Below are positions 1 through 39,972 of a DNA stretch of 39,972 bases, piece after piece; the stretch's first letter is position 1, and each line of letters begins with the position of its first letter. Under the pieces are notes generated by a model. That model did not search any database and had not been told where the DNA came from. It was given only the letters and a program-made list of their open reading frames with translations. The stretch is taken from assembly GCF_937919775.1 (NCBI RefSeq), contig NZ_CALFPF010000428.1, positions 1 to 39,972 on the forward strand. The letters run 5' to 3'. Made by a program: the position numbers and the translations under genes. The stretch is from an uncultured Gimesia sp. Lineage in GTDB: Bacteria > Planctomycetota > Planctomycetia > Planctomycetales > Planctomycetaceae.

Positions 1-1089
1 ATTTTTACGATTGCCAACCGGGATGAAATGACCAGTTCCTGGAAATCCATCTTAGGCACGGACATTCTGGCAACATATTCCTATGGAGAAAACGGCCTGA
101 TCTGTATCACATCGGATGGAGATGTTTTCCGAGTGCGTAACACCGACTTTGATCCCGATGCTTCAAGTTTTAAAGAAAAAACCATCACCCAGCTCAAACT
201 TCCCGAAGGGCTTACTGAACCGCTTAAGACAACACAACTGTCTGATGGAAAAATTGCCGTCTACTGCGGCTCCCCTGAACCTACGCTCTGGGTACTCAAT
301 TCCTTTGGACAACTGGAACAAACCATCGAATTGAAAACACCGCTGGAGGCGATGCCTGTGCTGCTTGGTGACGGAATTGCACTCCCCTTTCAGAAAAAAA
401 TCTCGATGTTTCGCAAAGGGTACGGGCTCAACACAGTCCAGGATTTTGTCCTGCCGGACCAGAACGCTACGGACGTGAAATGGAAACAACTGATTGCAAC
501 CGCGAAAGATCAATGCATCGCGCTCACGTCCAGCGGCCAGATCATCTCGCTGCAATATCGGACGACTCCCGTACGCCACCTTGCCGTTTTATCCATCACC
601 GACAATAAACAACCCATCGACTTTAAAGCAGGTATCGGCAAGGACATCCTGGCAGTCACCGATGCATCCGGACAACTGCAACTGCTCGATGCCAAAACGG
701 CGCAGCAGAAAGCAAAACTGCAGTTACCCTCTCCCGCAACGAATGATCTCTGGATCTCAGCAGGGCTGCTGTTTGTGGAATCGAAACAGAACCTAAGCTG
801 TTTCAATATCGCGAGCGGCCTGCAAAAAGTCTGGGACTTAAAATTGCCGGAGACATCCCTCGCCGGCCCTCCTGCCATCATTGAAAAACAACTGCTGATC
901 TCTCTCCAAAACGGTACCTTGATGACACTCGACGCGAGTACGGGAAAAATCCAGACAGAGATCAAGGCTCCTCTGCCCGCCAGCGGTTCCATTGTGGATC
1001 TGGAAAAATTCATGGTCGTACCAACAGTGGATGGAAGCCTCTATCGGATTGATCAGGTCCTGCAGCAGAAAGGACAGGCTTCACTATGA
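1..1089 (+). CDS. PQQ/WD40-like beta-propeller protein (5' end outside window)
   Basis: The frame is open from base 1 and the first in-window ATG (base 28) has no obvious ribosome site, so this is most likely the C-terminal part of a longer gene. The sequence shows repeated short strands of the type 'G-x-L-x-x-L-D-A-x-T-G/A-x' (LQLLDAKTA, LMTLDASTGKI, GSLYRID), which is the pattern of PQQ-like/WD40-like beta-propeller blades, as in BamB-type proteins. No catalytic residues are visible, so a scaffold or binding role is inferred. Its stop overlaps the start of the next gene in an ATGA, which implies translational coupling with the solute-binding-like protein. No N-terminal signal can be judged because the start is missing. 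Confidence 0.8.
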   Translation: MFTIANRDEMTSSWKSILGTDILATYSYGENGLICITSDGDVFRVRNTDFDPDASSFKEKTITQLKLPEGLTEPLKTTQLSDGKIAVYCGSPEPTLWVLNSFGQLEQTIELKTPLEAMPVLLGDGIALPFQKKISMFRKGYGLNTVQDFVLPDQNATDVKWKQLIATAKDQCIALTSSGQIISLQYRTTPVRHLAVLSITDNKQPIDFKAGIGKDILAVTDASGQLQLLDAKTAQQKAKLQLPSPATNDLWISAGLLFVESKQNLSCFNIASGLQKVWDLKLPETSLAGPPAIIEKQLLISLQNGTLMTLDASTGKIQTEIKAPLPASGSIVDLEKFMVVPTVDGSLYRIDQVLQQKGQASL

Positions 1090-3629
1090 TGATTCCCATC
1101 AGAAAAACCGGCGTCTGTCTCATTAGCCTGACACTGATTCTGTTTGCATTCGGGCTCACAACCGTTTCCGCTCAAAAAGAAACCAAGCCTGACAAAAAAA
1201 CCGCAAACTCTGCGTCTACCAAAAAAGAGACTCCGGAATCGGGAAGTACAGAAGATGAGAAAGAACCCCTGCTACCAAAAATTGAGGAAATGCAGGTTCC
1301 TTCGGTCGAAGATCTCCTGAAAAAACCACCGGTCGACTGGATCGTTCTGGAAAATGATTATGTGCTGGTCGTGGAACCAATCTACCCGCGTCCTGATACG
1401 CTGGGACAACTCGACGCGGCATTAAAAGAAAGTTACAACTGGCCCAAACCCAAAAGCAAAGAAGAAATTGATGAACAACGCAAAATGCGGGCCGCACTCA
1501 ATTTCATCCAGTTGACGCTCGTCGATGAAAAAGAAAACCCCGAGTATCAAATTCAGAGAAAAAGTGTCAAGCAGGTCGTTCATCACGAAGACCAGATCCT
1601 CAAACGCATCGATGAACTCCTGAAGGAGAATCAATTACGTACGGCGTTTGAAATGCTGCTGGTTCTCGATCGCAAACATCGCGACTGGCCTGGTTTTGAT
1701 CAGAGACAGCAGCAATTATTGTTTCTGGAAGCGATCGACAAGCAAAAGTCAGAACAATATGTGAACGCACTCGCGTTCATTGAAGATTTACACAGCCGTT
1801 CTCCGGAATTCCCGGGATTGAGTAAACTCGCCGGCGAAATCATTGATACGATGATCACCCAGTCTGTGAAGGAAGGATATTATCGAAAAGGGCACTTCTA
1901 TTTGAAACGGCTGTCGACAATGTTTCCCAGACAACAGACCGTTTCGAAATGGAAAGAATCGTTTCTGAACCAGTCCGATGCCATCCTGAATAAAGCAGCT
2001 CAGGAAGCAAAACAGAATCAGTTCCAGCAAGCCATTGCTTCGGTCATGGAGGCATCAACGGTCTGGCCGGCGAACCCCAGGCTCCGCGAAGCGCTGTTGC
2101 AATATCATAACCGTTACCCCGTCATAAATGTCGGCGTCATGGAGACGGCTCTGGATCCGAGCCCTTATTTCCTGGAACGGAACTCAACCCGTCGCCATCA
2201 GAAATTAACGCAGATCCCCCTGTTTGAAGTCAGCCGGGTCGATCAAACGCCGCAATATCAAAGCCGCTTTTTTGAGCAGTGGGAACCGACCGACCTGGGA
2301 CGCCGTGCCGATTTTATTTTGCGACAATCGTATGCCACCTGGGAATCTCATCCGGTCTTAATGGCTGCTGATATCGCGCAATTTCTTAAAAATAAAATCA
2401 CGCCGGGAAACAGTGAGTATGACGAACGATTCGACAGTTTCGTCCGCTCGGTAACATCCACAGATCCGTTCACATTCAGCATCTATTTTGATCGGGTTCC
2501 CTTGCGTACAGAATGGCTATTGGCAACCCCGATTAACGCACCACCACTTTGGAATCATGTCGCAAATCACTCCGAAAATACAACCAGCCCACAAAAACCG
2601 GAGATTCTCGTTTCCAATCGGTTCATCGTAGATCAACATCTTCCGAATCAGGTCAGTTATGTTCGCGCCGTCCCGGAACCGACTGGTTTACGGGAATATA
2701 ATGTTGCCCAGATCAATGAGATTCAATACCCCACTTTCGAGAAATCATTTCAGGCTTTATTGCTGGGTGAAGTCGCGGTGCTTCCTTTTCTGCCAGCCAA
2801 ACTGGTCTCTTTTTTTCAGCAACAGGATGAATTCAACGTCGTACAAAGCGCGATTCCCCTGTCGCATGTGCTGCAGTTTAATCCAGAAAGTAACCCTCTG
2901 AAAATCATTGAACTGCGCAGAGCCCTTGCTTATGCCATTGATCGACAGAAAATCCTGACCGAATCCCTGCTGCACGAATCCAAACTCCTAAACGGTCGCC
3001 TGATCACAGCCCCCTATTACACCGGGCTGCAGGCTTACAATCAACAGGTTCCGCAGCGCCAGTACAATTATCCCCTGGCCGTAGCATTAGCTGTGGCATC
3101 TCAGAAAAAACTGGGGGGAACGTTCCCGCCTCTGCATATGCTCTGTGATCCGAACCCGGAAGCGCAGGCAGCCGCTCAGGAGATGATCAAGGCCTGGGCG
3201 CGAATTGGCATCAACGTCACGCTGATTCCGAACACCGCCATTGAAGCTGAAAAGCAGAATTTGAAATGGGACATTGTCTATCGCACTGTCGCCATGACCG
3301 AGCCGGTGATGGAGCTCTGGCCATTTCTAACCGTCGGTAAAGGGGCACAAATCGAATCGCTGGAAATATTCCCTGACTGGATGAGGCAGAAATTAATCGA
3401 ACTGGACGAAGCAACTGACTGGGATTCCGCCACTGCACTCCTGAAAAAACTGCATCAGCAATTATATTCGACGGCTCACATTATTCCTTTGTGGGAAATC
3501 GATCAGTTTCACGTGTTTCGCACGAACATCAAGGGGTATGCTGATCGCCCCTTAAACTTCTACGACAATGTGGAGCAATGGATCACCACACCCGTTTATC
3601 CGAAAGTGGAAACGTTCACGCAAAAATAA
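1086..3629 (+). CDS. Extracytoplasmic solute-binding protein (SBP_bac_5/OppA-like) with long N-terminal helical region
   Basis: 847 aa. It starts with a Sec signal (residues about 8-30, hydrophobic LISLTLILFAFGLTTV, then SAQ), followed by a Lys/Glu/Thr-rich linker. Residues about 150-330 are helical and TPR-like (LLKENQLRTAFEMLLVLDRK, KGHFYLKRLSTMFP). The second half, about 370-840, resembles family 5 peptide/nickel solute-binding proteins: ELRRALAYAIDRQKIL is the usual lobe-2 helix, and the end 'IIPLWEIDQFHVFRTNIKGY' matches the family's C-terminal region. At 847 aa it is much longer than the usual 500-600 aa because of the N-terminal helical block. No permease or ATPase gene is adjacent, so transport is not established. 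It overlaps the upstream propeller gene by 4 bases. The family call is good; the ligand is unknown. Confidence 0.8.
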   Translation: MMIPIRKTGVCLISLTLILFAFGLTTVSAQKETKPDKKTANSASTKKETPESGSTEDEKEPLLPKIEEMQVPSVEDLLKKPPVDWIVLENDYVLVVEPIYPRPDTLGQLDAALKESYNWPKPKSKEEIDEQRKMRAALNFIQLTLVDEKENPEYQIQRKSVKQVVHHEDQILKRIDELLKENQLRTAFEMLLVLDRKHRDWPGFDQRQQQLLFLEAIDKQKSEQYVNALAFIEDLHSRSPEFPGLSKLAGEIIDTMITQSVKEGYYRKGHFYLKRLSTMFPRQQTVSKWKESFLNQSDAILNKAAQEAKQNQFQQAIASVMEASTVWPANPRLREALLQYHNRYPVINVGVMETALDPSPYFLERNSTRRHQKLTQIPLFEVSRVDQTPQYQSRFFEQWEPTDLGRRADFILRQSYATWESHPVLMAADIAQFLKNKITPGNSEYDERFDSFVRSVTSTDPFTFSIYFDRVPLRTEWLLATPINAPPLWNHVANHSENTTSPQKPEILVSNRFIVDQHLPNQVSYVRAVPEPTGLREYNVAQINEIQYPTFEKSFQALLLGEVAVLPFLPAKLVSFFQQQDEFNVVQSAIPLSHVLQFNPESNPLKIIELRRALAYAIDRQKILTESLLHESKLLNGRLITAPYYTGLQAYNQQVPQRQYNYPLAVALAVASQKKLGGTFPPLHMLCDPNPEAQAAAQEMIKAWARIGINVTLIPNTAIEAEKQNLKWDIVYRTVAMTEPVMELWPFLTVGKGAQIESLEIFPDWMRQKLIELDEATDWDSATALLKKLHQQLYSTAHIIPLWEIDQFHVFRTNIKGYADRPLNFYDNVEQWITTPVYPKVETFTQK

Positions 3630-3678
3630 GACGGTATAAATTGAAGTGGTAAACTGGAAATTTCATTTTGGTAAAATA

Positions 3679-5289
3679 ATGTTTTCTTGCGATTGTTCAA
3701 AAACCTGGCAATTCCTCATTCTGTTCTCAGGACTGTTCCTGCTTTCGGAGTCCGTCTCTGTTGCGCAAACAGAAACGGCGTCCGTACAATCGCTTGAGCC
3801 ACAACATATCAGCCTGCAACCATACCGGATCAGAGTCGACATCGCTTATGCCCCTGACGCACGACTGAATCCCGTAAACCGCCTGCAGATTCAACAGCAA
3901 CTGCAGCAGATCATCGAACGTTCCGTAGGAGAAAAATGGGTTCTGTCCGAAGAAATGAAAAAGAAAACCGGTTCCGCTAACGCCATTGGTATCTATGAGA
4001 ACGACTGGCTGCCACTCTCCTCAAGCGAGGGGTTACAACGCCTGCAGCCTGATGAAGTCGTGAAACGCTATCCCAGTCAGCCATTTGACAAGTTATTCCT
4101 CATCTCCATCGAAGCAGAGGGAATTGGATATCTGGTTTCCGGACGAGAGTTTGATTATCTCTCACAACAGCTCAGCCCTCTGTTAACGCATCACACATTC
4201 GAAAAGTCTTTTCTGAGCGAAACCGTTTTTCATTCCATGCGCGACTTATTTTCGTCTGTCCTCACGGTTGAAACAGTCAACGATGATCAGGTCACTGTCA
4301 GCGAACAGGCCAGCCAGTATTTAACGCCTGACCCGACGATTGGAACCCTGGAGAAAAACTTTTATTTCGTGCCGTTCTTCCGCTATTTAAATCGCGATCG
4401 GCAAGTCAAAAACATTCAGTTCATCCCCTGGACCTACCTGATTCTGGAAGACATCAATCGCAAATATGCAACCTGTTCCATTTCTTCAGGGCTGCGTGGC
4501 ATACTCGGCGGTAGTCGACGCAGAGTGGAAACGCTCGCCCTGCATGTCAAACCGAAGTACACACAAACCAACCTGACACTGATCCCACGGGGAACTTCAA
4601 CTCAAACCTCTGCAGGCATGAAAGTCGAGTTGTCACCACTCGACCCCCAGGAAGTCAGACAACGGCAGCTCGCAGACGAAAAGCAAAAAAAACAGACAAA
4701 TTCCCCTCCGCCAGACTCAGAAGATTACATGTCGGGTGAATACTTAACAAACCGCAGCGGGGCAATCACACTCGCAGCCGACCCGGAACATCCGTTAGTC
4801 TGGCTTTATGTTCGCAGCGGTAAAGCGCTGGTTGCGAACGTGCCTTACATCCCGGGTATCGACCGCGAAATCACCATTCAGATTCCCGATGATCGAATTC
4901 GCTTGAATGTCGAAGGAGAATTAGCGGTGTTAAACGGCGAACTGATCGAGGCCGTCGCATCGCTTTCCATGAAGATGGCACGGATCCGTAAATGGGCAAA
5001 AAATAATGAATGGCCGAAAGTGGATGAAGGAATCAGGGAACTGGAAAGTGGCATTTCACCAAAACAAATCTTTCAGGATAAGCTGAATGTCATTCAGGTG
5101 ACGGCTGTCGAAGAGGCACAAAGCCAGAAGAACAAAGCCGCGCAATCGCGTATTACCGGCCTCTGTCGGGAAACAGCTGGACGCATCGAGCGTTTCCTGG
5201 ACCCGGCGGGAATCATTGATCTCAAAGCAGAAATCCAGGACTTGAAGCAACTGCAAAAACAAGATCCAGACCGTCGTTCACCGAAATGA
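3679..5289 (+). CDS. Secreted protein of unknown function, cotranscribed with propeller and solute-binding genes
   Basis: I do not recognise this family. The longest frame starts at GTG 3646 (547 aa). I prefer the ATG at 3679 (536 aa) because it puts a compact Sec signal at the N terminus (LILFSGLFLLSESVSVAQ, cut near AQ-TE). Neither start has a clear Shine-Dalgarno. The mature protein is soluble. The first 300 residues have alternating strands and helices, then comes a charged linker (about 345-365, KQKKQTNSPPPDSED), a beta-rich segment (about 370-425) and a C-terminal helical, possibly coiled-coil region (about 425-535, rich in Lys, Glu and Gln). It begins about 50 bases after the solute-binding-like gene on the same strand and ends directly against the MOSC gene, so it is probably part of the same transcript. 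Its role is probably linked to its two upstream partners. Confidence 0.7.
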   Translation: MFSCDCSKTWQFLILFSGLFLLSESVSVAQTETASVQSLEPQHISLQPYRIRVDIAYAPDARLNPVNRLQIQQQLQQIIERSVGEKWVLSEEMKKKTGSANAIGIYENDWLPLSSSEGLQRLQPDEVVKRYPSQPFDKLFLISIEAEGIGYLVSGREFDYLSQQLSPLLTHHTFEKSFLSETVFHSMRDLFSSVLTVETVNDDQVTVSEQASQYLTPDPTIGTLEKNFYFVPFFRYLNRDRQVKNIQFIPWTYLILEDINRKYATCSISSGLRGILGGSRRRVETLALHVKPKYTQTNLTLIPRGTSTQTSAGMKVELSPLDPQEVRQRQLADEKQKKQTNSPPPDSEDYMSGEYLTNRSGAITLAADPEHPLVWLYVRSGKALVANVPYIPGIDREITIQIPDDRIRLNVEGELAVLNGELIEAVASLSMKMARIRKWAKNNEWPKVDEGIRELESGISPKQIFQDKLNVIQVTAVEEAQSQKNKAAQSRITGLCRETAGRIERFLDPAGIIDLKAEIQDLKQLQKQDPDRRSPK

Positions 5290-6099
5290 ATGCAGAAAGA
5301 CGACCCCATGTGGACTCTCACCAGGATTGCCCTTTTTCCTGTCAAATCACTTGACCCTGTCTTCGTCGATCAGGCAGAGGTACTTCCGGGAGGCGCCCTC
5401 TCAGGAGATCGCCAGTTTGCTTTGTTCGATCAGACGAATCATGTGATCAACGCAAAAAAGTATCCGGAGATTCACAAAATCCGTGCCGTCTATGATCTGG
5501 CACATCGAACAGTGACACTCTCCACCCCCGAGACATCTTCAGAAACGAATCGATTTCATCTGATTGAACAAACAGCGGAACTGGAAACCTGGTTCAGCGA
5601 TTATTTCAATCAACCGGCCAGTTTAAAAGAAAATATTGAAACAGGCTTTCCGGATGATCTGGCAGCATCAGGACCGACGATCATCAGCACTCAGACCTAC
5701 GAAGAACTTTCACGCTGGTTCCCGGAGATCTCCGTCGATGAACTCAGGCTCCGCTTCCGCGCCAATCTGGAATTGGCAGGTGATCTGCCTTTTTGTGAAG
5801 ATCGTCTCTATTCAGCCACAGAGCCACCTGTTTTATTTCAGATCGGCTCGGTGATTTTTGCAGGCTCGAATCCCTGCAAACGCTGCGTTGTACCTTCCCG
5901 ATCGCCCTTCACGGGAGACACGAATCCGGAGTTTATGAAAACATTCATTCAAGAACGGAAAGCCACATTTCCGGAATGGGCGCCAGTCGCTTTATTTCAA
6001 AATATGTATCGCCTCGCCGTGAATACCAGGCTCCATCAACTGACCGACAGCCACTCTCCACAGCTCCGGATCGGCGATCCCGTCAGCATCCTGGCGTGA
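5290..6099 (+). CDS. MOSC domain-containing protein (YcbX-like)
   Basis: 269 aa, cytoplasmic. The N-terminal 100 or so residues form the MOSC_N beta-barrel (LTRIALFPVKSLDPVFVDQA, then GDRQFALFD), and the C-terminal MOSC domain contains the conserved Cys segment 'NPCKRCVVPSRSPFTGDTNP' around residues 195-215. In characterised MOSC proteins (YcbX, mARC) the conserved Cys ligates molybdenum cofactor and the protein reduces N-hydroxylated compounds with a redox partner. There is no C-terminal 2Fe-2S ferredoxin domain here, so it would need a separate electron donor. The ATG at 5290 follows the previous stop with no gap; the second ATG (5308, MWTLTR) is an equally plausible start because homologues usually begin close to this strand. 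Family call strong, substrate unknown. Confidence 0.88.
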   Translation: MQKDDPMWTLTRIALFPVKSLDPVFVDQAEVLPGGALSGDRQFALFDQTNHVINAKKYPEIHKIRAVYDLAHRTVTLSTPETSSETNRFHLIEQTAELETWFSDYFNQPASLKENIETGFPDDLAASGPTIISTQTYEELSRWFPEISVDELRLRFRANLELAGDLPFCEDRLYSATEPPVLFQIGSVIFAGSNPCKRCVVPSRSPFTGDTNPEFMKTFIQERKATFPEWAPVALFQNMYRLAVNTRLHQLTDSHSPQLRIGDPVSILA

Positions 6100-6225
6100 G
6101 AAGTGGAAACGGGTGCTTCGCCAATCTGCTCAAAACCGGGCAGGAATAAATCTTACAACCGCTACAATTGCTTCTTTATGATAATCGGTTATCAGAATAC
6201 CAGTCTTTTTCTTCAGATCAAAGCA

Positions 6226-6268
6226 GACACCCCGAAAACAGTAGGCTAAGTTTCAGGTGTCGCTTTTT
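6226..6268 (+). terminator. Probable intrinsic terminator after the MOSC gene
   Basis: GACACC (6226) pairs with GGTGTC (6256), with extra internal GAAA/TTTC pairing, followed by GC and five T. It lies between the 5' cluster and csrA and probably ends the upstream transcript. The stem is imperfect, so confidence is moderate. Confidence 0.5.
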
Positions 6269-6347
6269 CAAAACATGATGTTTTTCATAATCCGAAAAAG
6301 CCAGTAACAAAGATGTTCCCCAAAAATCTTATTCGCAGGGAATCGCG

Positions 6348-6545
6348 ATGCTAGTACTTAGCCGAAAAAAAGACGAAAAAATTATCATTGGAGATTCGAT
6401 CACATTGATGGTGATCGAAATAAAGAACGATAAAGTACGCCTCGGAATTGAAGCTCCGAAAGACGTGACTGTGCATCGTGAAGAAGTGTATGCTGCCATC
6501 AAAGAACAGAATGCGCAAAACAACACGAACTGCGAAACACCTTAA
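6348..6545 (+). CDS. csrA: Carbon storage regulator CsrA
   Basis: 65 aa. The start MLVLSRKKDEKIIIGD and the following I-x-V-I-E-I-K-x-D-K-V-R-L-G-I-E-A-P segment are diagnostic of CsrA, and the conserved 'HREEVY' motif follows (residues about 44-49). CsrA is a dimeric RNA-binding protein that binds GGA motifs in mRNA leaders and controls translation and stability. L4 and R44-type RNA-contact residues of the family are kept by position. The C terminus (AQNNTNCETP) is short and polar. An AGGGAA element lies about 6 bases before the ATG. It is monocistronic: a terminator-like hairpin precedes it and the next gene is on the other strand. No FliW gene is seen in this window. Identification is very secure. 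Confidence 0.97.
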   Translation: MLVLSRKKDEKIIIGDSITLMVIEIKNDKVRLGIEAPKDVTVHREEVYAAIKEQNAQNNTNCETP

Positions 6546-6587
6546 GTCTCGTTTTGTCTACTCCAGTCGTTTCTCGCGATTCAGCGA

Positions 6588-7484
6588 TCAGCTGTCTTGC
6601 GCCTGTGCCCACATCTGATCGAACAATTTTCGCTGTTCTGCCAGAGCAGCAACTGTATCCTGATTGGGCAGCTTCCCTTCTTCAAGCATGAGCCACCCGG
6701 TATAATTCGCACCGGCCATCAGCTCAAAGAATCGCTTATGGGGATAGGGATCATTAATCAGATCGTGAATATGAGTTGTGGCACCCAGGCGGTCTTTGAC
6801 CAGCGCAAAATTGTAATCGAGCCCCTTCCCTTCGAGATCCTGTTTGTTGCAGTTCCAGCAGATCGCAACATTCGGATGATCGGCCACGTCTAATATCTTG
6901 CGAATCGTCGGAAGATGCGCACATTTTCCGTGGACTTCCAGACGAATCTGCTGTCCCCAGTCGGCTCCATATTTCCCAACCGCATTCAGCGAACGCCCAA
7001 TCTGCTCGATCGTCTCTTCTTCCGAAACCCCTTTATGGAAGGAATCCGGTTTGACTTTGACTCCGCTGCCCCCCACATCATGACTGAGTTTGATAAAGTC
7101 TTGAGTGTCGGCAATCGCTTTCTTCAAAACAGCAGCATCGGGATTATCATAACGTTCATTACTGCCAATCCCTACCAGCGTAACAGGACTGTCAGCAAAT
7201 TGTTTCGCCACTTCGTCGCGCTGTGTTTTGCTGAGAGTTGATTCCACTCCGTGTGCGTGGGTTGTTCGTAGTTCCACCCCCAGGACATTGGCTGTTTTGC
7301 AGTTTTTCAACAAGGTCGGCAGATCCCAGTCCTTGGCCCACTGATAAGTCACCAGGCCATATTGAGCCTTGGGAGCCGGCTTTTTGTCGGCTGCGAACAG
7401 GGAACCAGACAGACCACCGCCCAAAGTCAAAGCACCACCCAGAGCGGAAGTTTTCAAAAAATCGCGGCGTGAGTAGAATACCAT
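6588..7484 (-). CDS. Tat-exported sugar phosphate isomerase/epimerase-like TIM-barrel protein
   Basis: 298 aa. The N terminus has a twin-arginine signal (YSRRDFLKTSALGG) and a hydrophobic stretch ending LFAADKK. The mature part is a xylose-isomerase-like TIM barrel (AP_endonuc_2 superfamily): 'GLVTYQW', 'VLGVELRTTHAHGVE', 'IRLEVHGKCAHL', 'VAICWNCNK' and 'GWLMLEEGK' correspond to successive strands with candidate metal ligands (Glu, His, Asn, Glu). Planctomycetes have many exported paralogues, often near sugar dehydrogenases and DUF1080 proteins, suggesting a role in periplasmic sugar conversion, but the substrate cannot be told here. It stands alone, convergent with csrA and divergent from htpG. 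Confidence 0.88.
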   Translation of the reverse strand: MVFYSRRDFLKTSALGGALTLGGGLSGSLFAADKKPAPKAQYGLVTYQWAKDWDLPTLLKNCKTANVLGVELRTTHAHGVESTLSKTQRDEVAKQFADSPVTLVGIGSNERYDNPDAAVLKKAIADTQDFIKLSHDVGGSGVKVKPDSFHKGVSEEETIEQIGRSLNAVGKYGADWGQQIRLEVHGKCAHLPTIRKILDVADHPNVAICWNCNKQDLEGKGLDYNFALVKDRLGATTHIHDLINDPYPHKRFFELMAGANYTGWLMLEEGKLPNQDTVAALAEQRKLFDQMWAQAQDS

Positions 7485-7815
7485 AGAAATGATCCCCGTA
7501 TTATCTCTGTTTTAGGTAGGTGGACTGTACTTAATCATGCAGGAATAAACGTAACCAAGCCGGGAAGAAGAAATTGATGCCAGCGGTGCCACGCCTGATT
7601 AGTCTTATTATTACAGTCTCGACCAGCAGATTACAAATGTCTTTTGCACGATTTTCTCACAAGTGTCTGCAAGCAGAAGGATCAGGCAACTTTACAACAA
7701 AAGCCATACCATTTATAAACAGTCCAGCGGTAGTCTTGTAATCAGGTCAACTCCTCTGCTAAGAGGAAATCACCAGTTCACGTTAATTTTCTTTAAAACG
7801 ATTCCGAGTAAGACC
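7485..7815. other. Intergenic region between divergent isomerase-like gene and htpG
   Basis: 331 bases with no credible gene. The ORF track extends htpG to 7663, but that extension has no homology-like character. A short hairpin (TCCTCT-gcta-AGAGGA, 7752-7767) lies in the htpG leader about 50 bases before its ATG. No CIRCE element (TTAGCACTC-N9-GAGTGCTAA) is present. No promoter was convincing by eye. Confidence 0.6.
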
Positions 7816-9726
7816 ATGAATGAAAAAACTACATCCGAAAAATTCACATTTCAGGCTGAAATCAAAAAACTTTTGGATTTGCTCTCGCACTCCCTCTATC
7901 AAAATCGCGAAATTGCCATTCGAGAGCTGATCTCGAATGCCTCTGACGCATTAGATAAAATTCGATTTCTCTCTCTGACGGATGACGCCGTCAAAAATGA
8001 CTCTGCTCTCGAAATACGTCTCGAGCCCGATACAGAGAACCATATCCTCGCCATCTCCGATAATGGCGTCGGTATGACGCATGCCGAGTTGATCGAAAAC
8101 ATAGGCACCATTGCCCATAGCGGTTCGCTCGACTTTTTGAAAAATGCAGCCGGTGATAAAAAAGAGGAAGTCTCGCTGATCGGCAAGTTCGGCGTCGGCT
8201 TTTATTCCGCTTTCATGCTGGCTGACAAAGTCGAAGTCTTGACGCGCAGCTATCAGGAAGAGACCGGCTGGAAATGGGAATCCGACGGAACCGGCTCCTT
8301 TACGATTGAACCACAAGAAGACCTGGAACGAGGAACCTCAATTCGTCTGCACCTGCGAAAAGACCTCGACGAATTTACAAACGACACCCGACTGAAATTC
8401 ATCCTCAAAAAATATTCCACGTTCGTCCCCTATCCCATTAAACTAGGCGATGAACTCGTGAACGATCAGCCGCCCATCTGGCTGGAACCGAAAACGCAAC
8501 TCACACAGGAACAATACGACGGCTTTTATCAGTACCTGGCGCATAACGGCGAAGACCAGGCACGCTGGCATCTGCACTTGAGCAGTGATTCTCCATTCCA
8601 GTTTCACAGCATCTTATACTGCCCGCAAACCAATCTCGAACTGATGGGTTTCGGGCGCACGGAACATGGCATCAGCCTCTGTGCCAAACGCATCCTGGTT
8701 CAAAACGATAACCGGGATTTACTGCCCGAATATTTACGATTCATTTATGGCCTCGTCGATTCGGCAGACCTGCCTCTGAATATTTCCCGGGAGTCGCTGC
8801 AGGACAATACGATCTTTCGCAAGATTCAAAAAGTATTAACCAAACGTGTACTCTCGCATCTGGCATCCATCGCTAAAGATGATGAAGAAAAGTATCTGGA
8901 ATTCTATCGTCAGTTCGGCAGCAGTCTGCGGGAAGGGATCGGCACCGATTTTGAAAACCGCAACACCATCGCCAAACTTCTGCGTTTTCCGTCCTCGAAA
9001 GGGACTTCAGACAACGAACTGGTTTCGCTGGAAACCTACCTCGAACGGGCCGACGAAAGTCAGAAACAGATTTATTATCTGGGCGGCTATGATTTCAATA
9101 CGATTGCCAAAAATCCGAACCTCGAAATCTTCCGTAAAAAAGGGATCGAAGTTTTTTATCTGGCGGATCCGATGGATGAGATCGTTCTCTCCAATCTCGG
9201 CAAATTTGAAGACCACGATATTATTTCCATCGATTCTTCCGACGTAAAACTTCCCGGCAAAACGGAATCAGACACAGAGTCGGAAGAGAAATCGGAAACC
9301 AAAGAAGAAGAGAAAGCAGCGGTCACCCCCGAGTTCGAAAAAGTGCTTTCGCTGATCGAGGAAGAACTCAAAGACGAGATTGAATCGGTCAAAAAGTCGG
9401 ACCGCCTGACGGACAGCCCCTGTTGTCTGGTGATGCCGGAAGGCGCCATCAGTTCTCAACTGCAAAAAGTATTGAGTATGAACAACAAGGATTTCCCAAT
9501 GACAAAACGCATTCTGGAAATCAATCCCGATGCCGAGTTGATCAAACGGCTCTGCACACTCTCGTCCAATACCGACCAGCATGCTTTCATCAAACAATGC
9601 GGCCGCCAGCTCTTCTGGAACGCAGCGATGATGACGGGCATTGCCACCAACCCGGACCAGATCACGGCCAATATCCAAAATATGATGGAAGAACTGGCTC
9701 AAAAGCGTTCCCCCATTATCACGTAA
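7816..9726 (+). CDS. htpG: Molecular chaperone HtpG (Hsp90)
   Basis: 636 aa from ATG 7816, close to the 624 aa of E. coli HtpG. The ORF track's 687-aa start at 7663 adds residues absent from the family, while the chosen start gives MNEKTTSEKFTFQAEIKKLL, which aligns with the normal HtpG start. The N-terminal GHKL ATPase motifs are intact: 'RELISNASDALDKIR' (about 36-50, with the ATP/Mg Asn), 'ISDNGVGMT' and 'GKFGVGFYSAFM'. The middle domain 'LPLNISRESLQ' carries the catalytic-loop Arg region. Residues about 485-510 form an acidic, low-complexity linker (TESDTESEEKSETKEEE), and the C-terminal dimerisation domain follows. It acts in cytosolic protein folding under stress. It is alone on its strand, with only a weak Shine-Dalgarno. 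Identification is secure. Confidence 0.97.
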   Translation: MNEKTTSEKFTFQAEIKKLLDLLSHSLYQNREIAIRELISNASDALDKIRFLSLTDDAVKNDSALEIRLEPDTENHILAISDNGVGMTHAELIENIGTIAHSGSLDFLKNAAGDKKEEVSLIGKFGVGFYSAFMLADKVEVLTRSYQEETGWKWESDGTGSFTIEPQEDLERGTSIRLHLRKDLDEFTNDTRLKFILKKYSTFVPYPIKLGDELVNDQPPIWLEPKTQLTQEQYDGFYQYLAHNGEDQARWHLHLSSDSPFQFHSILYCPQTNLELMGFGRTEHGISLCAKRILVQNDNRDLLPEYLRFIYGLVDSADLPLNISRESLQDNTIFRKIQKVLTKRVLSHLASIAKDDEEKYLEFYRQFGSSLREGIGTDFENRNTIAKLLRFPSSKGTSDNELVSLETYLERADESQKQIYYLGGYDFNTIAKNPNLEIFRKKGIEVFYLADPMDEIVLSNLGKFEDHDIISIDSSDVKLPGKTESDTESEEKSETKEEEKAAVTPEFEKVLSLIEEELKDEIESVKKSDRLTDSPCCLVMPEGAISSQLQKVLSMNNKDFPMTKRILEINPDAELIKRLCTLSSNTDQHAFIKQCGRQLFWNAAMMTGIATNPDQITANIQNMMEELAQKRSPIIT

Positions 9727-9754
9727 CATTCAACAAACGGTTTGCACACGTTAC

Positions 9755-11248
9755 TCACCGCGGCTCTGATTCCGGAGCCGCGGTGTAGTAATACATGTTC
9801 GGAACTGCGGGGTGAAACAGCCCCACCCGATTCCAGGGTTTCAACAGGTTTTCCGCATCTACGATTGCCTCCCTGAATTCATTTATCTCGCAGTCCGCCT
9901 GCTGCTGAATCGAAGCAATACGGTCTAACCATGCTCGGGTGACGTTTCTGAAACCGACATCATCCGCGCACAAAAACAGTGGTTTCTCTCCCTCACGACA
10001 GCGTAAATGTTCAAAGCGGGTCGCAGCGGCAAAATAAAACATGGTACTCGCCGCAAACAGATCAAAATGCGGCAAGCTGCGATAACAGCCGGCAACCAAC
10101 TCATCGATCAACGCCAGCTCAGTCTGCACCGACTCCGAATAATCCGACATCGCTTCCGGAAGTCCGTCTGTTCCCCACGCTTTTTCCAGCGCAGCTACCA
10201 GCCGTTCAATCCCACATAAGGTATGCGCGATGCCGGTGCTGTGCAGTGGATCAATGAATCCCGCCGTATGCGGCAACAACGCCCAATCCGCGCCCGCACA
10301 CATCTTCCAGCCACGCTGCAATCGTCTCGTAGAGACCAGACCCGATTCAGGCGCGACAAGCGATGCCCCTTCAAATTGTGACGCGATTGCCGGATAGCTT
10401 TCCAAAAGTGACGCCCAGAGTTGCTCAACCGAGCCGGTTTTCTGCTCTCCGTCCAGCACGAACCCCGCACTCGTAATTCCATTATTAAATCGCAGCTGCC
10501 ACATCCAGCCTTCGCTTAACACGTGATGTAGCGCACTGTGATCACAGTCAAACGGATAATCAGACCGACTTACGTGACATCGATCCAATATCTTCGCCCA
10601 GGGAGTCACCTTCTCAAAATGCCCGTAGATCGCAGTCGAATTCGTTAAAAACTCCGTCTGACGTTTTATCCTCAGCGCATGCGGCACGATCCCCGCTGCC
10701 CCCGTCGCATCAATCAGAAAAGCAGCCCGCAGTGCAATCTGTTCTCCTGTTCTTTCCCCCGAGATTTCCCAGACATGCGACCGATTGACGCTTACTTTAG
10801 TCTGATCCAGATAAACCACCTTCGATTTCTTTACTTCGTCTGCAAAAAAACAATCGACGTCAGCCCGATACCAGTGCGTCTCCGCCAATGCATCGCTGAG
10901 GTTCGCCGTCACCAGCAATTCACTGCCATGATCCGGTTTCACATGAAAGTTTTGCAGCGGCTCCTGAGAAAAGTAACTGAAGCCGCGCTTGATGCCACAG
11001 GCCAGGCCGGGATAACTCTGCTGCCAGCTTCCATACTTGCAAAATGGCTGAAATTGTGGAAGATCGTACTGTTCTGAGAGTGACTGGAGCAGATAACCGG
11101 CAATCGGTGTCGAAGATTCTCCGATCGCAAACCGGGGATGTTTTCCGCGGTCAATCAAGGCGACGGAGAAGCCGATGCGGTCCAGCAGCAGTGCCGTCAG
11201 ACTTCCACCAAAGCCGGCTCCCAAGATCACGACGTCAAATTGCTGCAT
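9755..11248 (-). CDS. FAD-dependent oxidoreductase of the tryptophan-halogenase-like family
   Basis: 497 aa. The N terminus VVILGAGFGGSLTALLLDR (residues about 6-24) is a Rossmann GxGxxG FAD site, followed by 'ALIDRGKHPRFAIGESSTP', the region seen in flavin-dependent halogenases and geranylgeranyl-reductase-like enzymes. A WxW element occurs at residues 248-250 (GWMWQLRF), in the position of the halogenase WxWxIP signature but without its Ile-Pro. A Lys in 'FCKYGSW' (about 71) lies where the catalytic Lys of tryptophan halogenases is expected, but I cannot align it. 'LLPHTAGFIDPLHSTGIAHTL' is the second FAD contact. It may be a halogenase or another FAD monooxygenase/reductase; the missing IP argues for caution. 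It is divergent from the aldehyde dehydrogenase with 100 bases between starts. The last codons overlap a hairpin. Confidence 0.82.
   Translation of the reverse strand: MQQFDVVILGAGFGGSLTALLLDRIGFSVALIDRGKHPRFAIGESSTPIAGYLLQSLSEQYDLPQFQPFCKYGSWQQSYPGLACGIKRGFSYFSQEPLQNFHVKPDHGSELLVTANLSDALAETHWYRADVDCFFADEVKKSKVVYLDQTKVSVNRSHVWEISGERTGEQIALRAAFLIDATGAAGIVPHALRIKRQTEFLTNSTAIYGHFEKVTPWAKILDRCHVSRSDYPFDCDHSALHHVLSEGWMWQLRFNNGITSAGFVLDGEQKTGSVEQLWASLLESYPAIASQFEGASLVAPESGLVSTRRLQRGWKMCAGADWALLPHTAGFIDPLHSTGIAHTLCGIERLVAALEKAWGTDGLPEAMSDYSESVQTELALIDELVAGCYRSLPHFDLFAASTMFYFAAATRFEHLRCREGEKPLFLCADDVGFRNVTRAWLDRIASIQQQADCEINEFREAIVDAENLLKPWNRVGLFHPAVPNMYYYTAAPESEPR
9756..9785. terminator. Perfect 11-bp GC-rich hairpin at htpG/oxidoreductase convergence
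   Basis: CACCGCGGCTC (9756-9766) and GAGCCGCGGTG (9775-9785) form a perfect stem with an 8-base loop. It sits about 30 bases after the htpG stop and overlaps the last codons of the convergent oxidoreductase gene. There is no T-tract, so it may act as a bidirectional or factor-assisted terminator, or as an mRNA 3'-end stabiliser. Confidence 0.45.
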
Positions 11249-11279
11249 GAGAGTGGATGGATTCTACTTTGATCAGATT

Positions 11280-11307
11280 TTGGTAAACTATCAGAAACAC
11301 ATATATT
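11280..11307 (+). promoter_or_regulatory. Possible promoter for the aldehyde dehydrogenase gene
   Basis: TTGGTA (11280-11285), a 16-base spacer and TATATT (11302-11307) precede the start at 11349, with AGAAGGA just before the ATG as a good ribosome site. It is a by-eye match to a sigma70-type promoter; planctomycete promoters are not well defined, so confidence is low. Confidence 0.3.
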
Positions 11308-11348
11308 AACCGATTGCCAATTTAAAGGCACGTTCAGAAGGATAGATC

Positions 11349-12932
11349 ATGCAGATACAACCGGTTCTCATTAACGGACAGTGGATCAAGTCAACATCTT
11401 CCAAAACATTTCAAGCCGTCAACCCGGCAACCGCTGAACTGTTAGCCCCCCAGTTCCCCGTCAGCCCCTGGGAAGAAATCGAATCCGTCATCGAAGCCGC
11501 ATCTGCCGCTGCCAACGAAATGCGTGGCTGGTCCGGCGATCGGTTTGCCGCGTTTCTGGAAGCGTATGCCGCTGAAATCGAAAAACGAACCGACGCCCTC
11601 GTTCAGACCGCACATCAGGAAACAGGTTATCCGGAATCTCCCCGCTTACGAGACGGCGAACTTCCCCGCACAACCAACCAACTGCGACAGGCCGCCACAC
11701 ATGCCCGCGAAGGTTCATGGGCCCAGCCCACAATCGATACCGTCGCAGGCATCGGTTCGCTGTTTGGTCCGATAGGTCCCGTCGCCGTTTTTGGTCCCAA
11801 TAATTTTCCATTCGCGTTTAACAGCATCGCCGGAGGCGACTTCGCCGCCGCAGTTGCTGCCGGTAACCCGGTCATTGCCAAAGGCCATTCCTCTCATCCA
11901 AAAACAACTCAAATTTTCGCCGAAGCCGCGGATGCCGCAGCCAAAGCAACCAATATGCCGACAGGTTTCGTCCAGCTCATCTACCGCACGAGCCACACAG
12001 ACGGCTGTCGCCTCGTCTCTCACCCCCTGATGGGTGCCATCGGTTATACCGGCGGCCGCAACGCAGGCTTAACCATCAAAGAAGCAGCCGACAAAGCCGG
12101 CAAACCCGTGTATCTCGAACTCTCCAGCATCAACCCCGTCTTCATTCTCCCCGAAGCATTAGCCGAACGCAGTGCCGAGATCGCAGAAGAATTCAAAGGC
12201 AGTTGCCTGATGGGAACTGGCCAGTTCTGTACGAATCCCGGTCTGGTCGCTTTGAAAGCCGGCGAAGCAGCAAATGCATTCATCGAACAAGTCAAACAAA
12301 AATTCGAAGCAGCCCCCGCGGGCGTCCTCTTGAGTGAAGGCGTCCAGAAAGGGTTTCAATCCGGAATCGCCGCCATTCAATCCGCCGGCGCGACTCTCGT
12401 CACCGGCGGTGGTGCCTCTGATGGTCCTGCTTTCTCCTGTGCTAATACGTTATTAAAAGTCAGCGGCAGCCACTTCCTCAAAAACCCGGCAGCACTTCAG
12501 GAAGAAGCGTTCGGAAACGCTTCCCTCTTCGTGGTCGCCGAGACCGACGAAGAACTCACACAGATCGCAGAATGCCTCGAAGGCAATCTGACCGGTTGTA
12601 TTTACAGTCACACCGGCGGCAGTGACGATTCCCTCTACGATCAGATCGCTCCCGTTTTACGTCAAAAAGTCGGCCGGCTCCTCAACGACAAAATGCCTAC
12701 CGGCGTCGCCGTCAGCCCGGCCATGAATCATGGCGGCCCCTTCCCGTCCACGGGCCACCCGGTCTTCACCTCAGTCGGCATTCCCGCTGCCATACATCGT
12801 TTCTCCATGTTGCAATGTTACGACAATGTCCGTCCGCACCGCTTGCCGGACGCCCTGAAACCCCAAAATCCCAACCCCGGTCTCTGGCGGTATATTGATG
12901 GAATGTACACACAAGAAGACTATAGCGCATAA
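11349..12932 (+). CDS. Aldehyde dehydrogenase, alpha-ketoglutarate-semialdehyde (2,5-dioxovalerate) type
   Basis: 527 aa, normal length for this NADP-dependent ALDH subfamily. The catalytic Cys is at about 294 in 'MGTGQFCTNPGL', and the general-base Glu at about 257 in 'VYLELSSINPVF'. The Asn of the oxyanion hole lies in 'FGPNNFPFAF' (about 151), and 'NPVIAKGHSSHP' (about 173-184) is the cofactor-binding Lys region. The 'QFCTNPGL' and 'KGHSSHP' patterns are typical of 2,5-dioxovalerate dehydrogenases, which oxidise the semialdehyde formed from sugar acids (arabinonate, galactarate, glucarate) or hydroxyproline to 2-oxoglutarate. No dehydratase of such a pathway is adjacent, so the substrate is inferred from subfamily resemblance only. 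It is cytosolic and transcribed alone. Confidence 0.9.
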   Translation: MQIQPVLINGQWIKSTSSKTFQAVNPATAELLAPQFPVSPWEEIESVIEAASAAANEMRGWSGDRFAAFLEAYAAEIEKRTDALVQTAHQETGYPESPRLRDGELPRTTNQLRQAATHAREGSWAQPTIDTVAGIGSLFGPIGPVAVFGPNNFPFAFNSIAGGDFAAAVAAGNPVIAKGHSSHPKTTQIFAEAADAAAKATNMPTGFVQLIYRTSHTDGCRLVSHPLMGAIGYTGGRNAGLTIKEAADKAGKPVYLELSSINPVFILPEALAERSAEIAEEFKGSCLMGTGQFCTNPGLVALKAGEAANAFIEQVKQKFEAAPAGVLLSEGVQKGFQSGIAAIQSAGATLVTGGGASDGPAFSCANTLLKVSGSHFLKNPAALQEEAFGNASLFVVAETDEELTQIAECLEGNLTGCIYSHTGGSDDSLYDQIAPVLRQKVGRLLNDKMPTGVAVSPAMNHGGPFPSTGHPVFTSVGIPAAIHRFSMLQCYDNVRPHRLPDALKPQNPNPGLWRYIDGMYTQEDYSA

Positions 12933-13094
12933 CCGACCTTCCCACCGATGACATCAAAACGGACTCAAACAGCCTGTTCATAAGGACTTTTCGGAAGCCC
13001 CCCGTTTCAGAGAATCCTTTCAAACGAATCGAGAGCCGTTATGACTAAAGGTAGAGAAAATATGAATTTACAATGATTTTTTCCGCCCGGTATA

Positions 13095-13124
13095 TTGTGA
13101 TTTCATCGAGCTTGTTGCTATTAT
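13095..13124 (+). promoter_or_regulatory. Possible promoter upstream of tRNA-Lys
   Basis: TTGTGA (13095), an 18-base spacer and TATTAT (13119) lie about 95 bases before the tRNA. The rest of the 12933-13216 gap holds no gene. By-eye match only. Confidence 0.3.
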
Positions 13125-13216
13125 CCTGACTCAGTCATCAATCGGCCCCCAGGAAACACGCATGTGACACAAAACACATCCAGTTCCAGGCCGCATCAGA
13201 TACAGTAAGAACAAAT

Positions 13217-13289
<73 letters not shown>

Positions 13290-13982
13290 TTTCCTTACTT
13301 CCTCCACGCCAACACTTCGTGACACACCCGCCACTCCTGTTCGGCTCCTTCACTCTGAACCTCCTGCAGACCCGCGGTTGTTTTTTCACATATGAACCCC
13401 TGCTCCTCCACTGAATAAATCGGTCTTGACCGCGCCGCTCCGTTTGCCATGATCGTTTTCCTCTGGTTGATGCGTCGCGCGCGTACAAAAAACCGGTTCG
13501 CTGAAGACCGCGCCGTACTTCAAACAGCACACTATAAAACCCCCTCGTTTCAGCACGATTTGAAAACCACTGCTCATTCGCCCCCCGCAATTCTGCGACA
13601 TAAGGCGCCAAACCGGGTCATTCCCGAACCTGTACCGAACATTAACCAGCCCTCCACGAACCAAAACGGACCCTACCCGAACCTCTCCGCGACACTCATT
13701 TCCCCTTGTCATCCTCACGCCCCCCACGATAATCCAGTGAAATCAAAAACCCGTGAAGCCCTCAGCCCTCCAGACGCCGATTCCACAGAGCGCCCTCGCA
13801 GATTCGGCAAACGCCCCCCGACTCAAAGTCAGACGGCATCTCTCACCGAAACACCACGCCACCCCAGATTCTACCAGATAGCACCGGCCCCGTAATAACT
13901 GAATATCCACCAGTCCCCGGAACAGAAATCGTGACAGAACAATCACAGGCACACACGGATCAACCACGACGAGGACATTATC
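13290..13982. other. Gene-poor stretch between tRNA-Lys and repeat array
   Basis: About 690 bases without a believable gene. The ORFs in the track (13228-13611 -, 13386-13727 -, 13449-13895 +) overlap each other, have low-complexity Pro/Arg/Ser composition and lack ribosome sites. The + strand is rich in C runs and poor in G compared with flanking genes. It may be decayed sequence, or a long 3' region of the tRNA transcript. No inverted repeats or integrase remnants were seen here. Confidence 0.6.
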
Positions 13983-14118
13983 GTAGGGGCGGACCCATGT
14001 GTCCGCCCGCAGGGTTGAGATCTTTGTGATGAGGCGTGCGAATGGTTTGCGAGGTTCCGTTGTGAGGGTAACGTAGTCGAACGTCGCCAGGCGGGTCGCC
14101 ACATGGGGCGCCCCCTAC
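13983..14118. repeat. REPIN-like element, copy 1 (two palindromes in inverted orientation)
   Basis: 136 bases. The left palindrome is GTAGGGGCGGACCCATGTGTCCGCCC; the right palindrome, GGCGGGTCGCCACATGGGGCGCCCCCTAC, is oriented the other way. The outer ends GTAGGGG/CCCCTAC are complementary, so the whole unit can fold into one long hairpin with an internal spacer of about 75 bases. The pattern of paired inverted REP sequences is that of REPINs. Confidence 0.8.
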
Positions 14119-14144
14119 GAGGTGAAATCGTTGTCCAAGGTGAG

Positions 14145-14280
14145 GTAGGGGCGGACCCATGTGTCCGCCCGCAGGGTTGAGGGCTTTGTGATGAGGCGTG
14201 CGAATGGTTTGCGAGGTTCCGTTGTGAGGGTAACGTAGTCGAACGTCGCCAGGCGGGTCGCCACATGGGGCGACCCCTAC
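14145..14280. repeat. REPIN-like element, copy 2
   Basis: A near-identical second copy 162 bases downstream of the first, including the internal spacer (for example TTTGTGATGAGGCGTGCGAA) and the 26-base connector. It differs by a few bases; for example the right arm has GGGGCGACCCCTAC rather than GGGGCGCCCCCTAC, restoring a better palindrome. The near identity points to recent tandem duplication. Confidence 0.8.
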
Positions 14281-14306
14281 GAGATGAAATCGTTGTCCAA
14301 GCTGAG

Positions 14307-14429
14307 GTAGGGGCGGACCCATGTGTCCGCCCACAGGCGCAGGGAAGACGATGGAATTTGTATTTGACGGTTGACGGAAGTGTTGGATTCATCTGGATGG
14401 CAATGTTGCATACCAGATTCGCCCCCTAC
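14307..14429. repeat. Degenerate or partial third REPIN-like copy
   Basis: The left palindrome (GTAGGGGCGGACCCATGTGTCCGCCC) is intact at 14307, again exactly 162 bases on. The middle is unrelated to the other copies, but the sequence ends in CGCCCCCTAC at 14420-14429, matching the right terminus of copy 1. This right end overlaps the stop codon of the DUF1501 gene on the minus strand. Whether it is a true decayed copy or chance is uncertain. Confidence 0.5.
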
Positions 14430-15895
14430 GCCAATAGTCGTTCGACGACGTTTCCCGAAACGTCGGTCAGTCGGAAATCGCGGCCCTGGAAGCGGTAGGT
14501 TAGTTTTTCGTGGTCGAGGCCGAACAGGTGCAGGATGGTGGCGTGCAGGTCGTGGACGTGGACCGGGTCTTTGGTGACGCCCCAGCCGATCTCGTCTGTT
14601 TCGCCGATGACCTGTCCCCCTTTGATGCCGCCGCCTGCGAGCCACATGCTGAAGGAATACGGATGATGGTCGCGACCCGTGACTGTCTTGAAGTTGGCGC
14701 GGTTTTCTCCCAACGGCGTCCGTCCGAATTCGCCTCCCCAGACGACCAGTGTTTCATCAAGCAAACCACGTCGTTTGAGATCTTTCAGCAGAGCCGCGAT
14801 CGGTTGGTCGGAGATTTTTGTGTAACGGTTCAAGCCGCTGTCCAGCGAACTGTGGTGGTCCCAGGTCGATAAAAACAAAGTCACGAACCGCACGCCGCGT
14901 TCGACCATGCGTCGCGCCAGTAAACAGTTTCGGGCGTACGAACCTTGAAAACCGGACTCATTACTCTTTGAGGCTTCTTCGCGCGTGACCCCGTATTCTT
15001 CCAGCGTTGCTTTGGTTTCGCCCGACAGATCCAGCAGTTCCGGTGCCGTCTGCTGCATGCGGAAGGCGAGTTCGTAGGCTTTGATTCTGCTGGCAATTTC
15101 CGGGTTGCCAATCTGGTCAAAACGCAGGCCGTTCAATTCGTTGATGGTCTGCAGGCTGCGCATCTGTGCCGCCTCTGAGATTTCCGGCGGGTTGGCCAGG
15201 TTCAACACCGGACTTCCCTGATTGCGAAACAGCGTGCCCGCGTATTGCGACGGCAGAAAACCGCTCGACCAGCTGGAGGCCCCGCCCGGCAAGCCGCGTC
15301 CCAAAGTCGCAAGTACCACGTAACCGGGTAAATTCTGCGATTCGCTGCCTAAACCATAATTGAGCCACGAACCCAGTGTCGGTCGTCCCTGCAGATCCGA
15401 ACCGCTGAGCATCATGAGCTGGCCGGGCAGGTGGTTGAACTGTTCACAGTGCATCGAGCGAATCAGAGCGATGTCATCCACACACGTACTGAGGTGCGGC
15501 AGCAGGTCAGACAGTTCCATGCCACACTCGCCGTAACGTTTGAATGTGCGCGGGCTCCCCATCAGCCGGGCCGCCTCTTTCTGGATGAAGGCGAACTTAA
15601 TGTCTTTCAGTAACGACTCGGGCATCGGCTGGCCGTCGAGTTCGTTCAACTTTGGTTTGGGATCGAACAAATCCATCTGACTCGGCCCCCCTTCCATGAA
15701 GAGATAAATACAACGTTTCGCACGCGGTGCGATGTGTGCCAGTTGCTGAGGCACTTCGCCGGCGAGTAAGCCATTGTCTTTCATCAGCGCCGCGAGAGCG
15801 ACGGTTCCCAGACCGCTGGCACCGGTGGCAAAAAACCGCCGCCGATTCAGTGTCGCCAATGGATTCATTTCGTTGTTAAGGGAAGGAGGCAGCAT
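14426..15895 (-). CDS. DUF1501 family protein (sulfatase-superfamily-like, Tat-exported)
   Basis: 489 aa. The N terminus carries a twin-arginine signal ([15 protein letters not shown]) followed by a hydrophobic stretch. An alternative start at the ATG 9 codons in (15868, [13 protein letters not shown]) would give a more usual Tat leader. Family features present: '[18 protein letters not shown]' near residue 70, 'WDHHSS' around 345, '[16 protein letters not shown]', '[21 protein letters not shown]' and the closing '[13 protein letters not shown]'. DUF1501 proteins share the alkaline-phosphatase/sulfatase fold; their substrate is not established. It starts 2 bases after the stop of the DUF1549/DUF1553 cytochrome gene, the usual planctomycete pairing, so the two are cotranscribed. 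Its TAG stop lies in a sequence matching the end of the neighbouring repeat. Confidence 0.92.
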
Positions 15896-15897
15896 AT

Positions 15898-18333
15898 TCA
15901 GTCTCGCGTGATAAATTCGTCCAGGTTCATAATGATGCGCGCCACTTGAACCATGGCGGTGAGCCGGGGGTTGTCGGTCTGGGTTGCGTCTTTCGTTTTC
16001 GTTTCCGCTAATTGCAGCAGGTCCGCGTAAGCAGCGCTGAGAAATTCCTGTTCCCGTTCGCTGACCGGTCGGGAGAGACAGCGCAGATACATTGTTTGCA
16101 CAGCCGCGGGAAAATCATCGGGATACTGCTCATCCATCTGCCGTCCCAGGGCCTGCGCGCTTTCAAAAAACATGGGTCCGTTCAGCAGCGTGAGTGCCTG
16201 CAGTGGTGTGTTCGAGCGTTCGCGTCGGCTGCAGGAAACGGTGGCATCGGGGGCGTCAAACGTCATCAGCATCGGATAGGGAACCGTCCGTTTAAAGACG
16301 ATGTACATGCCCCGCCGATAACGCTCGCTCCCCTGACTGGCGGGCCATTTCACACTCCGCCCGACATCGGTCACAAACGCCGGCAGCGGCGGACGAATGC
16401 CGCGACGACCAATGGTGCGGTCGAGCAGCCCGCACGCGGCCAGATGAATATCGCGGACGATCTCAGCTTCGAGCCGAAAACTGTTTTGCCTCCAGAGCAG
16501 CAGGTTGTTGATATCCCGCGGATTGGAACTGGCGTTTGCCGCGGACGACATGCGGTAGGTGGATGACATGACGATCAGGCGAATCATCGCTTTACGGCTC
16601 CAGTCCCGCTGTTTGTACTCGGCTGCGAGCCAGTCCAGCAGAAGTGGATGCGTGGGCGCTTCCCCTTTGGTGCCGAAATCGTTGGGGGTCGCGACCAGCC
16701 CGCGGCCGAACAAATGCTGCCAGATCCGATTGACGGCCACGCGCGGCGTGAGTGGATTGCTGTCCTGAAATAACCATTGCGCCAGATCGAGCCGGTCGGG
16801 CGTCTGATCTCGCGATGACAGGTCGGGCAGCACGAAAGGCGTGCCCGGTTTCACCTGTTCGCCGGGTCGATTGTAAATGCCGCGCACATGGATAAAGGTG
16901 TCCCGCCGGTCTTTGGTTCGTTCTGTGAACACCGGCGCTTTCGTCGCAGGGGGAGTTGGTTTGGTTTCCAGGAGTTTTCCCAGTTGCGTATTTACTTTGT
17001 CCCAGCCCGCTTTTTTCGTTTGATAAAAAGGGGCCAGCCGTTTCAGGTCGGACGCTTTTTTAAAGCCGTTCAGGATCTTATCCCGCTCGGTTTTCTGTTC
17101 CGGCTTGAGGTCTGCGAGTTCGTACTCTTTCAGACGGGTTTGCAGTTCGTCATAAGCGGGCTGCCATTTTTCGCGGGCCTGTTCGTATTCGGTGACTTCC
17201 CACTGGTTCTTGACCGTCACCGTCGCGTCGTTGGCATTATTGAAGAAGGCGTAAAGCTGATAGAACTCCTTCTGCGAAACCGGATCGTGCTTATGGTCGT
17301 GACATTCCGCACAGCCAAACGTGAGGCCCAGCCAGACCATACCTGTCGTATTCACGCGATCCACGATTTCTTTCGTGCGATACAATTCCAGATCAACGCC
17401 AGCTTCCGTATTACTCAACGTGTTCCTGTGAAAGCCGGTCGCGATTTTCTGCGACACGGTCGGTTTCTCAAGCAGGTCTCCCGCCAGTTGCTCGATCGAA
17501 AACTGGTTGAAAGGTAAATCCTGGTTGATCGCATCGATGACCCATTCGCGATAAACCCAGGCATGCTGTCGGATACTGTCCCCCAGGTAACCGTCACTGT
17601 CCGCATAGCGGGCCAGATCCAGCCAGTAGCGGCCCCAGCGCTCGCCAAAATGGGGAGACGCTAACAGATCATCGACCAGCCGTTCATAAGCGCGTGGATC
17701 TTCGTCGGAAACAAAGGCTTCGACCACGTCCGGCGTAGGGGGTAAGCCCACGAGATCAAAATACAAACGTCGAATGAGTGTACGACGATCTGCCTGCGGG
17801 GCCGGTTTGACCCCGTTCAGTTTGTGTCGGGCCGCGACAAACGCATCGATCGGATTTCGGATCGGGAATTGTTCGGCGGTCGCGATGTCTTGAGGAACGG
17901 AGGGACGTTGCAGCGGCTGCAGTGACCATAAGACCGGTGGTTGAATTTCGAAATCCGCGGGCCAGGAAGCGCCGGCTTTGATCCAGCGACGAATGGTCGC
18001 GATCTCATTTTCAGAGAGAGGGGGTGCGTCGCGCGGCATCTCGGCGGTTCCGTCTGTCGGAGTGATCAGGTCGAGCAGATAACTCGCTGAAGGATCGCCG
18101 GGGTCAATACTCGAACCACTCTCACCCCCTTTGTCCGCCGCTTGAGCCGAATGCAGTGAGAGGCCCCCTCTGCGAATGCGGTCATTGTGACAACTCAGGC
18201 AGTGACGATGTAAAATCGGAGCCACATCGCGCTGAAAGTCGACCGGTTCCGCACTGAAAGATTTTCCACCGGATGCCAGCAGCAGGTACATCAATGTCGC
18301 TGTGAGAGCGATGCGGTATTTCAGGTCAATCAT
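15898..18333 (-). CDS. Planctomycete cytochrome c with DUF1549 and DUF1553 domains
   Basis: 811 aa, exported by a Sec signal (residues about 8-28, ending SFSAEP). Order of domains: PSCyt1 (about 32-90) with a heme-binding CLSCH (45-49), DUF1549 (about 165-370) with a second CAECH in '[13 protein letters not shown]', and DUF1553 (about 530-785) with '[13 protein letters not shown]' and '[16 protein letters not shown]'. Two CxxCH sites suggest covalent heme and an electron-transfer role in the periplasm, perhaps coupled to sugar or sulfate-ester breakdown. The biochemistry is not established. It is the first gene of a two-gene operon with the DUF1501 gene and is divergent from the sulfatase, so all three may be coregulated. 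Start chosen because it places the signal at the N terminus. Confidence 0.93.
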
Positions 18334-18689
18334 TTCTTTAACTGACTTTCAACCTGTGGGAGTGAGCCGTCGCTTGTTCATATTTAAAAATCAGCGAGAG
18401 CGGCTAAAATCTTAAATCGGTTTCGATGGTTGTCTGTTTTGAATCAGCGTCGGGGCTCACAAAGGAGAGAAGATCTATTCTAATCTTGTGCCGACCTCAG
18501 TTACAACCCCTTGATCAGACTCCTACCCGTGTTTTCTTTGATGATCGTCGCGTTTCCCTGTCATGATCAGTGAAAACAGGGAAATATTGTGAGTGACCGG
18601 GTGGCTTTCACTTCCATCAATGGTACAATTTTATTGTGAAAATTGGCTTCTGACTTACGCGCTCCCTCTCAAACCAATGAAATTCCACC
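18334..18689. other. Divergent intergenic region with a 9-bp inverted repeat
   Basis: 356 bases between the cytochrome gene (-) and sulfatase (+), with no gene. TTTCCCTGT (18553-18561) and ACAGGGAAA (18576-18584) form a perfect 9-bp inverted repeat with a 14-base gap, about 105 bases before the sulfatase start. It could be an operator or a leader hairpin. A TACAAT (about 18624) downstream may be a -10 box. No T-run follows the repeat, so it is not a standard terminator. Confidence 0.45.
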
Positions 18690-20879
<2,190 letters not shown>

Positions 20880-20903
20880 GCTTCGGAATCGATCAGGTTA
20901 ATT

Positions 20904-21794
20904 TCAGGGTGATTCGCTGATGAGATGTTTTCGCAGGAAAACTTCGACGAGTGCGTTTCGTTCGTCGTCAAAAAATTCCGGCCCGCCATGCGCACCGCCA
21001 TGAATGACTTCAAATGTGACATCGAGATTGTGTTTTTTGTACTCGCCTTGCAGCTCATGCGACTGATTGATGGGCACCTGCGGATCCTGATCACCGTGAA
21101 TCAGCAGCAGTGGAGGATCACTTGTATCGACGTGAAACACCGGACTGGCCAGTCGGGCCAATTCCTCTTTTTTCTCCGGACGATCTCCGAGTAATAACTC
21201 CAGGGCAGGTACACGCACACTCAATCCATGCGGAGTCGACTGATCGAGAATCGTCATGAAGTTCGTCGGACCATAATAATCGACAATCGCCTGCACACTC
21301 GAAGATTCCTGATCGAACTCACCCAGATCCCCCTCCAGCTTCTGATGCTGGTTCGATACTCCCGTCAACGCCACGAGATGACCGCCGGCTGACGAACCGA
21401 GGATGCCGATCTTCTTCGCATCATAACCAAACTTCGCTGCCGAGCCGCGCAGAAAACGGATTGCCGCTTTGATGTCATGAATTTGCGCCGGAAATTTTGC
21501 AACGGGCGAGAGACGATAATCGACGCTGGCAACGGCAAATCCATGTTGTACCAGTGAGATCAACGGCATCGGTGATTTGGAACCGGCCCGCCAGGCACCG
21601 CCGTGAACCCAGACGAGAAGCGGCGGGTTCTTTTTCGATTGAGGCAGATACAGATCCAGCAGCAGCGGCTGGTTTTCAACCGTGGCATACTGGATATCAT
21701 TGATGCGCTGAAATGATTCCATAGCAAAGCTCCTGACAGGGACGAACATCAGCAATAAAACCAGAAACTGGCTCAAACAGCAGCGATTTCTCAT
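20904..21794 (-). CDS. Secreted alpha/beta hydrolase (BD-FAE/acetyl-esterase-like)
   Basis: 296 aa from ATG 21794. The track's 367-aa start at 22007 adds Arg/Cys-rich residues unlike any leader, whereas this start gives a Sec signal (CLSQFLVLLLMFVPVRSFA) and has a GGAAAGA ribosome site. The oxyanion-hole 'VHGGAW' is at about 63-68, nucleophile Ser135 in 'GSSAGG', acid Asp in 'HGDQDPQVP' (about 235-237) and base His269 in 'HGGAHG'. This pattern fits carboxylesterases of the Aes/BD-FAE type, which often remove acetyl or feruloyl groups from polysaccharides. It converges on the sulfatase gene with 24 bases between them; a shared polysaccharide substrate is possible but not shown. Confidence 0.92.
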   Translation of the reverse strand: MRNRCCLSQFLVLLLMFVPVRSFAMESFQRINDIQYATVENQPLLLDLYLPQSKKNPPLLVWVHGGAWRAGSKSPMPLISLVQHGFAVASVDYRLSPVAKFPAQIHDIKAAIRFLRGSAAKFGYDAKKIGILGSSAGGHLVALTGVSNQHQKLEGDLGEFDQESSSVQAIVDYYGPTNFMTILDQSTPHGLSVRVPALELLLGDRPEKKEELARLASPVFHVDTSDPPLLLIHGDQDPQVPINQSHELQGEYKKHNLDVTFEVIHGGAHGGPEFFDDERNALVEVFLRKHLISESP

Positions 21795-22160
21795 CGAAAA
21801 GTCTTTCCGTCTGCAGGCAAATTCCCGTTCAAATCTCGCCTCTATTATAGTCATACGCCCCTCTGAAAAACACCAGCCGCAGTACAGACCACGCCTGCGG
21901 GTCAGGTTGCTGGGAACATGGCGACACTGGAAACGCCCCCACCTGAAGGACCAACGCCTATCCCTCGTGGACACATTCTGTTCTGATGTCGGCGAGACAA
22001 GTATCAAGATGTTACTTCAAAATATTTAAACAATTTTATCAAATTTCATACAATTACTGGCACTTTGATATTTGCGAATTTCCATATATTGATAATATAA
22101 ATCTACGGATGCAGGGTAGCATACGTGTTTAAAGTAACTTCATTTTTTGGAGATTGAGTG
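21795..22160. other. Intergenic region before the small basic protein
   Basis: 366 bases between the hydrolase start (-) and the small basic protein (+). The hydrolase-proximal half is GC-rich; from about 22010 it turns strongly A/T-rich and holds a candidate promoter. The 5' extension of the hydrolase ORF to 22007 is not believed to be translated. Confidence 0.55.
22072..22101 (+). promoter_or_regulatory. Candidate promoter of the 35-aa basic protein gene
   Basis: TTGCGA (22072), an 18-base spacer and TATAAA (22096) lie in an A/T-rich segment 60 bases before the start codon. The abrupt A/T-rich upstream sequence supports a strong promoter. Confidence 0.4.
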
Positions 22161-22268
22161 ATGGCTAAGTCTAACAAGATTGGGCAAGATGCCAAGAAAC
22201 AACCAAGCACACCAGCAACCGGTGCCGGCAAACCAGCTGCCAAAGGCAAAGGCGCTAAGAAGAAATAA
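22161..22268 (+). CDS. Small Lys/Ala/Pro-rich basic protein (35 aa), not in ORF track
   Basis: ATG 22161 to TAA 22268 encodes 35 residues: MAKSNKIGQDAKKQPSTPAT followed by a Gly/Ala/Lys-rich tail ending GAKKK. It contains about ten lysines, one acidic residue (Asp10) and no aromatic residues, so it should be disordered and strongly positively charged, like the tail of a histone-H1-like or ribosome/nucleic-acid-binding protein. Support for being a real gene: a good Shine-Dalgarno (GGAG, 8 bases before ATG), a candidate promoter, and a textbook terminator 30 bases after the stop, making a complete monocistronic unit. I do not recognise a named family. Nucleic-acid binding is inferred from charge only. 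Confidence 0.75.
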   Translation: MAKSNKIGQDAKKQPSTPATGAGKPAAKGKGAKKK

Positions 22269-22297
22269 ACTGCTCAAGACATAATAGCCACAACGAT

Positions 22298-22337
22298 AAT
22301 CCCTCCGCTTTCTCTGTAAAGTGGGGGGATTTTTTTT
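22298..22337 (+). terminator. Strong rho-independent terminator after the small basic protein gene
   Basis: AATCCCTCCGCTTT pairs with AAAGTGGGGGGATT over 14 positions (two G-T pairs) around a six-base loop CTCTGT, followed directly by eight T. It is the clearest intrinsic terminator in the window. It works for the plus strand only; the opposite strand lacks a T-run. Confidence 0.9.
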
Positions 22338-22398
22338 GGGTGGCTATTCGCTTAAACCGCCCCAAAGTCTGAAAAACAGCACAAATCCTGAGAGTTTC

Positions 22399-23607
22399 TT
22401 ACTTCGTCGGCGGTTTGACTGCCGTAAGCAGACAGGCCGCAATCAACGCTAATCCTGCTCCCCAGCCAAACGCAACCAGCGGACCGAACTCCTGGTACAA
22501 CGCCCCGAAAATCAGACTGGATGGCAAGGCGGCCACTCCAATCGAAAAGTTGTACCAGCCGAACGCCAGCCCTTTTCGCTCCGGGCTGACGAGATTGGCC
22601 ACGAAGGTTTTCTCCGCCGGTTCAGTGAAGGCATAGAACACGCCATAAGCCAGGAAGAGCGCCCAGGCGTGCCAGGCGGCTGTTGCCAGACCGAAGGCGA
22701 TGTAGACGCCCGCATAAATAAACCAGCCGATGAACATAGGCTTGCGAGGGCCGATTCGATCCACAAACTTGCCCACCAGCAGATTGCCGCCGCTTTTGAC
22801 GATGTGAAACACAAACCAGAGCAGCGGCAAGAAGGTCGTAGGCACACCGAGTTCCCCGGCCCGGATCAGCAGAAAAGCATCACTCGAATTGCCCAGCGTG
22901 AAAACTAGGAGTGTCAGTAGATACAACCGAAAATTGCGGTCAAAAGGCTTGAGCGACAGTTGGAAACGTGTTTCTGTCTGTTCGGTCGCTACGGTTTCTT
23001 GCAGCCCCATCACCAGCATTCCTACGACGATCAATCCCGGCAGCAGTGTCAGCAGGAAAAGCATTCTGAGTTCACCCGGCCAGAACCAGAGGAACGCGGT
23101 TGCCAGGAGCGGCCCCACGGCGGCCCCCAGGTTGTCCATCGCCCGATGAAAACCAAACGCACGGCCTCGAAAGTCCGGAGTGGTCGAATCGGCTATTAAG
23201 GCATCGCGCGGTGATGTGCGGATCCCCTTGCCGACCCGGTCAGCGGTGCGGGCAAAAAACAACTGCCACGGAGCGGTCACAGTTCCGATGACGGGGCGTG
23301 AAACGGCAGCCAGTGCATAGCCGAAGATCACGAAACCTCTGCGTTTGCCAGCGCGGTCCGTCCAGGCCCCTGATCCTAGTTTTAGAAGACTGGAGGCAGA
23401 CTCGGCCACACCTTCGATGATCCCTAAGTAAAAGCGGTTGCCTCCCAGCACCGTGATCAGGAACTGCGGCAACAGCGGGAAGATCATCTCGCTGGCGATA
23501 TCGTTCAGACAGCTTGCCCAGCCAAGCAGCTTGACGTTGCGAGGCAGACTCTGGTGAGACGTGGGCGCGGGCTCAGTCGTTTGTGGCATCAAGGCATTTC
23601 TCACCAT
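22399..23607 (-). CDS. MFS transporter
   Basis: 402 aa with about 12 hydrophobic segments. The MFS signature A loop between segments 2 and 3 is clear ('GSGAWTDRAGKRRGF', about 76-90) and is repeated in the second half ('GKFVDRIGPRKPMF'), as expected from the 6+6 architecture. 'DRVGKGIRTSPRDALIADS' in the loop after segment 4 is typical of a subgroup of bacterial MFS proteins of unknown substrate. No substrate can be named. The ORF starts at 23607; the Met seven codons in (23589, MPQTTEP) is also possible. It is alone on its strand, divergent from the S1/P1 nuclease gene, with 237 bases between them. Confidence 0.9.
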   Translation of the reverse strand: MVRNALMPQTTEPAPTSHQSLPRNVKLLGWASCLNDIASEMIFPLLPQFLITVLGGNRFYLGIIEGVAESASSLLKLGSGAWTDRAGKRRGFVIFGYALAAVSRPVIGTVTAPWQLFFARTADRVGKGIRTSPRDALIADSTTPDFRGRAFGFHRAMDNLGAAVGPLLATAFLWFWPGELRMLFLLTLLPGLIVVGMLVMGLQETVATEQTETRFQLSLKPFDRNFRLYLLTLLVFTLGNSSDAFLLIRAGELGVPTTFLPLLWFVFHIVKSGGNLLVGKFVDRIGPRKPMFIGWFIYAGVYIAFGLATAAWHAWALFLAYGVFYAFTEPAEKTFVANLVSPERKGLAFGWYNFSIGVAALPSSLIFGALYQEFGPLVAFGWGAGLALIAACLLTAVKPPTK

Positions 23608-23844
23608 TTGTGTAGAGTGTCAGTCAATCACCTGCGGCCGCAATGTCGTTTTACGTGGTGGCGATTATAACTTAAGCTCAACTTCCAGCCTAGGAACCCA
23701 CATTCACAACTGCCAAGATCATCGCACCGTTTTATGAATTTTGAATTAACGCCTCTGTGGCCCGCTTGAATTGCCCCGCAGATAAAGCGATATTTCGAAT
23801 ATATTTCTCTGCGACCGCTGATTACTCGAAAGGTGCGATAGATC

Positions 23845-24843
23845 GTGAAACGATTTTCCCTGCTGACTGCCGCCCTGACCTTCTCGGCACTCCTGTTTGC
23901 GCAACTCCCCGTCCAGGCCTGGAACTTTGCCGGGCACAGGATCATTGCATCCATCGCTTATGATCAACTGGAACCCGCGGTTCAGGCAGCAATGGTGGAA
24001 TTGCTGAAGCAGCATCCCCGGTTTGAGCAAGATTTTCAGTCGGGAATGCCGGACGTCATCAAAACAGCGAGTCCGGAAATCCAGAACCGCTGGATCTTCA
24101 TGCGTGCTGCCACCTGGCCGGATATCACCCGCAGTTTTGATGAAACCAACCGTGAAAAGTATCATCACAGCACATGGCATTACATCAACCAGCCGATTTA
24201 TCTTGATCTCGCGTCGGAACAAGTATTGAGTCGTGCACTGCCCGCGAATATCGCGACCTCAATTAAAGCAGGGGACGATCGCCTGCAGTTTAATATTCTA
24301 CAGGCGCTGGAATATTGTGTGGCACAGATGAAAAACCCTGCCGTCAGTCAGCCCGACAAAGCCGTTTATCTCTGCTGGATCATGCACTTGACCGGCGACA
24401 GTCATCAGCCATTGCACTCGTCCGCCCTGTTTACGAAACAGACGTTCCCCGAAGGTGACCGGGGCGGCAACAGTATCCGGATCGGCAAATCCAATCTGCA
24501 TTCGCAGTGGGACGGTTTACTGGGAAACAGTTTCAAGTACTCGGACATTGTCGGTCAGGCGGTCGGCATCGCCCGTGATCCGGCGATGAAGCAACTCGGC
24601 GAGCATGCGGCGCAGCAGATGAACTTCTCCGCCTGGATCGATGAAAGCCACGCTCTGGCAAAAAGCGATGTTTACACACCACCGATTCTGGAATCCGTCA
24701 AACAGAGCGATTCTGATCGAAGCGAACTGAAGAAATTTCCGTCGCTGCCGGCAGCCTACTATCAGAAAGCAGGCACGCTTGCAGTGAAACGCGCCGCCCA
24801 GTCAGGCTGGCGGCTGGCAGAAGTTATTAAAAGCGTACAGTAA
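23845..24843 (+). CDS. Secreted S1/P1 zinc-dependent nuclease
   Basis: 332 aa with a GTG start preceded by AAAGGTG. A Sec signal (residues 1-25, ending LPVQA) is cut so that the mature protein begins with Trp26 (WNFAGHRIIASIA). In P1/S1 nucleases the mature N-terminal Trp is itself a zinc ligand, which strongly supports this cleavage. Other trinuclear zinc ligands of the family are visible: His31 (GHR), Asp in 'ATWPDIT', His in 'STWHYINQP', His/Asp/His in 'MHLTGDSHQPLH', and His/Asp in 'NLHSQWDGLLG'. 'GDRGGNSIRI' is another family hallmark. It cleaves single-stranded DNA/RNA and 3'-nucleotides outside the cytoplasm, for phosphate or nucleotide scavenging. It converges on the 151-aa secreted protein gene. 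Confidence 0.94.
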   Translation: MKRFSLLTAALTFSALLFAQLPVQAWNFAGHRIIASIAYDQLEPAVQAAMVELLKQHPRFEQDFQSGMPDVIKTASPEIQNRWIFMRAATWPDITRSFDETNREKYHHSTWHYINQPIYLDLASEQVLSRALPANIATSIKAGDDRLQFNILQALEYCVAQMKNPAVSQPDKAVYLCWIMHLTGDSHQPLHSSALFTKQTFPEGDRGGNSIRIGKSNLHSQWDGLLGNSFKYSDIVGQAVGIARDPAMKQLGEHAAQQMNFSAWIDESHALAKSDVYTPPILESVKQSDSDRSELKKFPSLPAAYYQKAGTLAVKRAAQSGWRLAEVIKSVQ

Positions 24844-24863
24844 TATGGTGGCCATCGTCCCGT

Positions 24864-25319
24864 TTACGTTTCCGGCGGGGCTTTCGGTTGTTTGATCTTC
24901 CACCAGACGACCATCAGCGAAGGAAAGTCATCCCCCTTCACCATTCCCTCCACGACAATCAACTGATCCCCTCTCAACCGGTAGACGCACGGCTGCACGG
25001 TCTGTGACTTGAAACCTTTTTTCGCGCCTTCCAAAACCTCTAACTCATAATATATGAGCAACTTTAAATCATCGACCCGCTGCAGACGATACTTTGCCTG
25101 CTGTGCATGAACCAGTTTGCCGTTTCTGTCATAAACGTTGACCTTTGATATTTTCTGGTCTAACTCCTGCTCGATTCTGACCGGCGCCCCTTTTCCATCC
25201 TGAATGTTCCGCATCCATTTCCCTTCCACCAGTGAATAATCTTCTTCCGGAGCGGGTTCTGCAGAAAATGCGGTCGTGCCCCAAACCAGAACCATGATGA
25301 ATAGAATCACCTGTTTCAT
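24864..25319 (-). CDS. Small secreted protein, lipocalin-like (possible TIGR03067-type)
   Basis: 151 aa with a Sec signal (MKQVILFIMVLVWGTTAFSA, cut before EP). The mature protein is mainly beta-strand: 'LVEGKWMRNIQDGKG' at the start, then alternating strands to 'YRLRGDQLIVVEGM'. The opening 'G-x-W' followed by strands resembles the planctomycete TIGR03067 family, but the match is loose. A good ribosome site (AGGGAGAG) lies just before the ATG. It converges on the S1/P1 nuclease gene with 20 bases between them. No catalytic residues are seen. Confidence 0.72.
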   Translation of the reverse strand: MKQVILFIMVLVWGTTAFSAEPAPEEDYSLVEGKWMRNIQDGKGAPVRIEQELDQKISKVNVYDRNGKLVHAQQAKYRLQRVDDLKLLIYYELEVLEGAKKGFKSQTVQPCVYRLRGDQLIVVEGMVKGDDFPSLMVVWWKIKQPKAPPET

Positions 25320-25576
25320 TTTGCTCTCCCTTGATTCAGATCAAACATATTTCCTGATCGCCAGCCAGTCATAACCAGCAGACATCGCAGGATAGTTCGA
25401 ATTTTAGTCACAGGTTAAACATAGGAGAATAGAAACTTGATTTATGAAATCAGTATGAAGGGTATGTGAAGTGAGGCTGGAAATGCCTGAAAGTCTCTAG
25501 AGATCAAAATGCGGTTCCACAGGGATGACAGCTGGCAGCACGAATCAAAGGCGAAGTGAAACGGGAAGTATTCTGA

Positions 25577-25921
25577 TCAGAGTCGGTTTACCATCATCAG
25601 CAGCGGAAGAAAGGCGAGGGCGAGAATCGCGACCAGGATTAAGGCCAGCAGCCCGAGACCAATCACAACTGATTGCTGTTGCGGGATAATACCGGAATGC
25701 ACTTTCCTGCCAGCAAGATCCGTCTCGCAGCCGCAGTTCAGACAGCGATAACCCCCGACCATCCACTGGCGTCTGGTTTTCGTAAAGGGAGACTGAAATT
25801 GCGGGAACGGCTCGCTGCAGTTCGGGCAGATTTTACTACGTCCCATTCCGAATAAAGACCACAATGAGATCATTACCAGGAACGGAAGAAATACATTCAG
25901 CAAAATCCATATTTCATTCAT
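25577..25921 (-). CDS. Small membrane protein with a zinc-ribbon-like Cys motif
   Basis: 114 aa. One hydrophobic helix at the N terminus (about 5-27, ILLNVFLPFLVMISLWSLF), a central soluble loop with 'CPNCSEP' and 'CLNCGC' (CxxC...CxxC, about 24 residues apart) that could bind one zinc, and a C-terminal hydrophobic segment (about 83-110, VVIGLGLLALILVAILALAF). With both ends in the membrane, the zinc ribbon would lie on one side. No named family was recognised. It is monocistronic on the minus strand, with about 250 bases of non-coding sequence before the next gene in its own direction. Confidence 0.65.
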   Translation of the reverse strand: MNEIWILLNVFLPFLVMISLWSLFGMGRSKICPNCSEPFPQFQSPFTKTRRQWMVGGYRCLNCGCETDLAGRKVHSGIIPQQQSVVIGLGLLALILVAILALAFLPLLMMVNRL

Positions 25922-26079
25922 TACTGATTCCTAAGGTTGAAGTGATTCAGCACCCGCTCTTTCCGTTTCGTTCTATTCTTTTGCCGATTATCCAAGGACA
26001 TCTATGTTTCCCGCATTCTGCAACCCTATCTGAATGACACTGCGTTTGTCAATCTGCAAATATTAATGATCGTGCTTCA

Positions 26080-28392
26080 TCACCCTGAATTCATCTGCTG
26101 CAGAATCCGCACGGTATCGCGGGCTGCTTTATTTGGTTTGAGCGCAGTAGCAGCGATGCCGGAAACCACTCTGGTGATATTGTGATCGACCTGACCGGGT
26201 TGAAGCCACACCGATCCGGGGGGTGAGGTCATATAAACTGAGAATGTATGATGTCCCGTGCCCGGGCGTTCGCCGATGATGTGCAGAATCGCGCGGTTAC
26301 CCGAGAGACCGCCAAAGAGTAATTCGCCGATCCGATACCCCGCGCGGACCCGTCCCGACTGCACGACGATATTTCGTTCCGCCGAAGCATAACCGGTCGC
26401 CTGCAACTGCTGCCTGAGTTCTGTGAGAAACGGTTCCAGATGACCTTCATCCATAATCGACAGCGCATTCAAACCATCGGAGATCACGATTTGCACATTG
26501 AACTGTTCCGCATAACCGTGGCGCAACTGGCGAATTTTTTCTGCGGAGGTTTGTGAAAGCTGTTCGCCGGAAGTCGGATGCAGAATGTATTCGAGCCGAT
26601 CGGTGGATCGGGTCATGACAGGCACAACCCCCGGCACATGGGAGACGAACTCGGGAGTCAGCTGAGCCCAGATGCTTTTTTTCGCGTCCTGATAAATCTG
26701 GTCGATTTCGATTTTCAGCGCAGGTTCCAGCTCTGAAGGTTTTTGTCCATACCCTTCCGCGATAAACACGCCCCGATTACGCACTTCGGCTAACTGCTGG
26801 CGACCGGCGTGGAGAATGGCCTCGTCACTCCGCATATCCCCTTTCTTGCGTCGATACTGCAGATATACCCAGTTAGGGTCGCCAAAGTGTTTTGTCGGCG
26901 CACCGTTCTCGTCGATCACCGCCAGCATCTGAAAGAAGGACCACATCTGGTCGTTCACACGAGTGCCAAACTTCTCGCGAATGCGGACATGATCCTGAAA
27001 TCCGGTCGTCAGATAACCGAGCATCGGGTCGATCTTGGTCGGTAGCGCCATCAGGTAGGCGGGATTGGCCGGCATGATCTGATCCAGACACCAGTCTAAA
27101 TCGTCCAGCGAAACGTCCATGTGCAGGGTCGAACAGACATCCAGGCCAATCGTCAGGCCGTGCAGTTTGCCCATCACGATGTCTTCCAGACAGCAGCGGA
27201 CCAGTTGTTCGCGCGTCCGAAAAACTTCCGGCCCGATAAAGCCGGCGACATCGTTCAGATGCACCCAGGGGGCAGGCGTTTTACCGGCGGCCTGTTGTGC
27301 TGCGGCGACTTCGTGCGTCAATACACGGGCGAAACCGTACTTACGCGACTCGTGCAGAACCATGTCAAAACCATGACTGTGCCCATTGGTGAAGTCGGCC
27401 CCCTGCCCGGTTTCGAAGTACAAAGCATATTGTCCCGTGCGCGAACGGGCATAATCACGCATTTTTTTGAGGCTGATGTCAAACGTTTTGTTCGCGTCAT
27501 CACTGCCCGCGATACTTTGAAACCAGAGTGCCGTACTGCCGGGGCTCTGGCGTTCCACTTCCGCCTGCACATCAATATGCGACAGCACACAGTGGGGCAT
27601 GATGTCTTGAATTCCAAACGTCACCAGCAGATCGCGAAGTACCAGTTCCACCGCCCGTACCGACTCAGGCTCGCTGGAAACCGGATTCGTCCCGAGTACC
27701 ACATCGCCCACCGCATAAGACCAGCCGTCGAGGACCTGCCAGAAGATGTCGTCCAGGTTGTCGGTCGGCGAATTGGGTTGAATGCGTGCGCCCAGATAAC
27801 CCCGGGCCCCGATGCGGCTGCCCGGCAGTGTATTGAATATCTTGGAACCGACGGCGATCAGTTCCCGCTGACTCATCAACTTGACCACACAGCCGATCAC
27901 ATCGCTGGAGAGCCCTTGAGAGACCTGTTTAATCGTGGCTTCATTTTTTGTCAGCAGCAGTTGTTTTAATTCACCGAGAGTCAGGTTCGAGGAATGTGCC
28001 GTTGCATCAGGCGACTGCCCCTCGACGATCAATTGATGCAGTTCGTCCTCAAAGACGGGATGGGCATTCAGGTCTGAAATCCGGGTTCGCTCGATCAGCG
28101 TCCGCGCGTGACTCCGGGATGTTTCATCCACGGCTGCGACGCCGATGATCTGATCCCCCTCTTTGAACTCATTTGCCGCACCGAGTAGTTGACGATAAAG
28201 CTGTGGATCGAAATCCCCCTTCACGCGGCGAATGTACCCAAAGAGGTCTTCGCCGTCACGAACCTCAGTAATCGAAATACCAGCCCCGTTAGTTTCGTCG
28301 GCAGTCACTCTTTTTGCCTGAGCCAGCGAAAGCGTCAGGGCAAAAGGGCCGCCCAGCATCGCCTGCACGAAATCACGTCGGTTCAACTGCAT
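26080..28392 (-). CDS. eutBC: EutB-EutC fusion: ethanolamine ammonia-lyase with Tat-like signal
   Basis: 770 aa from ATG 28392. The GTG at 28443 gives 787 aa but buries the leader. Residues 1-30 look like a twin-arginine signal (NRRDFVQAMLGGPFALTLSLAQA). The EutB domain (about 65-550) keeps the active-site residues expected from E. coli EutB: Arg/Gln in 'GARIQPN' (203/205), Asn236 in 'GTNPV', Glu327 in 'YFETGQG', Phe385 in 'GFIGPE' and Asp418 in 'GLDVC'. The EutC domain (about 585-765) has 'QIVISDGLNA' and 'GERPGTGHH', both family hallmarks. EAL is normally two polypeptides and, with adenosylcobalamin, converts ethanolamine to acetaldehyde and ammonia. Here both are in one chain, apparently exported folded. 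It is divergent from a GntR/FCD regulator. No eutA reactivase, permease or shell proteins are adjacent. The domain calls are firm; the export is inferred. Confidence 0.93.
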   Translation of the reverse strand: MQLNRRDFVQAMLGGPFALTLSLAQAKRVTADETNGAGISITEVRDGEDLFGYIRRVKGDFDPQLYRQLLGAANEFKEGDQIIGVAAVDETSRSHARTLIERTRISDLNAHPVFEDELHQLIVEGQSPDATAHSSNLTLGELKQLLLTKNEATIKQVSQGLSSDVIGCVVKLMSQRELIAVGSKIFNTLPGSRIGARGYLGARIQPNSPTDNLDDIFWQVLDGWSYAVGDVVLGTNPVSSEPESVRAVELVLRDLLVTFGIQDIMPHCVLSHIDVQAEVERQSPGSTALWFQSIAGSDDANKTFDISLKKMRDYARSRTGQYALYFETGQGADFTNGHSHGFDMVLHESRKYGFARVLTHEVAAAQQAAGKTPAPWVHLNDVAGFIGPEVFRTREQLVRCCLEDIVMGKLHGLTIGLDVCSTLHMDVSLDDLDWCLDQIMPANPAYLMALPTKIDPMLGYLTTGFQDHVRIREKFGTRVNDQMWSFFQMLAVIDENGAPTKHFGDPNWVYLQYRRKKGDMRSDEAILHAGRQQLAEVRNRGVFIAEGYGQKPSELEPALKIEIDQIYQDAKKSIWAQLTPEFVSHVPGVVPVMTRSTDRLEYILHPTSGEQLSQTSAEKIRQLRHGYAEQFNVQIVISDGLNALSIMDEGHLEPFLTELRQQLQATGYASAERNIVVQSGRVRAGYRIGELLFGGLSGNRAILHIIGERPGTGHHTFSVYMTSPPGSVWLQPGQVDHNITRVVSGIAATALKPNKAARDTVRILQQMNSG

Positions 28393-28486
28393 GGTCTCGC
28401 ATCCTGTCTGAAAACCTTCGAACCTTGAATGCAGAGACAGCACTCCCTGATTCGCAATGTATTAAATCGTTCAACTGCATTTATTG

Positions 28487-28505
28487 TATCGTTTTGAAAG
28501 CGATA
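28487..28505. promoter_or_regulatory. 19-bp palindrome upstream of eutBC
   Basis: TATCG-TTTTGAAAG-CGATA is a near-perfect dyad (8 of 9 pairs), about 95 bases before the eutBC start. It differs in sequence from the palindromes next to the GntR gene, so if it is an operator it may belong to another regulator. Confidence 0.35.
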
Positions 28506-28574
28506 GGGACCAGTATTAATTGAGGGAGTGCAAGAATGGTTTCATTTAAAACACTTAAATATCGAAGTTCATTG

Positions 28575-28619
28575 TTGACACCCATGAAATATTATATATT
28601 ATGCATAATGCATTATAAT
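28575..28619 (+). promoter_or_regulatory. Promoter with overlapping palindromes before the GntR/FCD gene
   Basis: A perfect -35 box TTGACA (28575-28580) is 16 bases from TATTAT (28597-28602). Two perfect 12-bp palindromes, ATTATGCATAAT (28598-28609) and ATAATGCATTAT (28605-28616), overlap and cover this -10 box and a second TATAAT (28614-28619). FCD-type GntR regulators bind short AT-rich dyads with a TG/CA core, so this is a good candidate for autoregulation. Confidence 0.6.
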
Positions 28620-28680
28620 TGAGGTTGGCTGAAAAGCCGTCCTAATTAAATTCCATTCTTTTCAACAATTCACGTTGGCC

Positions 28681-29388
28681 ATGACTTCAATGAATACTTC
28701 CGCCCCGCTTTCGCCTTATCGTTTAAATGTCGGATCACTCAGGCTGGATATCTTCAGTCAGATACTACTGTCTATTTTTACAGGTGGGTATCCGGCGGGA
28801 ACGCGTTTAAAAGTACAACATCTGGCGGATCATTTTGGAGTGAGCAGTACTCCAGTCCGGGAAGCGATTGTGGAATTGACGGGAATCGGTGTCGTCGAAT
28901 TATTCCCCAACCGGGGAGCGGTTGTCGCCCCTCTGGGAATTCCCGAAATTCGCGAAATCTATCACATCCGCAGAATCCTGGAAGTGGAGTCGGCACGCTG
29001 TGCCTGCGATTGCCCGGACCTGAAACTGCTCGAACAACTCGCTACTGAAACGAAAGTGCTGCAGCAGGCCAGCCGCGACGAAAACTGGAGTGTACTCTGT
29101 TCTGACATTGATAGAAGAACACACATCGCCATTGTCGAGGCATCCGGCATTTCCCGGCTGAAAGCGGAACTGAATCGTTACGATCGTCTGATGCATATGA
29201 TCAGAGTGTTGTTAAAAGACTGGGGACCATACACGGACCAAATTCTTACGGAACATGTAGAGATTTTGGAAGCTTTGATCCATCGAGATCAAGACGCAGC
29301 GGGAAATGCAATGTCGCGTCATCTGGAAGCAACCTGCAACCGTGCCATCGAAGGTGTTTTTATCCATGGTCTCCCCGAGTCGCCATGA
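28681..29388 (+). CDS. GntR family transcriptional regulator, FCD (FadR-C) domain
   Basis: About 235 aa. The track's start is TTG 28675; ATG 28681 or ATG 28690 is more likely. The N-terminal winged helix-turn-helix (about 20-85) shows 'GGYPAGTRLKVQHLADHFGVSSTPVREAIVEL', the standard GntR recognition region. The C-terminal FCD domain (about 95-225) has the three His positions that bind a metal in this family: 'RRTHIAIVEASG', 'TEHVEILEAL' and 'MSRHLEAT'. Such regulators respond to organic-acid or amine-type effectors and usually repress adjacent genes. It is divergent from eutBC with 288 bases between starts, so control of eutBC and of itself is likely but not shown. Confidence 0.92.
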   Translation: MTSMNTSAPLSPYRLNVGSLRLDIFSQILLSIFTGGYPAGTRLKVQHLADHFGVSSTPVREAIVELTGIGVVELFPNRGAVVAPLGIPEIREIYHIRRILEVESARCACDCPDLKLLEQLATETKVLQQASRDENWSVLCSDIDRRTHIAIVEASGISRLKAELNRYDRLMHMIRVLLKDWGPYTDQILTEHVEILEALIHRDQDAAGNAMSRHLEATCNRAIEGVFIHGLPESP

Positions 29389-29528
29389 TCGAGTTTTTAA
29401 GATTGAACTACCTGAGTTTATTTTATTTTTAAATAGATAATTCGTGATCCAGATCAATTCAGTCGACGCTCATTTTCATCTTATTCAACATGCAGGGCTG
29501 AGACGACATTTTTTCAAAGGAGACGCTC

Positions 29529-30410
29529 ATGTTACGCCGGAATCGAGGATTTACGTTAATTGAGTTACTGGTGGTGATTGCCATTATTGCAATTTTGATT
29601 GCCCTGTTATTACCTGCCGTACAGCAGGCTCGTGAGGCAGCTCGCCGTTCGAGTTGTAAAAACAATCTGAAGCAGTTGGGTTTGGCCTTACACAATTATC
29701 ACGAGGCCCACAGCCGATTCCCCCCCGGCATGATCTATCGCCAACCGAAACGAACCCCATTTTGTTTGTTTTTGTTTCCCTACATCGATCAGGCAAACCT
29801 GTATAACCTTTATGACCACAACTCATCCTGGCCGACAACCGCGTTAAAACCAGTACGGACTGCACCTATCCCAACCTGGCAATGTCCCAGTGATCGAGAG
29901 GCAGTCATTCTTGACACGGCGGCATTGTGGGGAGATCCTGGTGCAAGTATTAAAGGAAATTATGGCGTCAACTGGGGTAGAAATACATGGATCAGTCAAG
30001 GTAAGGCATCCCCGTTCAATAATTTCTTTGGAGCAAAATTCCGCGATCTGACCGATGGAACCAGCAATACACTGGCGATGATGGAAATGCTGAAGCCGGT
30101 GAGTACTGCGAAAGAATATCGCGCCTGGATTTGGAATGACGAGCCTGATGCCTATCCGCTGATGACGCGCGTCGGGCCAAACAGCAGTTCACCAGACCTT
30201 ACGGTATTATGCATCAACGAGCCGGGACGTTTGCCGTGTTCGGGAGGCAACGGCACAAGTTCCAGTGTTGCATCGCGCAGTATGCATGTAGGTGGTGTTC
30301 ACGTTCTGATGTGCGACGGAGCGGTCCGATTTGTCTCTGAAAATATCGATCTTGGCACCTGGCAAGATTTGAGCAGCATGGCCGGGAACGAAGTCATTGG
30401 TGAGTATTAG
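29529..30410 (+). CDS. DUF1559 pseudopilin-like protein
   Basis: 293 aa. The type IV prepilin leader is exact: [21 protein letters not shown], with cleavage expected after Gly7 and Glu at +5 of the mature protein. It is followed by '[15 protein letters not shown]' and '[16 protein letters not shown]', the signature start of DUF1559 proteins, which are hugely expanded in planctomycetes. The C-terminal H-x9-DG motif is present ('[17 protein letters not shown]', about 257-273). The function of the family is unknown; assembly into a pseudopilus or surface array is the common guess. A strong AAAGGAG lies 6 bases before the ATG. It is followed on the same strand by the small lipoprotein gene often found beside DUF1559 genes. 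Confidence 0.95.
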
Positions 30411-30443
30411 CACGCTTGCTTCGTTTGATCTCAATTTGAAAAC

Positions 30444-30484
30444 GGTGGGTAGGAAATGGTTCCTGATTTTCCATTCCTGCCACC
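30444..30484 (+). terminator. Imperfect hairpin after the DUF1559 gene
   Basis: GGTGG...AGGAA.ATGG pairs with CCAT.TTCCT...CCACC around the loop TTCCTGATTTT. There is no T-run after it, so it may be a processing or stability hairpin rather than a terminator. Confidence 0.35.
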
Positions 30485-30570
30485 CTGAATGCTTCAACCA
30501 TAAAATAAATTTAGCGCCACACCGAGCCGACTCTTAGTCGATCAGGCTCGCTGGCTTCAAAGGACCAGAA

Positions 30571-31002
30571 ATGATGATACCAAAGCGCTTGCTCTGCCTG
30601 TGTGTATTCTCTCTGCTCGTAATCACGCTGCCGGCGTGTTCTAGTTCAAGTAGCGGTAATGGAAAAGTTGCAATTGCCGGGACCGTTTCCGTGAATGGGG
30701 AGCCGCTCGACACGGGGTTGATTACATTTATCCCAGTGGGGAAGGGAGTTGCTGCAGGAGGAAAAATTGTCGAAGGGCTCTACCAAATTGAATCCTCAGC
30801 AGGACTATTTCCAGGGGAATACAAAGTAGAAATCGATTCCAAAAAGCCCACCGGAAAGAAAGTCCCTGAGACGATTGGAACTGGTATGATTGACGAATAT
30901 GCGAGTGTTATTCCAGAAAATTATAATCGAAAAACCGAATTGAAAGTTCAGATTCAGCCAGCCGACAACAAGCACGATTTTACGTTGGTTACTGGAAAGT
31001 AG
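30571..31002 (+). CDS. Carboxypeptidase-regulatory-like lipoprotein
   Basis: 143 aa. A lipoprotein signal is clear: hydrophobic CLCVFSLLVITL then lipobox LPAC, with Cys23 as the lipidated residue, followed by a Ser/Gly linker. The mature part is a single beta-sandwich (about 35-140): 'IAGTVSVNGEPLDTGLITFIP', then 'GLYQIESSAGLFPGEYKVEID', the pattern of planctomycete carboxypeptidase-regulatory-like (CnaB-like) domains. These short lipoproteins commonly follow DUF1559 genes, suggesting a joint role at the cell surface. Either of the first two Met codons (30571, 30574) could be the start. It lies 160 bases after the DUF1559 gene. There is no enzymatic motif. Confidence 0.88.
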   Translation: MMIPKRLLCLCVFSLLVITLPACSSSSSGNGKVAIAGTVSVNGEPLDTGLITFIPVGKGVAAGGKIVEGLYQIESSAGLFPGEYKVEIDSKKPTGKKVPETIGTGMIDEYASVIPENYNRKTELKVQIQPADNKHDFTLVTGK

Positions 31003-31190
31003 GCAGTCCCTGCCGATCAGCTCATCAACGGAACTGGTAAATCATACAAAATAAACAAGATCGCAATGGGATCATCTCTCCCGGTGATTTATATTGGTAA
31101 AGTGAAGCGACTGTTGAAGTGCAACCAGAACCAAACCAGCATATCGACGATCACCTGGCCAGTTGCACTGTGAAATCCAAGGAGTGACTG

Positions 31191-33917
31191 ATGGGCTTAA
31201 ATTTGAATCTCAGTCCGAGATTCTTAAACAGGGAAGCAATGAACCGTATGCTCACGCACGGTTGCCGTTGTTTTCAGCAAAGCATACATTTGATGCGAGG
31301 GTTTCATAATCGTTCGCAGCTTTATCTGTTGACTCTGATCACGCTAACTATCTGTACTCCACTTGCTGCGGCGGAGACTGCCGTATTAAAGCCGGAGACA
31401 GTTGTCGGAGAGATGATCCGAAAGACCTGCATTGACTGCCACAACGCTGACACCACGGAAGGCGGGTTGAACTTGACGCTCGTCGCCTGGAAGCTGGATG
31501 ACGCAGAAGTACGTCGGCGCTGGGTCAAGATTCACGACCGCATCTCCGCAGGCGAAATGCCCCCCGATGCGAGCGATCTTCCGAAAGAGGATCGCCAATC
31601 GCTCCTCAAGACGCTCGCAACGGCGATTGATAATTCCGACCATGCCGCAGTTCTCGCGGAAGGACGCGGCCCGCTGCGTCGGTTGACCCGTCGTGAGTAC
31701 GAACAGAATCTGCGCGATCTGCTCGCACTGCCGCAGCTTGATATTCGTGACATGCTGCCGGGGGATCGGGAAAAATTCCACTGCAATAAAGTCGCAGAAG
31801 CGCTCGACATTTCCCGCATCCAGCTGGACGCGTATCTCGATGCCGCCGATATGGCGCTGCGACAGGCGGTTGCCTCGGGAGTGAAACCGCGTCCGCCAGT
31901 CCACGAGCGGTTGCCGGCCACACGCATGTTTGAAAGTGCGAACACATACGGTGAACGCGAAGCGATGTTTTACGCAAAACATTCGCAGATGATTCCGCTC
32001 TCAGGCGCAGACCTGTCGCGTATGCGCAAAGAAAATAAACACGACCCGGAAATAGAACTGGCGATCTTCCGTTCTGCCTCGTGGCCGTATTACGGATATC
32101 CCGACATTTTCAAAGCGGTCGAACCGGGCGCGTACCGCATCCGTTTCTCCGCCCGCGCTGTCCGCCAGATGCGGGACTTCAGTTTGAAACCGGCCTGGGA
32201 TTCGATTCCAATGAACTTTCGCGCCCGGAAACGTTCGGGACCCGACGTTTCGGGGGACGTTCGCGCCACGGGCGACACGCTCGACATTCAACCGGAAGTG
32301 GCCGTTTATGAAACGATGATTCGTCTGAAACAGAATGAGACATTTGAGTACAGCCTGCTGGGTCTGCCGGTTCCGCGGGCGATCAATCCGCCCAACGCGC
32401 CGTTGTACTATGATTTCCCCCCCATGCCGGAGGGAGGTCATCCGGGGATTGCCTTTCAATGGCTGGAGATTACCGGTCCGATCGATTCCGAAACGTGGCC
32501 GCCCCCCTCTCACAAGCGTTTATTTGACGACCTTGCCATTCGCCCTGCGACGAAAGGCGAGCTGGCTGTCGAACTCATCTCTGAGAAACCGGAACAGGAC
32601 GCAGTGCGTCTGTTGCACCGATTCATTCAGCTGGCCCAGCGACAACCCACGCCTGCTGAGGTGATCAAGATTTACGAACGACTTGTGCTGGACGAACTCC
32701 ACAGCGGCGCACCGCTGGCCGAAGCATTACTGACCGGTTACAGCGCGTTTCTCTGTTCGGGTCAGTTCCTGTACCTGCCGGAACCTCAACCCGCTTCCAC
32801 AAACAGGCAGTATGCCATTGCGGCGAGGCTGTCTCACTTTCTGAGCAATACGCGCCCCGATGCCATACTGTTGTCGCAAGCGGAACAAGGCAAATTACTC
32901 AATGCGGATACGTTGCAAGCAGAAACCAACCGCCTGATCGAAGCGAATTCGTTTGAGAACTTCATAACGGATTTCACCGACTACTGGCTTGCATTGAAAG
33001 ACGTCCGCCGGGATGAACCCGATGTTCGACTTTACCCGGAATACCGCTTCGACGATTACCTGATCGAATCGATGGAAGCAGAGACGCGTGCGTTTATCAC
33101 GGCCATGATTCACGATAACCTGCCAATCACGGCGCTGGTTGATGCGGACTTTGCATTCGTCAATGACCGACTCGCGCGACACTATAATTTCAAACCCGTC
33201 AGCGGTTCGGGTCTGCGACGCGTCAACCTTCCTGCCTCAAGCCCTTACGGCGGATTGCTCACACAGGCGGCGATCATGAAAATCACAGCCAATGGTTCCA
33301 CAACTTCACCGGTCCTGCGCGGTGCCTGGATCATGGAACGCATCATGGGCGACCCACCGCCACCACCGCCGACCTCGGTTCCCGCAGTCGAACCCGACAT
33401 CCGCGGTGCCACAACGATTCGCGAACAATTAGCCCGGCATACGAAAGACCCGGTTTGTGCCGCATGTCACGCTCGGTTCGATCCGGTGGGCTTCGCGCTG
33501 GAGAACTTCGACATCATGGGCGCATGGCGAAACCGCTATCGCAGTCTTGGCAGTGGCGAGAAAGTGACCGGAATCGACCGCGCCGGTCACAACTTTACGT
33601 ACCATGTTGCCGGCGCCGTTGATGCCAGTGCGCAGCTGAGAGATGGGCGGAAGTTCCACGATATTCAGGAATTGAAAACGATTTTGACGTCAGACCCCAG
33701 GCAACTTGCCCGAAATCTGCTGCAGCAAATGACGGTCTATGCCACGGGCACACCAGTCCGGTTCTCCGATCGGCCAGCAATTGAGGCGATCCTCGATCAA
33801 TGCCGCGAAAATGGATATAGAACACGGGACCTCGTTCACGCTTTGGTTCAAAGCCGGATTTTCCTAGGCACCGATGACTTACAGGCGACAGTCCCGAATT
33901 CTGAACAAGTAAAATAA
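31191..33917 (+). CDS. DUF1592-type planctomycete cytochrome (DUF1587/1592/1588/1585/1595)
   Basis: 908 aa. AAGGAG sits 6 bases before the ATG, supporting this start, though it gives an unusually long N-region before the Sec helix (about 42-60, LYLLTLITLTICTPLAAA). Order of domains: an N-terminal heme site CIDCH (80-84) in a cytochrome-like segment, DUF1587 ('LTRREYEQNLRDLLALP', about 165-180), a carbohydrate-binding-like middle, DUF1595/DUF1592 (about 460-690), DUF1588 ('GGLLTQAAIMKITANGSTTSPVLRG', about 685-770, including CAACH) and DUF1585 at the end. The 'SPVLRGAWIMERIMG' segment is a DUF1588 signature. It is an exported heme protein of unknown reaction. The DUF1552 gene follows after 42 bases, the usual partner. 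Confidence 0.93.
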   Translation: MGLNLNLSPRFLNREAMNRMLTHGCRCFQQSIHLMRGFHNRSQLYLLTLITLTICTPLAAAETAVLKPETVVGEMIRKTCIDCHNADTTEGGLNLTLVAWKLDDAEVRRRWVKIHDRISAGEMPPDASDLPKEDRQSLLKTLATAIDNSDHAAVLAEGRGPLRRLTRREYEQNLRDLLALPQLDIRDMLPGDREKFHCNKVAEALDISRIQLDAYLDAADMALRQAVASGVKPRPPVHERLPATRMFESANTYGEREAMFYAKHSQMIPLSGADLSRMRKENKHDPEIELAIFRSASWPYYGYPDIFKAVEPGAYRIRFSARAVRQMRDFSLKPAWDSIPMNFRARKRSGPDVSGDVRATGDTLDIQPEVAVYETMIRLKQNETFEYSLLGLPVPRAINPPNAPLYYDFPPMPEGGHPGIAFQWLEITGPIDSETWPPPSHKRLFDDLAIRPATKGELAVELISEKPEQDAVRLLHRFIQLAQRQPTPAEVIKIYERLVLDELHSGAPLAEALLTGYSAFLCSGQFLYLPEPQPASTNRQYAIAARLSHFLSNTRPDAILLSQAEQGKLLNADTLQAETNRLIEANSFENFITDFTDYWLALKDVRRDEPDVRLYPEYRFDDYLIESMEAETRAFITAMIHDNLPITALVDADFAFVNDRLARHYNFKPVSGSGLRRVNLPASSPYGGLLTQAAIMKITANGSTTSPVLRGAWIMERIMGDPPPPPPTSVPAVEPDIRGATTIREQLARHTKDPVCAACHARFDPVGFALENFDIMGAWRNRYRSLGSGEKVTGIDRAGHNFTYHVAGAVDASAQLRDGRKFHDIQELKTILTSDPRQLARNLLQQMTVYATGTPVRFSDRPAIEAILDQCRENGYRTRDLVHALVQSRIFLGTDDLQATVPNSEQVK

Positions 33918-33959
33918 AACGGAAACCAGAGATTCCATTACGATAGCAATGAGATTTTC

Positions 33960-35276
33960 ATGACTGCAAACTGTAATCTGCCACCATCGACGACAAGATT
34001 TTCCCGCCGCCGTTTTCTGCGCGGTGCAGGAGTCACGCTGGCCCTGCCACTACTGGAATGCATGACTCAGAAGTCAATCACTGCATCGGGCGAAAACAGG
34101 CAGCCGCGACGGATGCTGCTCATTTCAAACAACCTGGGTGTCCTGCCAAAACCATTTTTCCCTGAAACGACGGGAGCCAAATATCAGCTCTCACCCTACC
34201 TGCAGGAACTCAAAGAGTTTTCGAACGATTTCACAGTCTTCAGCGGACTTTCGCATCCGTCCTGTGAAGGGGGGCACTCCACCGAAAACTGCTTTCTGAC
34301 CGGAGCCAGACATCCCACGAGTAGCGGCTTCCGCAATACGATTTCTCTCGATCAGTTTGCTTCGGAACATCTCGGCCGGCAAACCCGTTTCGGTACGCTG
34401 AATTTCGGCGTTAATATCGACAAGGCAAACCGCAGCCTGTCCTGGACCCGCGACGGTGTGCTTCTGCCAACCGAAGACAGTCCGGCCAGCATCTTCAAAA
34501 AAATGTTCATCCAGGGGAGTGAAACCAGGATCGAACAGCGGCTGCATCAGCTCAAACGGCGCGGCAGTATTCTGGACGCCGTCGCGGAATCGACTCAGCA
34601 GCTCAACCGAAATCTGGGACGCAATGATCGGGCACGTCTGGACCAGTATTTTACATCGATACGTGAACTCGAACAGCGACTGGTGACCGCCGGCGAGTGG
34701 GAACAGAGTCCGAAACCGAAAACCGACCGGGAACTCCCGCAGGATATCGTGGACCGGGCGCTGCTGTTCGAAAAGTTCGAGCAGATGCTCACCATGGCCA
34801 CACTGGCGCTGCAATCGGATTCTACCCGGATTGTCACGCTGATGGTGGATGCGTTTGCAACCCCCGTCTTTCAATTGCAGGACACAGAAAAAAGCTTGAC
34901 CGGCTACCATTCGCTCAGCCATCACGGCATGCGGGCCGACCATCTGGCGCAACTGGAAAAAGCAGACCGCCGTCAGATGTCGCTGTTACGAAAGTCACTG
35001 CAAATTCTGGCGAGCGTGCCAGACGAATCGAGTCGTCTGCTCGACAGTACGATGGTCCTGTATGGCAGCAACATGGGGGACGCCAATACGCACGACAACA
35101 CCAACCTGCCAATTCTACTGGCTGGCGGCGGCTTCCGGCACGGCCAGCACCTGGCCTTCAATCGCGAAAGCAATCCCCCGCTCTGTAACCTGTATGTCAG
35201 TATGCTGCAGCGACTGGGTATCGAAGCCGACCGTTTTGGTTCCAGTACGGGAACACTGGCCGGGCTCAAGACTTGA
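33960..35276 (+). CDS. DUF1552 family protein (Tat-exported)
   Basis: 438 aa. The N terminus has a clear twin-arginine signal (TRFSRRRFLRGAGVTLALPLLE, about 12-33). DUF1552 features include 'RMLLISNNLGVLPKPFFPE', 'FTVFSGLSHPSCEGGHS', 'SLDQFASEHLG' and the C-terminal 'MVLYGSNMGDANTHDNTNLPILLAGG'. The last resembles the end of DUF1501 proteins and suggests the alkaline-phosphatase/sulfatase-like fold. The partner of DUF1592 cytochromes across planctomycetes and related phyla; reaction unknown. It is probably cotranscribed with the upstream cytochrome gene and converges on the second DUF1501 gene, with 16 bases between stops. Confidence 0.93.
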   Translation: MTANCNLPPSTTRFSRRRFLRGAGVTLALPLLECMTQKSITASGENRQPRRMLLISNNLGVLPKPFFPETTGAKYQLSPYLQELKEFSNDFTVFSGLSHPSCEGGHSTENCFLTGARHPTSSGFRNTISLDQFASEHLGRQTRFGTLNFGVNIDKANRSLSWTRDGVLLPTEDSPASIFKKMFIQGSETRIEQRLHQLKRRGSILDAVAESTQQLNRNLGRNDRARLDQYFTSIRELEQRLVTAGEWEQSPKPKTDRELPQDIVDRALLFEKFEQMLTMATLALQSDSTRIVTLMVDAFATPVFQLQDTEKSLTGYHSLSHHGMRADHLAQLEKADRRQMSLLRKSLQILASVPDESSRLLDSTMVLYGSNMGDANTHDNTNLPILLAGGGFRHGQHLAFNRESNPPLCNLYVSMLQRLGIEADRFGSSTGTLAGLKT

Positions 35277-35292
35277 ACCAGCATGAATCGTG

Positions 35293-36711
35293 TCAGGCAA
35301 GAATCTCATGCACCACATGACCGTGCACGTCAGTCAAACGGCGATCAATGCCAGCCGTGCGATAAGTCAGACGCTGGTGGTCGATGCCCAGCAGATGTAA
35401 AATGGTCGCGTGCAGATCATAACAATAGGTCTTGCCTTCTGCGGTCTGGTATCCAAGCTCATCACTTTTCCCATAACTGGCGCCCGCTTTGACTCCTGCC
35501 CCCGCCAGCCAGGTGACAAAGGTGCCTCGGTTGTGATCACGTCCCAGACTTCCCTGCGCGAACGGTGTCCGACCGAATTCAGTCGTCCAGACAACGAGCG
35601 TGTCCTCGATCAGACCACGCGATTTCAGGTCCCGAAATAGTGCCGCAATCGGCTGGTCGACATTTGCTGCAATAGGAGGCAATTCGGTTTGAATATTGCC
35701 GTGATTGTCCCAGTTGTTGACCGCGCCTTGAGGACCACTCCAGACCTGAACGAAACGCGTCCCCCGTTCCAGCAGACGCCGCGCCAGTAATGCACGCCTG
35801 CCAAAATCTTCCGTCACTTTCTGATCCAGCCCATAAGCTGTGTGGGTTTCTTTCGACTCCCGTGTGAGATCGAAGGCTTCGGGCGCACTCAATTGCATTT
35901 TTGCCGCGAGTTCCCCCGCAGCGATTCGCGCTTCGAGACGCGTATCATCGGGACGCGGGGCCGCATGTTGTCGATTCAACTGCTGCAATAGCGCGAAGGT
36001 GTCTTTGTCGGCTTTTTCCCGCGCGAACGCATACTGGGAATCGGCAAACAGGTTGGGGATCGGCGTCTTGCTGGTCGCATTGACCAGGGTTCCCTGATGT
36101 TTGGCCGGCAGAAATCCGCAGCTGAAATTTCCTTTCTGGTTGTAAGGAAGACCGCGCGTATCCGGTAGCACTACAAATGTCGGTAGATTATCCGCAAGAT
36201 TACCCAGTGCATAAGAGATCCAGGCCCCCATACAGGGAAACCCGGGCAGCATAAAGCCGGTATTCATCATATAACTGGCGGGACCATGCACGTTGGTCTT
36301 GGTCGTCATCGCCATCAGAAACGCCAGTTCGTCCACGATCTTCGCCTGATGCGGAAAAACCGTGCTGACCCAGCGGCCGGTTTCACCATGCTGAGCAAAT
36401 TCGAACGGACTTTTCATCACCGCACCGGCTGCGGCAGTGAAACCTTCGGGTTTTTCTTTGGGCCCCAGCATCTGACCATGCAGTCGCACCAGTTCCGGTT
36501 TATAGTCGAACGTGTCCATCGGGCTCGCGCCGCCGTTCATAAACAACTGAATGACTCGTTTCGCCTTCGCCGGATGATGCAAGCCGCCGTTCAGGTTGGA
36601 AACAGGTGCTGCCGTCACTTCCTGCCCCAGCCACGAGGCGAGTACCGCCGCGCCAAAGCTGCCTCCCGAATGAGTCAGAAGTTCGCGTCGTGAAATTGGT
36701 AGGTTCAACAT
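35293..36711 (-). CDS. DUF1501 family protein (second copy, Tat-exported)
   Basis: 472 aa. The start has a twin-arginine-like motif (LPISRRELLTHSGGSFG) and a short hydrophobic stretch. It shares the same marker segments as the DUF1501 gene at 14.4 kb: 'QLFMNGGASPMDTFDYKPEL', 'NWDNHGN', 'LVVWTTEFGRTPFAQG', 'GRDHNRGTFVTWLAGAGVKAG' and the closing '[19 protein letters not shown]'. The two are clearly paralogous but well diverged, so not a recent duplication. It lies 20 bases after the stop of the DUF1549/DUF1553 gene in the same direction, with an AGAGGGCAAGGGG ribosome region, so it is the last gene of the IclR-cytochrome-DUF1501 operon. Substrate unknown. Confidence 0.93.
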   Translation of the reverse strand: MLNLPISRRELLTHSGGSFGAAVLASWLGQEVTAAPVSNLNGGLHHPAKAKRVIQLFMNGGASPMDTFDYKPELVRLHGQMLGPKEKPEGFTAAAGAVMKSPFEFAQHGETGRWVSTVFPHQAKIVDELAFLMAMTTKTNVHGPASYMMNTGFMLPGFPCMGAWISYALGNLADNLPTFVVLPDTRGLPYNQKGNFSCGFLPAKHQGTLVNATSKTPIPNLFADSQYAFAREKADKDTFALLQQLNRQHAAPRPDDTRLEARIAAGELAAKMQLSAPEAFDLTRESKETHTAYGLDQKVTEDFGRRALLARRLLERGTRFVQVWSGPQGAVNNWDNHGNIQTELPPIAANVDQPIAALFRDLKSRGLIEDTLVVWTTEFGRTPFAQGSLGRDHNRGTFVTWLAGAGVKAGASYGKSDELGYQTAEGKTYCYDLHATILHLLGIDHQRLTYRTAGIDRRLTDVHGHVVHEILA

Positions 36712-36731
36712 CGGTCCCCTTGCCCTCTCCG

Positions 36732-39692
36732 TTACTCAACAAAAAGAAACTCATTGCTGTTCAGGACCAGCCGACCAACGGCTTCCAGTCCGTGTGCGTC
36801 AGCCAGTTGCGTCATTTTTTCCAGCTCATCCGGTGTCGGCTCCCGCAACCAGGACCACGAAACAATCTGTTTGATCTGGTCAGGTATTTTCGTTTCTGCT
36901 GCTTTCGCCCGCTCTGCAATTTTCTGTGCATGATGCAGGACAAATCGATTGTTCAAGAGAACCAATGATTGCAGCGGTGAAGCAGAAAAGCCGCGAGTCG
37001 GCGCCAGTAATCCGAGATCGGGAAAATCCAGCGCGTCCATGAGCGGATCGGGAATCCCTCGCCAGACAACACGATAGATGCTCCGCCTGTGCGCGCCCGG
37101 ACTATCGAGGTCGTACCGATCGTAGTGCAGGACCGGCGTCACCTGCGGACCGGGGCTCGTCGTAAAATGCGAGACTCCGGGACCGCCCATGGTCAAATCG
37201 AGTTGACCACCGACTAACAGAACCGAATCCCGGAAACTATCCGCATCAAGTCGCTGTCGAGACATGCGGCCCAGCAATCGGTTTTCCGGATCGCGTTTCA
37301 TTAACGGAGCTCCGCAAGCCGACGATTGCCGATACGTTTTACTGTTACAGATCAGACGATGCAGGTGCTTCAGCGAGCCATTCCCGTCACGCAATTCACT
37401 GGCCAGCCAGTTGAGTAGTTCGGGATGTGAGGGGGTGCCACCCATGCGTCCGAAATCGTTAGGCGTATCGCAGAGCCCATTGCCAAAGTGATAATGCCAT
37501 ACCCGATTCGCGATACTCCGCCAGGTGAGTGGGTTTCGCGGATCAGCCAGCCAATCCGCGAGTGCCGCCCGGCGTGCCGATTCTGCATGCGATTGCGGTA
37601 AATCAAAGCGGGCCGGCAACGGAGACAAAGCCGTCAAAGCACCCGGGCCAACAACGTCGCGCGGCTTTTCCAGGTCCCCTCGTACTAACAGACGAATCTC
37701 ACGCGGCGTGCTGAATTTCACCATCCCCCGCTCGTTCGCGGCCTCTGCTGCGGCTGCGTAAACCTGCACGTAGGGAGGCAGTTTCTGCAGTTCCTGTTCC
37801 GCGTGATGTTGCAAGACGGCGGACGCAAGTTGTGTCTGTTGTTCGGGTGTTCGCGTGGCTGCGGGTGTGTCAAGCACTGCTTCTACCTCCGCGGGCAGTG
37901 CGATCACATTCAGATTCGGTGCGTCGGTCGCCGTTAACTTGAAACGCCCAATAATGTGCGCTCCCCCATGCAGTTGTTTCAGTGTGACAACCAGCCGCGT
38001 TCCAGGTTCAATGATCAGCGGGCTTTCCAGTTCGAAGACCGCATGATGCCCGATGCCGACTTTCGGATAAATGCCCCAGGCTGTTTTCGGATTTCCATCA
38101 ATGGCGTGCTGAATGGTCCAGCCTGCCTGATTAAAATCGGCCGTCGCCTGACGAATCGGAATGACCTGCCCTTCCGCTGCATCGGCGGTAAAGGCACGCA
38201 ATTCAAACTCGGTCAGATGCAGATTCCCGTTGTGCGCCCGCCCTGCCCCCTTGTGAGGCAGTGAGTCGTCCGTCAACAGATCCAGTCGCACTGCAGTGAG
38301 AGTTGAGAGTGAAGTCCCCGCTGTTACTACAATCGTTTCCTGATCAGGAGGCGGTCCCGTAGAGAGAATCGAGCCATCGGGCTGACGTTTCAGGTCCGCT
38401 CCGTTCGTCGACAGGAAAACGTCCGCCTGCAGAGGCACCCAATGCGGTATTGGACCGCGGGACTGTTCCCATTCCGCGACCAGTTTCAGATTCTCTGGTG
38501 TCAACAGGATCTTCGAGTTTTTTTGCTGAGCCGCTGCCTGGATGGTTTTCCAGTGGTCACGCTGGGTCGCGACCGATTGATCCATGTCAAAAGAAAGATC
38601 CCCCTTTCCTATCCCGGCGAATACCGCCTGCAGTGCGAAGTAATCGGCTTGCGTGATCGGATCAAACTTATGCGTATGACAGCGGGCACAATTCGCGGTC
38701 GTGCTGGCAAAAGCGCCCATTGTCTGCGTCACCAGATCATCCCGGTCAAGATATTCAAACGACTTGGGAGCCGTAGCGGCGGCACTCTGGTCGTATGGCC
38801 CCGCGCCGAGAAACCCCAGCGCGACGGTCAAATCGGTCGACTTGGGATAAAAATAATCCGCTGCCAATTGTTCCCTGATAAATTGCGGCCACGGCGTATC
38901 ACGGTTGAATCGATCGATCACATAATCGCGGTAGCGCCAGGCGTGCGGCCGAAAGACGTCGTGCTCGAACCCATGCGAGTCAGCATAATGTACGGTATCG
39001 AGCCAGTGCCGAGCCCAGCGTTCGCCATAGCGCGGCGATGCCAGCAGTCGATCCACGAGACTTTCATAAGCAGTGGGACTTGTGTCTGCCATGAAGGCCT
39101 TGGTCTCTTCGACGGTCGGTTGCAGCCCGTGCAAATCAAACGTGAGCCGACGGATCAAGGTGCGACGATCCGCTTCCGGCGATGGTGCTAATCCTTCCTG
39201 TTGCAGGCGCGCGTGAATGAATGCATCAATAGGATTTCCGGTGCCATCGCCGGGTACTGTGGGACGCACCAGTGGTTTTAACGACCACCAGTCGGTGTCC
39301 GCGATTGGCTCAGACGCGGGTTTAGTGATGCGAGGATCGTGTGCGCCATTTTTGACCCACTGTGCGAGAATCGCAATCTGCTGATCGGAGAGTTTTTTCT
39401 CGGGCATTTTCAACTCAGGATCACTGTGCCGCACCGCTTTCACTAACAGACTCTTTTCGGGATCGCCCGGCACTATCGCAGTACCGCGACTGCCGCCGGT
39501 TTTCCAGCCGCTCTGCCAGTCCAGCGTCAGATCCCCCTCCATCACACCGGCGGTATGGGAATGGCATTCATAACAATGTTGATTCAGAATCGGCTCGACG
39601 GATTCAAGAAAAAATGCGTTATCGTCGGCGAATGCAGGGCCGATCAGTAACAGCCATCCCAATAGAGTTCGCCACATGTACATCGCTTTCAT
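36732..39692 (-). CDS. Planctomycete cytochrome c with DUF1549/DUF1553 and a discoidin-like insert
   Basis: 986 aa from ATG 39692. The track's start at 39725 is rejected because 39692 overlaps the upstream stop as ATGA and begins the Sec signal directly (MKAMYMWRTLLGWLLLIGPAFA). Order: PSCyt1 with CYECH (about 41-45), DUF1549 (about 150-360) with a second heme-type CARCH in 'NCARCHTHKFDPITQ', then an extra beta-rich segment (about 450-600) with 'WTIQHAIDGNPKTAWGIYP', typical of discoidin/F5-8 carbohydrate-binding folds, then DUF1553 (about 690-960) with 'NRVWHYHFGNGLC' and 'SASPLQSLVLLNNRFV'. The 811-aa copy at 15.9 kb lacks this insert. The insert may bind polysaccharide and anchor the enzyme to substrate. 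It is translationally coupled to an IclR regulator upstream and followed by DUF1501. Confidence 0.93.
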   Translation of the reverse strand: MKAMYMWRTLLGWLLLIGPAFADDNAFFLESVEPILNQHCYECHSHTAGVMEGDLTLDWQSGWKTGGSRGTAIVPGDPEKSLLVKAVRHSDPELKMPEKKLSDQQIAILAQWVKNGAHDPRITKPASEPIADTDWWSLKPLVRPTVPGDGTGNPIDAFIHARLQQEGLAPSPEADRRTLIRRLTFDLHGLQPTVEETKAFMADTSPTAYESLVDRLLASPRYGERWARHWLDTVHYADSHGFEHDVFRPHAWRYRDYVIDRFNRDTPWPQFIREQLAADYFYPKSTDLTVALGFLGAGPYDQSAAATAPKSFEYLDRDDLVTQTMGAFASTTANCARCHTHKFDPITQADYFALQAVFAGIGKGDLSFDMDQSVATQRDHWKTIQAAAQQKNSKILLTPENLKLVAEWEQSRGPIPHWVPLQADVFLSTNGADLKRQPDGSILSTGPPPDQETIVVTAGTSLSTLTAVRLDLLTDDSLPHKGAGRAHNGNLHLTEFELRAFTADAAEGQVIPIRQATADFNQAGWTIQHAIDGNPKTAWGIYPKVGIGHHAVFELESPLIIEPGTRLVVTLKQLHGGAHIIGRFKLTATDAPNLNVIALPAEVEAVLDTPAATRTPEQQTQLASAVLQHHAEQELQKLPPYVQVYAAAAEAANERGMVKFSTPREIRLLVRGDLEKPRDVVGPGALTALSPLPARFDLPQSHAESARRAALADWLADPRNPLTWRSIANRVWHYHFGNGLCDTPNDFGRMGGTPSHPELLNWLASELRDGNGSLKHLHRLICNSKTYRQSSACGAPLMKRDPENRLLGRMSRQRLDADSFRDSVLLVGGQLDLTMGGPGVSHFTTSPGPQVTPVLHYDRYDLDSPGAHRRSIYRVVWRGIPDPLMDALDFPDLGLLAPTRGFSASPLQSLVLLNNRFVLHHAQKIAERAKAAETKIPDQIKQIVSWSWLREPTPDELEKMTQLADAHGLEAVGRLVLNSNEFLFVE

Positions 39693-39972
39693 CGGCTCAG
39701 CCTCCCGGCAATCTCGTCTGCACACTGCAGGACCTGTTTTCCGATACTGGCAAACATACTCTTAGGCATACGTTTTGACGGAGCCGAAACCCAGACGACG
39801 GCGAGCAAATTCTCATTGGGCCCCAGAATGGGTGCCGCGACGCAGTGAATACCTTCATCGGCTTCCGCATAATCGGTCGAGTATCCTCGACTGCGAATCC
39901 GCTCGCATTCCGTCTTCAAGGCCTCCGGCTCTGTAATCGTGTGTGGCGTATCCGCCGTTAACGGTATCCGAT
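39689..39972 (-). CDS. IclR family transcriptional regulator, effector domain (N terminus outside window)
   Basis: Only the C-terminal 94 residues are in the window; the frame stays open to the edge. The track's 39919 start is an internal TTG. The text 'RIPLTADTPHTITEPEALKT' followed by 'RIRSRGYSTDYAEADEGIHC', 'VAAPILGPNENLLAVVWVSAP' and a final helix matches the end of the IclR effector-binding domain, including the conserved 'RGY' and 'G-x-x-C-V-A-A-P'. IclR regulators usually control nearby catabolic genes. Its TGA stop overlaps the ATG of the cytochrome gene (ATGA), so regulator and cytochrome are cotranscribed and coupled. The DNA-binding domain is not visible, so the ligand and target cannot be judged. 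Confidence 0.85.
   Translation of the reverse strand, partial: RIPLTADTPHTITEPEALKTECERIRSRGYSTDYAEADEGIHCVAAPILGPNENLLAVVWVSAPSKRMPKSMFASIGKQVLQCADEIAGRLSR

Follow-up and report, generated by a model that had tools for sequence, protein, structure and literature searches.

We describe here a broad clade of single-chain ethanolamine ammonia-lyases (EALs) in which an export leader is conserved; the EutB-EutC fusion alone is known. The gene that we analyzed lies in a stretch of 39,972 nucleotides (hereafter the window), contig 428 of an uncultured Gimesia sp. (Planctomycetota). It likely encodes an AdoCbl-dependent, single-polypeptide EAL that is translocated, with Tat as the probable route in this organism, and that deaminates ethanolamine in the planctomycete periplasm (paryphoplasm). 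We infer export of the window protein, catalysis outside the cytoplasm and the physiological role from sequences, and the family as a whole carries most of the argument.

The earlier note on this DNA had described one open frame encoding a EutB domain followed directly by a EutC domain. This frame is present on the minus strand and extends over either 26080-28443 from a GTG start (787 aa) or 26080-28392 from an ATG start. We prefer the ATG at 28392 as the more probable start because AGGA precedes it, with the GTG at 28443 as the alternative; the product from the ATG has 770 aa and the N terminus MQLNRRDFV. The features are:

26080-28392, minus strand: single-chain EutB-EutC ethanolamine ammonia-lyase gene, putatively exported (open frame, Pfam and NCBIfam matches, AGGA 5' of the ATG)
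28315-28392, minus strand: putative twin-arginine leader MQLNRRDFVQAMLGGPFALTLSLAQA (sequence, homologue leaders, weak Pfam TAT_signal match)
26890-28197, minus strand: EutB domain PF06751 (Pfam, aligned substrate residues, fold match to 3abo chain A)
26743-26889, minus strand: linker of about 49 residues joining EutB to EutC (gap between the Pfam matches)
26089-26742, minus strand: EutC domain PF05985 (Pfam, conserved motifs, fold match to 3abo chain B)

Both domains are well supported by profile searches. Pfam EutB matches residues 83-518 (E=1.1e-137, 459.9 bits against a gathering threshold of 25) and Pfam EutC residues 568-785 (E=2.4e-33, 115.9 bits against 25.8), and all 51 aligned relatives match both families, EutC at E<=0.001. 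The single uninterrupted chain and the intact EutB active site, both described in the earlier note, are borne out, as is the match of the second part to PF05985 on which that note had made the fusion depend. Equivalents of R160, Q162, N193, E287 and D362, which we take to be the substrate-binding active-site positions of E. coli EutB according to the 3ABO work, are found by alignment in the window protein and in 63/63 full-length fused homologues. F329 is likewise invariant in 63/63 aligned fused members, and the EutC motifs SDGL, GRV and GERPG are kept in nearly all members. At the level of subfamilies, the NCBIfam EutB model was passed (602 vs 554 bits), and the EutC equivalog NF003971 was matched below its curated cut-off (90 vs 230 bits); the EutC part is therefore divergent and is not filed as that equivalog.

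An AlphaFold2 model of the protein without its leader, computed with 51 aligned sequences as input, reached a mean pLDDT of 91.5 and a pTM of 0.89. The linker is partly helical and well predicted, and the high pTM suggests that the EutB and EutC domains are held in a defined mutual arrangement. The top matches among solved structures were the large chain (3abo_A, TM 0.89) and the small chain (3abo_B, TM 0.70) of E. coli EAL, by target length. These were followed by the diol and glycerol dehydratases, which are B12-dependent cousins of EAL.

A sequencing artefact as the source of the fusion, the objection that resequencing might reveal two separate frames, is ruled out by the identical single-frame layout in dozens of independent genomes; the frame is single in all homologues. 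According to a profile search, the fusion is the sole EutB in its own genome, which comprises 5.76 Mb (6.6-8.3 Mb in genomes of the same genus). The closest named relative in our DNA scan, at 80% protein identity, is from another uncultured Gimesia.

The N terminus of the window protein conforms to the Tat-substrate pattern of R-R-x-[F/L], a moderately hydrophobic stretch and A-x-A (NRRDFV...SLAQA), and the leader MQLNRRDFVQAMLGGPFALTLSLAQA is likely cleaved after A-Q-A. Pfam TAT_signal matches the window protein weakly and below the cut-off (E=0.18, 12.3 bits vs 22.7); it is the family that carries the argument for export. TatC was found in 43/43 genomes examined. Taken together with the homologues, the sequence indicates that the window protein is probably exported, here by Tat.

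The clade, counted with the deep relative L173, has 86 members that are complete and not identical to one another, and 83 of these carry an export leader, 69 of them Tat-type and 14 Sec-type. The remaining three are L082 and L086, which fall inside the clade, and L173. The same motif rule detected a leader in 0/53 separate-chain EutB proteins and in 0/7 other fused EutBC proteins. This rule, which is our own, calls a leader Tat-type if R-R or R-K precedes a hydrophobic stretch, and Sec-type if the stretch is strongly hydrophobic and lacks such a motif; four calls were corrected by hand (L008 and L014 to Tat, L164 and L171 to Sec). Since the rule also flags 14% of the neighbouring unannotated frames in the same loci as Tat-like, single cases prove little and it is the contrast between groups that counts. 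Among 73 leaders, Tat-signal profiles matched 18 (Pfam) and 14 (NCBIfam) at E<=1, and TAT_signal was the commonest family apart from the EAL families themselves. Further RR-leader frames are present in the window at 6588-7484 (minus strand), 14426-15895 (minus), 33960-35276 (plus) and 35293-36711 (minus), among them, by eye, a DUF1501-like and a sugar-isomerase-like protein; RR-type leaders are usual in planctomycetes.

Leader sequences are otherwise poorly conserved across the family. In about a dozen members, mostly from Bacteroidota, the hydrophobic stretch is followed by a lipobox-like cysteine, and in the Desulfobacterota Tat-type and Sec-type leaders occur side by side. The switching of signal type while export is kept, together with the lipobox cysteines, argues that export itself is under selection. 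The export leader proposed in the earlier note thus proves to be a conserved trait, RR-type or otherwise. Its further proposal that the enzyme is exported folded and loaded with cobalamin through Tat does not hold as a general rule, because the 14 Sec-type relatives would cross the membrane unfolded.

A DNA scan of one genome per species recovered 66 loci with the fused protein in Planctomycetota, Bacteroidota, Acidobacteriota, Aminicenantes, Riflebacteria, Desulfobacterota and rhizobia; its patterns were taken from the query, and it is hence biased towards close relatives. In family searches, which are free of that bias, 21 of 294 planctomycete genomes contained EutB, as separate chains in 7 (about 670-720 bits) and fused in 14 (about 430-460 bits). 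There were 7 separate and 2 fused EutB proteins in 346 Bacteroidota genomes, nearly exclusively separate chains in 199 Hyphomicrobiales genomes, and both forms in 297 Desulfobacterota genomes. The trait is thus not confined to planctomycetes; the exported fusion also occurs in Bacteroidota, Acidobacteriota, Desulfobacterota, Riflebacteria and rhizobia.

In a tree of the EutB part, the exported form constitutes one strongly supported clade, and export requires two changes, a single gain and, in the pair L082/L086, a single loss. Signal type, with absence counted as a state, requires four. Fusion arose at least twice, once within the canonical family and once on the stem shared by the exported clade and the leaderless fused group that is its sister (L078, L081, L092 and L093). 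The former event is represented by L155, L156 and L157 from Desulfobacterota, independent leaderless fusions of about 705 aa that lie near canonical EutB. The branch to the exported clade is very long (5.1 changes per site in one tree, 1.9 plus 2.0 in another), and for this reason the exact point at which the clade joins is unsure. The deep leaderless fused relative L173 is encoded at L174:6104-8272, and its genome contains a Sec-type member as well.

Proteins that accompany the cytosolic form are missing from genomes with the exported form. EutA, the ATP-driven reactivase of EAL, was detected (E<1e-49) in exactly four genomes, all of which have a leaderless fusion of the sister type (L092, L093, L095 and L096); in L093 and L095 it is encoded directly upstream of the fused gene. 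The Eat permease (TIGR00908) exceeded its cut-off in five genomes, each time adjoining a separate-chain EutB, and in none with the exported form, one Rhizobium with the exported form having a match in two pieces (227 and 134 bits). Where the exported form was the only EAL of a genome, EutA and the Eat permease were both absent; in the window's own genome the best matches were 19.6 bits for EutA and 84 bits for Eat, against a cut-off of 381.75. These absences alone are not diagnostic because planctomycete genomes with separate-chain EutB also lack EutA and mostly lack Eat. No BMC shell genes were recognized by eye among the frames of the window.

Outside the Desulfobacterota, no conserved operon partner common to all members was found. 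Within that phylum, an aldehyde:ferredoxin oxidoreductase gene adjoins 7 of the 13 Sec-type EAL genes (L175, L036, L183, L186, L178, L182 and L181), and a gene for a porin-like protein is near 6 of the 13. We infer from its lack of a leader that this oxidoreductase is cytosolic, and its position fits an aldehyde (acetaldehyde) that would be made outside and oxidized inside. At L180:10622-11416 the EAL gene is followed by a gene for a conserved protein of some 265 aa that has no Pfam match, with homologues in L183, L177, L175, L094 and L036. At seven loci, neither a cobalamin riboswitch nor any other RNA element was found around the gene. In the window, a GntR/FadR-type regulator (by eye) is encoded at 28675-29388 on the plus strand, divergent from the EAL gene; it was rejected as a dedicated EAL regulator, as it was not found next to EAL at the other Gimesia loci. 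A 151-aa protein with a Sec-like leader is encoded downstream of the EAL gene (24864-25319, minus strand) and is found near EAL in other Gimesia loci too.

An adenosyltransferase is present in nearly all genomes tested, and in Gimesia it is of the PduO type; CobS was not found in Gimesia genomes, nor was a BtuR-type enzyme in the three tested. Based on the presence of the adenosyltransferase and the absence of CobS, Gimesia probably imports cobamides and adenosylates them in the cytosol. A Tat-exported EAL could then be loaded with its cobamide in the cytosol, by analogy with reductive dehalogenases. In Sec-type relatives, which would cross the membrane unfolded, loading could not precede export.

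As relatives in many phyla keep an export signal, the reaction probably proceeds beyond the inner membrane. The enzyme would be carried through this membrane, with Tat as the probable route here, and would act on ethanolamine in the periplasm (paryphoplasm), releasing acetaldehyde and ammonia there. Acetaldehyde and ammonia cross membranes without a permease, so an ethanolamine importer would be unnecessary, and the acetaldehyde would then be oxidized by cytosolic enzymes. The fusion would hold both halves together in one exported chain. Cofactor would be loaded before export in Tat-type members and taken up outside in Sec-type members. A broader reading, which we advance tentatively and rate slightly below even, is that the B12 radical enzymes of a widely distributed clade are permanently extracytoplasmic, crossing folded by Tat or unfolded by Sec depending on the lineage, the latter taking up periplasmic adenosylcobalamin, and operating with no reactivase. 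Coenzyme that is inactivated outside the cytoplasm could not be replaced, because neither EutA nor ATP is available there, which counts against the proposed explanation.

It is unlikely that the leader is unused, with the enzyme cytosolic and the RR motif and hydrophobic stretch a chance or vestigial N-terminal extension. The sub-threshold Tat match of the window protein and the two leaderless members inside the clade would agree with this, but 83/86 members in several phyla retain leaders although their sequence is poorly conserved. Moreover, the clade shows Sec-type replacements and added lipobox cysteines, neither of which occurs in leaderless relatives of the enzyme, and EutA and the Eat permease, the partners of the cytosolic form, are missing.

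Export would also be compatible with other functions. We regard it as improbable that the protein is a EutBC-like enzyme for another vicinal amino alcohol and not a true EAL. The very long branch that separates the exported clade and the EutC score under the equivalog cut-off point in that direction, against which stand the five substrate residues and F329, invariant in 63/63 members; the aldehyde oxidoreductase neighbour fits an aldehyde product, though it does not indicate which aldehyde. A non-catalytic exported cobamide-binding protein, for example in vitamin B12 scavenging, is very improbable indeed. Gimesia has an adenosyltransferase but no CobS and so probably imports cobamides, and a BtuC-like ABC cassette lies near one Sec-type relative (L180); however, mere binding does not require the catalytic substrate pocket, which is invariant in 63/63 members. 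We therefore favour an exported, catalytically active EAL.

Ethanolamine breakdown is taught as a cytosolic or microcompartment-enclosed process, the compartment containing toxic acetaldehyde, and EAL normally consists of two distinct chains within the cell. An exported EAL, if confirmed, would place the reaction where membrane-derived ethanolamine is released, sparing an importer, and would leave a radical B12 enzyme out of reach of the ATP and EutA that could renew its coenzyme. This raises the question of how AdoCbl is loaded and maintained in a periplasmic enzyme, and whether Tat- and Sec-exported relatives differ in this respect. Genomes annotated with 'EutB' may accordingly differ in physiology. 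We found no report of an exported, periplasmic or twin-arginine EAL in an open-access library, and a term search of a 2018 review on the use of ethanolamine gave no fused enzyme and no exported one.

Compared with E. coli EutBC (PDB 3ABO), the window protein has the same two domains and fold and shares all five substrate residues as well as the EutC motifs, but it is one chain instead of two, is about 32% identical in the EutB part, carries an export leader and comes without EutA and the Eat permease. The fusion itself was rejected as a novelty because it was published in 2012 for Pelobacter carbinolicus, in which the large and small subunits are fused in eutBC1 and eutBC2 (Pcar_0491 and Pcar_0467; PMC3543383). 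According to the section of that paper on these genes, the cluster has no eutA gene and includes an aldehyde:ferredoxin oxidoreductase, and this section mentions no leader or export (PMC3543383). By this published description, the P. carbinolicus proteins resemble the exported form in the single-chain fusion, the lack of eutA and the clustered aldehyde:ferredoxin oxidoreductase. The leaderless fused EutBC proteins (L092, L093, L095 and L096) are also single-chain fusions and form the sister group in the tree, but they have no leader and their genomes encode EutA. Reductive dehalogenases (RdhA) are cobamide enzymes with an RR leader that are transported pre-folded to the periplasm by Tat (PMC6095959). 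Although RdhA differs in its unrelated chemistry, in having no adenosyl radical and in its RdhB membrane anchor, it shares with the Tat-type EAL described here the combination of a cobamide enzyme and an RR leader.
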